From assembly GCF_004766045.1 (NCBI RefSeq), contig NZ_SPQQ01000010.1:124001-188000 (forward strand): DNA of 64,000 nucleotides. Reading direction: 5' to 3'. Each line of letters begins with the position of its first letter. The stretch's first letter is position 1. The stretch is from Desulfosporosinus fructosivorans. GTDB taxonomy: Bacteria; Bacillota; Desulfitobacteriia; Desulfitobacteriales; Desulfitobacteriaceae. The notes under the pieces were generated by a model. It searched no databases and was not told the DNA's origin. It saw only the letters and a list, made by a program, of their open reading frames with translations. Positions 1 through 64,000 of the stretch are shown here, piece by piece. The position numbers were made by a program, and so were the translations under genes.

Positions 1-1053
1 TGGAAGAGTGATAACACCAGTTACGTCCGTTGTGCGGAAGTAAAATTGGGGACGATAGTTGTGGAAAAACGGAGTATGTCGTCCGCCTTCTTCTTTATTC
101 AAGATATAAACCTCACCAGAGAATTTTGTATGAGGTTTAATTGAACCAGCCTTAGCTAAAACTTGTCCACGCTCAATGTCTTTACGCTCAACTCCACGTA
201 GAAGCGCACCGATGTTGTCGCCAGCTTGTGCAGAATCAAGGAGCTTACGGAACATTTCAACCCCGGTTACAATAGTCTTACGAGAAGTATCTGTCAAACC
301 AACGATTTCAACTTCATCTCCAACTTTAACTCTTCCGCGATCAACACGACCGGTCGCAACTGTACCCCGACCAGTAATCGTGAAGACGTCCTCAATAGGC
401 ATCAAGAAAGGCTTATCTGTATCACGCTCAGGAGTTGGAATGTAGGAATCGACGGCATCCATCAATTTCCAGATATCTCCACACCATTCGCATGTGCGTA
501 ATCCGCAACCGCATTGCAGAGCCTTGAGACCTGAACCTGGGATAATGGGAACATTATCGCCATCAAACTCATACATCGTTAAGAGTTCGCGAATTTCCAT
601 TTCGACGAGTTCAATGAGTTCCTCATCGTCAACCATGTCTCGTTTGTTAAGCCAAACAACAATACTTGGAACACCAACTTGGCGAGCCAAGAGAATGTGT
701 TCACGTGTTTGTGGCATAGGGCCGTCAGCAGCAGATACACAGAGGATTGCACCGTCCATTTGAGCTGCGCCAGTAATCATGTTTTTAACATAATCCGCGT
801 GTCCTGGGCAGTCCACATGAGCGTAGTGACGATTTTCAGTCTCATACTCAACATGGGCCGTGGAGATCGTGATTCCACGCTCGCGCTCTTCAGGAGCTTT
901 GTCGATTTGATCAAAGGCTGTGGCTACTGCGCCACCGACTTTGGATAGAACAACGGTGATTGCCGCTGTTGTAGTGGTTTTACCATGGTCGACGTGACCA
1001 ATGGTTCCAACGTTAACATGTGGTTTAGTTCTTTCGTATTTCGCTTTTCCCAT
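1..1053 (-). CDS. tuf: Elongation factor Tu, 3' end cut by the window edge
   Basis: EF-Tu delivers aminoacyl-tRNA to the ribosome as a GTP complex. The 351 visible codons begin [20 protein letters not shown] and contain the G1 loop GHVDHGKT (residues 19-26), DCPGH (81-85) and NKRD (136-139, the NKxD guanine-specificity motif), followed by the start of domain II. The C-terminal ~45-50 residues lie outside the window. An oddity is a small insertion in the G domain with four cysteines, C181, C183, C188 and C191, in a metal-site-like CxC-x4-CxxC pattern. The gene follows fusA after 111 bp, the usual rpsL-rpsG-fusA-tuf order of a str operon. The ATG is preceded by an AGGGAG ribosome site. Identity is certain; the role of the Cys cluster is not known to me. 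Confidence 0.98.
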
Positions 1054-1164
1054 TTTTTTCACTCCCTTAAAATAATTATTTAATATCTCTATAACAATGA
1101 GGTTTAGAAGCTCGAATTTTGACCTTTTAATTTCAAGCCTCGATCATCGAACCTCGAACCTTGC

Positions 1165-3243
1165 TTATGAACCTTGGCGTTTGGCGATGATACCTTCGGC
1201 AATGCCTTTAGGCACTTCTTCGTAGTGGTCAAACTGCATCACATAGACACCACGCCCTTGGGTAGCGGATCGCAGGTCTGTCGAATAACCAAACATTTCG
1301 GAAAGGGGAACAAAGCCACGTACAATTTGTGCATTACCACGCGCTTCCATTCCTTCGATCCGTCCTCGACGTGAACTTATGTCCCCAATCACATCTCCCA
1401 TGTAAGCCTCAGGAACAGTCACTTCAACCTTCATAACTGGTTCAATAATCGCAGGATCTGCTTTGAGGGCACCGGCTTTGAAAGCCATGGATCCAGCAAT
1501 CTTAAAGGCCATTTCTGAAGAGTCAACATCGTGGTAAGAACCGTCATAAACGGTAGCACGTATGTCAAGAACAGGGTATCCAGCCAAAATACCATTTTGC
1601 AAGGCTTCTTGGATACCAGCACCAATAGGGTTAATGTATTCCCTAGGAATAACTCCACCGACTACTTTATTGACGAATTCAAAGCCGCTTCCTGGTTCTA
1701 GTGGCATAAGTTCGATCCAACAGTGTCCGTATTGTCCACGACCGCCCGATTGACGTACAAACTTACCTTCAGATTTGACAGTCTTCCGAATGGTTTCTTT
1801 GTAAGCGACTTGAGGACGTCCTACGTCGCATTGTACCTTAAATTCCCGCTGAAGACGGTCAACAATAATTTCAAGATGGAGCTCGCCCATTCCTGCAATA
1901 ATCGTTTGCCCTGTTTCCGTGTCCGTGTGCATTCTAAATGTCGGATCTTCTTCAGCAAGACGAGCAAGTGCGCCACCCATTTTTTCCTGGTCGACTTTCG
2001 TCTTAGGCTCAATCGCTACATCGATTACCGGTTCAGGAAACACCATTCTTTCCAGAATGATAGGTGTCTTTTCATCGCACAAGGTATCTCCTGTTGTTGT
2101 GTCTTTCAAACCAATTGCGGCAGCAATATCTCCAGAACGCACCTCAGCGATATCTTCACGGTGATTAGCATGCATTTGAAGAATCCGACCAATACGTTCT
2201 CTCTTGCCTTTAGTTGAGTTGTAAACATAAGAGCCTGAACTCAGCACACCGGAATACGTCCTGAAAAATGCTAATTTGCCCACGAATGGGTCAGACATAA
2301 TCTTAAAGGCCAACGCAGAGAATGGTTCTGTGTCAGAAGCTGTCCTTTGATCTTCCGCTCCGGTATCTGGATGTACACCTTTAATAGGCGGTACATCCAG
2401 CGGCGAAGGCATGTAATCAACGACACAGTCCAGCAGTGGTTGTACTCCTTTGTTCTTAAATGCTGAACCACAAAGGACTGGAATGAATTTGTTCCCGATG
2501 ACTCCGCGACGGATACCGGCGCGAATTTCTAATTCAGTAATTTCTGTCCCTTCGAGATACTTCATCATGAGTTCTTCACTTGTTTCAGCGACTGCCTCAA
2601 TCAGTTTCTCACGATATTCAGCGGCTAACTCGGCTAAATCTTCAGGAATCGCGCTATGCACTTCAGTTGTGCCTAAGTCATCCGTATAGACAGTAGACGT
2701 CATCGACACTAAATCGACAATTCCTTTAAAGTTATCCTCCGCACCAATCGGTAATTGGATTGGAACAGGATTAGCGCCCAACCGGTCCGATATCATTGAA
2801 ACACCGCGGAAGAAATCAGCACCCATCCGGTCCATTTTATTAATAAAAGCGATACGTGGAACTTTATATTTGTCCGCTTGGCGCCAGACTGTTTCGGATT
2901 GAGGTTCAACTCCGCCGACAGAACAGAATACTGCTACTGCACCATCAAGCACCCTCAGAGAACGTTCAACTTCTACTGTGAAGTCCACGTGCCCTGGTGT
3001 GTCGATAATGTTAACACGATTACTCTTCCACTCGCAGGTTGTAGCCGCAGAAGTAATGGTAATACCACGCTCTTGCTCCTGAACCATCCAGTCCATTGTT
3101 GCTGCACCATCATGAACTTCACCAATTTTATGAACTCGTCCAGTATAAAATAGGATACGTTCAGTGACCGTTGTTTTCCCAGCATCAATATGTGCCATAA
3201 TTCCAATATTACGAGTATTTTCTAATGCAAATGCTCTTGCCAC
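1165..3243 (-). CDS. fusA: Elongation factor G
   Basis: EF-G is the GTPase that drives ribosomal translocation and, with ribosome recycling factor, ribosome recycling. The 692-residue protein has the usual length. It shows the P-loop AHIDAGKTT at residues 17-25, DTPGH at 81-85 and NKMD at 135-138, followed by the domain II-V sequence through the C-terminal beta region. The start is a GTG at 3243 with a strong GGGGG ribosome site seven bases upstream (upstream sequence GAAAGGGGGAATCACA). The gene sits 39 bp after rpsG and 111 bp before tuf, so it belongs to the str operon. Nothing unusual is seen. Confidence 0.99.
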
Positions 3244-3282
3244 TGTGATTCCCCCTTTCTGTCAAAATCAGTATGCATCAAA

Positions 3283-3753
3283 TTACCACTTGTAATGCGC
3301 AAAAGCTTTATTAGCCTCTGCCATTTTATGCATATCCTCTTTCTTCTTGACAGAACCGCCCGTATTGTTCGAGGCATCGAGTAATTCTCCAGCAATCTTT
3401 TCCTGCATTGTCTTTTCGCCGCGCTTACGCGCCATAGCGACAAGCCAGCGCAGACCAAGTGTTGTGCGTCGCTCAGCTCGAACTTCAATAGGCACTTGAT
3501 AATTTGCACCACCAACACGGCGGGCCTTTACTTCCAATACCGGCATAACGTTTTTCAAAGCAGTACCAAAGACTTCAATTGGATCTTTACCAGATTTCTC
3601 CTGAATCATGTTAAAGGCACTATAACAAATAGCCTCAGCCGTTCCCTTTTTACCATCTAACATAATTTGATTAATAAACTTAGTTAGAGTTTGATTCTTG
3701 TAAATCGGATCTGGCAAAACATCGCGTTTTCCAATATATCCTTTACGTGGCAT
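3283..3753 (-). CDS. rpsG: 30S ribosomal protein S7
   Basis: S7 nucleates assembly of the 30S head by binding the 3' domain of 16S rRNA. The 156-residue product begins [16 protein letters not shown], matches the normal bacterial length, and carries the conserved central region [13 protein letters not shown] and the C-terminal [21 protein letters not shown]-type tail (key residues His, Lys, Trp at the end). It lies between rpsL and fusA in the str operon. The ATG at 3753 has an AAGGAGGT ribosome site. Family identity is clear and nothing odd is visible. Confidence 0.98.
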
Positions 3754-3799
3754 TAGTTTACCTCCTTTTTAACGTATTTCTCTATAATTCAGTAACATA

Positions 3800-4219
3800 T
3801 TAAGCTTTTTTCGGACGTTTTGCTCCGTATTTTGAGCGTCCTTGCGCACGTTTTTGAACAGCTGTTGTGTCTAGTGCGCCACGAATTACGTGATAACGTA
3901 CTCCCGGAATGTCCTTAACACGGCCACCACGAATGAGTACCACGGAGTGTTCTTGCAAATTGTGCCCAACGCCTGGGATGTAGGTGGTTACCTCAAATCC
4001 ATTAGTCAAGCGAACACGAGCAACTTTTCGAAGTGCTGAGTTAGGTTTCTTAGGAGTCGTTGTGTAAACTCTGATACAAACCCCACGCTTTTGAGGAGAC
4101 CCTCCTGATGGATATTGCTTTCGCTTAAGAGAGTTATAGCCCCACTGTAAAGCTGGAGCTGTTGATTTTGTAGCGATTGAGGCACGTCCATTACGGATAA
4201 GTTGATTAATTGTCGGCAT
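3800..4219 (-). CDS. rpsL: 30S ribosomal protein S12
   Basis: S12 sits at the decoding centre of the small subunit. I start it at the ATG at 4219 ([12 protein letters not shown]), which has an AAAGGAGGTAGAGAT ribosome site directly upstream. The reading frame is open for 24 more codons, but that extension does not resemble S12. The resulting 139 residues carry KKPNSALRK, where streptomycin resistance mutations map in other bacteria, and [18 protein letters not shown]. The motifs are wild type as far as can be judged. It is the first ribosomal gene of the str group and follows an L7Ae-like gene. Confidence 0.98.
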
Positions 4220-4332
4220 ATCTCTACCTCCTTTCTGATCAGATACATATACAAGGAATTGCTTGCAGCAGCATTTAGCAAGCAATTCCAAAACCTACGC
4301 TAAACAGTCTACTTGAAATGTTTAACCTGTAA

Positions 4333-4587
4333 CTAGTCTAGCAATGTGGCTGCAACAGCAGTACCTACTTCAATTCCACATGCTTTCCCGAGTTCCTTCA
4401 TAGACGGAACCTCAATTCGCTCCACATTATGAGTAGCGCACCATTCTACGACTGGTCGAAGAACATGAGGTTCTGCATCGTTCGCTGTAAATAACAGTCG
4501 AACGAGTCCTTTTTCCAGAGCCCGTTGGGTTTGTTTTAAACCCACAGTTTTACGTTTGGCGTTTTTGAAGGTTTCATCAAGCACCAA
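4333..4587 (-). CDS. L7Ae/L30e/S12e/Gadd45-family RNA-binding protein (YbxF-like)
   Basis: This small protein belongs to the L7Ae family, whose members bind kink-turn RNA; the Bacillus member YbxF (RplGB) is ribosome-associated. Recognisable parts are GLKQTQRALEKG near the N-terminus and the GKACGIEVG segment near the C-terminus. The start is uncertain. An upstream GTG at 4608 has almost no ribosome site. A TTG at 4587 has AAGGGGGA about eight bases upstream and gives an N-terminus that aligns in length with YbxF, so I choose the TTG. It lies between rpoC and rpsL, the same place as in Bacillus, and is probably co-transcribed with them. Confidence 0.85.
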   Translation of the reverse strand: MVLDETFKNAKRKTVGLKQTQRALEKGLVRLLFTANDAEPHVLRPVVEWCATHNVERIEVPSMKELGKACGIEVGTAVAATLLD

Positions 4588-4653
4588 AATGCTTTCCCCC
4601 TTAATCACACTTTAATATTTTAGCATTAGAGATCTGGCGTGTCAATAATTCAT

Positions 4654-7600
4654 TTACTTTGGTTCTAAAGTTTTTATTGTCCGATACCTCGACATGCCAG
4701 TTCCAGCAGGTATTAATTTACCGATGATCACATTCTCTTTGAGTCCAAGAAGTGGATCAACCTTTCCTTTTATAGCCGCTTCCGTGAGAACTCGAGTTGT
4801 CTCTTGGAAAGAAGCCGCAGATAGGAAGGAGTCTGTTGCCAGGGAGGCCTTCGTAATCCCTAATAATACTGGGTGAGCTACTGCAGGTTCTCCACCTCCA
4901 GCAATCGTCCGAGCATTCTCATCTTGGAAGTCAAAGACATCAATTAGACCACCAGGGAGCAAGCTCGTATCTCCGGCATCATCGATTTTAACCTTGCGCA
5001 ACATTTGACGAACCATTACTTCGATGTGCTTATCATTAATATCTACCCCTTGAAGGCGATATACGCGCTGGACTTCACCTAACAGATAGACTTGAACTCC
5101 GCGTTGACCTTTGACTTTCAGCATGTCATGAGGATTAATGCTTCCTTCTGTCAGCTCATCACCTGCTTCGACCATTTGACCCTCTTTAACACAGAGTCGT
5201 GATCCGTAGGGGATGGTATACGTCAAATGTTCCTCGGTTTCCGTGAGGAGATCTATTTCCCGTCGTCCTTTTACTTCACTAATGGACACCTTACCGATTG
5301 CTTCCGAGATGATCGCTTGCCCTTTCGGTTTACGGGCTTCAAACAGCTCTTCTACCCGCGGCAGACCCTGGGTTATATCATCTCCCGCAACTCCACCGGT
5401 ATGGAACGTACGCATCGTTAGCTGAGTTCCAGGTTCCCCAATGGATTGTGCTGCAATAATTCCAACAGCCTCGCCCATCTCAACAGGATGTCCAGTTGCG
5501 AGATTGCGACCGTAACACTTCTTGCAGACACCATAGCGTGATTTACAGGTGAGCACTGATCGGATAATGGCGGAATCAGAAGCTTTAACCATTTCTTCCG
5601 CCTGTTCCTCAGTGATTTCATAATCGGGTGAAGCGATTACTTCACCTGTCTCTGGATGAATAACATCTTCCAAGACAAAACGTCCGACAAGGCGATCAAT
5701 TAGTGGTTCAATAATTTCTGGGCCATCTTTAATGTCTTCCACCATGATGCCCACCAAAGTACCGCAGTCTTCTTCGCGCACAATTACGTCTTGAGATACA
5801 TCGACTAAGCGTCGAGTCAAATAACCTGAGTCGGCTGTTCGCAGGGCTGTATCTGCCAAGCCTTTCCGTGCACCGTGAGAGGAGATGAAGTATTCCAAGA
5901 CGGTTAGACCTTCACGGAAGTTTGCTTTGATCGGCAACTCAATAGTTCGTCCAGACGGATCCGCCATAAGTCCCCGCATTCCTGCTAGTTGCCTCAGTTG
6001 CTGAATATTACCCCGGGCACCAGACGTCGCCATCATGTACACCGGATTAAATTGATCAAGGGTATCCATCAACGCCTGGGTCACTGTCTTAGTAGCCTTC
6101 GCCCAAGTATCGATGACGAGGTTATAACGCTCTTCGTCTGTAATCAAACCGCGACGATATTGTTGCTCTGTTTTCGCAACCGCTAAGTCCGCTTTAGCAA
6201 GAATCTCCGCCTTTGCCTCTGGAACTGTTATGTCCGTCAGTCCGACAGTCATACCTGCTCGAGTAGAGAACTTAAATCCTTGATTTTTTAAGCCGTCTAA
6301 CAGTGAAGCTGTCGCTTCATAGCCACACCTGCGATAGGTTTTAGCCACAATGTCCCCAAGGCCCTTTTTGCCGATAACTTCGTTAAAATAACCGACTTCA
6401 GGAGGGATGACAGAATTGAATATCAATCGTCCTACGGTCGTCTCCAAGAGTGCTCCATTCCGCCGAACTTTGATACTGGCCTGCAAGTGGACTGCTTTTG
6501 AATCATAAGCTAGGACTGCTTCATCATAGTCTTTAAATATTTTACCTTCACCAAAGGCGCCTGGACGATCCATAGTTAGGTAATATGATCCCAAAACCAT
6601 ATCTTGAGTCGGAGTTTGTACGGGCCGACCATCTTTAGGGTTCAAGATATTGTGGGACGCCAACATCAGCAATCGAGCTTCAGACTGAGCTTCTGCAGAC
6701 AAGGGAACGTGCACCGCCATTTGGTCTCCGTCAAAGTCCGCGTTGTAGGCAGTACATACCAACGGGTGGATCTGCAAAGCCTTACCCTCGACTAAAATAG
6801 GCTCGAATGCTTGGATTCCCAAACGGTGAAGAGTTGGGGCTCGGTTTAGCATGACTGGGTGATCCGAGATAACTTCTTCAAGGACATCCCACACCTCTGG
6901 TCGTACTCTCTCTACCATGCGTTTAGCGCTTTTGATATTGTGGGCATGACCATCTTGAACAAGTTTTTTCATCACAAAGGGTTTAAAAAGTTCCAAAGCC
7001 ATTTCCTTAGGAAGACCGCACTGATGAAGTTTAAGGTTCGGGCCAACAACAATAACGGACCGACCAGAATAATCTACGCGTTTTCCCAAAAGGTTCTGAC
7101 GGAAGCGCCCTTGTTTTCCCTTTAACATATCGCTCAAAGATTTAAGGGGTCGGTTGCCAGGACCAGTCACTGGACGTCCACGACGACCATTGTCAATCAA
7201 GGCATCGACTGCCTCTTGAAGCATTCGCTTTTCATTCCGTACGATAATGTCGGGTGCTCCGAGATCTAAAAGACGCTTCAAACGATTATTCCGATTAATG
7301 ACTCGTCGATAGAGATCATTCAGGTCGGATGTAGCGAATCGGCCTCCATCTAACTGTACCATCGGACGCAATTCGGGCGGAATCACCGGGACAACATCCA
7401 TAATCATCCAGTCTGGACGGTTTCCAGACGTTTTGAAGGCCTCGACAACTTCGAGACGACGAATCGCCCGGATCTTTCGCTGTCCAGATACTTCCTTTAA
7501 CTCTATGCGAAGTTCATCATTAAGCTTGTCTAAATCCATCTCGCCGAGCAATAGTTTAACAGCTTCTGCTCCCATGCTGGCTTGAAAACGATCCCCATAC

Positions 7601-8082
7601 TTATCGCGATATTCACGATATTCAGTTTCAGTCAGGAGTTGTTTCTTCATTAACGATGTATCTCCGGAATTGGTCACAATATAGGAAACAAAATACAGAA
7701 CTTTTTCTAAAGCTCGTGGAGACATGTCCAAAAGTAATCCCATGCGGCTCGGGATCCCTTTAAAATACCAAATATGGGATACCGGAGCAGCGAGTACAAT
7801 GTGGCCCATTCGTTCACGACGAACTTTAGAGCGGGTTACTTCAACTCCGCAACGGTCACAAACAATTCCTTTATACCGAACGCGCTTATATTTACCACAA
7901 TGGCATTCCCAGTCCCGAGTCGGACCAAAGATTTTCTCACAAAACAAGCCTTCACGCTCCGGTTTTAAGGTCCGGTAGTTGATGGTTTCTGGCTTCTTTA
8001 CTTCTCCAAATGACCACTCACGAATCATATCTGGAGAGGCTAAGCCGATTCGCATGCGGTCGAAGTTATTGACGTCTAGCAA
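4654..8082 (-). CDS. rpoC: RNA polymerase beta' subunit
   Basis: This is the clamp and active-site subunit of RNA polymerase. The 1142 residues start at a TTG (8082) preceded by GAAAGGAG. The N-terminal zinc site is C60, C62, C75 and C78. The catalytic Mg-binding loop NADFDGD is at residues 447-453. A second zinc ribbon ([11 protein letters not shown]) lies in the C-terminal half. No large lineage-specific insertion is evident, and the length is close to that of other clostridial beta' subunits. It follows rpoB after 27 bp in the same transcript. The next gene downstream is the L7Ae-like gene after 66 bp. Confidence 0.99.
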
Positions 8083-8109
8083 TCCTTATCGCTCCTTTCG
8101 TCCGGGGGA

Positions 8110-11100
8110 CTATTTGAGATCGCCGAGATCTATATCTTCTTCCACAAGGGATTCTACAACAAATCCATCGAGCGATTCTTCCTCGTCGGCAACGAGATCA
8201 TCCTCATCCTTGGTGGCAATTATGCGCGTCGCCGGGGGAGGGAGTTCCTCATGTAAATCAATGCCGAGTTCCTTTGCGGTTTCCGTAATATCCTCATCGG
8301 TGTCATGGATCTCAATTTCCCGATCATCTGCTGCTAAGACTCTAACATCAAGTCCTAAACTCTGCATCTCCTTGATCAAGACCTTAAAGGATTCCGGAAT
8401 GCCTGGTTCAGGGATGTTTTCTCCTTTGACGATCGCTTCATATGTCTTAACGCGGCCGACTACATCATCTGATTTTACTGTTAATATCTCTTGTAAAGTA
8501 TAAGCTGCACCATAGGCCTCTAAAGCCCAGACTTCCATTTCTCCAAAGCGTTGGCCTCCGAATTGTGCTTTACCACCCAACGGTTGCTGTGTCACTAGGG
8601 AGTATGGACCCGTGGAACGGGCATGAATTTTATCGTCAACTAAATGGTGAAGTTTAAGAACATACATATAGCCAACCGTGATCTTGCTGTCGAAGGGATC
8701 TCCCGTACGACCGTCAAATAACAATGTTTTCCCATCCTTCGGGAGTCCTGCTTTCTCTAGAGTCTCGAAAATGTCATCTTCCGTAGCACCGTCAAAGACC
8801 GGAGTCGCTATGCGGATTCCTAGAGCCTTAGCAGCCAAGCCTAAGTGCGTTTCAAGAACCTGACCGATATTCATCCGAGAAGGGACCCCTAGCGGATTAA
8901 GAACAATCTCAATCGGAGTACCATCTGGCATAAACGGCATATCTTCTTGCCGCATGATGCGGGAGATAACCCCTTTATTTCCGTGACGCCCCGCCACTTT
9001 GTCCCCTACAGATATTTTGCGCTTTTGAGCAATGTACACGCGAACGAGTTGATTAACACCAGGAGACAGTTCGTCCCCATTTTCGCGGGTAAAAACCTTC
9101 ACATCGACAATCTTACCAGCTTCTCCATGAGGCACTCGCAACGAGGTATCACGTACCTCACGGGCCTTTTCGCCAAAGATTGCACGAAGTAGGCGTTCTT
9201 CTGCCGTGAGTTCAGTCTCCCCTTTCGGGGTTACTTTTCCGACCAAAATATCACCTGGCCGAACTTCTGCACCGATTCGAATAATTCCTCGTTCATCGAG
9301 ATCCTTCAGAACATCCTCCCCAACGTTGGGAATATCACGAGTAATTTCTTCCGGCCCAAGCTTTGTATCACGTGCATCTGATTCATACTCTTCAATATGA
9401 ATAGAGGTGTAGTAATCTTCTCTAATCAGCTTTTCGCTAATGAGGATAGCATCCTCATAGTTATACCCTTCCCAAGTCATGAAGGCTACCAACACATTGT
9501 GACCTAAAGCAAGTTCTCCATGGTCAGTCGACGGGCCATCCGCAATAATCTGATTTGCTTCAACAATTTCCCCTTTTTTAACTATGGGGCGTTGGTTAAT
9601 GCATGTGCCTTGATTAGAACGAGAATATTTGAGCAACTTATGTTTTTCTGTCGTCCCGTCTGCATGAAGGACTATAATTTCATCCGCGGTTGATCGCTCA
9701 ACAACACCAGCTTGTTTAGTAATCGCACAAACGCCAGAGTCCTTAGCTGTCTTGTATTCCATCCCTGTCCCTACGTAAGGCGAAGTGGTACGCAAGAGAG
9801 GTACAGCTTGTCTTTGCATGTTAGAACCCATCAAGGCTCTGTTCGCATCATCATGCTCCAGGAACGGGATTAAGGCCGTTGCGATAGATACCATTTGTTT
9901 GGGAGAGACGTCCATGTAGTCGACGTGGTTTGGCGAAACATGAACAAAGTCCACACCGTGACGACCGTCAACTTTTTCTCCAAGGAATTTACCATCTTTA
10001 TCTAGTGGAGCATTGGCCTGTGCTACGACATAATGTTCTTCCTCGTCAGCAGTTAAATAATGGATTTCATCCGTAACTCTACCATTCTCTTTATCTGCCT
10101 TACGGTATGGAGCTTCTATGAAACCATAAGGATTAATACGTCCAAAAGTTGCTAACGAACCGATCAAACCAATGTTCGGTCCTTCTGGTGTTTCTACCGG
10201 ACACATCCTACCATAGTGGGAAAAGTGAACGTCACGCACTTCAAAACCTGCACGTTCCCTACTTAATCCCCCAGGTCCTAAAGCACTCAAACGACGTTTA
10301 TGTGTTAACTCAGCCAAGGGATTTGTTTGGTCCATAAATTGTGACAACTGGCTACTACCAAAAAACTCCTTGATTGCAGCTACAACAGGTCTAATATTAA
10401 TCAGTACTTGAGGGGTAATTACTTCAACGTCCTGAATAGTCATCCGCTCGCGGACTACTCGTTCCATTCGCGACAAACCAATACGGAATTGATTCTGGAG
10501 GAGTTCCCCCACCGAACGCAGACGACGATTCCCTAAATGGTCGATGTCATCTTTATGCCCCTGTCCTTCCATCAAAGCCAACATGCGCTTAACTGTAGCC
10601 ACGATATCGCCGCGGGTCAAATGTCGGATGTCCATCGGAGGTAAGTCGTCAGGTTCTTGGAAATCTATTAGTTTCTTATTTAGTTTATACCGACCTACCT
10701 TCGCCAGATCATAGCGTTTAGCATCAAAGAATAACGCTTCAAGCAATGATCGCGCACTGTCGACAGTTGGAGGTTCACCTGGTCTTAACCGTTTGTAAAT
10801 CTCAACCAAAGCTTCTTCGGTTGACTCGGAGTTGTCTCTTTCTAATGTTGCACGAATATATTCATTATCATTAAAGAGCTCTAGAATCTGGCCGTTGCTT
10901 GCGTACCCCAAAGCACGAATTAGAACTGTACCTGGTAATTTCCGTGTTCGGTCAACCCTTACAAAGATATTATCATTAACATCCGTTTCGAATTCCAACC
11001 ATGCTCCACGATTCGGAATAACCGTCGCTCCATAAAGTTTCTTACCACTCGCATCGATTTGTTCTGCATAATAGACTCCAGGCGAGCGGACAAGTTGGCT

Positions 11101-11499
11101 GACGATGACACGTTCTGCTCCATTAATAATAAACGTACCTTTGTCAGTCATCAACGGGAAATCCCCCATAAAGACTTCCTGCTCTTTAACTTCCCCTGTT
11201 TCCTTATTGATCAGGCGTACCTTTACGCGCAGTGGCGCAGCAAACGTGACATCGCGCTCTTTACACTCCTCCACCTGATACTTAGCCTCGCCTAAGCTAT
11301 AATCAATAAATTCCAAGACGAGATTGCCGGTGAAATCTTGAATAGGGGAAATGTCGCGAAACATATCGCGCAACCCTTCATCGAGAAACCAGCGATAGGA
11401 GTTCTGCTGAATTTCAATCAAATTTGGCATATCAAGGACTTCCCTGATTCTGGAATAGCTCCATCGTTCCCGTGTCCCTACCTTAACAGGATAGAACAT
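8110..11499 (-). CDS. rpoB: RNA polymerase beta subunit
   Basis: The catalytic beta subunit, 1129 residues. The rifampicin-pocket segment [17 protein letters not shown] starts at residue 381 and runs into [12 protein letters not shown]; these residues are those of a sensitive-type pocket. The C-terminal tail is acidic. The ATG at 11499 has a GAGGGGTG ribosome site. Upstream lies a 339-bp gap with a terminator after rplL and a consensus-like sigma-A promoter, so rpoBC can be made both by read-through from the ribosomal genes and from its own promoter. Nothing else unusual is seen. Confidence 0.99.
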
Positions 11500-11728
11500 A
11501 ATGTTTCACCCCTCAGTGCGGTTTCCTCTCAACGAGGTATAAATATATTGACATATACAGCCAAAAGCAAGGCCTTTTAATAGAACCTCGCTTCACTGTT
11601 TATGGTATTCCGCCTCATTTCAACAAAATCAAGCTAATATCTCCTCAATATCCAATGCTTTCAAATAATTACCAGAGCATGGACAGATTAAGTAATAATT
11701 CCAGTTACATGTATTGTAACATCTATAG

Positions 11729-11757
11729 AGTATAACAAAACATAATAGTGCTGTCAA
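11729..11757 (-). promoter_or_regulatory. Predicted sigma-A promoter for rpoBC
   Basis: On the minus strand TTGACA (11757-11752) is followed after 17 bp by TATACT (11734-11729). It lies just downstream of the rplL terminator and about 230 bp before rpoB. The rest of the 11500-11838 gap contains a short palindrome around GTTACATGTATTGTAAC (11704-11720) and no gene I can support. Confidence 0.75.
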
Positions 11758-11790
11758 GTAATATTCATTAATTTTATATCAAGTATAAGA

Positions 11791-11825
11791 AAGAAGGTAC
11801 CCTCTTCGAGAGAGAGTACCTTCTT
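11791..11825 (-). terminator. Stem-loop terminator or attenuator after rplL
   Basis: On the minus strand a stem of about 15 bp is formed by AAGAAGGTACTCTCT and its partner, with a short loop and a T-containing tail (TTTCTTAT). It begins 14 bp after the rplL stop codon. Such a site between rplL and rpoB typically lets only part of the transcripts continue into rpoBC. Confidence 0.8.
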
Positions 11826-11838
11826 GGATCTATTAAGC

Positions 11839-12216
11839 TTATTTCACTTCGACGGTTGCACCGGCTTCAGTTAATTTTGCTTTTAAAGCTTCTGCTTCGT
11901 CTTTGGAGATTTTTTCTTTTACTGCTTTAGGCGCATTGTCAACGAGATCCTTAGCTTCTTTCAGACCAAGGCCAGTCGCTTCGCGAACAACTTTGATAAC
12001 ACTGATTTTAGAAGCTCCACAATTCATGAGCATAACATCAAATTCTGTTTTTTCTTCTACTTCTTCAGATGCAGGAGCTGCTGCTCCTCCGCCTGCAACT
12101 GCTACTGGAGCTGCTGCACTTACGCCGAATTCTACTTCAAACGCCTTTACGAGTTCAGATAGTTCGAGGACAGTTAAACCTTTAACGGATTCGAGAATTT
12201 CATTTACTTTAGACAT
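11839..12216 (-). CDS. rplL: 50S ribosomal protein L7/L12
   Basis: L7/L12 forms the multimeric stalk that recruits translational GTPases. The 125-residue protein has the N-terminal dimerisation region, an Ala/Gly/Pro-rich hinge around residues 38-52 and the C-terminal domain with [20 protein letters not shown], which contacts the factors. It follows rplJ after 57 bp, as usual, and is probably controlled with it through the L10 leader. A terminator lies directly downstream. Typical in every respect. Confidence 0.98.
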
Positions 12217-12273
12217 TATTAATTTCCCCCTTAAAATATGAGTGTTTTAGATTTATAACTAATGAACATTAAA

Positions 12274-12801
12274 TTACTGAGCAGCCTTAAGCTTACGCAC
12301 TTCTTCCAATGCATAGCCCATTTTTCGGATCGGTCCTTGAAGAACGTTGACCATACCAGTAAGTGGCGCCTGCATACCACGCAAGACCATAGTCAGTAGC
12401 ACTTCGCGGGAAGGAAGAGCTGCAAGAGCTTTGACTTCCTCAGATCCAATTACTTTCCCATTGAGCACTCCAGCTTTGATTTGGAACTTTTTCAGCTTAT
12501 TTACTTTGACAAACTCCATTAAAACTTTGGCTGGAGCGACAGGATCTGCACAAAAAGCAAGTGCAGTTGGTCCCTTAAGATAGGAATCCAGGCCTTCTAC
12601 TCCTAGTTCAGCAGCGGCGCGGCGTACTAGTGTGTTTTTCATCACCCTGTACTCCACTCCAGCATTACGAAGCTGAGCACGCAATTGCGTTACTTGAGCC
12701 ACGGTCAAACCACGATAGTCAGCTAAGACAATCCCAGAGGCATTTTGGAACTTTTCCTTGATTTCTGAGACTACTAGACTTTTTTCTTCAATATTAGGCA
12801 T
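12274..12801 (-). CDS. rplJ: 50S ribosomal protein L10
   Basis: L10 anchors the L7/L12 stalk to 23S rRNA. The 175-residue product shows the conserved ADYRGLTVAQVTQLR region near residue 25 and YRVMKNTLVRRA, followed by the C-terminal helix that binds L7/L12. The ATG at 12801 has an AAGGAGGT ribosome site. An L10 leader RNA with a terminator hairpin lies directly upstream, so excess L10 (with L7/L12) should shut off its own expression. Confidence 0.98.
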   Translation of the reverse strand: MPNIEEKSLVVSEIKEKFQNASGIVLADYRGLTVAQVTQLRAQLRNAGVEYRVMKNTLVRRAAAELGVEGLDSYLKGPTALAFCADPVAPAKVLMEFVKVNKLKKFQIKAGVLNGKVIGSEEVKALAALPSREVLLTMVLRGMQAPLTGMVNVLQGPIRKMGYALEEVRKLKAAQ

Positions 12802-12835
12802 TATGTGTACCTCCTTCCTTCAGATAAACTTAGCA

Positions 12836-12950
12836 AAAAACCTCCGCGTTTGCAGAGGTTAAGAATGCCAAAGAAATATCCATCGGCGTATCTTCCAACC
12901 TCGGCAGGACATTAAGCCTTACGGCACCTGCTTTCTACAGCGGACTTATA
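12836..12950 (-). promoter_or_regulatory. L10 leader (autoregulatory ribosomal-protein leader)
   Basis: The minus-strand RNA before rplJ contains the segments expected of the Firmicutes L10 leader: a GTGCCG...CCTGCCGAGGT region that would form the L10-binding structure, and an intrinsic terminator AACCTCTGC-AAAC-GCGGAGGTT (12860-12839) followed by six T. The GAGGT of the upper part can pair with the CCTCTG of the terminator stem, giving an alternative antiterminated fold. Boundaries are approximate. A palindromic repeat sits immediately upstream at 12953-12980. Confidence 0.82.
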
Positions 12951-12952
12951 TA

Positions 12953-12980
12953 GTAGGGACAATACGTGAATTGTCCGTAC
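12953..12980. repeat. Dispersed palindromic repeat, copy 1
   Basis: A 28-bp imperfect palindrome with arms GTAGGGACAAT and ATTGTCCGTAC (one mismatch). Related copies occur at 22364-22392, 28658-28691 and 37921-37953. It lies between rplA and the L10 leader. Confidence 0.8.
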
Positions 12981-13027
12981 GTGCTAGTGTATCTTCTCTA
13001 CTGACTATTGTCAAGAATATACCGATG

Positions 13028-13726
13028 TTACTGAGCGAGAGCTTTTGCAGGGTTAATGCGTACGCCAGGTCCCATTGTTGAAGACACGGTAACACTACGT
13101 ACATATTGGCCCTTAGCAGCAGCAGGCTTAGCTTTAGCTAAGGTCTCAGCTAAAACACGATAGTTTTCTAACAGTTGTTCAGCAGTAAACGAGGCTTTCC
13201 CGATTGGAGCTTGAATGATACCAGCTTTCTCCGCGCGGTATTCAATCTTACCAGCTTTGATCTCTTTAATTGCCCGAGCTACATCTAGGGTAACTGTTCC
13301 GGTTTTAGGGTTAGGCATAAGGCCTTTTGGTCCGAGAACTCGGCCCAACTTACCCACCATTCCCATCATATCCGGTGTTGCAACTACTACTTCAAAACCG
13401 AACCATCCTTGCTCGATCTTAGCAATCATGTCTTCAGCACCGACAAAGTCTGCGCCAGCGAGTTCTGCTTCTTTAGCTTTCTCCCCTTTAGCAAATACCA
13501 ACACGGACCGAGTTTTTCCAGTACCATTCGGAAGCACAATTGCGCCACGAATTTGTTGGTCAGCATGACGGGTGTCAATACCCAGCTTGAAAGCAACTTC
13601 AACTGTCTCATCGAACTTTGCTTTTGCGTTAGTTAGAACGATTGTTAGAGCCTCTAGTGGTTCGTAAAGAGCAATACGATCAAAAGATTTTACTGCCTCT
13701 TGATACTTTTTACCGACTTTTGCCAT
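13028..13726 (-). CDS. rplA: 50S ribosomal protein L1
   Basis: L1 forms the mobile stalk at the E site and binds 23S rRNA. Starting at the ATG at 13726 ([11 protein letters not shown]), preceded by AAGGAGGTTAAAAGA, gives 232 residues, the normal length; an in-frame upstream extension of 14 codons has no L1 similarity. Conserved parts include [21 protein letters not shown] in the middle (residues about 120-140). It follows rplK after 50 bp and may share a transcript with nusG-rplK. Confidence 0.98.
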
Positions 13727-13776
13727 TCTTTTAACCTCCTTGTGGTAATGCGGGCTTAGCCCTCCCACAATATTTT

Positions 13777-14205
13777 TTAGCCTTCGATGATATCGATTCC
13801 CATGCTCCGCGCTGTACCTTCAACCATACGCATTGCAGCTTCGATGCTTGCAGCATTCAAATCCTTCATCTTAATGTCCGCAATCTCGCGAACCTTCGAT
13901 TTTGGGACAGACGCTACCTTTTTACGATTTGGTTCTGCTGAACCCGAAGTGATATTTGCTGCTTTTTTTAACAATACAGCAGCTGGTGGAGTTTTGGTGA
14001 TAAAGGTAAACGAGCGATCTTCATACACTGTAATTTCAACAGGAATGATAAGTCCTGCTTGATCTTTGGTGCGTTCATTGTATTCTTTGCAGAAAGCCAT
14101 AATGTTGACACCATGTTGACCCAGTGCTGGACCAATTGGAGGTGCCGGTGTTGCCTTTCCTGCATTAATCGCTAATTTTACCAACCCAATTACTTTTTTT
14201 GCCAT
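13777..14205 (-). CDS. rplK: 50S ribosomal protein L11
   Basis: L11 is part of the GTPase-associated centre and is needed for the RelA-type stringent response. The 142-residue form begins [18 protein letters not shown] and carries [17 protein letters not shown], the proline-rich N-terminal region that contacts thiostrepton-type antibiotics. Two in-frame ATGs are six bases apart. The second (14205) has better spacing from GGAGG and gives the family's usual N-terminus, so it is preferred. It lies between nusG and rplA. Confidence 0.98.
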
Positions 14206-14235
14206 TGTCATTACACCTCCTTATCAGGATAACCC

Positions 14236-14763
14236 TTAATCGAGTCTTTGAACCTGCGCAAACTCCAATTCGACAGGAGTCTCTCTACCAAACATTGACA
14301 CTTCTACTCGCAATTTGCCTTTGTCTGCAAGAATTTCACGAACCACTCCTACAAAGTCCTTAAACGGACCCGCAATGACCTGGATACTCTGATTGATCTC
14401 AAAATCAATTCGAGTGTGAACTTCATCCATACCCATTTGTTGTAGAATCTTAACAACCTCACTGTCCAGTAATGGAATCGGCTTCGTTCCCGTGCCAACA
14501 AACCCAGTTACACCAGGCGTATTACGTACAACATACCATGAGTCGTCTGTCATTTCCATTTCAACGAGCACATAGCCTGGATACACCTTGCGTTTGGTGA
14601 CTTTCTGCTTCCCATTTTTGAATTCGATTTCATCTTCCATGGGAACGAGTACGCGAAATATCTTCTCTTCCATGTTCATGGACTCGACACGTTTTTCAAG
14701 ATTCATCTTTACTTTGTTCTCATAGCCGGAATAAGTATGAATAACAAACCAGTCTTTTGCCAT
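14236..14763 (-). CDS. nusG: Transcription termination/antitermination factor NusG
   Basis: NusG binds the RNA polymerase clamp and modulates pausing and termination. The 175 residues consist of an N-terminal NGN domain (MAKDWFVIHTYSGYENKV at the start, YPGYVLVEMEM near residue 65) and a C-terminal KOW domain with VIAGPFKDFVGVV around residue 130. The ATG at 14763 has a GAGGAGG ribosome site. It sits between secE and rplK, the widespread bacterial order. Confidence 0.98.
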   Translation of the reverse strand: MAKDWFVIHTYSGYENKVKMNLEKRVESMNMEEKIFRVLVPMEDEIEFKNGKQKVTKRKVYPGYVLVEMEMTDDSWYVVRNTPGVTGFVGTGTKPIPLLDSEVVKILQQMGMDEVHTRIDFEINQSIQVIAGPFKDFVGVVREILADKGKLRVEVSMFGRETPVELEFAQVQRLD

Positions 14764-14805
14764 TTCTCAAGGACCTCCTCAGACACTGCCGTAGGATCTC
14801 ACAGG

Positions 14806-15027
14806 TTAGGGCAGTAACTTGGTCAAGGCCAGACTTAACCCGCTATCCACAATCCACATCAGAATGGATACAATCACCACCGCAAAGAATACAACTCCTG
14901 TATAGGTGAGTAATTGCCTACGGTTTGGCCAATGAACTTTCTTTAACTCGCTCAAAACCCCGCGTAAATACTCTGCAGCTTTTTCTGTCTGCCGCTGAGT
15001 ATTGGCTGGTTTCTTCAACGCGCCCAT
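14806..15027 (-). CDS. secE: Preprotein translocase subunit SecE
   Basis: SecE stabilises the SecY channel in the cytoplasmic membrane. The 73-residue protein is the short, single-span form common in Gram-positive bacteria: a basic cytoplasmic region with ELKKVHWPNRRQLLTYT followed by one hydrophobic segment (about residues 42-62). I choose the ATG at 15027 rather than the overlapping GTG at 15030 because of its spacing from AAGGA. It precedes nusG by 42 bp. Confidence 0.95.
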   Translation of the reverse strand: MGALKKPANTQRQTEKAAEYLRGVLSELKKVHWPNRRQLLTYTGVVFFAVVIVSILMWIVDSGLSLALTKLLP

Positions 15028-15113
15028 CACTTCACATCCTTACACGACATCGAATGTCATTGACACTGTGACAACGCTTCCTGGCGTACAGTATAAACCA
15101 TTACAAAAAAAAA

Positions 15114-15263
15114 TTACTTAGTCTCTTTATGGAGAGTATGGGTTTTGCAAAACTTACAAAATTTTTGGGCTTCCAAGCGATCAGGGTTATTCTTCTTATT
15201 TTTGATAGAAGCGTAGTTACGGTGCTTGCAATCCGTACACGCCAATATAATGCCAACGCGCAT
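15114..15263 (-). CDS. rpmG: 50S ribosomal protein L33
   Basis: A 49-residue ribosomal protein: [19 protein letters not shown] at the start, then a basic middle and [14 protein letters not shown] at the end. The four cysteines (two CxxC pairs) mark the zinc-binding C+ form of L33; many bacteria carry an additional zinc-free copy that replaces it when zinc is scarce, but none is in this window. The ATG at 15263 is preceded by GGGAGGTG. It has its own promoter upstream and is followed by secE, as in Bacillus. Confidence 0.96.
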
Positions 15264-15320
15264 TCACGAACACCTCCCGGACAACGGTAAGACGCTGTAT
15301 TTTAATTCATTACTCAAAAT

Positions 15321-15349
15321 ACTTTATCATAAGATAATTTCCGTGTCAA
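15321..15349 (-). promoter_or_regulatory. Predicted sigma-A promoter for rpmG-secE-nusG
   Basis: Minus strand TTGACA (15349-15344), 17-bp spacer, TAAAGT (15326-15321). It lies just after two terminators that end upstream transcripts, so it probably starts the rpmG-secE-nusG-rplKA unit. Confidence 0.7.
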
Positions 15350-15372
15350 GAATAACATCTTATCATAAAGAA

Positions 15373-15396
15373 AACTCGGCTAGCAATAGCCAAGTT
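15373..15396 (-). terminator. Intrinsic terminator between the tRNAs and rpmG
   Basis: Minus strand stem AACTTGGCTA / TAGCCGAGTT (10 bp, one G-U) with a four-base loop, followed by TTCTTT. It is the second of two tandem terminators after the tRNA pair. Confidence 0.75.
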
Positions 15397-15448
15397 GCGC
15401 TTATACGCCAGTCATGGCGAGTAGGGACACTTCTGACTAGTATAAAAA

Positions 15449-15465
15449 AGACAGCTTCGCTGTCT
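15449..15465 (-). terminator. Intrinsic terminator after tRNA-fMet
   Basis: Minus strand stem AGACAGC-GAA-GCTGTCT followed by TTTTTTAT, about 10 bp after the 3' CCA of tRNA-fMet. A compact, convincing terminator. Confidence 0.85.
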
Positions 15466-15474
15466 GATCGCACT

Positions 15475-15549
<75 letters not shown>

Positions 15550-15576
15550 ATGTTAGATAATTCAGTTGTCCATTAA

Positions 15577-15652
15577 TGGAGCCAACGATGGGACTCGAAC
15601 CCGCAACCTACTGATTACAAATCAGTTGCTCTACCAATTGAGCTACGTCGGC
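15577..15652 (-). tRNA. tRNA-Thr (TGT)
   Basis: A 76-base cloverleaf with encoded CCA, acceptor GCCGACG/CGTTGGC, anticodon stem ACTGA/TCAGT with loop TTTGTAA, so anticodon TGT reading ACA and related codons. The T arm GGTTCGAGTCC is canonical. It is upstream of tRNA-fMet by 27 bp. Confidence 0.97.
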
Positions 15653-15756
15653 ATTTCTCAAGTGCCTTAATCTCTGTATCTTCGCTAGGCACTTGTGTAG
15701 TCTAACATTTCTCACTGCCGAATGCAAGCATTTTATTTGTGATGACCTATGTAAAA

Positions 15757-16407
15757 TTATCCATCACGGCGTTCTAGATAGCGTTCAAGCTTTCTCTTAA
15801 CCCTCTGCAACGCATTATCAATCGATTTCACATGTCTTCTCAGGTCAACTGCAATCTCCTGATAGGATTTCCCTTCCAAGTAGGACATCAGTACTTTCCA
15901 TTCCAATGAGCTGAGGATTTCACCCATTTTTTCCTCAATATCGTCGAATTCTTCCCGGCTGATCATAAGTTCTTCTGGATCTGTGATTCTAGTTCCGGAG
16001 ATTACATCAAGTAGTGTCCGATCAGAATCTTCGTCGTAGATGGGCTTATTCAAGGAAACATATGAGTTGAGCGGAATGTGTTTCTGACGAGTTGCCGTTT
16101 TAATCGCCGTAATAATTTGGCGAGTAATGCATAATTCGGCAAAAGCTCGAAAGGAAGAAAGTTTGTCGCCACGAAAATCTCGAATAGCCTTATAGAGTCC
16201 AATCATACCCTCTTGGATAATATCTTCACGATCGGCTCCAATTAGAAAATACGAACGGGCTTTTGCTCTGACAAAGTTTTTATACTTGTTGATTAGGTAC
16301 TCTAGTGCTGTAGCGTCGCCTTTCTTGGCAAGCTCAACCACCTGTTCATCCACTATTACATCGATGCTTTCGCAATCCAGTAGCTCTGGTTGGGCTTGAA
16401 GAGTCAA
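15757..16407 (-). CDS. sigH: RNA polymerase sigma-H factor
   Basis: SigH (Spo0H) directs transcription of genes at the transition to stationary phase and the start of sporulation. Region 2 (KFVRAKARSYFLIGADREDI-like, with FIGADREDIIQEGMIGLYKA around residue 60) and region 4 (SYQEIAVDLRRHVKSIDNAL) are nearly those of the Bacillus protein. The start is uncertain. A TTG at 16407 has AGGGGGT seven bases upstream and gives 216 residues, close to the 218 of Bacillus SigH. An ATG at 16431 lacks a good ribosome site. The place between rlmB and rpmG/secE is conserved; the tRNA pair lies in between. Confidence 0.95.
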   Translation of the reverse strand: MTLQAQPELLDCESIDVIVDEQVVELAKKGDATALEYLINKYKNFVRAKARSYFLIGADREDIIQEGMIGLYKAIRDFRGDKLSSFRAFAELCITRQIITAIKTATRQKHIPLNSYVSLNKPIYDEDSDRTLLDVISGTRITDPEELMISREEFDDIEEKMGEILSSLEWKVLMSYLEGKSYQEIAVDLRRHVKSIDNALQRVKRKLERYLERRDG

Positions 16408-16503
16408 GTTGATACCCCCTAATGTCGTCATGAAACAGACGCAAATCTCGCTCGCCCTTGTCCACGAGAACATTCTTATTATACTCGACCCTAAAGAAAA
16501 GCG

Positions 16504-17277
16504 TCAAGGCGAAGTTTTGGTTGTTCTGTCGGTTCTCTGCCGAAGAACTTCATAAAGCATGACAGACCCAGCAACGCTAGCGTTTAGCGAACTGACTTTC
16601 CCCCTCATTGGTAGACTGACAAGCTCATCACAATTTTCTCGTAGTAAACGGCTTATGCCTTTCCCTTCGCTACCAATGACAATAACTCGCGAACCGGTGA
16701 GGTCTGCTTCAAAAGCTACTTTTCCTCCTGCTTCAGCCCCAGACACCCAGCAACCTTTCTTCTTGAGTTCCTGTAAGGTTTGGACCAGATTGCTCACACG
16801 CGCTACGAGCACATGCTCAACAGCCCCGGCAGAAGTTTTAGCGACAGTACCTGTCAAGGTAACACTGCGTCTTTTAGGAATAATCACCCCATGGGCTCCG
16901 ACAGCATCTACTGTCCTCAATAACGCCCCCAAATTATGAGGGTCTTCGATCTCATCCAGCATCAAAATAAAAGGGGCTTCCTGCCTTTCTTCAGCCAAAG
17001 CAAGCATGTCCTCTACACTAGCATACTCTCGCGCTGCAATATAGGCAAGCATTCCTTGGTGGCGCTCACGGTTGGTTAAGCGGTCAAGAGACTGACGATC
17101 GACAAATTGATAAGGTATGCTCCGTTCACGCAATAACGAAATGATATCTTGATTTCGTCCACCTGGTCCTTCCGTTACAAAGAGTACCTTATTAACTGGT
17201 TTCCCGCTTTTTAAAAGCTCCAATACGGGATTTTTGCCGAAGACCATTTCATCGTTCAAGTCGCTCAAGTCGTTCAC
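16504..17277 (-). CDS. rlmB: 23S rRNA (guanosine-2'-O-)-methyltransferase RlmB
   Basis: A SPOUT-class methyltransferase that methylates a guanosine in the 23S peptidyl-transferase region. It has an N-terminal L30e-like RNA-binding region (MVFGKNPVLELLKSG) and the knotted C-terminal domain with DPHNLGALLRTVDAVGAHG, GSEGKGIS and SLNASVAGSVMLYE. I start it at the GTG at 17277, which overlaps the thyX stop as GTGA and has AAGGA upstream; a longer in-frame TTG start at 17310 would lie inside thyX. This gives 257 residues. Translational coupling to thyX is likely. The yacP/rae1 gene that follows rlmB in Bacillus is missing. Confidence 0.93.
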   Translation of the reverse strand: MNDLSDLNDEMVFGKNPVLELLKSGKPVNKVLFVTEGPGGRNQDIISLLRERSIPYQFVDRQSLDRLTNRERHQGMLAYIAAREYASVEDMLALAEERQEAPFILMLDEIEDPHNLGALLRTVDAVGAHGVIIPKRRSVTLTGTVAKTSAGAVEHVLVARVSNLVQTLQELKKKGCWVSGAEAGGKVAFEADLTGSRVIVIGSEGKGISRLLRENCDELVSLPMRGKVSSLNASVAGSVMLYEVLRQRTDRTTKTSP

Positions 17278-17951
17278 TTCTTTCCTTCTAGGGTTTTCAA
17301 TCTCCCACAACTATACTTGCCCTGACGGCAGATACCTTGCGTTATGCAAGTCGGGCCAGCCTCGCTAAAAAGATTGGGAGCTACAACTCGGACCAACTCC
17401 AACATCTTTTCCGCTAAAGAACGGATCTCCCACTGAGCTCTTATACAAGTGCGGTGCTCAAAAAAATTTAGTAAAGATCTAACATTAAACGTAGCCATCA
17501 AAGATGTTGTACAAGCATTTGGTAAAACATAACGGGCATCCTCTGCTGGCACACTATTCAAGAGCTCTTGATAGTCCTCCTGAAGGCGAGCCATAACCAT
17601 CTCAAAACGTTCTAATGCCTGAGGACTCCGCTTTACACTTGGTGGAACGACAAAATCAAACCCTTTTTCTTCGACATAGCGTTGAGAACGCTGAGAATAA
17701 CTTGCGATTCGGTGGCGGACGAGTTGGTGAGACAAGGCCCTTGAGACACCATCTATTGAAAACTGAAAACTCACATGCTCAAAGGTAGAAAGATGACCCA
17801 TCTCCCGCAATTTACGAACAAAACTTGCCACCACTTCATCATCTAAGCGTTCTAATAAATCAGGGACTGGATCCGAAGAGTAACATAAGCGGGCAGCTGC
17901 CGCAACTACTTTTTCTGGCTCAGGGGTATGTTGAATAAGTTCCACTCGCAT
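17274..17951 (-). CDS. thyX: FAD-dependent thymidylate synthase ThyX
   Basis: ThyX makes dTMP from dUMP with methylenetetrahydrofolate and FADH2, the alternative to ThyA. The ThyX signature RHRx7S is seen at residues 79-91 (RHRIASYSQRSQR). The 225-residue length fits the family. It overlaps rlmB by four bases (GTGA) and follows mrnC after 29 bp. Its position between mrnC and rlmB differs from Bacillus, where no thyX is present, but I believe it is common in clostridial relatives. Confidence 0.96.
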   Translation of the reverse strand: MRVELIQHTPEPEKVVAAAARLCYSSDPVPDLLERLDDEVVASFVRKLREMGHLSTFEHVSFQFSIDGVSRALSHQLVRHRIASYSQRSQRYVEEKGFDFVVPPSVKRSPQALERFEMVMARLQEDYQELLNSVPAEDARYVLPNACTTSLMATFNVRSLLNFFEHRTCIRAQWEIRSLAEKMLELVRVVAPNLFSEAGPTCITQGICRQGKYSCGRLKTLEGKK

Positions 17952-17980
17952 AGTCTTGTTTCTCTCTCCCCTCTATCTTT

Positions 17981-18430
17981 TTAATCCAGTCGTGATACTC
18001 CCACTTCTCCAAGTGGCAACGGTATCTCGTACACTGCTTCGGTGGAGATTGACTCCCCCTCAATTATGCCATCCACTTGATCGAACGCCCATTGCAGGCG
18101 ATCGTTTAGTTGATTCAAATGCCAATAGCCCACTAAACTTTCAAACGCCGTCGCATGACGGTAAGTAACAACATCTACGTTCTTAGGATGCCCTCCCTTG
18201 GCATTTCGCCCGCGCATAACAACTTGCTGTTCCACCTCGTTAAGATCAGGTAAAAGGGCACGTAAAATTAGGGCTTGGGTACTAGCACGAACATAGCCAA
18301 CTGCTTGTTTGTGGAGTTCCTTAACCTTTTCATGCCCCAGCTCCAGCATATGAGTACGTGCCCAAAGTTCATAGACCGCATCTCCCAAATACGCTAATGT
18401 TAAGGCATTCATTTCCTGCCAATTTTGCAT
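17981..18430 (-). CDS. mrnC: Mini-ribonuclease III
   Basis: Mini-III is a stand-alone RNase III catalytic domain that matures 23S rRNA in Gram-positive bacteria. The 149-residue product has the RNase III signature LAYLGDAVYELWAR near the N-terminus with the catalytic Asp/Glu, and lacks a double-stranded RNA-binding domain. The ATG at 18430 has GAGGTGG six bases upstream; a few upstream codons are open but would overlap cysS more closely. The order cysS-mrnC is the same as in Bacillus. Confidence 0.94.
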   Translation of the reverse strand: MQNWQEMNALTLAYLGDAVYELWARTHMLELGHEKVKELHKQAVGYVRASTQALILRALLPDLNEVEQQVVMRGRNAKGGHPKNVDVVTYRHATAFESLVGYWHLNQLNDRLQWAFDQVDGIIEGESISTEAVYEIPLPLGEVGVSRLD

Positions 18431-18445
18431 AAAACCCCACCTCAA

Positions 18446-19879
18446 CTACTTCTTAATTTGCCATCTCGCCCCTTGCGGAGTATCTTCAATAATTATGCCT
18501 TTTTCCTTGAGCGCATCTCGGATAAAATCTGCCATTTCCCAATCTTTTTTTAGGCGTGTCCGTGAACGGATCTGCATAACGACCTCCATTACCTGACTGA
18601 GAATTTCATCGTTTTCGACAGGAACACGAGCCGGATGAAGTAGGTCAAACCCGAGCACTCCTCCAAGTTCTAAGAGGGTCTTTTGGGCTTCTTCTAATCC
18701 TTTAGAAGGGCCAGGGTTCTCCTGGACACACCCATTCATCGTTTTAGCTAGTTCAAAGAGCGCTGCATAAGCGAGCGCTGAATTAAAATCATCATCCATG
18801 GCCTTCCCAAATGCCTCACGAGCATCTTTGCCCGCTTGAAATAATTCAGCCTCAATCCGTTCGTTCACAGAAGATCCCTCACGCTCCAACGCTTGCTGGG
18901 CTAAACGGATACTGGTCTGCAAGCGCTCTAGCCCTTTTTGGGCCATAACCAAGTTCTGATCATCGAAATCCAACGGACTACGATAATGAGTGCCCAGTAA
19001 ATAAAAACGGATGACTTCTCCTGCTGATTTTTCAAGTAACTCCCGGGTTGTAAAGAAATTGCCTAAGGACTTGGACATTTTTTCCTGATTGATGGTCAGA
19101 AATGCGTTGTGCATCCAATAATGAGCAAAGGTCTCTCCTTTTAAGTACCCTTCCGTTTGAGCAATTTCATTTTCATGATGAGGAAAAACAAGGTCTCCTC
19201 CTCCACCATGAATATCGAAACCTGCCCCCAGATATTTTAACGACATTGCTGTGCATTCGATGTGCCAACCTGGACGGCCCTTGCCCCATGGGCTTTCCCA
19301 AGAGGGTTCTCCTGGCTTGGCGTTTTTCCATAGTGCAAAGTCCATCGGATGATGTTTGCGTTTGTCCACCTCAACCCTAGCTCCGGCCTTCATATCATCG
19401 AGCGTTCTGCCAGACAGCTTCCCATAGTTGGGAAAATGATCTACCGCAAAATAAACATCCCCATCCACTTCGTACGCTAATCCTGAGCTTATAAGCCCTT
19501 CAATAATCCCAATCATTTCCGGAATATGTTCCGTAGCCTTAGGATGTACGGTCGCCGGTAGGATATTCAGGGCCAAGGCATCCTTGAAATATTCGGCAAT
19601 ATATTTCTGGCCTAAAGCCAAAGGCTCCATCCCTTCTTCGTTTCCCCGTTTAATAATTTTGTCATCCACATCAGTGAAATTCTGTACGTAATTGACATCA
19701 TATCCTTTATACATGAAATAACGCCTAATCATGTCAAATACGACAAACATCCGCGCATTCCCCACATGGATAAAGTTATAGGTCGTCGGACCGCATACGT
19801 ACATCGCAACCTTCCCGCTCTCCCGTGGCTGGAACTGCTCTTTTTGACGAGTCATTGTGTTGTATAATTTCAAAGACAT
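18446..19879 (-). CDS. cysS: Cysteinyl-tRNA synthetase
   Basis: A class I synthetase that charges tRNA-Cys. The HIGH-type motif is in FIHVGNAR near residue 40 and KMSKSLGNF near residue 265; zinc ligands are visible in CGPTTYN and [10 protein letters not shown] choose the ATG at 19879, with AGGAGAG nine bases upstream, rather than the GTG three codons earlier. The 5' end overlaps cysE by 104 bases in another frame, which is unusually long. Expression should follow the T-box upstream of cysE. Confidence 0.96.
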
Positions 19880-20525
19880 TGTATCCACTCTCCTCTTTAA
19901 TTAGGCGTTGTTCCAAATATTCCACACGATGCATTAAGCATTTTAACATTTCATTGACTGGATCGGGTAGGTCATCATGTCTTAAATCAGGGTCTTTGAT
20001 CGGGACTCCGTGGTGAAGAACAATCCTGCCTGGAACCCCTACTACAGTCGTGTCACTAGGGATTGGTTTATTCACCACCGACCCTGCTCCTATTTTTACA
20101 TTATCCCCAACTTTAAAAGATCCCAAAATCTTTGCACCCGCTCCAATCACGACATTATTCCCAATGGTCGGATGCCTTTTACCTTTTTCTTTACCTGTCC
20201 CACCCAGGGTAGCCCCTTGGTAGATGGTAACATTGTCTCCAACTTCTGCAGTTTCACCGATGACTACACCTGTTCCATGATCAATAAAAAAGCCTTGTCC
20301 GATCTTCGCACCTGGGTGGATTTCAATCCCGGTAAGGAATCGAGAGAGCTGGGAGATCATACGCGGTATAAGCACCATTTTGTGCAGATACATCCAATGT
20401 GCCACTCGGTGAAAAAGTACGGCATGAAACCCTGGATAACAAAATATGACCTCCCAAATACTTTTTGCTGCAGGATCTCGTTCAAAAATAACTCGCACAT
20501 CACGCCTCAATTGTGGAAATAACAT
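19776..20525 (-). CDS. cysE: Serine O-acetyltransferase
   Basis: CysE acetylates serine with acetyl-CoA, the first step of cysteine synthesis. The 249-residue protein has the N-terminal helical region ([19 protein letters not shown]) and left-handed beta-helix hexapeptide repeats from about residue 65 to 185, with [11 protein letters not shown] and GATLGGTGK marking the active site. Bacillus CysE is about 217 residues long; here about 35 extra C-terminal residues run on in frame into cysS. That tail may reflect loss of an older stop codon. It is the first gene after a cysteine T-box. Confidence 0.95.
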
Positions 20526-20576
20526 TTACCTCACCCCACTCCCTCAAAATTATCCAAATAACCTGTAAATAAATAC

Positions 20577-20814
20577 AAAAAGCGGAGCCCTTCGTCAGAG
20601 ACGAAAGATTCCGCGGTTCCACTCTGTTTGAACGATACTTCGTTCCAACTTAAAACTTTAACGCAGTCAAAACGGATTGGAATACTTTTCTTCTTCCAAT
20701 CAACTCAGAGACGCACTTCCAAAAATTCCTTGCTAATGGCTTCCACTATCCCATCTTCGCTTGTTGCAATTCCTCTTTGTACTCTTTCTCGTCATCGCCT
20801 TATCACTATGAATT
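20577..20814 (-). promoter_or_regulatory. T-box riboswitch, probably cysteine-specific, controlling cysES
   Basis: The minus-strand leader contains the T-box sequence AGTGGAACCGCGGA (around 20632-20619), whose central bases pair with the uncharged acceptor end of tRNA, an upstream Stem I beginning GACGAGAAAGAGTAC, and a terminator GCGGA...TCCGC followed by TTTTT (20614-20577). In the 3' arm of Stem I the sequence GGAAGTGCGTCTC offers TGC as the specifier codon, which would be Cys and fits cysE-cysS. The specifier assignment is from position and context only. Confidence 0.88.
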
Positions 20815-20820
20815 GTGATT

Positions 20821-20850
20821 ATTATAGACCAGAGTTCAAAACACTGTCAA
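20821..20850 (-). promoter_or_regulatory. Consensus sigma-A promoter of the cysE T-box transcript
   Basis: Minus strand TTGACA (20850-20845), 18-bp spacer, TATAAT (20826-20821). Both hexamers are perfect matches, and the expected start lies a few bases before Stem I of the T-box. Confidence 0.85.
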
Positions 20851-20875
20851 CATTACGGTGTGTATTCTTATTAGT

Positions 20876-22324
20876 CTACCCCAATTTTTGTATACCGACT
20901 TCAAGACGACGCAATGTTTCACCCTTACCTAAGAGTTCAGCTAGCTCAACGGCGCCCCCGGGAGTTGAAGCTTTTCCGGAAAGTGCAATACGAACAGGCC
21001 ATAATACTTGGCCGTTTTTCACCCCTAAGGTCGCCGCTAAAGTGGTCAGACATCCCTCGATCCCATCATGTCCCCATTGATTTAACAGCGAAAGTTCTTC
21101 CTTCGATGCCCTTAAATTATTTAAAGCGATTAATAAATCAGTTTTCATTTTTTTATTCAAATACAGCTGGGGGTCATAGTTAGGCAATTCCGCTAAAAAA
21201 TCGATCTTCTCAGGTATTTCTAATAAAATTTCCGTGCGGGGTTGCAGAAGTACGCTAACCTTTTTTAAATCAATTTCAGAATGAACTAGTTCCGTATAAT
21301 ATGGAACCGCCACTTGGTGGAAATCCTCCGTACTCATACGACGAAGATACTCACCGTTCATCCATTTTAGCTTGTTGATATCAAAAATCGCCGGTGATTT
21401 GCTTAATCCTTTTATTGAAAACTGCTCTCTTAAGTCATTTAATGTAAAGAACTCTTCATTGGTGCTAGGGCTCCACCCCAATAAAACAATATAGTTAATA
21501 ATTGCCTCTTTGAGGAACCCCTTTTCTATAAGATCTTGGAATGAGGCATCCCCCTCTCGCTTACTCAGCTTTTTTTCAGCGGTCTTCATAATTGGAGCTA
21601 CGTGAAGATAAGAAGGAATTTCCCAACCAAACGATTGATAAATGAGATTATATTTTGGAGTAGAGGACAGATATTCAGACCCTCTTACGACGTGAGTGAT
21701 TTCCATAAGATGGTCATCAATGACGTTCGCAAAATTATAGGTGGGCATCCCATCCGCTTTCAACAAAATTCCGTCAGTCAGCGTCTCGTTTTCTACAGTA
21801 ATTGTCCCGTAGACCAAATCCTCAAATGAAGTGGATCCTGTTTTAGGGACCTTTTGTCGAATTACATATGCCTCGTTGTTTTGAAGTCTGCTCTCAACTT
21901 CTTTGTTTGTGAGTATTTTACAAAATCCATCATACTCAAATGCTCCACTCTGAGATTCAGACCCTTTCCTAAGCTGGTCTAAGCGCTCCTTTGAGCAAAA
22001 GCAGTAATAAGCCCCCCCCAGCTCGACAAGTTTTTCAGCGTATTCTTTATAAATTTCTTTTCTTTCACTTTGAACATAGGGACCAAATGCTCCACCTATA
22101 TCTGGCCCTTCATCATAATTCAGATTCACCGACCGAAGCGTTTCGTAAATGACCTCTCTTGCGCCTTCTACATAACGTTCCTGGTCGGTATCCTCAATCC
22201 TTAGAATAAATGTTCCATTTTGAATCTTAGCTATTAAATACTCGTATATTGCAGTCCTCAAGTTTCCAATATGCATATAACCCGTTGGGCTCGGGGCAAA
22301 TCTCGTCCGAATTTCTTTACTCAT
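20876..22324 (-). CDS. gltX: Glutamyl-tRNA synthetase
   Basis: A class I synthetase charging tRNA-Glu (and, in most Firmicutes, also tRNA-Gln for later amidation). It starts MSKEIRTRFAPSPTGYMHIGN with the HIGH-type motif, has RIEDTD near residue 45, a zinc-type CFC around residue 107 and the KLSKREGD loop near residue 250. The ATG at 22324 has GGAGG seven bases upstream. It has the expected 482-residue length. By eye its codons are more A/T-rich than those of cysS and ispD. Between gltX and cysE lies the T-box promoter, so cysES is separately controlled. Confidence 0.96.
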   Translation of the reverse strand: MSKEIRTRFAPSPTGYMHIGNLRTAIYEYLIAKIQNGTFILRIEDTDQERYVEGAREVIYETLRSVNLNYDEGPDIGGAFGPYVQSERKEIYKEYAEKLVELGGAYYCFCSKERLDQLRKGSESQSGAFEYDGFCKILTNKEVESRLQNNEAYVIRQKVPKTGSTSFEDLVYGTITVENETLTDGILLKADGMPTYNFANVIDDHLMEITHVVRGSEYLSSTPKYNLIYQSFGWEIPSYLHVAPIMKTAEKKLSKREGDASFQDLIEKGFLKEAIINYIVLLGWSPSTNEEFFTLNDLREQFSIKGLSKSPAIFDINKLKWMNGEYLRRMSTEDFHQVAVPYYTELVHSEIDLKKVSVLLQPRTEILLEIPEKIDFLAELPNYDPQLYLNKKMKTDLLIALNNLRASKEELSLLNQWGHDGIEGCLTTLAATLGVKNGQVLWPVRIALSGKASTPGGAVELAELLGKGETLRRLEVGIQKLG

Positions 22325-22363
22325 TTCCAATCCTCCGATTCTGTTTCTAAGTCACCGATTCAC

Positions 22364-22392
22364 TGCAAGGCAATTCATGAATCGCCCTTACA
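22364..22392. repeat. Dispersed palindromic repeat, copy 2 (degenerate)
   Basis: Imperfect palindrome TGCAAGGCAATTCATGAAT continuing CGCCCTTACA, with the same AATTCATGAAT core as copy 3. It lies in the ispF-gltX gap (22325-22486), which otherwise shows no gene. Confidence 0.6.
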
Positions 22393-22486
22393 GAAGAGCT
22401 TTCAGAAATTTTCTCTGCTCAACTTAAGGTGAACAAGTTCACTATACTCAAACTGATTCAGATTTCCCTTACTATATTTTCTAAGA

Positions 22487-22975
22487 TTAGCTCTCAAATC
22501 CTATTAAACACACAATGGCTTGAGAACTAATCCCTTCCTCTCGACCTTCAAATCCAAGGCGTTCAGTAGTCGTTGCCTTCACTGAAACACAGGATTCCTC
22601 AACTCTCAACACCTTAGCCATATTCATTCTCATGTCCATTATGTAAGGGGCCAATTTAGGGCGCTGCGCTACAATGATACTGTCAACATTTCCAACGCGA
22701 TAACCCTTTTCTTGAATGAGCCTTACAACATGTTCCAGCAAAGTAATACTGGAAATGCCCTGATACTGGGGATCATGATCCGGAAAATGAGCACCGATAT
22801 CCCCTAAGGCTAAAGCACCTAAAAGAGCATCCATGATTGCATGAATTAGAACATCCGCATCCGAGTGCCCAAGCAAACCTCGATCATAGGGGATTTCCAC
22901 CCCTCCCAGAATCAAAGGTCGCCCCTCAACTAAGGCGTGTACATCATAACCTATTCCAACTTTAATAAGTAACAC
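22487..22975 (-). CDS. ispF: 2-C-methyl-D-erythritol 2,4-cyclodiphosphate synthase
   Basis: IspF closes the cyclodiphosphate ring in the non-mevalonate isoprenoid pathway. The 162-residue protein contains GIGYDVH (metal-binding Asp and His), the [18 protein letters not shown] helix with the next metal and substrate residues, and the [18 protein letters not shown]-terminal motif. The start is taken as the GTG at 22975; its ribosome site is modest. It follows ispD across a 239-bp gap occupied by repeats. Confidence 0.96.
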
Positions 22976-23035
22976 CTACTTTCCGAATTCCCGAGACAAG
23001 CACGAGACGAGAGCGCAAGACAAGAGGGGGACACG

Positions 23036-23150
23036 CAAGACAAGGGGACGGTTCTCCTGTCTGACTTGAAAGGTTAGACAAGAGAACCGTCCCCTTGTCT
23101 TGTTCTTGTCTCATGACTTGGAGGGTTAGACAAAAGAACCGTCCCTCTGG
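23036..23150. repeat. GGGGACGGTTCTC-type repeat, one inverted pair plus one direct copy
   Basis: CAAGACAAGGGGACGG (starting 23036) and its reverse complement ending CCGTCCCCTTGTCTTG (to 23102) form a long stem with a short loop. A further direct copy of the right half, GACTTGGAGGGTTAGACAAA followed by AGAACCGTCCCTC, is at 23115-23150. The flanking 22976-23035 region holds shorter GACAAG fragments. This looks like a REP-type repeat between ispF and ispD; no gene is visible here. Confidence 0.8.
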
Positions 23151-23214
23151 CTTCCTCGAAGCCCCCTGTCGCTCTCCAGTCTTTCGCGCCTCTTATCTCA
23201 CACCTGCTCGAGCG

Positions 23215-23913
23215 TCACGCTTCACGCATTGCAAGAATTCGTTCAGCTAACCACAAATCATCAGGTGTAGTCACCTTAATATTCTCCTGTGAGCCTTCAA
23301 CCATCTGGACTGGATACCCCATCCACTCTAGCAAAGCGGCATCATCCGTGCCATAGTATCCAACTTTTTCCGCCTGATGATGCGCTTCCTCTAATATCCC
23401 TCGGTCAAAGATTTGAGGTGTTTGGACAGCTCGCAACCCTTCGCGTGGCGGGGTTTCGAGCACTTTACCAGATAGGTCTACTCTCTTTATCGTATCCTTT
23501 AGCTGGATGCCCATAATTGCAGCAGAAAACTCTTCAGTCTCTTCTAAGAATCGATGAAATGCTTGTAATGTCAAAAGGGGCCTCGCCCCATCATGAACCA
23601 CTACCCGTTGAATAGTGGAACTAAGAGCTTGAACCCCTGTACGAACGGAATCTTGGCGTTGCGCTCCCCCTTGAATTATCGCAACAACTTTAAGGAACTT
23701 ATGATGATAGACAAGTTCTTTAATAACAAGGAGATCGCTTTCCGCCCCTACAATAACAATTTCAGAAACATAACTGGATTCTTCGAAGAGTCTAACCGTA
23801 TGGACCAAGATAGGTTGTCCCCGTAGTAACAAAAATTGCTTGTTGAATCCGGCCCCCATCCGTTTGCCTTGACCTGCTGCAGGGATAACAATCCCAATCT
23901 CAGCCAATCGCAT
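23215..23913 (-). CDS. ispD: 2-C-methyl-D-erythritol 4-phosphate cytidylyltransferase
   Basis: IspD transfers CMP to methylerythritol phosphate in isoprenoid synthesis. It shows the nucleotide-binding signature IPAAGQGKRMG at residues 10-20, VVHDGARPLL near residue 103 and the C-terminal TTPDDLWLAERIL. Its start overlaps the upstream PIN/TRAM gene. The ATG at 23913 is only a base or so from GAGGTG, while a TTG two codons later (23907) has better spacing, so the true N-terminus may be two residues shorter. Confidence 0.95.
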   Translation of the reverse strand: MRLAEIGIVIPAAGQGKRMGAGFNKQFLLLRGQPILVHTVRLFEESSYVSEIVIVGAESDLLVIKELVYHHKFLKVVAIIQGGAQRQDSVRTGVQALSSTIQRVVVHDGARPLLTLQAFHRFLEETEEFSAAIMGIQLKDTIKRVDLSGKVLETPPREGLRAVQTPQIFDRGILEEAHHQAEKVGYYGTDDAALLEWMGYPVQMVEGSQENIKVTTPDDLWLAERILAMREA

Positions 23914-25063
23914 TCACCTCGTCAATTGTACGAAGGCCCATCGGCTTTTTTTCAAGAACACTTTTTGGCTTGGCAAAAATCATACGTCCAGCTGCGGTTT
24001 GCAGAACGCTCGTTACTAGAACTGTAACATTTTGTCCCATAAAGCGTCGTCCCGTGTCTACAACAATCATAGTTCCGTCATCCAGATAGGCTACGCCCTG
24101 GCCCGGTTCTTTTCCTTCTTTCATAACTTGAACTAACATTTCTTCGCCGGGTAAAACTATCGGTTTAAGGGCATTGGCCAATTCATTGATGTTTAAAACC
24201 TTAACCCCTTGTAGTTCAGCCACTTTGTTAAGATTATAGTCATTTGTCAAAAGGGGCGACCCTAAAACTTGCCCCAAGCGCACTAGTTTACTATCAACTT
24301 CATTAATATCATCAAAGTCTTGTTCATGAATATGAACTTTGATTGCCGTTTCCTTGGAGATCTGATTGAGTATATCAAGGCCTCTACGCCCTCGATTTCG
24401 TTTGAGCAAGTCCGAAGAATCTGCGATATGTCGAAGCTCCTCTAGGACGAATCCTGGAATGAGTAATACTCCTTCTACAAACCCAGTTTTGACAATGTCT
24501 GCAATCCGACCATCAATAATTACGCTGGTATCAAGAATTTTATAATTCACCCGCTCAATAGGGGCGTCCACTTTAGTTTCCTTATTTTTGTCTGTTTTTT
24601 CCGCCTTATCTCCACGAAATTTCGGTAAGAAGCTGAGAAAACCCACGACATCCTCTTTCCGCTTCATGCCAATCGTCAAACCCAAATAACCCAAGAGAAT
24701 GCTTAGTAAAACCGCCAAAATTGGTCCAAAAAATTGTATGTCGCGAAATGAATTACTAAATAAACTTGAAATAATAAGTCCTATGATTCCCCCAACGGCT
24801 CCACTCATAAGATCATGTGTTGGGACCCGGGTTAAACGTGAATCTATCCATCTCATTAAGGAAAGAAAAGAACGAATACTAACTGGAGCAATTAAAAATC
24901 CGATAACAGCAAATAAAACAACCATCGCGGCATAGGTCCAAACAGGAGAAATATTCCATCCTAAGGATTGTAAAAGATTGAGGCGTAAAAATAAATAACT
25001 TAGATAAAATCCAAACGCCCCTACTAACAGAGTGATGATCCCGCGTATTAAGTTGCGAATCAT
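23900..25063 (-). CDS. PIN/TRAM domain membrane protein (YacL-like)
   Basis: A homologue of Bacillus YacL. The first ~115 residues hold four hydrophobic segments, followed by a charged linker, a PIN domain starting at DTSVIIDGRIADIVKTG (around residue 180) with conserved acidic residues typical of PIN nucleases, and a C-terminal TRAM domain (GQGVAYLDDGTMIVVD). This suggests a membrane-anchored RNA-binding nuclease; the true substrate is unknown to me. Two adjacent ATGs are possible, and 25063 is best spaced from GGAGG. It overlaps ispD, as in Bacillus. Confidence 0.9.
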   Translation of the reverse strand: MIRNLIRGIITLLVGAFGFYLSYLFLRLNLLQSLGWNISPVWTYAAMVVLFAVIGFLIAPVSIRSFLSLMRWIDSRLTRVPTHDLMSGAVGGIIGLIISSLFSNSFRDIQFFGPILAVLLSILLGYLGLTIGMKRKEDVVGFLSFLPKFRGDKAEKTDKNKETKVDAPIERVNYKILDTSVIIDGRIADIVKTGFVEGVLLIPGFVLEELRHIADSSDLLKRNRGRRGLDILNQISKETAIKVHIHEQDFDDINEVDSKLVRLGQVLGSPLLTNDYNLNKVAELQGVKVLNINELANALKPIVLPGEEMLVQVMKEGKEPGQGVAYLDDGTMIVVDTGRRFMGQNVTVLVTSVLQTAAGRMIFAKPKSVLEKKPMGLRTIDEVNAIG

Positions 25064-25279
25064 CATTTCACCTCCTTTTTTACCTATTGTGACTAAAAGT
25101 CTTTCCAATTATACTTTACATTAGTATATAATTTCAAGTAAAGGATATTTAAGTATATTTTCGACTTCCAATAGGACTTTTTTTGTTTACATAACACAGA
25201 AAGTATATGTCTTCTTGTGCCTAAGTGCAACTAGAAGACCAAACTCTATACATAAAAAACACATTTCGACGTATTGCGG

Positions 25280-25762
25280 CTACGCTAAAACTAAAGCCTT
25301 TACAAGCCATTGTCTTACATCTGCTTCTTCTGATCCCTCTGTCAACACGAGTTCACTGATTAAAATTTGGCATGCATTCTCATACATCTTTTTCTCTCCA
25401 GTAGAAAGGCCTTTTTCATTATCCCTTTGAGCGAGGCTACGCACAACATTGGCAACTTCAAAAATATTGCCACTCTTGATCTTTTCCAAGTTCGCACGAT
25501 AGCGTCGGTTCCATGCTAATGTGGCAGCCGTGTCTTTAGTTCTTAGTACTTCTAACACATCTTTAACCATAGTCGGAGAAATTACTTGCCGTAAACCTAA
25601 GTTCTCCACATTGTTTAAGGGAATAAACAATTTCATATTCCCTACTGGTAAATGCATGACATAATATTGGTGCTTTTCCCCGAGAACTTCACGCTCTTCA
25701 ATCGATTCAATAATACCGGCACCATGCATCGGATATACAACTTTGTCACCAACCTTAAACAT
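25280..25762 (-). CDS. carD: CarD/CdnL/TRCF-family transcriptional regulator
   Basis: CarD-family proteins bind the RNA polymerase beta subunit through an N-terminal domain and stabilise open promoters, often at rRNA genes. The 160 residues start MFKVGDKVVYPMHGAGII, the RNA-polymerase-interaction domain, followed by a helical C-terminal part with conserved Trp (LAWNRRYRANLEKI). The position upstream of the PIN/TRAM gene and ispDF is conserved in Firmicutes. It is divergent from the plus-strand gene at 25946, with about 180 bp between them. Confidence 0.93.
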   Translation of the reverse strand: MFKVGDKVVYPMHGAGIIESIEEREVLGEKHQYYVMHLPVGNMKLFIPLNNVENLGLRQVISPTMVKDVLEVLRTKDTAATLAWNRRYRANLEKIKSGNIFEVANVVRSLAQRDNEKGLSTGEKKMYENACQILISELVLTEGSEEADVRQWLVKALVLA

Positions 25763-25883
25763 TTAGCCACCCCCTTATATCTTATTATAGCAAGGAACAA
25801 AGCCCGGGTCAAAATTTTAAAATTATATCATACAAGTCTTAAGGCTGTCAATTTCCCTTTTTATCCCTTAATCCTCTTGAAAA

Positions 25884-25913
25884 TTGACAATAGCCTAGCC
25901 GTCTCGTTATAAT
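25884..25913 (+). promoter_or_regulatory. Consensus sigma-A promoter for the 25946 gene
   Basis: TTGACA (25884-25889), 18-bp spacer, TATAAT (25908-25913). Both hexamers match the consensus. It reads away from carD. Confidence 0.85.
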
Positions 25914-25945
25914 AGAGTAGGCAGAAAGGAGTGAGGATAGCACAC

Positions 25946-26338
25946 ATGGAACAACTCACTGACCAATTCCAAAGCACTGTAAAATCCCTGTTAATCCGTC
26001 ATCAAAGTATTTTGGATATCCTGTCTAAAGGACAAGAAACGTCTGCGCGTGTTAACCGTGCCGTTGTTAAATCGGTGACAAGTTGCGGTTGCCATTCAGT
26101 CAATGCGCAAAAGAAACCCATACCGCCAGATGCCAACCTTGCTGATCTCAAAGAACTCTTGAACAGCCAACTCGAAGGCTTTATTTGCGATAACTGCCGA
26201 GACATCATAGAAGCGGAATTAGGCAAGCAGCTCTTTTACATAGCAGCTCTATCCAATGCCTTAGATATCTCGCTGACTGATGTACTAGACCACGAGAACA
26301 AAAAACTTCAGACTTTAACAATTTTCAACTTGACCTAA
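25946..26338 (+). CDS. Conserved clostridial protein with CGCH and CxNC motifs, function unknown
   Basis: I recognise this as a type of protein found beside carD in clostridial genomes but cannot name a function. The 130-residue product is mostly helical, with SCGCHSVNAQKK near residue 47 and CDNCRDIIEAELGKQLFYIA near residue 82; the two Cys pairs could bind a metal. The C-terminal part ISLTDVLDHENKKLQTLTIFNL is amphipathic. The ATG at 25946 follows GTGAGGATAG. It has a perfect sigma-A promoter upstream and an intrinsic terminator downstream, so it is a single-gene unit, one of few on the plus strand in this part. Confidence 0.8.
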   Translation: MEQLTDQFQSTVKSLLIRHQSILDILSKGQETSARVNRAVVKSVTSCGCHSVNAQKKPIPPDANLADLKELLNSQLEGFICDNCRDIIEAELGKQLFYIAALSNALDISLTDVLDHENKKLQTLTIFNLT

Positions 26339-26375
26339 GTCACCCCCCCAATATGTAATAATGATTTAAGTCTTT

Positions 26376-26397
26376 AAGCTCCTGCAGTGCAGGAGCT
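26376..26397 (+). terminator. Intrinsic terminator after the 25946 gene
   Basis: AAGCTCCTG / CAGGAGCTT stem with a short loop, followed by TTTATATTAT, 38 bp after the stop codon. Confidence 0.85.
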
Positions 26398-26441
26398 TTT
26401 ATATTATACCACTTATCCAAGAATGCTATGAATTATTAATA

Positions 26442-28586
26442 TTATCCAATCAAGGAAATTATTAATAATCGAGAACTTTTTAGATACTTTAAGGCCCCAT
26501 TGATATCAAGTTCACTCATGAAATGCATTTTTCTTTGCAACTCACCTGTCAAATAAGGCGAGTATTTTGTTACCAGCCACTCATTTTCCCGGATAAAGAA
26601 AACAAGATCCGAGTCCTCCCAAGTTTGCTTTTGGATCTTTTCGATAAGATCTTGAAAGTCGACATGCCTAGGCAAAACAATACGTTCTATTTGACTCGGT
26701 CTGCGTTTGATATCTAACCCAGATACAGCTCTGAGCATCCAGATCAACGTATTGCAAATTACAGTTCCTACGTAAGGTTCAAATACCAGAGCATCACGAA
26801 CCTCCCAAACAACACGCTGATTTGAAGATACATGATATAAGGAATACTTTTTCCTTGCACCCGCGAGACACTCGCTAGCGTTGTCATCAAGATATTGAAA
26901 TTGATCTTCCGAACACAATACCTCATACATTGTTTCTGCAATTTTACGATTGATCTTACCTGGATCACTCAGATACTTTGGTTTCTTAGCATTCACGGCA
27001 GTGTGGACAAAAATCTTATTCTTTTTGGAATCCATTTCCTTAATCGTCCATAATTTCCCTGCTAAGATGACGTTTTCCCCAATATCAAACCTTACCCCTC
27101 GATCGAGTTGACCGATCTTGCGCATGCCACAGTATACATCATAATATGAAGCCATCATGAATACTGAGTAGAAATCTTTCCCTCTTAACAATCGCTCTCC
27201 CTCGAGCCCTACAATATACTCATTGAGTCCAGGAACAACCTCCAACATTTCCGTACTCACCATATGCTCAATTAGGCTTACTAAGTCCTTCTTGGGAAGT
27301 TTATAAAAGGTCGCATTATTTTCGAGGGCATGAAGGAGCCTGCTCCAAGTTACACCATTGTACTCCTGACAGAGAGAGATGATCTGGTGGAAGGCAATAT
27401 CATAGGGTGCAGGACAACCCACAGCTGGCTCAATCCAGCCTTCTAGCAAGAGCTTCATGACGGCAATAGACTGTATCAGGCTGTCTTCACGGGTCGTATA
27501 CATCTGAAGGATCTGAGCATCCTCTTGTTTTCTGCCAGAACGTCCAATGCGTTGCTTAAGAGAGGAAACCGTAAAGGTCGTATCCAGTTGACAGACAAGA
27601 TCAAGCGCTCCTATATCTATGCCGAGTTCGAGAGAACTAGTACAGACAATACTTTGGGGGGTCTTTGAGGTTGCCAACCTTTTCTCCACGTACTCTCTTT
27701 CTGCTTTGTCGATTGAGGAGTGATAAGCAAAGTACCCTTCTTGGATTCCCTCCTTTTCCGCCAAACGGTTAAGCATGACTGTCGTTTCTTCCACCGTGCC
27801 TCTACTATTGCAAAAGATCAGAGATTGATAGTCTCGAGTAACCTCTCTCAGGTCTTCTAAGAGCTCTAAGGGCATTTTCCCGTCCTTTCCAGCCGGAAAA
27901 TGCAATAAGGAATACTGAAGTTCCTTGTCCTCGTCAGAGACTTCGACCACTTCAACCTCTTCAGGATGATGAGGATTAACCCATTGTTTGATGAGGTTAA
28001 AATTTCGGATGGTTGCCGATAAACCTATGATACGTGGTTGAACCCTTGTATACGAATACATCCTTGATAACAGAGAACGTAGTTGCGCCCCTCGCCGAGA
28101 ATCGAGAAACGAGTGGATTTCATCAATCACGATGAATTCTATCCCCTGGAAAAGGGGTAATAAATGTCCAGTCTTGTTAATAAACAAGCTTTCTAGGGAT
28201 TCAGGCGTGATCTGAAGTATTCCGGAAGGATTTTTAAGGAGTTTGTTTTTTTGACTTTGCCCTACATCCCCATGCCAACGATGAATGTTTATCTCACTGT
28301 TTTGGCATAAGCGTTCAATCCGTTCAAATTGGTTATTGATTAACGCTTTAAGGGGAGAAATATAGAGTACCTTCAGCTCCGCCTGGGCACGATCTTCTAT
28401 CTTAGTGATAATAGGTAGAAAAGCCGCTTCGGTTTTTCCCGAAGCTGTGTTTGCAGAAACTATGATATCTGATTCCGTCTGCATGATCAGCGGGATCGTT
28501 TGATCCTGAACCGAGGTGAAATTTTCCCATTTCATAGCCCAGATCCGTTGTTGCATTTTCTCTGATAAAAGCTTAAAGGTATCCAC
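26442..28586 (-). CDS. Lhr-like DEAD/DEAH superfamily II helicase
   Basis: A 714-residue helicase of the Lhr type. The Walker A motif ANTASGKTE is at residues 45-53 (a TASGKTE form typical of this family), DEIH at 155-158, SATI near residue 193, and motif VI QRIGRSGR near residue 350. About 330 residues follow the two RecA-like domains, as in Lhr proteins. It is the last gene of a three-gene group with a BrxD-like ATPase and a TerB-N protein. Lhr-like helicases of this kind are also part of some BREX systems (BrxHI), but no PglX or PglZ is in this window. The substrate is probably DNA or an RNA-DNA hybrid; the role in defence is inference. Confidence 0.88.
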   Translation of the reverse strand: MDTFKLLSEKMQQRIWAMKWENFTSVQDQTIPLIMQTESDIIVSANTASGKTEAAFLPIITKIEDRAQAELKVLYISPLKALINNQFERIERLCQNSEINIHRWHGDVGQSQKNKLLKNPSGILQITPESLESLFINKTGHLLPLFQGIEFIVIDEIHSFLDSRRGAQLRSLLSRMYSYTRVQPRIIGLSATIRNFNLIKQWVNPHHPEEVEVVEVSDEDKELQYSLLHFPAGKDGKMPLELLEDLREVTRDYQSLIFCNSRGTVEETTVMLNRLAEKEGIQEGYFAYHSSIDKAEREYVEKRLATSKTPQSIVCTSSLELGIDIGALDLVCQLDTTFTVSSLKQRIGRSGRKQEDAQILQMYTTREDSLIQSIAVMKLLLEGWIEPAVGCPAPYDIAFHQIISLCQEYNGVTWSRLLHALENNATFYKLPKKDLVSLIEHMVSTEMLEVVPGLNEYIVGLEGERLLRGKDFYSVFMMASYYDVYCGMRKIGQLDRGVRFDIGENVILAGKLWTIKEMDSKKNKIFVHTAVNAKKPKYLSDPGKINRKIAETMYEVLCSEDQFQYLDDNASECLAGARKKYSLYHVSSNQRVVWEVRDALVFEPYVGTVICNTLIWMLRAVSGLDIKRRPSQIERIVLPRHVDFQDLIEKIQKQTWEDSDLVFFIRENEWLVTKYSPYLTGELQRKMHFMSELDINGALKYLKSSRLLIISLIG

Positions 28587-28657
28587 GATATTCCAACCCC
28601 CATTTTACCCTACGATCTACAACGTTTGTTGCTCATTAATTCAGTTGTTCCTATACG

Positions 28658-28691
28658 TTTGTAGGGACAATTCATGAATTGTCCCTACAAA
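28658..28691. repeat. Dispersed palindromic repeat, copy 3 (perfect)
   Basis: A perfect 34-bp palindrome: TTTGTAGGGACAATTCA followed by its reverse complement. It directly abuts the stop codon of the BrxD-like ATPase gene and lies in the gap before the helicase gene, where its RNA would form a strong hairpin. Confidence 0.95.
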
Positions 28692-30017
28692 CTAAATCTT
28701 TGTTGAACTAAACCGGCTTACTACCGGGTTTTTAGGAGGCAGAGATTTCGCATTTTCCTGTTCTCCAAAGATCTTCGAGCGATCAAACCCTGGATTCTGC
28801 TGCAATATATTTAATCCACCAATAAAGGTTCGAATGATATCACTTGTTGTTAAATTTTCTAAAGCTCCAGGTCTTGAATATTCCCGAATGATAAACGAAC
28901 GGATTTCTTCTCCACTAACCTTGAGTTCATAGTCATAATGGAATGCATGGATTTCTACCAGGTTCTTGAGCAAGAGGTACAACTCTTCCTGTTTAAGAGG
29001 GGTGAGCTTAATCACGGGTTGAGATAAGTCCCTGAACTCATTACTTTCAAACTTATTTAGGACTAGTCTTCGTTTGATGGCTTCATAACTATAAAGCCCT
29101 CTCCGTTCGTCTTCGAGAAACTCAGGGGTGCCACTAAAAATGATATACAGACCTGAGACATTGCCTTGTAGTGTATCGTTAAAAATCTTGAGAATAGTCT
29201 CGTAATTCTTATCTCTAGATTGTGGATGGGTTATTTTATAAAGGTTAATGGCCTCATCAAAATTGACGACCAAACCAGAATACCCGATTTGGCGGACGAA
29301 CTGAGCTATGACCTTAATATAATCATAAAAGTTAGAGTCATCAATAATGTCTCTGACTCCTAGATCCCCTCTAGCCTCAGTTTTAGTCGAATATTCCCCC
29401 CGTAACCAACGCAGTGCGTTGCGCTGTAGAGAATTGTTATCTTCTACAAAGCCCTTAAAATATTGCATTAGGACTCGTACGAAATCAAATCCACCCACGA
29501 GTCGATCCATTTTATTTGCTGTCTCCGCAATCTCGTTTTCCACATCAATAATAAATTGTGGATTATCATACGCTACAGACCCATACCCTTTTTCTTGCAT
29601 GGTTTTGGTCTGTACGTCACTGATCCATTGATCCAAAATCATAGGCATTGCATTTCCATCGGGAGAAGTAGCCACCGCTAGATTTTTCATCATTTCTGAG
29701 TAAGTAGCCACCGCCTTACCCTCAGAGCCATACAGTCGGCGATTGGCATCAAAATCAACCTTGCCGACCACGAATTTTTCACTAAAGGCAACTTGTTGGA
29801 TTAAGGCTTGCAGAAACGTTTTACCCGAACCAAAGGGTCCAATAATAAATTTAATAACCGAGGCTCCGTCCTTCACAGTCTCTAAATCTTTCAAGATTTG
29901 AGTAGCCTCTTCTTTGCGCCCGACCATAATATGCTCCAGACCCCTATTAGGGACAACTCCGCCATAGAGTGAGTTTAGAATTGCTGTTGAATCTTTTTTA
30001 CGAAGTTTTCCTGCCAC
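28692..30017 (-). CDS. BrxD-like ATP-binding protein (BREX-type ATPase family)
   Basis: A 441-residue P-loop ATPase. Walker A GPFGSGKT is at residues 60-67, followed by a long region with a Walker B-like hydrophobic strand and acidic residues in LVVNFDEAINLYK (around residue 252) and a sensor-type IIFSGTPEFLED. The N-terminal GVVPNRGLEHIMVGR and the overall pattern match the DUF2791/BrxC-BrxD family. I start it at a GTG (30017) with GAGGAGG nine bases upstream, four bases after the TerB-N gene stop, so the two are translationally linked. Its likely role is an ATP-driven partner of the helicase; the cellular target is unknown. Confidence 0.85.
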   Translation of the reverse strand: MAGKLRKKDSTAILNSLYGGVVPNRGLEHIMVGRKEEATQILKDLETVKDGASVIKFIIGPFGSGKTFLQALIQQVAFSEKFVVGKVDFDANRRLYGSEGKAVATYSEMMKNLAVATSPDGNAMPMILDQWISDVQTKTMQEKGYGSVAYDNPQFIIDVENEIAETANKMDRLVGGFDFVRVLMQYFKGFVEDNNSLQRNALRWLRGEYSTKTEARGDLGVRDIIDDSNFYDYIKVIAQFVRQIGYSGLVVNFDEAINLYKITHPQSRDKNYETILKIFNDTLQGNVSGLYIIFSGTPEFLEDERRGLYSYEAIKRRLVLNKFESNEFRDLSQPVIKLTPLKQEELYLLLKNLVEIHAFHYDYELKVSGEEIRSFIIREYSRPGALENLTTSDIIRTFIGGLNILQQNPGFDRSKIFGEQENAKSLPPKNPVVSRFSSTKI

Positions 30018-30021
30018 GAAT

Positions 30022-31722
30022 CTATTCCTCCTCGGTAAGTCTTTGAAGCACTTGCTTGAAATCTTCATTAAACCTTAATACGTCTCCCTCTTGTTCAATG
30101 AGGTTGTCCCCCAAATAGTCCAACGACTTCTCGTTGAGGGAGCTCATAAAGACCCCCATCATGACCCCACGAGTTTTAAGGTAGTTAATCCCCTCTTGCT
30201 TGACCCTTATGAGATCTTTGAACCCAAGGAGAAAATCGCATTCCAGCTTGCTAAGCTTGTCCATGAAAAGCTCAAAATCCTCGTCCTCGGACACCTGTGT
30301 CAACAAATTCAGGACAATTTGCTTTTCTCTCGGCTTTTCCTTGTCTATCTCCGATTTTTTCTCTTGCTCTGATATGTGCAGCTTCTCAAGCGAATCATTT
30401 CCTTTTTCCAGATCCGATATTTCTTGATGCTCAAATTCCTCCTCATCATACCGAAGAGCAAAAATCTCTTGCAACTCCTTGCTTTCCTTATCCAGCGTAT
30501 CAATCCGTTCTAAGTCAAACTCAATTAGAGGGATCACCGTAACGTCTTGTTTTAGAGTTTCAGGAGGCTCCGGAATCGAACTACCCAAGCCCGCATACCC
30601 TTTACCTCGAGCCTTTACAAAGCGACTCTCAGACAATAGTGAAGGCTGCCCTTTCTCCTGAAACAACTCTTGGAGAGCATTTTTGAAACCCTCTGGGAAG
30701 AGAGTTTCATCGACGTTTAATTGACGCTTTTCTCCAGCTTTAATTCTAGCAATGTTTTTCGCTAGGACAAATAAGGCTGATAGATCTGTTCTCATTTTTA
30801 ACGATGGAAACCGCTTGGCTTCCAGTTTATTCTGAACCCTGCGAGCAATCACTGCATTTGAGAATAATCGTCGTTCAAAACTGGCCGATGCATCGAGTGG
30901 TATCCATACGTCTATGAGTTTTTCCCCTTGCACTTGATACTCCCTCTCTAAAAGCGCAAGCGAAATTTTGAAGACTTTATAAATAAGATTTCTATTCGAT
31001 TTAAAGAAAGCTGTTTTATTATATCTGATAAATCGTTTCCAAAAGGTAATAGAAACCGTCTCTAATTTATTCTCAAATTGTTTGAGTGTCTCATAATCGG
31101 AAGACTCATAGTTACGTATCTTAGCGTTCCACTTCTTTTCAAGCTCATACTCCTCTAACTCATAGCAAAAGTCACAAATCCAGCGTGGCAGAAAATGATC
31201 CAAACTATAATGCTTATCCTGATAATTCAGGAAAATCCGATCTAACATGCTTAAATTAAAGGCTGCATTATCGTTAAATGTGTAATTTAGAAGTTCATAA
31301 ACAAATATAAAGACGTAACCCGAGCCTGTATTTAGGTAGTTACCACTCAGTACCTCTTTTCTCCAGTAGAAGTACCATTCCTTTTGGGCCTTATTCAGAG
31401 TGTCAAACAATGGCTCGTAAGTATTAAGAAATACCGGTTTTACAGGTTTTCCCGGTGTCTCCTGTCGCCTAGAATAGGTTAGAGAATCCTTGCAGAACTT
31501 AAAACTATCTCTTTGAAAATCTGCCTCTTGAAGAGGCTTTCCCTTGATAGTTTCGAGAAATTCTTTAACTGGCAGTGGTGTTTTGACATGTCGATATTCT
31601 GGTAGAATCAAGGCTTCCACAGAATATGTTAAATTACCAGTAGCAGATATTTTGTTATTGCCAAGCTCTGTGGCCCGTTTGATATCAAACTTATCCAACA
31701 TGTTCAAGAGTTTATCGATCAT
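30022..31722 (-). CDS. TerB N-terminal domain protein
   Basis: A 566-residue protein with the TerB-N region at about residues 112-148 (KEWYFYWRKEVLSGNYLNTG and VFIFVYELLNY), then several hundred residues with conserved aromatic and basic positions, a highly charged Glu/Lys linker around 420-480, and a C-terminal helical part. TerB-N proteins were described by comparative genomics as parts of Ter-linked stress and DNA-processing systems together with ATPases and superfamily II helicases, exactly the partners found here. The ATG at 31722 is preceded by GAAGGACTGGG. It is the first gene of the cassette; no clear promoter consensus was found. Confidence 0.83.
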   Translation of the reverse strand: MIDKLLNMLDKFDIKRATELGNNKISATGNLTYSVEALILPEYRHVKTPLPVKEFLETIKGKPLQEADFQRDSFKFCKDSLTYSRRQETPGKPVKPVFLNTYEPLFDTLNKAQKEWYFYWRKEVLSGNYLNTGSGYVFIFVYELLNYTFNDNAAFNLSMLDRIFLNYQDKHYSLDHFLPRWICDFCYELEEYELEKKWNAKIRNYESSDYETLKQFENKLETVSITFWKRFIRYNKTAFFKSNRNLIYKVFKISLALLEREYQVQGEKLIDVWIPLDASASFERRLFSNAVIARRVQNKLEAKRFPSLKMRTDLSALFVLAKNIARIKAGEKRQLNVDETLFPEGFKNALQELFQEKGQPSLLSESRFVKARGKGYAGLGSSIPEPPETLKQDVTVIPLIEFDLERIDTLDKESKELQEIFALRYDEEEFEHQEISDLEKGNDSLEKLHISEQEKKSEIDKEKPREKQIVLNLLTQVSEDEDFELFMDKLSKLECDFLLGFKDLIRVKQEGINYLKTRGVMMGVFMSSLNEKSLDYLGDNLIEQEGDVLRFNEDFKQVLQRLTEEE

Positions 31723-31866
31723 CCCAGTCCTTCGCCCTTCTATTCGTAAAGTTCTACCGTAACATAGCCCTGTTTAATAATTATAGCATTAATTGATGCC
31801 AATGGTATGTTATCTACATTTTGAATTAGGAAGTGCTCGGAAAATCCAGCCAAATGTCACGAATTC

Positions 31867-31974
31867 ATCCAATCCTGACTCCTACTCCTACAAGTAGGAT
31901 TGGTACCTCGAGCTCTGCTTTGGTGTGGGTAGACTCGCTCCAAAGTCGATGTTCAACTATAGTTGAACGAGATC
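31867..31974. repeat. Dispersed imperfect repeat (CTCC-ACTCCTACAAGT type), copy a
   Basis: ATCCAATCCTGACTCC, then CTACTCCTACAAGTAGGA and CTCTGCTT, ending with the palindrome TTCAACTATAGTTGAA and CGAG at 31952-31971. The same series of blocks occurs in reverse orientation at 48488-48570, so this is a repeat of about 105 bp. Shorter forms are at 32366-32398 and 44011-44064. It occupies most of the 31723-32056 gap upstream of the TerB-N gene, where I see no gene. Confidence 0.65.
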
Positions 31975-32001
31975 CTGGTGAGTAGTTCAAAGTATAAAAA
32001 A

Positions 32002-32026
32002 GGTACCCGTTTTAATAACGAGTACC
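32002..32026 (-). terminator. Intrinsic terminator after the rubredoxin gene
   Basis: Minus strand stem GGTACTCGTT / AACGGGTACC with a short loop followed by TTTTTTATA, about 30 bp after the rubredoxin stop codon. Confidence 0.85.
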
Positions 32027-32056
32027 TACTGCCGCTGAAAGATCAGCAAACGTCCC

Positions 32057-32233
32057 TTACATGGGTTTAAACATTGTTTTGTTGGCACCACATAATGGAC
32101 ATCTCCAAGTATCTGGCAACTCCTCAAAGGGAACATCCTTCGGTATTTTGCTTTTTTTACAACCTTTTTCTGAGTTGTAGATATATCCACAATTTGGCAT
32201 TTGGCATTGGTGAATTGTACTCTCTTCGCTCAT
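32057..32233 (-). CDS. Rubredoxin-like protein with a CX4C first motif
   Basis: A 58-residue iron-sulfur-type electron carrier. The second half is classic rubredoxin: IPKDVPFEELPDTWRCPLCG with two iron-ligand cysteines. The first knuckle is CQMPNCGYIY, so the first two ligand cysteines are separated by four residues instead of two. A similar CX4C rubredoxin has been reported from Desulfovibrio desulfuricans. The ATG is at 32233 with a GGGGGT-type ribosome site. It lies between the TerB-N cassette and a group of redox genes, and ends with a strong terminator. Confidence 0.9.
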   Translation of the reverse strand: MSEESTIHQCQMPNCGYIYNSEKGCKKSKIPKDVPFEELPDTWRCPLCGANKTMFKPM

Positions 32234-32365
32234 TTTATGCTCACCCCCTGTCCCATTTTATCATCAAGTTTGGGAAACTCCAATACTTTACCTTGATAAT
32301 ACAGCCCATCTGGTTCTGCACCTGCAAAAAAAGTTCTAGGTCCCATGAATGGATAATTATTATTT

Positions 32366-32398
32366 ATCCAATCGTGAGACCCCACTTATTGTAAGATT
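32366..32398. repeat. Dispersed imperfect repeat, copy b (partial)
   Basis: ATCCAATCGTGAGACCCCAC, then TTATTGTAAGATT. The first twenty bases match the start of the copy at 44011-44064. The rest of 32234-32502 shows only a possible nine-codon Cys-rich ORF (32404-32433, minus). Confidence 0.45.
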
Positions 32399-32502
32399 AA
32401 CTATTAGCAGCTTCCACCGCAACTTCCGCACATGGTCTTTCGTCTAATATAGCTTCAGTAGCTTTGTCTATTCCCCGCCTAGGACAAGACACTTGGACTT
32501 TG

Positions 32503-32820
32503 TTATTTTACGTAATCCACTATTATTTTCTTTACGCATTCTTCGCAATTTAGTATTTCTAATGAGTTTGGCAATTTGCTTCTTATTGTGCAATCTCGGT
32601 TATACTGCTCGCATGCTGCACCACTTACTTTACCTTTTGAAGACTGCATCATCGTTATTCCTCGATAGATTACTTCGCATCTTGCGATACTATCTGAATC
32701 GAGTGTCCAATCATCAAAATCGGATAGTGCCTCCAAGACTGAATTATATTGAGAATACTCTGGATTTCTCGCACGTATTGGGCTCACTACGACCCATATC
32801 TTATTAGGATTGTCTTTCAC
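32503..32820 (-). CDS. Hypothetical protein with Cys pairs
   Basis: I do not recognise this 105-residue protein. The start is a GTG at 32820 with GGAGG nine bases upstream, which argues for a real gene. The sequence begins MKDNPNKIWVVVSPIRARN, is hydrophilic, and has cysteines at CEQYNRDC and CEEC in the C-terminal half that could bind a metal. No signal peptide or membrane segment is seen. An open frame on the opposite strand covers the same region but has no ribosome site. Confidence 0.55.
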   Translation of the reverse strand: MKDNPNKIWVVVSPIRARNPEYSQYNSVLEALSDFDDWTLDSDSIARCEVIYRGITMMQSSKGKVSGAACEQYNRDCTIRSKLPNSLEILNCEECVKKIIVDYVK

Positions 32821-33046
32821 TTTAGTTGGCCTCCAATAATTTGACTCACATCTGCTGAACTAGACTCTAAGTATTCTACATCATATCCTTCACATAGTCT
32901 ACGCGTTTTGCTAGTTTCCTACAATAAAGCTCACCTCTTTGGAAACATCCTCCCGTCTTGCTTTTTACATCGAGTATTTTTTCTCTTTCTATAATAATAT
33001 CTCTCCCCAAAATTCTCATTGATAAGTGTACTTATTATATTTATTT

Positions 33047-33085
33047 TGAGAATAGCACTTGCTCCTTAAGCAAGTGCTATTCTCA
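33047..33085. terminator. Long hairpin after the activase gene
   Basis: A 17-bp perfect stem TGAGAATAGCACTTGCT and its reverse complement with a five-base loop. It starts four bases after the activase stop codon on the minus strand. The T-run (GTTTTT) is on the plus-strand side, so on the minus strand it may act mainly as an RNA-protecting or weakly terminating hairpin. Confidence 0.7.
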
Positions 33086-33089
33086 GTTT

Positions 33090-33830
33090 TTATGCAAGTA
33101 ATGCTGCACCTAAAGCAGCGGTTAATTCGGGTTCTGGTGGGATCACAACCTTCCCCTTTAACTCCTGTTCGAGGAAGCTGACAAGGAGGGTATAATGTGC
33201 CCCTCCCCCAGTGAAAATCAAACGTTCTGGATGTCCCACCGACTCGACAAAAATCGCGAGACGTTTTGCCGTACTTTTAAAAAGTCCTGCTATTACTTCA
33301 GGCTTAGGGATCCCTTTAGCAAGCATCGTGATAACTTCCGATTCGGCAAACACTGTACACATGGAATTAATGGGCATTGGCTTAGCTTCTGCAGCTAAAG
33401 CCAGTTCCTCAGTCGTTAAATCTAGTCCTTTAAGTATAACATCTAAAAAACGCCCTGTTCCAGCAGCACATTTGTCATTCATGATAAACTGGACAACTTT
33501 TCCCGCGCTGTTTTTCCTAATGACCTTAGCGTCTTGTCCCCCTAAGTCGAGAATGTACGCGTTATCGGGAAAATAAGCATGACACCCTCTACACTGACAG
33601 GTGATTTCTGTAATCACCCTTCCTTCGGGAAAGTTTACTCGTCCATACCCTGTGACCACGAGTTTTTCGGGTTTTTCCCCGTGTTCTTGGACGTAAGACT
33701 TTAAGAGGGTCAAACCCGCCTGGACAGAATCGAAACGGGAGAGTATGACTTGGCTGTATATCCGTTCTCCGTTTTCTAACACGACCAATTTTGTGTTAAC
33801 AGAGCCGAGATCTAACCCAGCCTGCTTCAT
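33090..33830 (-). CDS. ATP-dependent activase of the 2-hydroxyacyl-CoA dehydratase/double-cubane reductase family
   Basis: A BadF/BcrA/HgdC-type ATPase that injects low-potential electrons into its partner enzyme. It has the actin-like ATPase phosphate loop GLDLGSVNTK (residues 5-14), ILDLGGQDAKV (93-103), and the bridging [4Fe-4S] cluster cysteines C121 (NDKCAAGTGRF) and C158 (SMCTVFAESE), close to the spacing in HgdC. The 246 residues fit the single-domain activase length. It overlaps the partner gene by four bases (ATGA), so it is translationally coupled to it. Confidence 0.93.
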   Translation of the reverse strand: MKQAGLDLGSVNTKLVVLENGERIYSQVILSRFDSVQAGLTLLKSYVQEHGEKPEKLVVTGYGRVNFPEGRVITEITCQCRGCHAYFPDNAYILDLGGQDAKVIRKNSAGKVVQFIMNDKCAAGTGRFLDVILKGLDLTTEELALAAEAKPMPINSMCTVFAESEVITMLAKGIPKPEVIAGLFKSTAKRLAIFVESVGHPERLIFTGGGAHYTLLVSFLEQELKGKVVIPPEPELTAALGAALLA

Positions 33831-35095
33831 GCACGAATCATCTCGATTAAAGCCTCAATCCGGGTCAAGAGCTGCCCTTGATCTTCTTCGGAAAAATCAC
33901 TTTCTAGTCGCAGGAAGGGGATCTTTTGCTTCTCCATTTCTTTGCCCACAAAATAACCTTCCACGCCATAGGTCTGGCAGAACTGGAGGGTAAAATCAAT
34001 CACGGCGTCTGCTTTTAAGTTTTCAGCCATAAATGTTATATCTTCCATGCGCCCTTGATTCGGGGTGAAGCAAGCGCAATTCACCTTTAAAGGGCGCTTG
34101 GCAATATTGGCGAGCATATCCGACACGTTATCTGCGGGCTCAGTGATATCCTTATAATAGCGTTCCCCCGTACAGGTTTCCTCCCCAACAACGACTGCCC
34201 CTGCTTGTTCGATTAAGGCATGAAGTTTCCATGCTGGAAGTGGTTGCGGAGTTCCCGTAACTAAAATCCTTGGTGCATCAACGGGTGCAACTCCGATTCC
34301 CTCTTTAACCCGCACATCAAGTTCATCACACAGAGCATTAACTTGAGTAGCGAAGCGAACTGGATCGTCAAAGAAAGAGAGTTGATTGATCAGCAGTACA
34401 TCTAAGCCGTGAATAGGAGCCGGTTTATGTTTCCTTAAATCTGCTAACCTTTGGAGCGCTTGGCGTTTAGCGTTGATCTTCTGAATTCCCTGAGCAAGAT
34501 TCTCCTTGGTTAAGTCCACCTTGGTCTCACGTTCAATGAATGAGGCAAATTCACGCACTTCTTCTTCCCATAAACGGGCATCTTTGGATTCTTTCTTTTG
34601 TGGAAGGTCCATCACATAGGTTGGAATATGTTCATTGAGAATTTCCCACGCCTTCTTCTTCCCATCACAGGTCGTCTCCCCAATGACCCAATCGGAAACT
34701 TGAAAGTACGGGCAAATTCGGTCTAGTTTAAAGCCCATGGTGGACTTAATCAATGGACAGAGGTTTCGAGGCAAAACCTTTTCCCCCGATGAAACCGTAT
34801 ACTGGGCCCCAGCACATAATCCGATACTGGCGCTCCCCGTCGCTACGACAATTTCCTCCGGAACATAGACGCAAAAGGTCGAGAATACCTTAGCGCCAGC
34901 TTCTTTCATTGCATAGAGTTCATGTACGCGAATTCCATGAACATCTCCGACTATCATATCAAAATACCCCATCGCTTTTGGGCGATTAGGCCGATCCAAG
35001 AATAGGCTCGTAAAAATCGCGGGTACAGGTGCTAAGAACTCATCGTGCTTCTCTAAATCCATACCTAGGGCTGTCCATAATTCTCTGTTATCCAT
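33827..35095 (-). CDS. Double-cubane cluster protein-like reductase (HgdB/FldC family)
   Basis: A 422-residue member of the 2-hydroxyacyl-CoA dehydratase D-subunit superfamily. The cysteines at residues 75, 94, 113, 128 and 143 and later NCAC and FCQTYG could serve a large Fe-S cluster. A single such subunit with a single activase and no second dehydratase subunit is the arrangement of the double-cubane cluster protein of Carboxydothermus, which reduces small molecules such as acetylene and azide in vitro. A true dehydratase normally has two subunits. The physiological substrate is unknown, so I make no specific substrate call. Confidence 0.85.
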   Translation of the reverse strand: MDNRELWTALGMDLEKHDEFLAPVPAIFTSLFLDRPNRPKAMGYFDMIVGDVHGIRVHELYAMKEAGAKVFSTFCVYVPEEIVVATGSASIGLCAGAQYTVSSGEKVLPRNLCPLIKSTMGFKLDRICPYFQVSDWVIGETTCDGKKKAWEILNEHIPTYVMDLPQKKESKDARLWEEEVREFASFIERETKVDLTKENLAQGIQKINAKRQALQRLADLRKHKPAPIHGLDVLLINQLSFFDDPVRFATQVNALCDELDVRVKEGIGVAPVDAPRILVTGTPQPLPAWKLHALIEQAGAVVVGEETCTGERYYKDITEPADNVSDMLANIAKRPLKVNCACFTPNQGRMEDITFMAENLKADAVIDFTLQFCQTYGVEGYFVGKEMEKQKIPFLRLESDFSEEDQGQLLTRIEALIEMIRA

Positions 35096-35141
35096 TTTTC
35101 ATCCTCCTCATACTCTACTGGTTACTCAAATTCATGAACTT

Positions 35142-35480
35142 TTAAATATGTATCACTTTATCGCTTTCATGCATAATGGCGATAATCTCAACCATCGTAG
35201 AAACCTTTCCAACCTCGATCTTATCCTTAATACCGTAATAATCCAAACAGGTCACACAAGCCAATAGAGTGACACCCGACTCCTCAGCTAAACTTTTCAG
35301 GGCATCGACACCGGTAAATTCGGGTAGCAAAAGCTGCACCCCTTTTTCTAAGAAAAGAATATGGGACGGTTTCTCAGTCGCCTCCATGAGCTTCAAAAAG
35401 AAACTATGCATCAGGCGTTTGCCCAACTCTGGGTCTTGATGACCAATGGTGTCTGAGCTGATAAAGTAGGTAAAGGACAT
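35142..35480 (-). CDS. DsrE/YedF C-terminal-like protein
   Basis: A 112-residue protein of the DsrE-like fold. The middle carries LLACVTCLDYYGIKDKIEVG, resembling the C-terminal domain of YedF-type sulfurtransferase-like proteins in selenium/sulfur metabolism, with two cysteines that could carry persulfide sulfur. I use the ATG at 35480 (GAGGGGAG upstream); the open frame upstream has no such site. It lies 46 bp before the double-cubane-type reductase gene and may be the first gene of that unit. Confidence 0.82.
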   Translation of the reverse strand: MSFTYFISSDTIGHQDPELGKRLMHSFFLKLMEATEKPSHILFLEKGVQLLLPEFTGVDALKSLAEESGVTLLACVTCLDYYGIKDKIEVGKVSTMVEIIAIMHESDKVIHI

Positions 35481-35651
35481 AATAATCTCCCCTCTATTCA
35501 TAACATTTAACTTATTTAATTGTATCACTAAATATGCATGTACGAAAGACCCAACTTAGCATTATGAGCCCCTCTAAGTTTATCCAATCATAGGATTCCC
35601 GCTTCAAGTGGGAGCGGGAATCTTATGGGAAGTCCTTTTAAAAAAACAAAA

Positions 35652-35676
35652 AAGTCCGGATTTGACTCCGGGCTTT
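35652..35676 (-). terminator. Intrinsic terminator after the Spo0E-like gene
   Basis: Minus strand stem AAGCCCGGA / TCCGGACTT (one mismatch) followed by TTTTTTG and more T, 7 bp after the stop codon. A second hairpin GATTCCCGCT/AGCGGGAATC lies further on at about 35593-35620. Confidence 0.8.
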
Positions 35677-35682
35677 GGGATA

Positions 35683-35862
35683 TCATACGATTTTAGTTTC
35701 CTCGTGTTTGATCAGACTATAAACTTGATTTAACAGTTTGTCCAACTCACGACTAGATGTAACTACTTCTTCAGAAGTTAGTTCTTTACATAAGGCAAAT
35801 TTATTCAGTTGGTCGCGTTTTGTTTCAACGGCACTTAGTAACTCTAGTAAATCGTCCCTCAT
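35683..35862 (-). CDS. Spo0E-like sporulation regulatory protein (aspartyl-phosphate phosphatase)
   Basis: Members of this family dephosphorylate Spo0A~P and delay sporulation. The 59-residue product from the ATG at 35862 contains the signature SRELDKLLNQVY (S-x2-LDxLL-x2-Y) in a two-helix arrangement of the normal short length. Ribosome site GAGGAAGG precedes the start; a longer frame upstream is probably not used. It ends in a terminator, so it is monocistronic. Confidence 0.88.
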   Translation of the reverse strand: MRDDLLELLSAVETKRDQLNKFALCKELTSEEVVTSSRELDKLLNQVYSLIKHEETKIV

Positions 35863-36212
35863 GAGATCACCTTCCTCAACTTCCAATTGGCTAAGATACA
35901 AAAGCTTAGAAGTATAAGGTTAATCCGCTTTAATTAAATAAGACACTCGGTGACAATATGATATTACTAGGAAAATGCCAAGATAGATTGAAATCAAGAA
36001 ACAACTATGAATAACTACCTTCTCTCAAAATAAAACTTAATTTTATTCTTTATTTAATATTATTACTAATTTATTTAATTGGCAAGAAATTATTATCCAT
36101 AAATAGGAAAAATGCTGTTGAATTATGGAGTATTTTCTGTTTTAGCTGAGCTCGTTTGCTCCTTGGCGTTATATTCTGCGATATTGGACAAAATAGCTGT
36201 GAGGTGATTTAA

Positions 36213-36407
36213 ATGACATGTAATGTTGGTAAAACGGAGCAAATTGCAAGAATTGTAATTGGTGTAGGAATCGTTCTTATAGGTATATCCTACAAAAGCT
36301 GGTGGGGAATAATTGGACTCGCGCCTATCATAACCGGTACAATTCGTTATTGCCCCGCTAGCGATGCCTTAGGGATTTCAACTTGCGACGCTAATAATAA
36401 GCAATAG
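36213..36407 (+). CDS. YgaP-like (DUF2892) small membrane protein
   Basis: A 64-residue protein that starts MTCNVGKTEQIARIVIGVGI and has two hydrophobic stretches (about residues 12-26 and 29-45), as in the transmembrane part of YgaP; no rhodanese domain is fused. In other bacteria these occur with sulfur-transfer proteins. Ribosome site GTGAGGTGATTTAA. It is a plus-strand single gene ended by a terminator. The preceding 35863-36212 gap is very A/T-rich and shows no other gene. Confidence 0.85.
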   Translation: MTCNVGKTEQIARIVIGVGIVLIGISYKSWWGIIGLAPIITGTIRYCPASDALGISTCDANNKQ

Positions 36408-36419
36408 TTTTCAGCCTAC

Positions 36420-36443
36420 GGCCTTATATAAGGCCATTTTTTT
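36420..36443 (+). terminator. Intrinsic terminator after the YgaP-like gene
   Basis: GGCCTTATATAAGGCC palindromic stem followed by ATTTTTTTTG, 12 bp after the stop codon. Confidence 0.85.
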
Positions 36444-36464
36444 TGCAATTAAGGAGTTACGAGT

Positions 36465-37886
36465 TCATCTTAAACTATCTTCCGTCATTGGAAATTCGGT
36501 TTCAATCTTAGCTGGACTCTTCATGTTTAAATCCAGAATGACGTCATACAACGTGTTGAGCTCGATGATTTGAAGATTTTTGTATTTTGAAGAATCTCTA
36601 AGAGCATTCTTTGCTATGTAGACACGCTTAAATCCCATTCTGTCGATTTCCCGAATTCTCACTTCTATAGAAGGAACTTTCTTAAGTTCTCCAGTAAGTC
36701 CTACATCTGCTACAAACAAAGTATCATTGGGAATCGCTTTGTCTTTCACAGATGAAACAATACACATGATAATAGCTAAGCTTACGGATTGCTCTTTGAG
36801 CTGAAGTCCACCTGTCGTTTTAATGACAACATTTTTATCGTACAGGTTAATCTTGCCTCGTTGTTCCAGGATAGAAATCAAGGTATTTAATTGATCTCGT
36901 CTCAAACACTCCGCAATTCTTGATGGATAGGGCGTGAACGACTTAGAGACGAGACTTTCAATTTCAACAATAATGGGGCGAGTTCCCTCTTTGATCACAG
37001 TCAATGCACTACCTGAAACCTTTTGCCCCTCTCCCCTTTGAGTCATAAAGAATTCAGATGGATTATCAATTGATAACATCCCTTGTTCAGTCATCGAGAA
37101 GAAACCGATTTCTCCGGTGCTCCCGAACCGATTCTTCGAGCACCATGCCCCCCTCAATTCTTCCCCATTTTCCCCATTGAGAATTAACACGGCGTCGACC
37201 AGATGTTCTAACGCTCGAAGCCCCGCGATTTCATCGTCTTTCGTCATTTGACCAACCATGATCACGGCCCTGGGGCGGCCGTTATTTTTCGCAATTTTTA
37301 AGAGTTCATTAGCGCACTCCATCGTTTGGATCGGTGAACCAGGCCGGGAATTATGTTCTTCAAGAGTGAACGTTTGAATTGAGTCAATAATAATCAAATC
37401 TGGGTCAAGCTCCTCAATTGAGTCCAGAACATGGTTCATACTTGTATCAGAATAAATCCAGATGTTACTGTTGCTTCCCTTCAGAATTCGATCAGACCTA
37501 CTTTTGATTTGACTATCACTCTCTTCTGCTGAAGCATATAAAACCTTGTAGCCCTTGTTGGCAACATCATCGGCCACTTGTAAAAGCAAGGTTGATTTTC
37601 CCGCACCAGGTTTTGCAGTCAAGATAATGATGGAATCTTTAACGATACCACCACCCAGAACTCGGTTAAATTCACTGATACTTGTCACGATTCTATCGCT
37701 GTTGCCGGCTAAGACCTCAGATAACCTCTTCGGAGAAGTCTTTCTCTTACTCGACGACGATGCTGTTTTTGGTTTATTTCCAAATTCTTCAAATGTATTC
37801 CATTCTTCACAGCTTTGACATTTACCCAGCCATTTTGGACTTTCTGATCCGCAATTAGAACAGCGATAAATCACCTTGATTTTCAT
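36465..37886 (-). CDS. radA: RadA (Sms)-like DNA repair protein, divergent
   Basis: RadA is a RecA-like ATPase that helps branch migration in recombination. The 473 residues show the N-terminal zinc finger (CSNCGSESPKWLGKCQSCEEW), a Walker A AKPGAGKST near residue 91, the RadA-specific SKNRFGSTGEIG near residue 249 and a C-terminal Lon-protease-like domain. The Walker A and neighbouring residues differ from the usual GDPGIGKST, so this may be a divergent copy. The position beside clpC agrees with radA elsewhere, but disA, which often follows, is not here. Confidence 0.88.
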   Translation of the reverse strand: MKIKVIYRCSNCGSESPKWLGKCQSCEEWNTFEEFGNKPKTASSSSKRKTSPKRLSEVLAGNSDRIVTSISEFNRVLGGGIVKDSIIILTAKPGAGKSTLLLQVADDVANKGYKVLYASAEESDSQIKSRSDRILKGSNSNIWIYSDTSMNHVLDSIEELDPDLIIIDSIQTFTLEEHNSRPGSPIQTMECANELLKIAKNNGRPRAVIMVGQMTKDDEIAGLRALEHLVDAVLILNGENGEELRGAWCSKNRFGSTGEIGFFSMTEQGMLSIDNPSEFFMTQRGEGQKVSGSALTVIKEGTRPIIVEIESLVSKSFTPYPSRIAECLRRDQLNTLISILEQRGKINLYDKNVVIKTTGGLQLKEQSVSLAIIMCIVSSVKDKAIPNDTLFVADVGLTGELKKVPSIEVRIREIDRMGFKRVYIAKNALRDSSKYKNLQIIELNTLYDVILDLNMKSPAKIETEFPMTEDSLR

Positions 37887-37920
37887 CCCGCACCCCCGTT
37901 CCGTTTTCGTTTCTGAATAG

Positions 37921-37953
37921 ATTGTAGGGGCAATTCATAATTGCCCCTACAAT
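37921..37953. repeat. Dispersed palindromic repeat, copy 4
   Basis: A 33-bp near-perfect palindrome, ATTGTAGGGGCAATT-CA and its complement, in the clpC-radA gap. Compared with copy 3 both arms carry compensating changes (GGGAC to GGGGC), so pairing is preserved. Confidence 0.92.
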
Positions 37954-38000
37954 CTATATATACCCCTACCTTAAATCTCTGTTACCCTTCCTGTGGGGAT

Positions 38001-40451
38001 TTATGAATTACTCAGGGTAGTGAACTTCATTTTTCCATCCTCGGCTTCTACACCAATCTTGTCCCCGGTTTTAAATTTCCCTTCTAGTATCTTCTCAGAG
38101 AGTGCATCTTCAATCAAGCGTTGGATGGCACGACGTAATGGTCGGGCTCCAAAAACTGGATCATTGCCCTCTTTGGCAATTAGTTCAACGGCACTCTTTT
38201 CAACCTTAAGCTCCAAGCCATGCTCAAGCAATCGTACATTTACCTGATTCATCAATATTTCCGTGATTTTTTCCAGGTGTTCCCCTTGAAGAGCATGAAA
38301 TACTACAAGCTCATCGATACGGTTTAGAAATTCTGGGCGGAAGGTGCGTTTGAGTTCTTCCATAACATGTCCACGCATATTTTTATAATCTAATTTTTCA
38401 TCTTTTTTTGCCGCGAATCCCATTGCTTCCTTCCTGAGGAATGACGATCCCACATTGGAAGTCATAATTATCACAGTGTTTCTGAAATCAACGGTCCTCC
38501 CTTTAGTATCCGTTAGCCGTCCATCTTCAAGCACTTGCAGTAAAATATTAAACACTTCTGGGTGTGCCTTTTCGATTTCATCCAACAGCACTACACTATA
38601 GGGTTTACGCCTTACCGCTTCCGTTAATTGACCACCTTCATCATGCCCAATGTATCCTGGAGGCGCTCCTACAAGCCGTGAAACTGCGTGTTTCTCCATA
38701 TATTCCGACATATCAATGCGAATCAGCGCCTTCTCATCTCCGAACATCGCCTCTGCTAATGCGCGGCCGAGCTCGGTCTTCCCCACCCCAGTTGGTCCAA
38801 GAAAGATGAAAGAACCAATTGGACGTTTCGGATCTTTTAACCCTGCTCGTGCACGGCGAACTGCCTTAGACACTGCCGCAACCGCATCTTCCTGGCCTAT
38901 AAGCCTTTGATGCAAAAGCTCCTCTAGATGCAGGAGGCGTTCACTTTCTTCCTGAGCTAGTTTCTTGACAGGTATTCCCGTCCAGCTAGCTACAATCTGA
39001 GCTATATCGTCCGGTGTGACCATGGCATTTTCTTTGTAACGTTTATTCTGCCATGCTTCACGTTGTTCAGCAAGATCAACTCGAAGTTTGTGCTCCTGAT
39101 CACGTATTTGTGCTGCCTTCTCAAACTCTTGGCTAGAAACGGCAGCTTCTTTTTCTTTTTTCAAGCGTTCAGTTTCGTCTTCGAGTGATTTCAAATCTGG
39201 AGGTGCGGTAAAACTAGTAAGTCGAACACGTGAAGCAGCCTCATCCATCAAGTCGATGGCTTTATCTGGCAAGAATCGATCTGAAATATATCGGTCAGAC
39301 AGTCGGGCAGCAGCCTCAATCGCTTCATCCGTAATTTTAACTCGATGATGAGCTTCGTAACGATCCCGTAAACCACGAAGAATCAAAATTGCTTCATCAA
39401 CAGTTGGCTCACCAACCGTGATAGGTTGGAAACGTCGTTCTAAGGCCGAATCCTTCTCTATATACTTACGATATTCTTCTAATGTTGTCGCCCCAATGCA
39501 TTGAAGTTCTCCTCTCGCTAGGGCAGGCTTTAGAATATTTGCGGCGTCGATAGCACCTTCAGCTGCTCCTGCTCCTATCAAAGTATGCAATTCATCAATA
39601 AAGAGAATGATGTTTCCATCCGCTCGGATCTCCTCCATGACTTTCTTTAAACGCTCTTCAAATTCCCCTCGGTATTTGCTTCCGGCGACCATAGCCGAAA
39701 GATCTAAGGTAATAACACGTTTGCCAACCAGTATTTCTGGTACTCTATTACTGATAATCCCCTGAGCTAATCCTTCAGCTATGGCTGTTTTACCAACGCC
39801 GGGCTCCCCTATAAGTGCAGGATTATTTTTAGTCCGACGACTTAGGACCTGAATGACCCGCTCTATCTCTTTCTCTCGCCCAATTACTGGATCAAGACGG
39901 CCTTCTCGAGCCTGCAAAGTAAGGTCACGCCCAAACTCATTGAGGGCTGGCGTATTCGCAGGTCCAGAATTTTTAGTAGTAAGAATAGAGTTTGGCGATG
40001 GAATCGCAGATTCATCTAATTCCCCACCTAATAGTTTAACGACTTGTTTCCATACCTTTTCCGGACTCACGTTGAGATTCGCTAAGATTCGAGCAGCGAT
40101 CCCTTCTCCTTCCATAATTAACCCCAAAAGCAAATGCTCAGTTCCAATATAGTTAACATCTTGACGGTGTGTCTCTTCATTCGCCAACTCTAAAACCCTT
40201 TTAACTCGAGGGGTAAGCCCCACTTCTCCGTTAAAGGGCTGACCAAGCCCCGCAATTTCTTCAACTTGACTACGTATTTTTACAAGATCTAAGCCCATCC
40301 CCACTAGCGCCTGAGCGGCAATTCCTTCGCCCTCTTGAATCAAGCCAAGCAAGATGTGTTCAGTCCCTACAATTTGATGTCCCATCCGCTTCGCCTCATC
40401 GTGAGCTATTGTTAAGACTTTCTCTGCACGTTCTGTATAACGTCCCTTCAT
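38001..40451 (-). CDS. clpC: ATP-dependent Clp protease ATP-binding subunit ClpC
   Basis: ClpC is the Hsp100 unfoldase of the ClpCP protease; it is recruited to arginine-phosphorylated substrates via McsB in Firmicutes. The 816 residues have the duplicated N-domain ([15 protein letters not shown] and [15 protein letters not shown]), the first AAA with GEPGVGKT near residue 219, a UVR-type middle coiled coil with [10 protein letters not shown] around residue 440, and the second AAA with GPTGVGKTE near residue 548. It is the last gene of ctsR-mcsA-mcsB-clpC. Confidence 0.98.
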
Positions 40452-40488
40452 GATTTCTTCATCCTTTCATTTATGCAATGTAATCGAT

Positions 40489-40521
40489 ATTCAACTTTAG
40501 TTGAACGAGTTCACTGAAAAG
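40489..40521. repeat. TTCAACT-AGTTGAACGAG repeat, clpC-mcsB gap
   Basis: Palindrome TTCAACTTTAGTTGAA (40490-40505) followed by CGAGTTCACTGAAAAG. A similar block is at 31952-31971, and the right half is at 50564-50592. Confidence 0.6.
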
Positions 40522-40551
40522 CTTTCATAATTATTTAAGAGTAAATCTATT

Positions 40552-41598
40552 TTACGCCAATGTCGTCCGAGCACGCACCAGTCTAGCCCGTTCTTCGTCC
40601 CGTTGACTAGGGTCAAGTTCCCGATCAAGGATGTATTGCAAGCATCCAGAACGAGTATCAACGATTAACGAAGCAAAGCAATCTTTAATCTTGGGTAACA
40701 ATCCTAGATCCGTCCCTAGCCTGTCATGGGACAATAAATGCATTGCATCTTCAGAAGAGAGAAGGCGGGAGTTTTGCAAGGTTCCCCGTGCTCTCCAAAC
40801 TTTGTCTTCTAGAAACATTGGCATTTGAACCTTGAGGAGTTCTCGTGCCTGAAGTTCATGTTCTACAATTTGCCCAGTTACTGCATCTAGATGAGTTAAG
40901 ATATCTTCTTCACTTTTGCCGAGCGTAATCTGATTAGAGACTTGAAACATGTGTCCAAAGGCTTGAGAACCCTCACCGTATAATCCTCGCACTGCTAGAC
41001 CTAAGCGTGTTAATGTTCCAAGGACCTGTTGCACCTGTTTCATTATGACCAGAGCTGGCAAGTGCACCATAACGGAAGCTCTGAGCCCTGTACCCACATT
41101 CGTAGGGCATGCCGTTAGATATCCTTGAGTTTCTCGGTAAGCAAAATCCAGTTTTGCTTCTAGGGCATCATCTAACTCCGTTGCTAAACGGTGCGTCTCT
41201 AAAAGTTGATTCCCAGGTAAAAGCACTTGAATTCTAACATGGTCTTCTTCATTAACCATCACCGCATAGCGGTGGTCAGGAGCCAAAGCAACGCCACGTG
41301 CTCCTGTTGACCCGCCCAGACTCGGGCTGATCAAGTGTTTTTCAATGAGCACTTGCTGTTCAACGCTGTTTAGTTCTGTTAAAGATATATAATCTAATTG
41401 TCCGATATCCCCCGCTATACTCATTAGAACTTGGGAAACAATTTTCTCAACCTGTCCCGCACCTTCCTCCCCCAGAACATGTGGAAAGGGGAAATCTTCA
41501 AGGTTGCGGGCTAATCGAACCCGACTACTGATGACAACCGGAGAATCTGTTTCGGTCATCCAGGCGCTATGCTGTAAGAGGAGTTCCTTATGCGTCAT
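40552..41598 (-). CDS. mcsB: Protein-arginine kinase McsB
   Basis: McsB phosphorylates protein arginine residues, marking proteins for ClpCP. It is a phosphagen-kinase homologue: SSRVRLARNL near residue 25, the catalytic-loop-like ACPTNVGTGLRAS near residue 170, and further conserved Arg residues. The 348-residue form from the ATG at 41598 has GGGAGAGGG upstream and overlaps mcsA by 11 bases, implying coupling. The C-terminal part keeps the conserved RDEERARLVRAR arginine-rich segment. Confidence 0.96.
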   Translation of the reverse strand: MTHKELLLQHSAWMTETDSPVVISSRVRLARNLEDFPFPHVLGEEGAGQVEKIVSQVLMSIAGDIGQLDYISLTELNSVEQQVLIEKHLISPSLGGSTGARGVALAPDHRYAVMVNEEDHVRIQVLLPGNQLLETHRLATELDDALEAKLDFAYRETQGYLTACPTNVGTGLRASVMVHLPALVIMKQVQQVLGTLTRLGLAVRGLYGEGSQAFGHMFQVSNQITLGKSEEDILTHLDAVTGQIVEHELQARELLKVQMPMFLEDKVWRARGTLQNSRLLSSEDAMHLLSHDRLGTDLGLLPKIKDCFASLIVDTRSGCLQYILDRELDPSQRDEERARLVRARTTLA

Positions 41599-42103
41599 GG
41601 TTTCCCTCTCCCTTCGTTTGCTCAAGTTGACGAATCTCATCCCTTACCACGGCTGCTTCTTCAAACGCTTCTTGCTGAATCAAGAGTTGAAGTCTCTCCT
41701 TTAGGTTTCTTAGCTCCATGCGACATTTGATAGCAATCCCGCGTCGTGCAGGAACCTTTCCCATGTTTTTCCCGCCACCATGAACCCGGCGAAGTAACGG
41801 TTCAAGCTGGGTTTCAAAAGTTTCGTAACATGCACTACATCCCAGCTTGCCTACTTGGGTGATCCTAGAAAAGGTAATTCCACATTTAGGACAAGTTGTC
41901 TCGGAAGGTTGTTCTATTAACGAAGGATTGAACCCAAACAAGGCTTTTAAAAATTCTGGCACAATGGCCGGGTGAAAAACAAAACCAATTTCCTGATTTT
42001 TCTTAGCGCATGGTTCACAAAGATAAACTTCACGAGTTTTTTCATTTTCTGTTATTGATAAATGCACAATTGCTTCCCGCTGTTGACAGTGTTGACAAAG
42101 CAT
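41588..42103 (-). CDS. mcsA: McsA, activator of McsB
   Basis: McsA is the zinc-binding activator of McsB. The 171-residue product from the ATG at 42103 begins MLCQHCQQREAIVHLS and has CEPC, CPKC and CSAC pairs that make two zinc sites, with a UVR domain at the C-terminus (LQLLIQQEAFEEAAVVRDEI). Ribosome site AAAGGGGGAG. It overlaps mcsB. Confidence 0.95.
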   Translation of the reverse strand: MLCQHCQQREAIVHLSITENEKTREVYLCEPCAKKNQEIGFVFHPAIVPEFLKALFGFNPSLIEQPSETTCPKCGITFSRITQVGKLGCSACYETFETQLEPLLRRVHGGGKNMGKVPARRGIAIKCRMELRNLKERLQLLIQQEAFEEAAVVRDEIRQLEQTKGEGNHDA

Positions 42104-42116
42104 GTTAACTCCCCCT

Positions 42117-42587
42117 TTATAATAAATCATCCCGACTTAGAGTAGTCAAAATAGTCTTCATCAGACGGGCTCGAAGCACGTCCCAATCTTTAAATTCTCC
42201 CCCCAAATCATTTCCGGAAAGCACACATTTTATCATCGCCGCTTCCCTTATCGTCACCAGTTCTTCTTCCACTAAACGATCCACAAGGCCGTTTGTACGT
42301 TCGCGGGAAAGTTGATCTCCTATTAATTGGCGCATAACCTGTTGATACTGCCCCTCGATGCCCATCCCTAAACGAATAATTCTCAGATACCCTCCGCCTC
42401 CCCGACGGCTCTCAACTAAGTAGCCCCGCTCTACTGTAAAGCGAGTGTGCAGAACATAGTTAATCTGAGACGGGACACAGGAAAATTCACCTGCCAGCTC
42501 GCTTCGTTGCAAAATAATAAAGCCTTCTGACGTTTGTTCTAAAATTTGTTTTAGATATTTTTCAATACGATCCGCAAGGTTTCCCAT
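42117..42587 (-). CDS. ctsR: Heat-shock repressor CtsR
   Basis: CtsR represses clp genes at normal temperature. The 156 residues contain an N-terminal winged helix-turn-helix with LAGEFSCVPSQINYVLHTR and the Gly-rich wing RRGGGGYLRI (around residues 61-70), and a C-terminal dimerisation domain. A CtsR box lies upstream, so the operon is autoregulated. Length is normal. Confidence 0.96.
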   Translation of the reverse strand: MGNLADRIEKYLKQILEQTSEGFIILQRSELAGEFSCVPSQINYVLHTRFTVERGYLVESRRGGGGYLRIIRLGMGIEGQYQQVMRQLIGDQLSRERTNGLVDRLVEEELVTIREAAMIKCVLSGNDLGGEFKDWDVLRARLMKTILTTLSRDDLL

Positions 42588-42645
42588 TGTTGATGTACTC
42601 CTTGTTTATATAATCTTAACTCAATTAATCTTCCAATCCCTCGTC

Positions 42646-42700
42646 TTTGACCTTTCCTGACCTTCAACCATATCATACTCATTTTTATATAGATTTGCAA
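42646..42700 (-). promoter_or_regulatory. ctsR promoter with CtsR operator
   Basis: Minus strand TTGCAA (42700-42695), 17-bp spacer, TATGAT (42677-42672), followed at 42662-42646 by GGTCAGG-AAA-GGTCAAA, which matches the CtsR heptad repeat RGTCAAA-N3-RGTCAAA with two mismatches in the first half. The operator covers the expected transcription start. Confidence 0.8.
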
Positions 42701-42721
42701 ACAATTTTAGAAAAAAATTAA

Positions 42722-42759
42722 TTGGGAAGGGGCAAGTCTATAACTCACCCCTTCCCAAT
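42722..42759 (-). terminator. Intrinsic terminator after the 42772 gene
   Basis: Minus strand stem ATTGGGAAGGGG and its partner with a long loop, followed by TAATTTTTTTC. It separates this gene from ctsR. Confidence 0.8.
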
Positions 42760-42771
42760 TATTCTTAACAG

Positions 42772-43074
42772 CTACTTTGTAAATAAAACATAATAAAACC
42801 AAGAAGATAATGTCAGAAGACCAACACTCCCTAATAACCAAATAACAGGTTGACCTTCAAGCTGTTTATAGGGTTTACTTTTTTCCATTGGAAGATAATC
42901 AGTCGGCTGCATAGTTTGCATGGAAGTCGATTCTTTTTCATAGATGGTTTCACCCAACTTACGAATCCCGTTTTTAGCTGTAGTTACCCGGGTAGCCACA
43001 TCTATCCATTGCAATGAACCTTGAAGCATATCTTGAAGTTCTTTAGGACTCAGCCAAACATTAGTTTCTTTCAT
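42772..43074 (-). CDS. Hypothetical C-tail-anchored membrane protein
   Basis: I do not recognise this 100-residue protein. It is hydrophilic for about 75 residues and ends with one hydrophobic segment, VIWLLGSVGLLTLSSWFYYV, suggesting a single C-terminal membrane anchor with the rest in the cytoplasm. It begins MKETNVWLSPKELQDMLQGS. A ribosome site GGAGGATACCC precedes the ATG at 43074, and a terminator follows. It is a monocistronic gene upstream of ctsR with no clear function from context. Confidence 0.7.
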   Translation of the reverse strand: MKETNVWLSPKELQDMLQGSLQWIDVATRVTTAKNGIRKLGETIYEKESTSMQTMQPTDYLPMEKSKPYKQLEGQPVIWLLGSVGLLTLSSWFYYVLFTK

Positions 43075-43180
43075 GGGTATCCTCCATGTATCTATCTATA
43101 ATCGGTGAATTTGCTTAAGGTTGCACGTAATTCTAAGCGCTTAATCAACTCTCCTATTCATTCGCTACCAACGAAAAAAA

Positions 43181-43201
43181 TCCCTGCCACATGAGCAGGG
43201 A
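43181..43201 (-). terminator. Intrinsic terminator upstream of the 42772 gene
   Basis: Minus strand TCCCTGC-TCATGTG-GCAGGGA followed by TTTTTTTC. It probably ends the uspA transcript (stop at 43318), with about 115 bp of untranslated sequence between. Confidence 0.8.
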
Positions 43202-43317
43202 CCTTAGTCCTAATATCTACACGATTCATCCAAAGTTGCTATGAATCTCTCTCGACAAGTATGAAATGCGTTGTCGGGACTTTTTTCCCCAAAGGTTCCA
43301 ACATTGCAAACTTCACT

Positions 43318-43746
43318 CTACTTAATAATAAGTACAGGGCAACTCGCTCGCTGCAACACCCGTTGACTTACACTTCCAAGAACCGAACCTGCTATTGCTC
43401 CGTAACCATGGCTTCCCATGACCACCAAATCAATATTATCTTTCTTAATTTGGTCTACTATCATGGTCACCGGATGCCCAGATTCTACTCTTTTGTGGAT
43501 AACAACTTGTTCGCTATCGATTCCAGTCAGCGTTGCTTCTAAAGCCAGTTCTCCGTTTTGATCCAGTTGTTCTTGCGTTACTGTTATGCCATAAGAGATC
43601 GTATACCCCCAATAAGCTTGCGGCGTGTAGCTAACATGGAGAAGCACTACCTCAGCTTGAACAGATCGAGCCATTTCTAATGCCACCTTTAAGGCACGAC
43701 GCGAGTATTCTGAGGCATCTGTAGGGACGAGGATCTTTTTAAACAT
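43318..43746 (-). CDS. Universal stress protein UspA family
   Basis: A 142-residue UspA-fold protein of the ATP-binding type: ILVPTDASEYSRRAL at the N-terminus and GSHGYGAIAGSVLGSVS near the C-terminus, the G-x2-G-x9-G-S pattern that holds ATP. Such proteins help survival under stress. I choose the ATG at 43746 (MFKKILVPTD) with GGGAGTG upstream. It is a single gene between a terminator and the M24 peptidase gene. Confidence 0.93.
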   Translation of the reverse strand: MFKKILVPTDASEYSRRALKVALEMARSVQAEVVLLHVSYTPQAYWGYTISYGITVTQEQLDQNGELALEATLTGIDSEQVVIHKRVESGHPVTMIVDQIKKDNIDLVVMGSHGYGAIAGSVLGSVSQRVLQRASCPVLIIK

Positions 43747-44010
43747 AGCTAAATCACTCCCATATATTATACTATTATTCTCGAGCACCATTAATAAAAA
43801 TAAAGTTACCTTTATCTTATCCTATTTATCCGATATCCTCAACTTCTAATCTGCTTTACGATTAGCGTAGCCGAAAGCCCCTAACTTCAGTCACGCGTCG
43901 CAAAAGATTTCTAAGCCGGGATCCATAAAGGAATACATAACGGCGTAGAAGTACTATTCGCCGAGCAACCTATCCCAAAATAAACACTTAAGGCGAAGTC
44001 CCCCTGCCGA

Positions 44011-44064
44011 AGCAAGTACGGGGTACCACTCTTACTTGCAGAAGTGAGAGTCTCACGATTGGAT
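44011..44064. repeat. Dispersed imperfect repeat, copy c
   Basis: On the minus strand ATCCAATCGTGAGACTCTCA, then CTTCTGCAAGTAAGAGTGGTA. It overlaps the last codons and stop of the M24 peptidase gene, so the repeat forms the end of that reading frame. The 43747-44052 gap holds no other gene I can support. Confidence 0.6.
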
Positions 44065-45243
44065 GGATAATTCTCGAGAACTTGATGATATATACTTTGC
44101 CCCCTCTTCATCCACGATAACTACTGTATCCTCGATCCCGACAACCCCAAACCCTGGGAAAACAAATTTCGGTTCGATCGCTACCACCATTCCTGGCTTT
44201 AACACTTCTTTAGCTCCTTTGCTAATGGTCGGGAGTTCATCGAGGTCCAGTCCCACCCCGTGTCCGACAAAACGGACCCGACTTGACCCATAACCCATGA
44301 AGTTTTCCTCATAAGGGGTATTCTCCCGAACCCAAGTTAAGATTTCTTCATAGACTTCCCCAGCCACCCTCCCGGGAACTAAAGCGCGCCGAATCTTTTC
44401 TTCAACCTGCTTGGCCACCTCGTAGACCTCCCTTAACTCCTTTGATAATGACCCGAGACTTAAAATTCGAGTTTGATCAACCTGATAGCCATGCACTACT
44501 GTCACCATATCCACAACAATCGGCTCACCTAACTTAATTTGAGCCATTGAGGCGCCAGTTGGATGCGCAATAGAAACCCCTTGCCCTGTGACCGCTCCAT
44601 CAAAACAACTACTCACTGCAGCCCTAGCCCCAGAAGTGATCGCGCCGACATGGAATTCAGAGTCAAAGCCACGCATCCGCACATGACCACCGTGTCCAAG
44701 CGACCGTGCCTTGCCAGCTAATAGTCCCTCTAACTCAACCTCAGTCATACCTTCATGAAGCACTTCCTTAGCAAACTCTAAAACTAAAGTATGAATTTGT
44801 GCACTTTCTTCGAGCCGAGCTAATTCCCACTTAGACTTTACCGCACGTTGTAAACGAACCTCCGGGGAAACATCTACAAACTTAACGTCTGGGAATATTT
44901 TTCGATAGCGCTCAAATTGATTAACCGGAAGAACATCCAGTTCCAGTCCCATTATTTCCGGTATAGGGAGCCCTGCCTCCTTAATATACTTCGGAATCTT
45001 AGACATGCCCTGTAACTGAACAACCTCCCACGAACTTTCTGACTTAGCTCTGAGAAAATCCCGATAAGCCATAACGATAGGTTTTCCGCTAGCTGGAATA
45101 TATACATGAACATTCTGGGCCGTTCCTGAATAATACAGGGTATCCGCCCTCTGGACTAACAACGCCCCTTCAATCCTGCTTTTCTGCAGAAGATCCTGAA
45201 AAATCAAAAGGCGCCCCTCTAGCTCTATCATAGGTACTTTCAT
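44053..45243 (-). CDS. M24-family metallopeptidase (Xaa-Pro dipeptidase-like)
   Basis: A creatinase/prolidase-fold protein of 396 residues. The N-terminal domain is followed by the pita-bread fold with likely metal ligands in VVDMVTVVHGYQVDQTR, GHGVGLDLDELP, IEPKFVFPG and GIEDTV. Substrate is probably proline-containing dipeptides, but the family also has non-peptidase members. The ATG at 45243 has GGAGCGGAG upstream. The last residues (ELSIQS) and stop come from a dispersed repeat. It appears monocistronic, with a 400-bp upstream region. Confidence 0.88.
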   Translation of the reverse strand: MKVPMIELEGRLLIFQDLLQKSRIEGALLVQRADTLYYSGTAQNVHVYIPASGKPIVMAYRDFLRAKSESSWEVVQLQGMSKIPKYIKEAGLPIPEIMGLELDVLPVNQFERYRKIFPDVKFVDVSPEVRLQRAVKSKWELARLEESAQIHTLVLEFAKEVLHEGMTEVELEGLLAGKARSLGHGGHVRMRGFDSEFHVGAITSGARAAVSSCFDGAVTGQGVSIAHPTGASMAQIKLGEPIVVDMVTVVHGYQVDQTRILSLGSLSKELREVYEVAKQVEEKIRRALVPGRVAGEVYEEILTWVRENTPYEENFMGYGSSRVRFVGHGVGLDLDELPTISKGAKEVLKPGMVVAIEPKFVFPGFGVVGIEDTVVIVDEEGAKYISSSSRELSIQS

Positions 45244-45522
45244 TTTTCTCCGCTCCAATCTATTTAAATATTCAGAATTATACTTTTATTAATATTATGT
45301 TCGGATTATAACATTTTTGCAAGTATTAAATATAAGTACTTTGAATCAAAGAACCATCTCTATCTCATTATTTATACTTTTCAACTGACAGGAATTGTTA
45401 TATCTGTAAATAAAGCTGAAACAATTATTAGATGCACACCTATTATTATTTGGGAGATCTGTTGACGAGAACCGTGACTTCTGGGATGTGGTGGGGCTTA
45501 TGAATGAACCCCTGAAAACTAA

Positions 45523-45611
45523 TACCCCCTATGGTAGAATAAAACATCTACTATAGGGGGTAATTTATACCCTATTGGGTAGACCTTTTTAGACTTCTAC
45601 TCTATAGGGTA
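45523..45611. repeat. Two related tandem hairpins with TACCC...GGGTA arms
   Basis: Hairpin 1 (45523-45562) has arms TACCCCCTATGGTAGA / TCTACTATAGGGGGTA; hairpin 2 (45568-45611) has arms TACCCTATTGGGTAGA / TCTACTCTATAGGGTA. They are related to each other and are separated by five bases. The TACCC-N4-GGGTA part resembles operators of CsoR/CstR-type repressors. They lie in the 45244-45645 gap upstream of the M24 peptidase and downstream of rubrerythrin; no other gene is visible in the gap. Confidence 0.75.
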
Positions 45612-45645
45612 CATATTAATTTATTATCCTACTCCACTTTTTTTC

Positions 45646-46233
45646 CTAATACTTTTCTGGCAATTCCTCGAAGTATCCCTGCGCATGCGCACAAGCTGGA
45701 CAGCTTTCGGGTGCTTCGGTACCTTCATGGATGTAGCCACAGTTGGAGCATTTCCAGGTAGTCGGTACATCCTTTTTGAAAAGAGTCCCATTTTCAATTC
45801 CATCGGCATAATGCTCAAACCGAGTCATGTGGTGCTTCTCGACTTTGGCGATCTCAGTAAAAGCTTTCGCTATATCGGAAAACCCTTCTTTTGCTGCGAT
45901 TTCTCCGAATTCGGAATAAAGTTCAGACCATTCTTCTCTTTCTCCAGCTGCAGCAGCTCTCAGATTGGTCAATGTATCCTTATAAACTAGAGGATAATCT
46001 GCATCGACATGAATGATCTGCGTTTCGTCCTGATTATGAGCAATTAGCAGCTTATAAAAAACCTGAGCATGCTCCTTTTCGTTGGCAGCCGTTTCCTCAA
46101 AAACAGCTTGAATGTAATTGAACCCTTCTTTCTTGGCGACACCAGCAAAAAAAGAATACCGATTACGCGCTTGAGACTCCCCAGCAAAAGCGTTGCTTAG
46201 GTTTTTAAATGTTTCAGTTTCATGGAATTTCAT
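45646..46233 (-). CDS. rbr: Rubrerythrin
   Basis: A non-haem peroxidase that removes hydrogen peroxide in anaerobes. The 195 residues have an N-terminal four-helix ferritin-like domain (FAGESQARNRY, ANEKEHAQVFYKL, KVEKHHMTRFEHY with Glu/His di-iron ligands) and a C-terminal rubredoxin-like FeS4 site, CSNCGYIHEG and CPACAH. The ATG at 46233 has GGAGAG upstream. Regulation such as PerR is plausible for the family, but I could not point to a clear PerR box. Confidence 0.97.
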   Translation of the reverse strand: MKFHETETFKNLSNAFAGESQARNRYSFFAGVAKKEGFNYIQAVFEETAANEKEHAQVFYKLLIAHNQDETQIIHVDADYPLVYKDTLTNLRAAAAGEREEWSELYSEFGEIAAKEGFSDIAKAFTEIAKVEKHHMTRFEHYADGIENGTLFKKDVPTTWKCSNCGYIHEGTEAPESCPACAHAQGYFEELPEKY

Positions 46234-46399
46234 GATTCACTCTCCTTTTTCCCTAGTTTCTCTGTAAGCTTATTCATTTATGCTTTCGATATCTTTATCA
46301 ATAATCCTGCTTATTTAAGTTTAATTTACTTTCAAGACCCCAACTTCCTATTTTGTGGGGTACATGTTTTAAAGGTTTTTTTTTACGGATGTCGAAGTA

Positions 46400-47638
46400 A
46401 TGTATGGGTCAATTACACCAAGGGTGGTTTTCCGTTTGAAGTTAAAACGTCTCAATATACCGCGTGCCGTCATAATTCTAATCATTGGGGGGTTCATCCA
46501 ATCAACAGGGAATTCTCTGATGTGGCCAATAAACAGCCTCTTTATGCATACAGTCTTAGGTCGTACTTTGACTGAAGCTGGCACCCTTCTTGCTATTCAA
46601 TCCGCAGTATCTCTCTTTGGTCAATTTATGAGCGGCTTTTTAGCTGATCGTTTTGGACCGAAGAGGATTATGATTCTAGGCCTAGTTGGTGCAGTCCTTT
46701 CCGTCGGGTCTATCGGAATCTTTCCTGTCTGGGGGGTCTATGTCCCTGCGTTTATCCTCTTTGGCTTAGCACAGGCTTTTATCTTCGTTCCACTTTACGC
46801 TCTGATTCATGCCGTCTGGCCAGAAGGCGGGCGGCGTGGTTTTAACCTTCTATATGTCTCCAATAACGCAGGGGTAGCCGTTGGAACTGCCCTTGGAGGA
46901 CTGATCGCTCAATTTTCTTTCAGGCTCATTTTCTCTCTAAATGCTCTAGCCTTCTTAATCTATTTATTGTTAGTGATCATAGGGGTGTCCGAACGAAATG
47001 CACCCATTCATTTAATTCCACCGAAACAGCAAACCGAACGCCTGACAAAAGACAAAGGCTTCAAGGTACTCCTAGCCTTAGGTGGCGGAATATTCTTTGT
47101 CTGGGGCGCTTACATTCAGCTTGTTACAATATTACCTGTTGTGATGAACCGACTCGGCTTTTCCTTGATTTCTTACAGTGTGCTTTGGACGCTGAATGGA
47201 ATTTTCGTCGTAACCTTACAACCCTTGCTCACTTGGATGATCCAAGCATGGGCCAAGTCTCTTAAACGGCAATTTTACCTTGGAGGGGTATTCTTAGCCC
47301 TAGGCTTTGTGATTTTACTCGGAAAACTTCCATATTGGTCCTATATTGTTGCCATGCTCATTCTAACGTTAGGCGAAATGCTTATTATGCCCGCGGTCCC
47401 TGCAGCGACCGCTCAACTTGCCCCACAAGGCAAAGAAGGTGCTTATCAAGGCATCATCGGAGGTGCTACGTCTGGTGGCCGAATGGTTGGCCCCTTATTG
47501 GGTGGTATGATGTACGACTTTGGCGGAGGATCAAGCGTATGGTGGCTGGCGCTCACCTTTATGGGAGCATCTATGGTGATGTTCTATATCTACGGGATAG
47601 TTGTTCAACGCTTTCATTTGCTTCAACAATCTCAGTGA
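46400..47638 (+). CDS. Major facilitator superfamily transporter
   Basis: A 12-segment MFS protein, about 400 residues. The loop after segment 2 has FLADRFGPKR, the GxxxDRxGxR MFS signature. The substrate cannot be told from sequence. The start is uncertain: the frame opens at an ATG (46400) without a good ribosome site, while a TTG at 46436 is preceded by AAGGGTGG and begins directly before the first segment, and would give about 400 residues. It is on the plus strand, followed by a Nudix gene after 80 bp. Confidence 0.88.
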   Translation: MYGSITPRVVFRLKLKRLNIPRAVIILIIGGFIQSTGNSLMWPINSLFMHTVLGRTLTEAGTLLAIQSAVSLFGQFMSGFLADRFGPKRIMILGLVGAVLSVGSIGIFPVWGVYVPAFILFGLAQAFIFVPLYALIHAVWPEGGRRGFNLLYVSNNAGVAVGTALGGLIAQFSFRLIFSLNALAFLIYLLLVIIGVSERNAPIHLIPPKQQTERLTKDKGFKVLLALGGGIFFVWGAYIQLVTILPVVMNRLGFSLISYSVLWTLNGIFVVTLQPLLTWMIQAWAKSLKRQFYLGGVFLALGFVILLGKLPYWSYIVAMLILTLGEMLIMPAVPAATAQLAPQGKEGAYQGIIGGATSGGRMVGPLLGGMMYDFGGGSSVWWLALTFMGASMVMFYIYGIVVQRFHLLQQSQ

Positions 47639-47718
47639 ACAGAGATGACTAAAATATTTAAATAAACCTAAACTAAGTAATATGAGTAGATTCATACACT
47701 AGAAAGGAACTAAAAAGG

Positions 47719-48291
47719 ATGTCTTACAATCCTGCTCCCTTTATTTTTTGTCCGATATGCGGTAAACCCCTCCAGAAGTCTATTATTGACAACCAGCCTC
47801 GTAGCATATGCCGTGACTGTTCCTATGTACACTGGGGAAATTTTTCCCTCGGGGTCGGGGGTGTTCTTTGGCACAACGGCAAAGTTCTGCTTGTACAACG
47901 TGCCCATAATCCTGGCAAAGGAATGTGGACTATTCCAGGAGGATATGTAGATCAAGGGGAATCGATCGGGGAAGCAATCATACGCGAAATTCAAGAAGAA
48001 ACTGGAGTTAAAACTAAACCACTTTCTATTATCGCCTTACGCGATCGACCTGATGAGAGACATGACACTTATATAATTTTCCTGATGGAATTTTTAGGTG
48101 GGACCCTTCAAGCACAGCCACAGGAAGTGAGTAATCTTGGCTTCTTTACATTAGAGGAGTGTCTTTCCCTTCCGATCGCCGCTCTGACCCTGGGTGCCCT
48201 CGAAGCATCTCACTCCGTTTCCCAGGGTCTCGTACTAAATTCAGACGTTAAACTAACAGGCACATTGTCAACACTCTATCGTAAACCATAA
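47719..48291 (+). CDS. Nudix hydrolase with N-terminal zinc ribbon
   Basis: A 190-residue protein with an N-terminal zinc ribbon (CPICGKPL, CRDCSYVHWG) and a Nudix box at about residues 75-97 following the GX5EX7REUXEEXGU pattern (GGYVDQGE, REIQEETG). This architecture resembles NADH-pyrophosphatase-like and ADP-sugar-type hydrolases; the substrate is not clear. The ATG follows GAAAGGAACTAAAAAGG. A terminator is 90 bp downstream. It may be co-transcribed with the MFS gene. Confidence 0.88.
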   Translation: MSYNPAPFIFCPICGKPLQKSIIDNQPRSICRDCSYVHWGNFSLGVGGVLWHNGKVLLVQRAHNPGKGMWTIPGGYVDQGESIGEAIIREIQEETGVKTKPLSIIALRDRPDERHDTYIIFLMEFLGGTLQAQPQEVSNLGFFTLEECLSLPIAALTLGALEASHSVSQGLVLNSDVKLTGTLSTLYRKP

Positions 48292-48379
48292 TCATCCTGA
48301 TATTTCCGCCCAGCTTTAGGACAAAAGGGGGCTTGTGAAAACTCAGTCTCCAAAATTCTGAGTGGTTACAACAATCAAA

Positions 48380-48420
48380 AAGCGTCCTCATTTCACTATC
48401 AAAGTGGAATGAGGACGCTT
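48380..48420. terminator. Bidirectional terminator between converging genes
   Basis: An 18-bp perfect stem AAGCGTCCTCATTTCACT and its complement with a five-base loop. Flanking TTTT on both strands lets it serve the Nudix gene and the minus-strand gene at 48581. Confidence 0.85.
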
Positions 48421-48487
48421 GTGTTTTGATGATATAGAAGCAAAAGTGGAGACGTGAAAACAACACAAACAAGTTTTAGCACAGCCC

Positions 48488-48570
48488 CAATCGTTCAACA
48501 AATATAACCTCGAGGATTCGATGGGTGAGCAGAGTACGAGATAGCACTTGTAGGAGTGGGAGTCTCACAT
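48488..48570. repeat. Dispersed imperfect repeat, copy d
   Basis: On the minus strand GTGAGACTCCCACTCC, then TACAAGTGCTATCTCGTACTC and, further on, GTTGAACGATTGGGG. The same blocks in the same order as copy a at 31867-31974, but in the opposite orientation. Confidence 0.6.
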
Positions 48571-48580
48571 AGATAAAGCC

Positions 48581-48844
48581 TTACCCCCCAGCTGAAAGGA
48601 ATCGAAAGCGAAAAGCTTTAAGCATTTCCGACCAGTCTTCTTCATTAACCCGAAATCGCACTTGAGTTGCTGTGACTTGTAACGAGCCTAAAGTACATTT
48701 CCACTCATCACTTAGCTCTACTTGCCAGTTCGGACCCAAATAAGTTCCCTGCCCAATCTGCTTCCCACCGATTGTAAGAAAATACTCTTCTAATTCTCTG
48801 TGAGGCATTCCTCTCATTTCCAAGGAATGCTCTATAATTGTCAT
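48581..48844 (-). CDS. Hypothetical protein, possibly related to MoaD-associated C-terminal domains (DUF1952-like)
   Basis: An 87-residue protein beginning MTIIEHSLEMRGMPHREL, with GPNWQVEL and C-terminal FRVNEEDWSEMLKAFRFRFL. It reminds me of the DUF1952 domain found fused to or near MoaD, but the similarity is from memory and weak, so function is left open. The ATG at 48844 has GAGAGGCG upstream, better than the upstream extension. It follows the YgbA_NO-like gene after 64 bp and may be co-transcribed with it. Confidence 0.6.
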   Translation of the reverse strand: MTIIEHSLEMRGMPHRELEEYFLTIGGKQIGQGTYLGPNWQVELSDEWKCTLGSLQVTATQVRFRVNEEDWSEMLKAFRFRFLSAGG

Positions 48845-48907
48845 AATTTCGCCTCTCTTTTCCAACGCCATGCAGTCCTGGAAACTACAATCCCTCAATT
48901 CAGAGTA

Positions 48908-49216
48908 CTAGTCTTTAAATCCGTCCCACAAATGCCTTAACCCTATAATCGGATGAGCAAAAATCATCCTTGGCCCTACATATCTCATAATCTCTTGAAT
49001 CCGTTTCCGCATATCAGGTTTATAGCAATGCACTGTACATTTCCCGCAGGTTGGTTTGCTTTCTCCGAACTGACAATGGGTTAGACGGTTCATGGCATAA
49101 TCCGATAATTCTTGGCATTCTGGACACAATCTACCCACTGAGTTGTGATGATCTTTGCAGTATAGCTTAAGCATTATTTGCACGGTAGTTTTCTCGCGGT
49201 CTAACCTCGTTGACAT
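48908..49216 (-). CDS. YgbA_NO-family (nitrous oxide-stimulated promoter) protein
   Basis: A 102-residue Cys-rich protein with CPECQELSDYA, CQFGESKPTCGKCTVHCYKP and RYVGPRMIFAHP, which match the family named after a nitrous-oxide-stimulated promoter (YgbA_NO). The cysteines, CPEC, C, C, CGKC and HC, may hold an Fe-S cluster or zinc. The physiological role is not known with certainty. The ATG is at 49216, GATGGAGTTGAGC upstream. It is divergent from a small plus-strand gene at 49373. Confidence 0.8.
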   Translation of the reverse strand: MSTRLDREKTTVQIMLKLYCKDHHNSVGRLCPECQELSDYAMNRLTHCQFGESKPTCGKCTVHCYKPDMRKRIQEIMRYVGPRMIFAHPIIGLRHLWDGFKD

Positions 49217-49372
49217 TTTAGCTCAACTCCATCCCTGATCTCTGGCACTCCTGATTCAGACCCTAAAGACACGCTATTCATACGCCAGCACCCATAGCTG
49301 TTTGTTAGGATACATGCTATTTATTAAATAGGGTATCCTATCAGTAACACTATATAAAGGGGGTAAGATTCC

Positions 49373-49495
49373 ATGGTGTCTAAAAAAACTAAGTCAACGA
49401 ACAACAAGTCACGCAAGCCAGATAACACAGAGAAAATTCCTTTTCCTTTTGACGCTGATAAAATTGGGAAAGACGTAGGAAAAGACCGGGTATAA
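49373..49495 (+). CDS. Small basic protein, 40 residues, unknown
   Basis: MVSKKTKSTNNKSRKPDNTE, then KIPFPFDADKIGKDVGKDRV. The ATG is preceded by AAGGGGGTAAGATTCC, a strong ribosome site, and the stop codon is inside an intrinsic terminator hairpin, both signs of a real gene. The first half is rich in Lys/Ser/Asn and the rest is hydrophilic. It recalls short spore-associated or nucleic-acid-binding proteins, but I do not recognise it. The small size suggests it would be missed by many gene finders. Confidence 0.62.
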   Translation: MVSKKTKSTNNKSRKPDNTEKIPFPFDADKIGKDVGKDRV

Positions 49496-49507
49496 ACCGG
49501 TTCTTTC
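49481..49507 (+). terminator. Intrinsic terminator overlapping the stop codon of the 49373 gene
   Basis: AAAGACCGG / CCGGTTCTTT stem (one bulge) followed by CTTTTTG. The stem begins in the last codons of the small gene. Confidence 0.7.
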
Positions 49508-49567
49508 TTTTTGTGGGAACTATTAACATTCAAAAGACACTGATCTATTCTTTGAATGTACATCAAT

Positions 49568-49601
49568 AACTTGTTCAGCCGTGTTATTGGCTGAACAAGT
49601 T
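49568..49601. terminator. Hairpin around the stop codon of the pseudouridine synthase gene
   Basis: AACTTGTTCAGCC / GGCTGAACAAGTT, a perfect 13-bp stem with an eight-base loop; the minus-strand stop codon TAA falls in the loop. The T-tract after it is weak. Confidence 0.55.
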
Positions 49602-50498
49602 TAAAAATTCCTTGGGGATATCCGTCTCATAACGTATATCTTCACCTGTGATTGGATGTTTAAAGGCCAGCACCCGCGCATGAAGTCCTAACCGACCTAT
49701 AGGGTGCTTAGTTGCACCATATTTCTTATCCCCAATCACACTGTGCCCTATTTCTTTCATATGGACTCGAATTTGGTTCTTTCTCCCAGTTTCCAGTTTG
49801 ACTTCTAAGAGTGAGTAGTTTTTGTTTTTCTGAAGAACCTGGTAGTGAGTCACTGCTTTTTGACCTGCATTAGGCGTGCGACTAGAGTACATAATAAAGG
49901 CTTTACTTTCCGTCAACCAAGAAGTGATCGTTCCTTGCTCTTTGGTCACAAGCCCTTCTACAACCGCTACATAACTCCGCTCCAAAACAACTTCCTTCCA
50001 AGCATTTTGGAGCAATTGCTGTACTTTCTCACTTTTGGCAAACATCATCACTCCTGAGGTTTCTCTGTCAAGACGATGCAACACAAAGATCTTGTTCTTC
50101 GGGTCTCTTTTCTTCACATGCTCACTCAAAATGCTATAGGCTGTTTGTTCCTTTTCTGTAGCAGTAGCAATCGAAAGCAAGCCAGCCTGTTTTTCAATAA
50201 TTATTATATGTAAGTCTTCAAATACAATATTTAGCCCTTCAGGTTGCTTTTCAATCAGCACTTTAGTCCAATTTACGACAACTTGTTGACCGATTTCCAG
50301 AGGATAATTGTATTGAGTGATAACTTCATTGCCCACAGAAATTTGATGATGGGCTAAAAGCGACTTGATATCACTGCGACTTTTACTAGGTATAGCACCT
50401 ATTAAAAACTTCATTAACTCCGCAGCTTCTGTTACTTCAAGGTGGGATTGTCTTTCCTTCCCGGTTTTGGTTATTAATTTATTGCTAGGTGTATGCAT
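49584..50498 (-). CDS. RluD/RluC-family pseudouridine synthase
   Basis: A pseudouridine synthase of the RluA family, 304 residues, with an S4-type N-terminal RNA-binding region (around LLAHHQISVGNEV) and the catalytic HRLDRETSG with the active Asp near residue 147. The C-terminal GRKNQIRVHMKEIGHSVIGDKKYG is also typical. The RNA target is unclear. Its stop codon (49586-49584) lies in the loop of a hairpin at 49568-49601. The ATG is at 50498. Confidence 0.93.
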   Translation of the reverse strand: MHTPSNKLITKTGKERQSHLEVTEAAELMKFLIGAIPSKSRSDIKSLLAHHQISVGNEVITQYNYPLEIGQQVVVNWTKVLIEKQPEGLNIVFEDLHIIIIEKQAGLLSIATATEKEQTAYSILSEHVKKRDPKNKIFVLHRLDRETSGVMMFAKSEKVQQLLQNAWKEVVLERSYVAVVEGLVTKEQGTITSWLTESKAFIMYSSRTPNAGQKAVTHYQVLQKNKNYSLLEVKLETGRKNQIRVHMKEIGHSVIGDKKYGATKHPIGRLGLHARVLAFKHPITGEDIRYETDIPKEFLNLFSQ

Positions 50499-50563
50499 TC
50501 GATTTACCGCCTCTTATCCATGTTATGTGTATTACTATCTCCGAATACACCAGCCTTAATTCC

Positions 50564-50592
50564 TTCTCCACTGAACTCGTTCAACTTGAGGT
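50564..50592. repeat. GTTGAACGAGTTCA repeat, upstream of the pseudouridine synthase gene
   Basis: On the minus strand CTCAAGTTGAACGAGTTCAG followed by TGGAGAAGG, matching the right half of the block at 40489-40521. It lies in the 130-bp gap between the DinB-like and pseudouridine synthase genes. Confidence 0.5.
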
Positions 50593-50628
50593 AATCATAG
50601 ATTTCTGCGGTGGAGCGTCTCACATGGA

Positions 50629-51132
50629 TCAAATTCGAGGTGGTTCCATTCCGATATTATCCCAATCTTCCCTAGCAGGACCGTAAATTCCAGGCACTTT
50701 AAGACCAGCCTGTCTCATCAGTACGGTTATCTGTCCCCGATGGTGGATCTGATGATCAACCAAAGCACTTAAAGTCGTGCCAATTGCCCAGCTTTCTCCA
50801 TACATATCCTTTTTCTCTAAAAGAGTCTGATCATTCCACTGGTTTCTAATTGCCGCTACTAATGATTTGCTAACTTCTCGATAATTATTAATTATCTCCA
50901 CCGCCGTGTTCGGAAGCGGGGCATCTTCATTAATACTCTCCATAATCAATCCCGTTCTAGCCATCATCTCTGGGATCGTTGTCACGAGATGCCAAGCGAT
51001 TCTCCCAAGTGTGCGATCCGGTGCTGCAACTAATTGGTTCAAGGACTCATCAGTTAGAACGTCTAGGATTCGTTGGGTCGATTCAGCTTCTTTCTCCCAT
51101 ACTTGTAGAAAGGTCGAGACAGATAAAAACAT
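50629..51132 (-). CDS. DinB-family protein
   Basis: A 167-residue four-helix-bundle protein with histidines placed as in DinB proteins: WHLVTTIPEM (His near residue 48), and DHQIHHRGQI (near residue 128), the metal triad. The family includes bacillithiol- or mycothiol-dependent transferases and proteins of unknown function; the substrate cannot be told. The ATG is at 51132. It is a monocistronic gene flanked by a terminator on the upstream side. Confidence 0.87.
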   Translation of the reverse strand: MFLSVSTFLQVWEKEAESTQRILDVLTDESLNQLVAAPDRTLGRIAWHLVTTIPEMMARTGLIMESINEDAPLPNTAVEIINNYREVSKSLVAAIRNQWNDQTLLEKKDMYGESWAIGTTLSALVDHQIHHRGQITVLMRQAGLKVPGIYGPAREDWDNIGMEPPRI

Positions 51133-51223
51133 TCTTAATCCCCCTTAATACTTGAATTTATCCCAATATTACCAGTTAGCTTGATTGAGGTCAATTAATT
51201 CTCCCTCTGACTAGTATTAAAAA

Positions 51224-51248
51224 GGTGCCTACTAAACCAGTAGGCACC
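51224..51248. terminator. Terminator after the malic enzyme gene
   Basis: GGTGCCTACT / AGTAGGCACC perfect 10-bp stem flanked by A-runs and T-runs on both strands. On the minus strand it ends with TTTTTAATAC, 44 bp after the malic enzyme stop. Confidence 0.9.
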
Positions 51249-51291
51249 CTTTTTCACTATTCGAATTCAACAACAAATATTAAATGTTGTC

Positions 51292-52521
51292 TTATTTTCC
51301 CTCGTAGAATTTGCTCAGGTTTTCGGCGACTTCTTTAGGGTCAACTTTACGAGTAGCAACCCCTGTATCTACCGCAGCTTTTGCAACTGCAGCGGCAACA
51401 GCTGGGCCCACACGCAAGTCAAAAGCTTTAGGAATGACGTAATCCGCGTTCAGTTCTTCATCGCTTACTATGTTAGCAATGGCATAGGCAGCGGCAACTT
51501 TCATCTCTTCGTTGATTACTTTCGCACCAGCATCGATCGTTCCACGGAAAATTCCGGGGAAGGCCAGAACATTGTTTACCTGGTTCGGGTAATCGGAACG
51601 TCCGGTTCCAATTACAGCAGCCCCTGCTTCTTTAGCATCCGCTGGCCAAATCTCCGGTACAGGATTAGCTTGTGCAAAGACGATAGGATCTTTAGCCATT
51701 GATTTAACCATTTCGGGAGAAACGAGATTCGCCCCAGAAACGCCGATAAATACGTCAGCGCCAATTAACGCATCTGCCAAATTGCCCTTAAGTAATTTAC
51801 GATTAGTACTGAGGGCTATATCATCTTTGTATTTATTCATACCTGCGGTACGTCCCTCAAAAATTGTACCTTTAGTGTCACACATAATAACATTTTGAAG
51901 TCCCATACTCATCAAGAGTTTTACGATAGCCATTCCAGCTGCTCCAGCACCGTTCACAACAATGTTAACGTCTTTTAGGTCTTTCTTTACAACCTTGAGA
52001 GCATTAACCAGACCAGCCATAGTAACTACTGCTGTCCCGTGTTGATCATCATGAAAGATCGGTCCATCGTAAATCTCTTTGAGCTTTTCCTCGATGTAAA
52101 AGCATTCTGGAGCTTTGATGTCTTCCAGATTGATTCCACCAAACGTGGGTTCCAAAAGTTTAACGACTTCGATCACTTTGTCACTGTCCTGGGTCTCTAG
52201 ACAAATTGGAAAAGCATCGACATCACCGAATGTTTTAAAGAGGATGCCCTTTCCTTCCATAACTGGCATAGCGGCGCGGGCGCCGATATTTCCCAGTCCA
52301 AGAACTGCAGAACCTGTAGACACAACAGCGATTAAGTTTTCCCTGTTTGTATACACATTCACCAAGGCAGGATCTTTAGCAATTTCCAGGCAAGGTTCAG
52401 CAACACCGGGAGAATATGCTAGGCTTAAATCATCACCGTTACGAACGGGCACTTTACTAATAACAGCAATTTTACCTTTATTATCTTTATGGAGTTTAAG
52501 TGCATCTTCACGAAGACTCAT
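51292..52521 (-). CDS. NAD(P)-dependent malic enzyme
   Basis: Malic enzyme oxidatively decarboxylates malate to pyruvate. The 409 residues are the short bacterial form: an N-terminal region with SPGVAEPCLEIAKDP, IGARAAMPVMEGKGILFKTF, the metal and substrate motif DDQHGTAVVTMAG near residue 167 and a Rossmann loop VVNGAGAAGMAIV near residue 195. Cofactor preference cannot be told. It is the last gene of the glyoxylate cluster and would draw off malate formed by the malate-CoA ligase. A hairpin in the preceding gap could lower its expression relative to the upstream genes. Confidence 0.95.
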   Translation of the reverse strand: MSLREDALKLHKDNKGKIAVISKVPVRNGDDLSLAYSPGVAEPCLEIAKDPALVNVYTNRENLIAVVSTGSAVLGLGNIGARAAMPVMEGKGILFKTFGDVDAFPICLETQDSDKVIEVVKLLEPTFGGINLEDIKAPECFYIEEKLKEIYDGPIFHDDQHGTAVVTMAGLVNALKVVKKDLKDVNIVVNGAGAAGMAIVKLLMSMGLQNVIMCDTKGTIFEGRTAGMNKYKDDIALSTNRKLLKGNLADALIGADVFIGVSGANLVSPEMVKSMAKDPIVFAQANPVPEIWPADAKEAGAAVIGTGRSDYPNQVNNVLAFPGIFRGTIDAGAKVINEEMKVAAAYAIANIVSDEELNADYVIPKAFDLRVGPAVAAAVAKAAVDTGVATRKVDPKEVAENLSKFYEGK

Positions 52522-52562
52522 GTTACACCGTTCCTTTCTTTTCCTTAATTCATAGAATTAGA

Positions 52563-52597
52563 AAGCCTGGTCACTGATAGTATTGTTGACCAGGCTT
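52563..52597 (-). terminator. Intercistronic hairpin between citE-like and malic enzyme genes
   Basis: AAGCCTGGTCA / TGACCAGGCTT perfect 11-bp stem with a 13-base loop, followed on the minus strand by TCTAATT. It may act as a partial terminator or an RNA stability element. Confidence 0.65.
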
Positions 52598-52629
52598 CAC
52601 ATAAAGTAGTGACCAAGCTCAATTATATG

Positions 52630-53517
52630 CTAGGCTTTCGCGTTTTTAGCATCAATCTCAGCTTGTGCAGCTATGATATCCAAAGCATTGAGGTAAACTG
52701 GGGTGTCCACCATTTTGCCGTTGAATGACACAGAGGCTTTACCTTTAGCAATACCTTCTTCTTCGAAGACTTTCACAACACCACCAGCCCATTCAACATC
52801 AGCTGGATCAGGAGAGTACATACGGTTAGAAGGTTCAATTTGTCCTGGATGAATAATCATGCGGCCCTCATAACCCATTTGTCGTCCTTCAGCCACATTT
52901 TTTTCAAAGGCTTCAATGTTTTTGAAATCAACAAAAGGTGCATCGATTGCCACAATTCTAGCTGCGCGGCAGGCTACTGCTACGTGGGCACGACCATATT
53001 GTTGCTCTACACCCTCATTGGTTAATTTGACGCGCATATCACGGCAATAGTCGACTGCTCCAAATATGGCATTGACGTTCCGTTTGCTGGCCAAGCAGCA
53101 CTCTGCTGCATTAATAATTCCTTTGGCAGTTTCAAGCAACATGGAGATTTTAACTGTCCCTACTTCTAGACCACGACGGCGCTCGAGTTCTTCGAGTTTC
53201 CAATCTAGGCGTTGAACATCAGCTGCGCAACCAGTTTTAGCCAAAGTTACTCCGTTTAGTCCTTCATAGACAATCGCTTCCAGATCATCATTGGTTAATT
53301 CTGTTTCCCAGTTATTGATACGCACATATACTTCAGCGCCGCCAGTTCCTGCATAGAGAAGGTTTTCGCGAACGATTTGACGGGCGGCTTCTTTTTCTGC
53401 TGGTGGTACGGAATCCTCGAGGTCAAGCGTGATGATATCAGCCGTAAACTCGGGAGCCTTAGCAACCATTTTAGGATTGTTTCCAGGAATGTACATAACA
53501 GATCTCATAATTGTCAT
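52630..53517 (-). CDS. CitE/HpcH-HpaI-family lyase, probable malyl-CoA lyase
   Basis: A 295-residue TIM-barrel lyase of the citrate-lyase-beta/malyl-CoA-lyase family. Conserved residues are TLDLEDSVPPAEK (around residue 30-42), RINNWE, LLETAKGI, FGAVDYCRDM and IIHPGQIEPSN. No citrate lyase alpha or gamma subunit is near, so a free-standing CoA-ester lyase is more likely than citrate lyase. In context (ligase, malic enzyme, glycolate oxidase) malyl-CoA cleaved or formed from acetyl-CoA and glyoxylate is the best guess. The ATG at 53517 has GGGGGA upstream. Confidence 0.85.
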   Translation of the reverse strand: MTIMRSVMYIPGNNPKMVAKAPEFTADIITLDLEDSVPPAEKEAARQIVRENLLYAGTGGAEVYVRINNWETELTNDDLEAIVYEGLNGVTLAKTGCAADVQRLDWKLEELERRRGLEVGTVKISMLLETAKGIINAAECCLASKRNVNAIFGAVDYCRDMRVKLTNEGVEQQYGRAHVAVACRAARIVAIDAPFVDFKNIEAFEKNVAEGRQMGYEGRMIIHPGQIEPSNRMYSPDPADVEWAGGVVKVFEEEGIAKGKASVSFNGKMVDTPVYLNALDIIAAQAEIDAKNAKA

Positions 53518-53591
53518 TAGATTTTCCCCCTATTAATTTATTTAATTATTTCTAAGGTTTACTTTGGAAAAAGCAAACTTGCTTGCGTGGT

Positions 53592-54488
53592 TTAATCTTT
53601 TATCTTTTGTTTTAAGATAATTGGGATATCAGTTGGTGTTTCAGCAACAAATCCGCCAGCCAAAGTGATGGCTTCCATTTTGCTCTTAGCGGATCCGCGA
53701 CCACGTTCAACAATGTTAGACGCGTGGGAGAATCTCATACCTACGGGTGCCCAGGCCCCCGCCACATAGACTACGAAGGGCTTAGTGAATTGACCAGCTG
53801 CGATGACTTCTGCGCACTCTTCTTCTTGAGTACCCCCGATTTCAGCATAAACTGCCACTCCCTTGGTCTCTGGATCTGCTTCGAACAATGGGAGTAGATC
53901 AGCCATTGAAGTGCCTAAAACGGGTTCAGTCCCTGTATGGATTACCGTACTAACCCCAAAGCCGCCTTCTCTTAGTAGCCAAGGTATGGTTCCCGACTGG
54001 CCACCACTGCGCGAGAATACACCAATGCTCCCTCTTTGGAAGAATTTATTGGCCCATTCTTTGTTCCCGCCGAGCCAGCCTACGACTGCCTCACCCGGGG
54101 TTATGATTCCGATAGAACCTGGGCCTAAGAGCCTTGATCCTTTTGATTTAGCATAAGCAATCATTTCCATAATGTCGTGGATTGGAGTGCCCTCAACACA
54201 AGGAATGATATTTTTAACTCCTGAGTCGACAGCTTCGTAAACAGCTGTTTTTAAGGCTCGGCCAGGCACAAAGATTACACTAAAGTCGATTTCTCCTTGC
54301 TCGCGGACGATCTCTTTTACAGTGTTAAAAACAGGTATACCATGAATCTCTTCACCGGCTTTTCCCGGGCTCGTTCCACCGATAACTTTGGTACCATATT
54401 CTTTCATGTATTTTGTTCGTACGGATCCTTCGCGACCCGTTATTCCTTGAACGATGACCTTGGTATTCTTGTTAATCAAAATGCCCAT
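53592..54488 (-). CDS. Succinate/malate-CoA ligase alpha-like subunit
   Basis: A 298-residue SucD-like subunit. It shows the CoA-binding loop GITGREG (residues 15-21), the segment SRSGGQSGT (159-167) and the likely phosphohistidine H255 in MRFSHASNIVERGRGSAKSK, the family's active site. The neighbouring residues differ from typical SucD (GHAGAI), so the substrate may not be succinate. Together with the sucC-like gene it would form an ADP- or GDP-forming ligase; malate fits the surrounding genes. Ribosome site GAGGGATAAAA. Confidence 0.87.
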   Translation of the reverse strand: MGILINKNTKVIVQGITGREGSVRTKYMKEYGTKVIGGTSPGKAGEEIHGIPVFNTVKEIVREQGEIDFSVIFVPGRALKTAVYEAVDSGVKNIIPCVEGTPIHDIMEMIAYAKSKGSRLLGPGSIGIITPGEAVVGWLGGNKEWANKFFQRGSIGVFSRSGGQSGTIPWLLREGGFGVSTVIHTGTEPVLGTSMADLLPLFEADPETKGVAVYAEIGGTQEEECAEVIAAGQFTKPFVVYVAGAWAPVGMRFSHASNIVERGRGSAKSKMEAITLAGGFVAETPTDIPIILKQKIKD

Positions 54489-54552
54489 TTTTATCCCTCA
54501 TTTAACAGTTTGCTCTTGTTTTAATTTACGGACTTAAGGCTTCACTTCCGTG

Positions 54553-54840
54553 TTATTGGCGCTTCTGCATATATTCATCTAAACCTTTAATTGGAATGTC
54601 AATTGTGATGGCATTATTACCAGAGGTCCTACATGCAAGCTCACACGCTAAACATTCAGTTCCGAGACGTAATATTTCTTCAGTGTTAAGATGTGCAACT
54701 GAAGCTCTACCCTGGTCATCAATCCCAAGTATACCTCTGGCATACTTTTTGCACGCGTCGGCACATGCCTTAGTTTCGCATGTATCACACTTGCTGGTAT
54801 CGATTTTCACTGTCAGAGTTCTTTCCGCGAATTCCAGCAC
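54553..54840 (-). CDS. Small ferredoxin-like protein between the ligase subunit genes
   Basis: A 95-residue protein with seven cysteines: C18, C21, C26 and C30 (CX2CX4CX3C) and C63, C66 and C70 (CX2CX3C). The pattern suggests at least one [4Fe-4S] cluster but is not the standard 2x[4Fe-4S] ferredoxin spacing. It starts at a GTG (54840) nine bases after the sucC-like stop. Being placed between the beta- and alpha-like subunit genes it may associate with the ligase or hand electrons to or from a partner; this is inference only. Confidence 0.8.
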   Translation of the reverse strand: MLEFAERTLTVKIDTSKCDTCETKACADACKKYARGILGIDDQGRASVAHLNTEEILRLGTECLACELACRTSGNNAITIDIPIKGLDEYMQKRQ

Positions 54841-54849
54841 TAGTCTTCC

Positions 54850-56127
54850 CTACTTTCCTTGAGCTACTTTCTCAGCCCGGTATTCTTGACTGAGGACAAA
54901 GAGTCTTTGTCCGATGAACTTAGTATCTGTTACATGCTCTTTGCCGTAAATTTCAATTCTCTTGCCGGGTCCATCAGGGGTCATAAGATCAGCAAGACCC
55001 TTCCGAAGAATTTCTAGAGACTCGTCTTCTCTGTTACCACAGAGTAACAGAACACAAGGCAAGCCTGGCTTTTGAGTAGGAAGTATTTCTCTTAGAACTT
55101 TAACGATGGCGTGAGCATGATGCCACTGCTCTTGATTGGCCATCATGAATCCACCGAGCAGATAACCGTCAATATTTGGTTGGGATAGAACACTCTTTGC
55201 TACCCGGTAAATTTTTGAGCCTACTGGATTACCACTCGTATCAGCATAGTTTGCTGGCTTCAGTCCAACTTGGTTCAACGCATCCAAACCCATCATAGCC
55301 GAACCACCGCCAATAGGATGATAACCAATACAACCAGGGCTAACTTCATCGTAACCCATATTCATGAGGAAACCTGTCCCCCGTGCATCTGTTTCTTCAA
55401 TGCTCCACCCGATGAGATCCAACTCTGTGGGAGCTCCTGGCAGGTCGCGAGCAATTGAAATTCCGAATTCGGGATGACGACCTACAGAACTGTTGTCGAT
55501 TTCCATTTTACAATCTGCACACACGAGGTCTCCGCTGCCAGTCATGATAAATGGGTTAATCTCTAGTGTTTGACAGTCATATTTTTTGTAAGCTTGAGAT
55601 AGTTTGGTGAGAAAACTGGCGAACTTGCTGAGGTCTTGGGCTGGAATTCCAGCTTGGGCACACACATCAATCGCGTCATAGATTTGTAAACCATTGATCG
55701 GATCGATGTTGACTTTGAAAAGCAATTCCTCTGGAACACTTTCAATGTCCATTCCACCTTCTGTGCTGAACATCAGCATAGGAGAGCGGGCTTCTCTTGC
55801 TCCATTCACAACAAATGAGCAATAATACTCTTTTTTGATATCCAGTTTTTCCTCGATAAGTACTTGTTGAACAGGTGTTCCTCCAACTGTTTTAGCGAGG
55901 ATCTCAGCAGCAACAACTGCTGCCTCGTCTGGAGTATTCACTAATTTAACGATTCCTGCTTTACCGCGCCCTCCGGCCTGAACCTGACCTTTAACTGCTA
56001 CAGGCTTGCCGATCTCTTCAGCAATCTGTTTGGCTTCTTCCGGAGTTGAAGCTACGCGACCATGAGGTACTGGCAGTCCCGCTTTCCTAAGCCACTCTTT
56101 TCCTTGGAATTCTAAAAATTTTGCCAT
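54850..56127 (-). CDS. Succinate/malate-CoA ligase beta-like subunit
   Basis: A 425-residue ATP-grasp subunit. The N-terminus begins MAKFLEFQGKEWLRKAGLPV, with QAGGRGKAGIVKL near residue 52, nucleotide contacts (LIEEKLDIKKEYY), LEINPFIMTGSGDLVCADCK near 188 and a CoA-ligase-like C-terminal domain beginning around residue 260 (GGGSAMMGLDALNQ). It is longer and divergent from standard SucC, with several Cys in the middle. It is the first gene after a promoter with an IclR-type operator. The pair with the alpha-like gene suggests a malate-CoA ligase (MtkAB-type) rather than a TCA-cycle enzyme. Confidence 0.87.
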   Translation of the reverse strand: MAKFLEFQGKEWLRKAGLPVPHGRVASTPEEAKQIAEEIGKPVAVKGQVQAGGRGKAGIVKLVNTPDEAAVVAAEILAKTVGGTPVQQVLIEEKLDIKKEYYCSFVVNGAREARSPMLMFSTEGGMDIESVPEELLFKVNIDPINGLQIYDAIDVCAQAGIPAQDLSKFASFLTKLSQAYKKYDCQTLEINPFIMTGSGDLVCADCKMEIDNSSVGRHPEFGISIARDLPGAPTELDLIGWSIEETDARGTGFLMNMGYDEVSPGCIGYHPIGGGSAMMGLDALNQVGLKPANYADTSGNPVGSKIYRVAKSVLSQPNIDGYLLGGFMMANQEQWHHAHAIVKVLREILPTQKPGLPCVLLLCGNREDESLEILRKGLADLMTPDGPGKRIEIYGKEHVTDTKFIGQRLFVLSQEYRAEKVAQGK

Positions 56128-56428
56128 ATGTTATCACTTCCATAATGAAATTTTCTGCACCTATTTAGGTCACCTTATCTGGTCAGTTGTCTTATTCGCG
56201 GTGCATGCATTCCTAATTCACGCGATTTCCCTAAGCAACCCTAATAGTTACTAAATAACAATAAAAAGAGAATTTCCCCTCCCTTCCTTCTTCTCAGTCA
56301 ACCACATCGGTATTTATCGGGCTTTCGAATACTTCCTGCTCTCCTAAAAATAAGAGGAACATAGCAACCTTCTGTGGTAATGGTGATCGAGGAAACATAG
56401 AATCTAGAATTTATAAAATTCTATGTGA

Positions 56429-56518
56429 TGAAACTAGTTTCACTCCTTCGTTTCATTGTGTGAAACCCTGTTTCATTATCCTCTACCTCATTATCTATCC
56501 TATTCACTAAATAGTCAA
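56429..56518 (-). promoter_or_regulatory. Promoter with IclR-type operators for the sucC-like operon
   Basis: Minus strand TTGACT (56518-56513), 17-bp spacer, GATAAT (56495-56490). Downstream at 56475-56461 is TGAAACAGGGTTTCA (TGAAAC-N3-GTTTCA), then a half-site, and at 56442-56429 TGAAACTAGTTTCA (N2 spacing). The first site resembles operators of IclR-family regulators and would cover the transcription start region. The rest of the 56128-56615 gap includes a hairpin with arms ACATAGAAT/ATTCTATGT (56394-56426) and a leader without a recognised riboswitch. Confidence 0.78.
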
Positions 56519-56615
56519 TAGGATAATTTGTTGGGTTTTGTCTTTTTTCAGATTCTCATAGAAAACGTGAAGTAGAGATTACCCGAATTATGGCTTCTTA
56601 ACTAATCATCTAAGA

Positions 56616-56963
56616 TTAAAGTTTTATTGTCTCTACCGGGACTGGACCGGCGATTCCGATGAACACGAAACGATCTTTCCCAGTGTTGCGCATACCGTGA
56701 GTTTGTCCCGTTTTGGAAAGAACTGCCATTCCTTTTTTGATTTCTACTTCCTGTCCTTCTCCTGCATAATAAATGCCGGACTCCCCTTCAATACATATCC
56801 AAATATCATCTGCATTGGGATGTAGATGAAGGAACACTTCTTGCCCTGGTTCTAAGCACCACATAGCACCTAAGGTCTTATCCGTCTGGTAAACCATTAC
56901 TTTCTGGGGAACATCAGCATCAAACTGAGCTAGTTCTTTGAGAGCAAAGACTCTGTCTTCCAT
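56616..56963 (-). CDS. Small cupin-domain protein
   Basis: A 115-residue single-domain cupin from the ATG at 56963 (AAGGTGG upstream; the longer frame upstream is not cupin-like). The first cupin motif is HLHPNADDIWICIEG (around residues 46-60) and the second has QTHGMRN. The His/Asp residues suggest a metal site. Such small cupins can be isomerases or regulators; its role next to glycolate oxidase is unknown. It is the last gene of the glcF-glcE-glcD group, upstream of the sucC-like promoter. Confidence 0.85.
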   Translation of the reverse strand: MEDRVFALKELAQFDADVPQKVMVYQTDKTLGAMWCLEPGQEVFLHLHPNADDIWICIEGESGIYYAGEGQEVEIKKGMAVLSKTGQTHGMRNTGKDRFVFIGIAGPVPVETIKL

Positions 56964-57044
56964 ACTTAACCACCTTTCTTCAATAAAGAAATTGGCATAT
57001 TCGAAGCTTGGACTCAAAGAGAACATAACTAACGACAGCCCTAT

Positions 57045-57196
57045 GATGGCGGAAGGGACCACTGGCCAAGACTCAAACAAGGATGTTTTAGATTAGAACA
57101 CCGCTAGGTGTCGTGATGGCTTGCGCGCCGTGATGGCGAGTGTGTCCCTGTAGCCATGACTCAAACAGGACATTCGAGATTTGAGAACCGTGCTGG
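57045..57196. repeat. Two imperfect ~65-bp direct repeats downstream of glcD
   Basis: Unit 1 (57045-57107) has GATGGCGGAAGG, CCAAGACTCAAACA and GATTAGAACACCG; unit 2 (57132-57196) has GATGGCGAGTGT, CCATGACTCAAACA and GATTTGAGAACCG. They lie in the glcD-cupin gap (56964-57200), where I see no gene. Confidence 0.6.
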
Positions 57197-57200
57197 CGAT

Positions 57201-58577
57201 TTAGAGGTCGATGACCTTACCTGGGTTAAAGCGATTACTCGGATCAAAGCTTCTCTTAATCTTTCTAAAGGCTTCCATAGCAGCGGGTGTAAACTCCTTA
57301 TTGAGATACTTCTTCTTGACGAGCCCGATTCCGTGCTCACCACTTATTGTACCCTCGAGATCAAGAGCCATCATACAGAGCGCTTCTTCAGCAGCATGGA
57401 CGGTTTCAGTTTCCTCTTTATTCCGTTGATCGAAAAGAATTAGCGGATGAAGATTTCCGTCACCGGCATGGGCCACAACTCCGATGGTCACACCAAAATC
57501 TTTTGCTACTTTAAGGACTCCCTCAATCGCTTTTGGGAAATTACTCCTCGGAACCGTAATATCATTAACACCATACGATGGTCTAACGCGAGCAACAGAT
57601 CCGAAAGCACTGCGCCTTGAAGTCCAAATTTGATCCACTTCAACTGCCGTTTGAGCAACTTTAAATTCTTTGGCTATTTTTTTGGCTATTTCACCAATCG
57701 TCTTGACTTGCCCGTCCATATCTTCTGGATATCCGTCAACCTCAATAATGAGAACAGCTCCAGCGTCACGGGGAATCCCGGCATGGGTAAAATCCTCAGT
57801 CGTATTGATAAGCAAATTATCCATCAATTCCAGGGTTGTCGGAATAATACCTGCAGCAACTATATCGGCAACAGTTTGAGAAGCATCTTCAACTTTGTCG
57901 TAAATAGCTAGCATTGTTTTCTTGGCTCTGGGTATCGGTATGATGCGGACGAAAACTTTGGTGACCAATCCTAGGGTTCCTTCCGCGCCAACAATGATTC
58001 GAGTCAAATCATAACCCGGCTCACTTTGGAAATTACGCCCCCCCGTTTGAATGACTTTGCCATTCGGGAGAACGACTTCTAGACCCAAGATATAATCGCG
58101 GGTAACCCCATATTTAAAGCATTTCGGTCCACCGGAGCATTCACCAACATTCCCTCCTATTGTTGAGGCCTTAAAGGAGGACGGATCGGGAGGAAAATAG
58201 AATTTTTTCTTTTCGAGTTCAACTTGAAGGTCAAAATTAATCACTCCAGGCTCAACGACTGCTACAAAGTTTTCAGTATCTATTTCATGAATTTTAATCA
58301 TTTTAGTAAAGCTAATCACCACAGAATCTTCAGAAGGAATTGTTCCACCACTCTCATTCGTACCGGCACCCCGAGGAACAAGTTTAATATCATGCTCGTT
58401 CATCAATTTGACGATTTCAACGACTTGTTCCGTTGTTTGCGGAGAAACGACTCCTAACGCTTCACCAGCTAATAACGTGCCGTCGTAACCATAGGAGAAC
58501 AGGCCAACTTTGTCTGTAACCACGTTTTTCTCCCCAACAATTTCCTTCAACCGCTTAACAACCGTTTTGGCTAACAT
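57201..58577 (-). CDS. glcD: Glycolate oxidase subunit GlcD (FAD-binding)
   Basis: A 458-residue FAD oxidase of the vanillyl-alcohol-oxidase fold. The FAD loop is PRGAGTNESGG (residues 68-78), followed by GGNVGECSGGPK near 143; the C-terminal half has HAGDGNLHPLI and SGEHGIGLVKKKYL with metal or flavin-near histidines. It oxidises glycolate (or another 2-hydroxyacid such as D-lactate) with electrons passed to GlcF. It follows glcE-like after 18 bp. The 2-hydroxyacid specificity is inferred from the neighbouring malyl-CoA genes. Confidence 0.92.
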   Translation of the reverse strand: MLAKTVVKRLKEIVGEKNVVTDKVGLFSYGYDGTLLAGEALGVVSPQTTEQVVEIVKLMNEHDIKLVPRGAGTNESGGTIPSEDSVVISFTKMIKIHEIDTENFVAVVEPGVINFDLQVELEKKKFYFPPDPSSFKASTIGGNVGECSGGPKCFKYGVTRDYILGLEVVLPNGKVIQTGGRNFQSEPGYDLTRIIVGAEGTLGLVTKVFVRIIPIPRAKKTMLAIYDKVEDASQTVADIVAAGIIPTTLELMDNLLINTTEDFTHAGIPRDAGAVLIIEVDGYPEDMDGQVKTIGEIAKKIAKEFKVAQTAVEVDQIWTSRRSAFGSVARVRPSYGVNDITVPRSNFPKAIEGVLKVAKDFGVTIGVVAHAGDGNLHPLILFDQRNKEETETVHAAEEALCMMALDLEGTISGEHGIGLVKKKYLNKEFTPAAMEAFRKIKRSFDPSNRFNPGKVIDL

Positions 58578-58595
58578 GTTCAGCCCTCCTTCTTC

Positions 58596-59900
58596 TTAAG
58601 CCTGCAGGCTAACCCCAGGGTTGAGAATCCCTTTAGGGTCAAATTGGTGACGCAGTTCACTAAGCAAGCTTGTTGTTTCATTCCACATTTCCGCATCATT
58701 ATAAACTTCAGCTTTCAGCTTATGACCTAAGAGGCCCTTCACATTCCCTCCTAAGGACATCGCCAGTTTATTTACTTTCGTTGCTAAAGCGAGCTTATCG
58801 GTTCCCTCGGGCAGTGCCAAACAAACATATCCGAGAAGTCCTTCGATAATTACGCCAGGATAAGCCCCTAGATCTCCCGTAAGCGCTTCGATCTGAGCTA
58901 GGGCTTGAGGCATTTTCATCGGGCCAACCATGAACTCCACGGTTTGCTCTGGTTTTGCATTGAGGTCGGCGCGAACTTTAAGCCAACCATTGATCACTTG
59001 ATCATACTCAACCTCGTCCTCAATGATCTTTACATCAGAGCCTCCACCCAAGGTAAGAACTGATGCAACTTCATTAGCGATGTTTTTACCCGACTCTTTA
59101 AATCCCTGTAAATCAATGATCACAAGCTGCCCATCGGTTCCGGATTTGGCATTTTTCGCGAGGGATGCATTGATGAGATTCATCCGAGTCGGAAGCACAT
59201 TCCGCTTAATCAGGGTATTGAAGGTTGCATTCGCCTTATGCATGGATGCGAACGTTCCAATCACCGCTTTTTTAGCTTCCGGTGCAGGTAAGAGCTTCAC
59301 CAGAAGTTTGGTGAAAATCCCAAATGTTCCTTGGCTTCCGACAGCGAAGTGGATGAAATCTAAACCAGAAACGTTCTTAATACATTTATTTCCGATATCC
59401 AGGATTTCCCCTGTCGGGAGGACCATTTCAAATCCCAAAAGGAAACCCCGGGTAGGACCATATTCAAAGGATTTAGAATCGGAATCTCCAATCGCAAAGC
59501 AGCCGCCAACCGAACTGGTTTCGACTTCATAGGGCTCCGGAGGAAAGTTTAAGCCAGCTTCCGTAACTTTAAGGAGAAATTCCTTATGAAGAACTCCTGG
59601 TTCGACGACCGCCACAAGGTTAAACTGATCCATTTCTAAAATCTGGTTCATCCGGGACATAACCATTGCGATTCCACCCGTAATTTCCTTGGTATCTACG
59701 AGTGCCCCGCCTACCGCTAATTTCACATTCTGTTCATTTGCCAGTTTGACGATACTCGAAACTTCAGAAGTATTCCCAGGTAAGACGACAACTGCAGGCT
59801 TACCCAGACCTTTTAGATATTTAGCCATTTCGGAAGGAGAATCGACGACATTGGCATCACCAACGATCCCCTTTAACTTGCTGATATTGACGTTACTCAT
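58596..59900 (-). CDS. Second FAD-binding oxidase subunit (GlcE-like)
   Basis: A 434-residue FAD-binding protein related to GlcD. Where GlcD has PRGAGTNESGG this protein has AVGGALVDTKEITGG (around residues 67-80), and it lacks the HAGDGN and SGEHGIG motifs. It resembles the GlcE role of a second, non-catalytic flavoprotein, though longer than typical GlcE. The ATG at 59900 is preceded by GGAAGGGCGG. Conserved glycine-rich TSSVGGCFAIGDSDSK in the FAD region is retained. It lies between glcF and glcD. Confidence 0.83.
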   Translation of the reverse strand: MSNVNISKLKGIVGDANVVDSPSEMAKYLKGLGKPAVVVLPGNTSEVSSIVKLANEQNVKLAVGGALVDTKEITGGIAMVMSRMNQILEMDQFNLVAVVEPGVLHKEFLLKVTEAGLNFPPEPYEVETSSVGGCFAIGDSDSKSFEYGPTRGFLLGFEMVLPTGEILDIGNKCIKNVSGLDFIHFAVGSQGTFGIFTKLLVKLLPAPEAKKAVIGTFASMHKANATFNTLIKRNVLPTRMNLINASLAKNAKSGTDGQLVIIDLQGFKESGKNIANEVASVLTLGGGSDVKIIEDEVEYDQVINGWLKVRADLNAKPEQTVEFMVGPMKMPQALAQIEALTGDLGAYPGVIIEGLLGYVCLALPEGTDKLALATKVNKLAMSLGGNVKGLLGHKLKAEVYNDAEMWNETTSLLSELRHQFDPKGILNPGVSLQA

Positions 59901-60032
59901 GACTACCCGCCCTTCCACTCATTTACTAGAACTTGCAGCATGTTCCGCAAAGGGAAATTTTCGATTTTCGGCAAGACCATGATAAGGTTTAATGGTCAGA
60001 CCATATAAAGTTAATGTAATTCTTACGTTCAA

Positions 60033-61283
60033 TTAGTCTTCGTAAGCGTTGGCCATTACATCGGCAACATGCATAACCTTCTGTTTTTGACCGGCCTTGT
60101 TTATGCCGCCTTGAAGTCTCAACATGCAAGCTGGGCAACTTGTAGCCACCAAATCTGCATTGGTATCCTTGATGTTCTGTGTCTTCTGAACTGTGATATC
60201 TGTAGATACCTCATGATAAAAGGCTTGTATTAGACCGGCTGCTCCGCAACAACGGCTGGCTTCAAACATTTCCTTATATTCAACCCGAGGAATCATTTGC
60301 AACAATTGTCGTGGTTGCTTTGTTACCTTAAGACCCCGCACCATGTGGCAAGGATCATGATAGGTGATTGTTAGAGGACTTGAATTATGAAGTTTGCTCT
60401 GATCGACACCAATACTCGCCATATATTCTGAAAACTCTACTACTTTTTCGGAAAATAATTTAACTTTTGGAAGATACGACGGCTCATCGGCAAAGAGAGT
60501 CAGATAATCATGTCTAAGCATCGCAGCACAGGACGCACATGCAGTGAGAACAACTTCGGCATCGCTATACTTATCTAAAAAGGTATCAATAGTTTTACGG
60601 GCGTTTCTTTTCGCTGTTTCGAAGTCACCATAGGCATATTGCGGGAGACCGCAGCACACTTGATCTTTTGGAATAATAACTTCACAGTCATTTTTCGTTA
60701 ACACTTTAACAACAGAATGAGCGGTTTGGTCTAAGGAGTGATTGAGAAAACAACCCACATAAAATCCGACTTTATGCTTCGGATGTTGCACCGCAATCTT
60801 CTCTGAGACCTGCTCCAAAAATGGTTTTTTTGCAGTAGGGAAGTTTTTAATATCAATACCGCGAAAATAGTCCAGTCCATCAATTTTATTGAGGACACTT
60901 TTTCCCATTCCTCCGAAAAGACGAAATCCCATACCCAACCTCTTCGGACTTGCTAAAGTATTTAAAGCAAAAGACTTAGCAAATGGCTTGATTCCTTTTC
61001 TTAGTTTTAGATCTCTCCGCGCAGCCATGACGAGTTCATTACCATGTACACCGTTTGGGCAAGTGACTGCACATTCTCCACACAACAGACAGCTCATGAT
61101 GGCATCTTCATACTCTTGATCAGGTTCTAGTTTCCCATCGGCGACAGCTTTGATGAGCTGGATTCTTCCGCGTGTAGACATTTCCTCTGATCCAGTCAAT
61201 TTATAGGTCTTACAGGCTGTATGGCAACCACCACACTTGTTACACGTGTTGAGCATTTCATATACGTCTGCCAAAACTCCCAC
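60033..61283 (-). CDS. glcF: Glycolate oxidase iron-sulfur subunit GlcF
   Basis: A 416-residue Fe-S protein with two [4Fe-4S] motifs (C14, C17, C20, C24 and C65, C68, C71, C75) and two CCG-type domains (CCGLPQYAYGD and ASRCCGAAGLI with CACAS/SCPAC partners) like those of GlcF and heterodisulfide reductase. It should pass electrons from the flavoprotein to the quinone or another acceptor. The start is a GTG at 61283 (GGAAGGGGG upstream). Its promoter carries a TGAAAC-N3-GTTTCA site, so it starts the glycolate oxidase operon. Confidence 0.92.
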   Translation of the reverse strand: MGVLADVYEMLNTCNKCGGCHTACKTYKLTGSEEMSTRGRIQLIKAVADGKLEPDQEYEDAIMSCLLCGECAVTCPNGVHGNELVMAARRDLKLRKGIKPFAKSFALNTLASPKRLGMGFRLFGGMGKSVLNKIDGLDYFRGIDIKNFPTAKKPFLEQVSEKIAVQHPKHKVGFYVGCFLNHSLDQTAHSVVKVLTKNDCEVIIPKDQVCCGLPQYAYGDFETAKRNARKTIDTFLDKYSDAEVVLTACASCAAMLRHDYLTLFADEPSYLPKVKLFSEKVVEFSEYMASIGVDQSKLHNSSPLTITYHDPCHMVRGLKVTKQPRQLLQMIPRVEYKEMFEASRCCGAAGLIQAFYHEVSTDITVQKTQNIKDTNADLVATSCPACMLRLQGGINKAGQKQKVMHVADVMANAYED

Positions 61284-61350
61284 TGATATATCCCCCTTCC
61301 TTTATACCGATTCTCTTTCCCCCGAATATAATAATTAGTCCAAAAACGAT

Positions 61351-61409
61351 AATGAAACAATGTTTCATTATGTTAATTCTATTATCATCCTAAACATCTA
61401 AATGGTCAA
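61351..61409 (-). promoter_or_regulatory. Promoter with IclR-type operator for the glcF operon
   Basis: Minus strand TTGACC (61409-61404), 17-bp spacer, GATAAT (61386-61381), then AATGAAACATTGTTTCATT (61369-61351), a perfect TGAAAC-N3-GTTTCA palindrome. Same layout as the sucC-like promoter. Upstream, at 61429-61446, is another palindrome TTGTGCA-ATTG-TGCACAA of unknown purpose. Confidence 0.8.
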
Positions 61410-61512
61410 GAAGAATTTTCTGAATATATTGTGCAATTGTGCACAAATACTCCTTATACTTTTAGGATGTAACAGAAATACAATAGAAACCCTCTTTTTG
61501 GGTAGATATAAA

Positions 61513-62289
61513 CTATGACTTCTGAAAGAAATCGAATCCCATATAGGCAGAAATCAGTTCTCCGGACTTTTTCATTTCTTGACCGATTCGCTCGATCCCT
61601 TTTTCTTTGATTCGCTCAGCCGGGCCAGAGACACTGATCGCCCCGATTGCTCGTCCAGAATAGTCGAAAACAGGGGTTCCCAGACAAATTATTCCGATTT
61701 CGTTTTCTTCGATCTCCACTGATATTTTGCTAATTTTAATTTCGTTAAGATAGACCATCAAGGAATCTGCTTCAACAGGTGTATTGGGAGTATAGCGAGT
61801 CATTCCTTTTTTCTCAAGAATGTGCCTGACTTCCTCTTCGGGCAAGGTTGAAAGTAGAGCTTTACCCACTGCTGTACAGTGCATTGGAGCCCTCCGCCCC
61901 ACCTTGGAATGCATGCTTACGACATGGGAACTTTCTGCTTTGTCGATGTAAACAACTTCACCTTCATCAGGAAGAACAAGGTGGACAACCTCATCCAGCA
62001 ATTTCGCTAAATCGTTCAGGACGGGTGATGCAACTTTACGTATTTCCAAATCATTTAAAAATCGCATCCCTAACTCCACGATTTTTATGCCCAATTGGTA
62101 GCGTTCGTTATCCCTTACCCTTTCCACATAGCCACGGTGGCATAAAGTATGCAAAATTCGATGGACAGTGCTTTTATGCAAGCTTATACGATTTCCAATT
62201 TCCGTAACACCTAACGCCTCTTCTGCCTGAGCTAACACTTCTAAAACATCAAGTGATCGATCGAGGGTTTGTACATATTTTTCAGCCAC
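61513..62289 (-). CDS. IclR-family transcriptional regulator
   Basis: A 258-residue regulator with an N-terminal helix-turn-helix (VTEIGNRISLHKSTVHRILHT, residues about 28-48) and a C-terminal effector domain of GAF type (VVHLVLPDEGEVVYIDK, HCTAVGKALLSTLPEEE). IclR-family proteins control carboxylic-acid pathways, often glyoxylate. It is upstream of glcF and in the same direction. The two TGAAAC-N3-GTTTCA sites are its probable targets. The GTG at 62289 has GGAGG upstream. The effector is unknown. Confidence 0.92.
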   Translation of the reverse strand: MAEKYVQTLDRSLDVLEVLAQAEEALGVTEIGNRISLHKSTVHRILHTLCHRGYVERVRDNERYQLGIKIVELGMRFLNDLEIRKVASPVLNDLAKLLDEVVHLVLPDEGEVVYIDKAESSHVVSMHSKVGRRAPMHCTAVGKALLSTLPEEEVRHILEKKGMTRYTPNTPVEADSLMVYLNEIKISKISVEIEENEIGIICLGTPVFDYSGRAIGAISVSGPAERIKEKGIERIGQEMKKSGELISAYMGFDFFQKS

Positions 62290-62396
62290 AGATGATCCTC
62301 CATTCTGACCATAATTTTGTAATCACCTTTTTCAAGGTGCAGAATCCTTTATAAATAGAAATTCAATCTAACACATGAAGGTATTCTTATTTGAAT

Positions 62397-62425
62397 AGTA
62401 TGACTTTATTAAGTTATATAGTCAA
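62397..62425 (-). promoter_or_regulatory. Predicted promoter of the iclR gene
   Basis: Minus strand TTGACT (62425-62420), 17-bp spacer, CATACT (62402-62397). It matches the sigma-A consensus moderately. The region to 62443 contains nothing else I can identify. Confidence 0.5.
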
Positions 62426-62443
62426 GACCTTATTTTATGAGCT

Positions 62444-63091
62444 TTATCCTTCTTTATCTTTTTTTACAATATGTCCGCTAACGCCAGCCTTATAACATTT
62501 TAGGAACAGATTGTAATAATCGTCCATGACCTGTGAGGAATACATCTCACCATTCATTTTCAGTATTTCTATTGCAGCTTCTATAGTGCACAAATTTCCT
62601 TCGGTTGCTCCCCTTCTCAGATCATAGTTAGATGCATAGTTTCGCTCTATTGAAACAATCGGCAATCCCTCTAAAAAGTCACTCTTTCGAAATATCTTTC
62701 TAGCTTCCTTCCATGTCCCATCTATAATTATAAAGGCTGGAATTTTGTCAATTAGTTTAAATTCTACTTTTCTTTTTTCTAACTCCTCATTTTCTGTTGG
62801 AAATACTACAAACGTTTTATATTCTTCCATGCTCATATATTTAATTAATTTATCTGGACTCTTTGTCCGCTCCCATAGAAAGATTTCGGTTGATTCTGGA
62901 TTTATTACTTTTAATAGCCTTGCCGTATTAGAAGGCCTATAAAACTCTCTTTCACTCGATAGAATCCAGAGCTTTGCTTGAGTCCTTACTTTTACTGATT
63001 TATTACAGATACAGTTGATGGTCGGTAATCCACATTTATCGCAACTTTCATATAAGCTTGTAATATGTTTAACTCTATATATTTTATCCAC
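62444..63091 (-). CDS. DTW-domain protein (tRNA-uridine aminocarboxypropyltransferase family)
   Basis: The DTW family includes enzymes that add an aminocarboxypropyl group to uridine in tRNA. The 215-residue product has an N-terminal CDKCGLPTINCIC, a DGTWKEARK (DxTW) motif in the middle and a helical C-terminal part. I use the GTG at 63091, with AAAGGGGA upstream, since the longer frame would overlap sbcC. By eye the coding sequence is A/T-rich compared with its neighbours. Confidence 0.87.
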   Translation of the reverse strand: MDKIYRVKHITSLYESCDKCGLPTINCICNKSVKVRTQAKLWILSSEREFYRPSNTARLLKVINPESTEIFLWERTKSPDKLIKYMSMEEYKTFVVFPTENEELEKRKVEFKLIDKIPAFIIIDGTWKEARKIFRKSDFLEGLPIVSIERNYASNYDLRRGATEGNLCTIEAAIEILKMNGEMYSSQVMDDYYNLFLKCYKAGVSGHIVKKDKEG

Positions 63092-63125
63092 TTTGTCCCC
63101 TTTGCTAAACTGCGCTACTAATGTT

Positions 63126-64000
63126 CTAGGCCATTTCCAACTTGACCGTGCTTCCCACGCCACCGGCCTCAGCAGGTGTAACGACCAAACGACGAGCGAG
63201 CCGGTTCTTCAGTTCTGGTACGTGACTTATGATACCAATCGTTAGATTTTGAAGGTGAAGTTTTTCTAGAGTGTTCATCACTGTTTCTAGAAGATTGGCA
63301 TCGAGGGTTCCAAATCCTTCATCAAGGAAGAAGAATTCTAGCGGTGATTCTCCCCGCAGTTGGATCTGAGTAGACAAGGCTAAGGCAAGGGCTAAGGCTG
63401 TGAGGAAGGTTTCTCCCCCTGATAAACTGCTAACGGGGCGACGTACTCCGCCATTAGCATCATCGCGCATGATAAAACCGCCCTCTGCATCAACCTCCAA
63501 GGCATAGCGCTGGTTTGTTAACATTTTCAAGCGTTCAGAGGCATCCAGTGATACGTTAGCTAACTGTTCTTGAGCAATAAATTCAATAAAGGCATTTCCT
63601 TTAAAAACGGTTTGCAAGGTTTTGAGTAAGCTCCGGCGGTGGCTCAAAGCTTTTCGTTGACTTTCAAGGCGCATCCATTCTTCGTGTTGTCCCTTTAGTT
63701 TTTCCAACCATTTTTGAGTTGCACCGCGTCGCTCAATCGCTTCGGTATGGGAGTTTTCCACGGCCATAAGCCGAACCGGCCAAGCAAGCCATTCCTCAGG
63801 GCGAAGACTTCGCCCCTTAAGCCGCAATTCAACGTCGTCGCGTTTCTGCTTGATCATCCGAACGTCTTGCTGGAAGGCCATGATGTCCCGTTCCATGGTC
63901 AGCCGTTCAGCCTGGTCACATAAAGCACCCTGTGCCACTGCCACAGTCGTAAATCGCGCTGTTTTAAGGCCCTGATCCAGCTTGCGTTGGGCAACCTCAA
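63126..64000 (-). CDS. sbcC: SbcC-like exonuclease subunit, 5' part beyond the window
   Basis: SbcC is the SMC-like ATPase of the SbcCD nuclease that opens DNA hairpins. This is only its C-terminal part (about 291 codons visible), open across the right edge: charged coiled-coil residues, then the ABC signature SSLSGGETFLTALALALALS, Walker B FFFLDEGFGTLD and the switch SHVPELKNRL. The sbcD gene, if next to it, is outside the window. Confidence 0.93.
   Translation of the reverse strand, partial: EVAQRKLDQGLKTARFTTVAVAQGALCDQAERLTMERDIMAFQQDVRMIKQKRDDVELRLKGRSLRPEEWLAWPVRLMAVENSHTEAIERRGATQKWLEKLKGQHEEWMRLESQRKALSHRRSLLKTLQTVFKGNAFIEFIAQEQLANVSLDASERLKMLTNQRYALEVDAEGGFIMRDDANGGVRRPVSSLSGGETFLTALALALALSTQIQLRGESPLEFFFLDEGFGTLDANLLETVMNTLEKLHLQNLTIGIISHVPELKNRLARRLVVTPAEAGGVGSTVKLEMA

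What the first reader, a model, noticed from the sequence alone, without database searches (positions are those of the whole stretch)
26442..31722. TerB-N, BrxD-like ATPase and Lhr-like helicase form a possible DNA-processing or defence cassette
Three genes in a row, on the minus strand: a TerB-N protein, an ATPase of the BREX BrxC/BrxD type (starting 4 bp after it), and an Lhr-like helicase. BrxD and BrxHI are members of known BREX types, but no methylase, PglZ or Lon-like protein is here, so this is not a BREX system as described. Comparative work on Ter systems listed TerB-N proteins with ATPases and superfamily II helicases. The cassette sits in an accessory stretch between carD and radA with a perfect palindromic repeat inside. 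It may be a small stand-alone system with unknown trigger.
Basis: partly seen in the sequence, partly recalled or inferred. Interest (0 to 1): 0.7.

Follow-up and report, generated by a model that had tools for sequence, protein, structure and literature searches.

The report
Shango anti-phage operon in Desulfosporosinus
The three genes are an apparently intact copy of Shango, a three-gene bacterial defence system already shown to protect other bacteria against phages, so the find is real but not new.

Summary
Three same-strand genes (TerB_N/TerB_C protein, BrxC/BrxD-type ATPase starting 4 bases after it, Lhr-like SF2 helicase) lie at 26442-31722. They are not an undescribed cassette. All three match, in order, the PADLOC models of the Shango anti-phage system: SngA 1.6e-37, SngB 4.2e-165, SngC 2.3e-198. 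SngB and SngC score far better there than on BrxD or BrxHI. Shango was tested against phages in P. aeruginosa and E. coli (PMC10250203).

In 33 loci with a strong SngB hit, found across sampled Bacillota, SngA is always directly upstream. SngC is directly downstream in 32; the other runs off its contig. The block is a clean insertion of about 5.6 kb, absent from two congeners that keep the flanking genes. The palindrome between sngB and sngC is a repeat dispersed in this genome, not a system part.

The catalytic motifs of SngB and SngC are intact. One SngC residue (Tyr288, His in the 31 compared homologues) is unique to this copy. Shango's molecular mechanism is listed as unknown in a 2026 review, and nothing here resolves it. 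A side observation: SngA in other genomes carries variable N-terminal modules, some without any Pfam match.

The parts
30022..31722 (-). sngA: 566-aa TerB_N + TerB_C protein, minimal form without a long N-terminal extension or membrane segment
   Evidence: Pfam TerB_N 5.4e-20, TerB_C 2.1e-9; PADLOC SngA 1.6e-37; extension survey
28692..30017 (-). sngB: 441-aa BrxC/BrxD-type P-loop ATPase, GTG start 4 nt after the sngA stop; Walker A GPFGSGKT, Walker B with D254/E255
   Evidence: Pfam BrxC_BrxD 2.6e-146; SngB 4.2e-165 against BrxD 1.8e-50; conserved residues kept
26442..28586 (-). sngC: 714-aa Lhr-like SF2 helicase with intact motifs (TASGKT, DEIH, SAT, QRIGRSGR); Tyr288 where the compared homologues have His
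   Evidence: SngC 2.3e-198 against BrxHI 4.6e-129; conservation
28657..28692 (.). 36-bp perfect palindrome in the sngB-sngC spacer; dispersed repeat of this genome, judged not part of the system
26418..32047 (.). approximate extent of the inserted block; congeners G001 (L053) and G017 (L056) join the two flanks directly with about 30-55 bases between them
32001..32027 (-). terminator-like hairpin between the upstream rubredoxin-like gene and sngA, near one junction of the block
   Evidence: consensus match only

Best explanation
The cassette is a horizontally acquired Shango anti-phage system (sngA-sngB-sngC), apparently intact, in a Desulfosporosinus chromosome. Shown here: gene content, gene order, preserved catalytic motifs, conserved co-occurrence, and insertion into a variable carD-radA interval. 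Inferred: SngB (BrxD-like ATPase) and SngC (Lhr-like helicase) form an ATP-driven motor that engages phage DNA, and the TerB-type SngA acts as the scaffold or switch coupling recognition to a block of phage replication. No nuclease, protease or methylase domain was recognised, so a blocking or signalling outcome is preferred over direct cleavage. The identity is about 0.95 likely; the mechanism about 0.35.
For: PADLOC hits to all three Shango models in the right order. Pfam domains agree. SngA and SngB adjacent in 33 of 33 loci, and SngC adjacent wherever the contig continues. Published Shango has the same three parts (TerB-like, ATPase, DEAD/DEAH helicase) and reduces phage plating (PMC10250203). 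Motifs conserved. Empty sites in L053 and L056 and the same site filled in G020.
Against: No phage data exist for this copy. SngA's match to the SngA model is the weakest of the three. Tyr288 in SngC departs from an otherwise constant His, so reduced activity cannot be excluded. Mechanism support is by analogy only; the SngA fold prediction failed (mean pLDDT 33) and no solved relative of SngA or SngB was found by sequence.
Confidence: 0.9

Rival explanations
1. A reduced or derived BREX (type 2/3-like) system that kept only BrxD and BrxHI and gained a TerB protein.
For: SngB and SngC are related to BrxD (1.8e-50) and BrxHI (4.6e-129).
Against: Both match the Shango models far better. The NCBIfam BrxD equivalog cut-off is not reached (170 against 350 bits). 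No BREX component among ten neighbours; the only PglZ-domain hit in the genome is weak and on another contig.
Confidence: 0.03
2. A DNA-repair or stress-response cassette whose main role is not phage defence.
For: The helicase has sequence similarity to Lhr and ligase-associated repair helicases (PDB hits to Lhr-type helicases), and TerB proteins were originally tied to stress (general knowledge).
Against: Patchy distribution, clean insertion and empty sites, plus direct anti-phage data for the same gene set (PMC10250203).
Confidence: 0.05
3. A decayed, non-functional Shango copy.
For: Tyr288 in SngC is unique among 32 aligned sequences; about 100 bp including a repeat separate sngB from sngC where two relatives (L044, L047) have a short gap.
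Against: All three frames are open, the catalytic motifs are intact, and ribosome-binding-like sequence precedes sngB.
Confidence: 0.1

Closest known systems
Shango (sngABC; P. aeruginosa PA14 and E. coli)
   Same: Same three proteins in the same order; all three match the Shango models; self-contained operon in an accessory region.
   Different: This copy has a minimal, diverged SngA; it lies between a carD-linked gene and a rubredoxin gene, with no other PADLOC defence system among the neighbours tested; Tyr288 in SngC.
BREX types with BrxD and BrxHI
   Same: Related ATPase and Lhr-like helicase pair.
   Different: No PglZ, methylase, BrxC or Lon-like component nearby; a TerB protein instead; scores much lower on the BREX models.
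Bunzi and other TerB-containing defence systems
   Same: A TerB-type domain in a defence context (PMC10952713).
   Different: SngA here matched no PADLOC family other than SngA; partners differ (general knowledge).

Membership tests
Shango | SngA: TerB-type protein | tested here: met
   SngA model 1.6e-37, residues 77-563 against 84-527 of 528; TerB_N and TerB_C
Shango | SngB: P-loop ATPase | tested here: met
   SngB model 4.2e-165; Walker residues G60, G63, G65, K66, D254, E255 kept
Shango | SngC: DEAD/DEAH helicase | tested here: met
   SngC model 2.3e-198, 3-702 against 5-717 of 720; motifs kept
Shango | Three genes adjacent, same strand, order A-B-C | tested here: met
Shango | Protects against phages | not testable with these tools
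   Shown for other members (PMC10250203), not for this copy
BREX | PglZ-domain protein in the locus | tested here: not met
   No PADLOC BREX hit among ten neighbours; the genome's only PglZ hit is weak and on contig C34
BREX | BrxD equivalog-level ATPase | tested here: not met
   170.3 bits against a cut-off of 350
BREX | Methylase and Lon-like (BrxL) component in the locus | tested here: not met
   None in the neighbours scanned; RadA is housekeeping

The most novel reading that the evidence does not exclude
Shango is modular: the SngA N-terminus is an exchangeable sensor or effector module (none in the window, TM2 or other hydrophobic segments in some loci, and an unnamed module within a 340-840 aa extension in others) on a constant TerB-ATPase-helicase core, and the window holds the minimal form.
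Probability: 0.35. Interest if true: 0.4.

Novelty: already known. Interest (0 to 1): 0.15.

Why it matters
It adds a Shango copy in a sulphate-reducing Bacillota lineage and shows that the gene trio is tightly linked across the sampled phylum. The useful open question is how Shango works at all; comparing the minimal SngA here with extended and membrane-associated forms offers a way to ask which part senses phage.

Tried and rejected
BREX or reduced BREX: rejected on model scores and missing components. Palindrome as a regulatory part: rejected because it is dispersed in the genome and not conserved in the operon. carD-radA interval as a defence hotspot: not supported by reading the ORFs, which look mainly metabolic and signalling; those ORFs were not scanned against PADLOC. 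Phage or virus carriage: no SngB relative in the phage records or in viral contigs. Rfam: nothing. SngA structure: attempted, not usable, so no fold search was made. Solved relatives: none for SngA or SngB by sequence, none for the long SngA N-terminal module.

Full report
Observation. Three minus-strand ORFs occupy 26442-31722. The first carries TerB_N and TerB_C, the second is a BrxC/BrxD-type ATPase, the third a DEAD/helicase protein. The second gene most likely starts at GTG 30017, four bases after the first gene's stop, with an AGGAGG just upstream. The palindrome is at 28657-28692.

Identity. PADLOC names the three proteins SngA, SngB and SngC with E-values of 1.6e-37, 4.2e-165 and 2.3e-198; BrxD and BrxHI models score far lower, and the NCBIfam BrxD equivalog cut-off is missed. 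SngABC is Shango, described as a TerB-like protein, an ATPase and a DEAD/DEAH helicase. It gave 10-100-fold plating reductions for many phages in P. aeruginosa, and about 10-fold for two phages in E. coli (PMC10250203). A 2026 review still lists its mechanism as unknown (PMC12926258).

Co-occurrence. SngB was searched in 101 relatives and 398 genomes drawn from the phylum (23 hits at 1e-100). Flanking DNA was fetched for the strong hits. Counting the window, there are 33 loci. SngA is directly upstream in all; SngC is directly downstream in 32, and L049 ends inside sngB at the contig edge. Two of these loci have split frames (L111 SngC, L115 SngB). L112's SngA is weak on my profile but matches the PADLOC model at 1.1e-54. 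A fragment with a stop in G003 (L050) has neither partner. Weaker BrxC/D-like hits were not examined.

Setting. Close SngB relatives (88-95%) are Desulfosporosinus records, so the window is probably from that genus (inference). The carD-radA distance varies from about 0.6 to 17 kb among congeners. All loci checked keep a 140-aa ORF next to carD. In G001 (L053) and G017 (L056) the sequence equivalent to window 26405-26417 runs on to that of 32048-32064 with about 30-55 bases between, so the block of about 26418-32047 is an insertion absent there. G020 has Shango at the same place; five other Desulfosporosinus loci (L045-L049) show related operons without carD in the fetched stretch. Judged from the ORFs listed, the intervals mostly hold metabolic and signalling genes; only the window's own neighbours were scanned against PADLOC.

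Palindrome. A pattern for it finds 14 palindromic sites in the genome with up to 3 mismatches, against none for the reversed control. G020 and L047 have only a short sngB-sngC spacer without it, L046 and L048 have other sequence there, and L045 has a different palindromic insert. It is incidental.

Integrity. Across 31-32 aligned sequences the window keeps the Walker residues of SngB and the helicase motifs of SngC. SngC position 288 is Tyr in the window and His in the 31 others. Its effect is unknown.

Mechanism. The motor-plus-TerB-scaffold model rests on family knowledge, not on a test here. SngA's AlphaFold model was poor (mean pLDDT 33) with only six close sequences, so it was not searched against structures.

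Side observation. SngA's length before the invariant Tyr117 ranges from about 90 to 945 residues among full-length copies. Some loci have a TM2 domain (L110, L114) or other hydrophobic stretches (L113, L108). Others share an N-terminal module with no Pfam or PDB match (L038-L041, L101, L103, L104, L107). L112 also has a TerB core domain.

Noticed in passing
L038-L041, L101, L103, L104, L107: SngA carries a 340-840 aa N-terminal extension sharing a module with no Pfam or PDB sequence match. By eye it faintly recalls a helicase-type ATPase lobe without a Walker A; that resemblance was not tested.
   Followed up: partly
L108, L110, L113, L114: SngA with TM2 domains (L110, L114) or other hydrophobic N-terminal segments, suggesting some Shango systems are membrane-attached.
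   Followed up: partly
window 26442-28586 (SngC residue 288): Tyr where the 31 other aligned SngC sequences have His.
   Followed up: partly
window 25763-36465: The carD-radA interval is strongly variable in length (about 0.6-17 kb) in the genus, next to a conserved 140-aa ORF.
   Followed up: partly
window 31860-31985: Palindromic GTTCAACTATAGTTGAAC upstream of sngA, and a further inverted repeat (CCAATCCT...AGGATTGG) near 31870-31905; read by eye, not tested as operator sites.
   Followed up: no
plasmid collection: 681 plasmid records, mostly Klebsiella and Salmonella, encode a SngB-like ATPase at under 60% identity; whether these are Shango was not checked.
   Followed up: no
L050 (G003): Degenerate SngB fragment with an internal stop and no SngA or SngC, probably a Shango remnant.
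   Followed up: no
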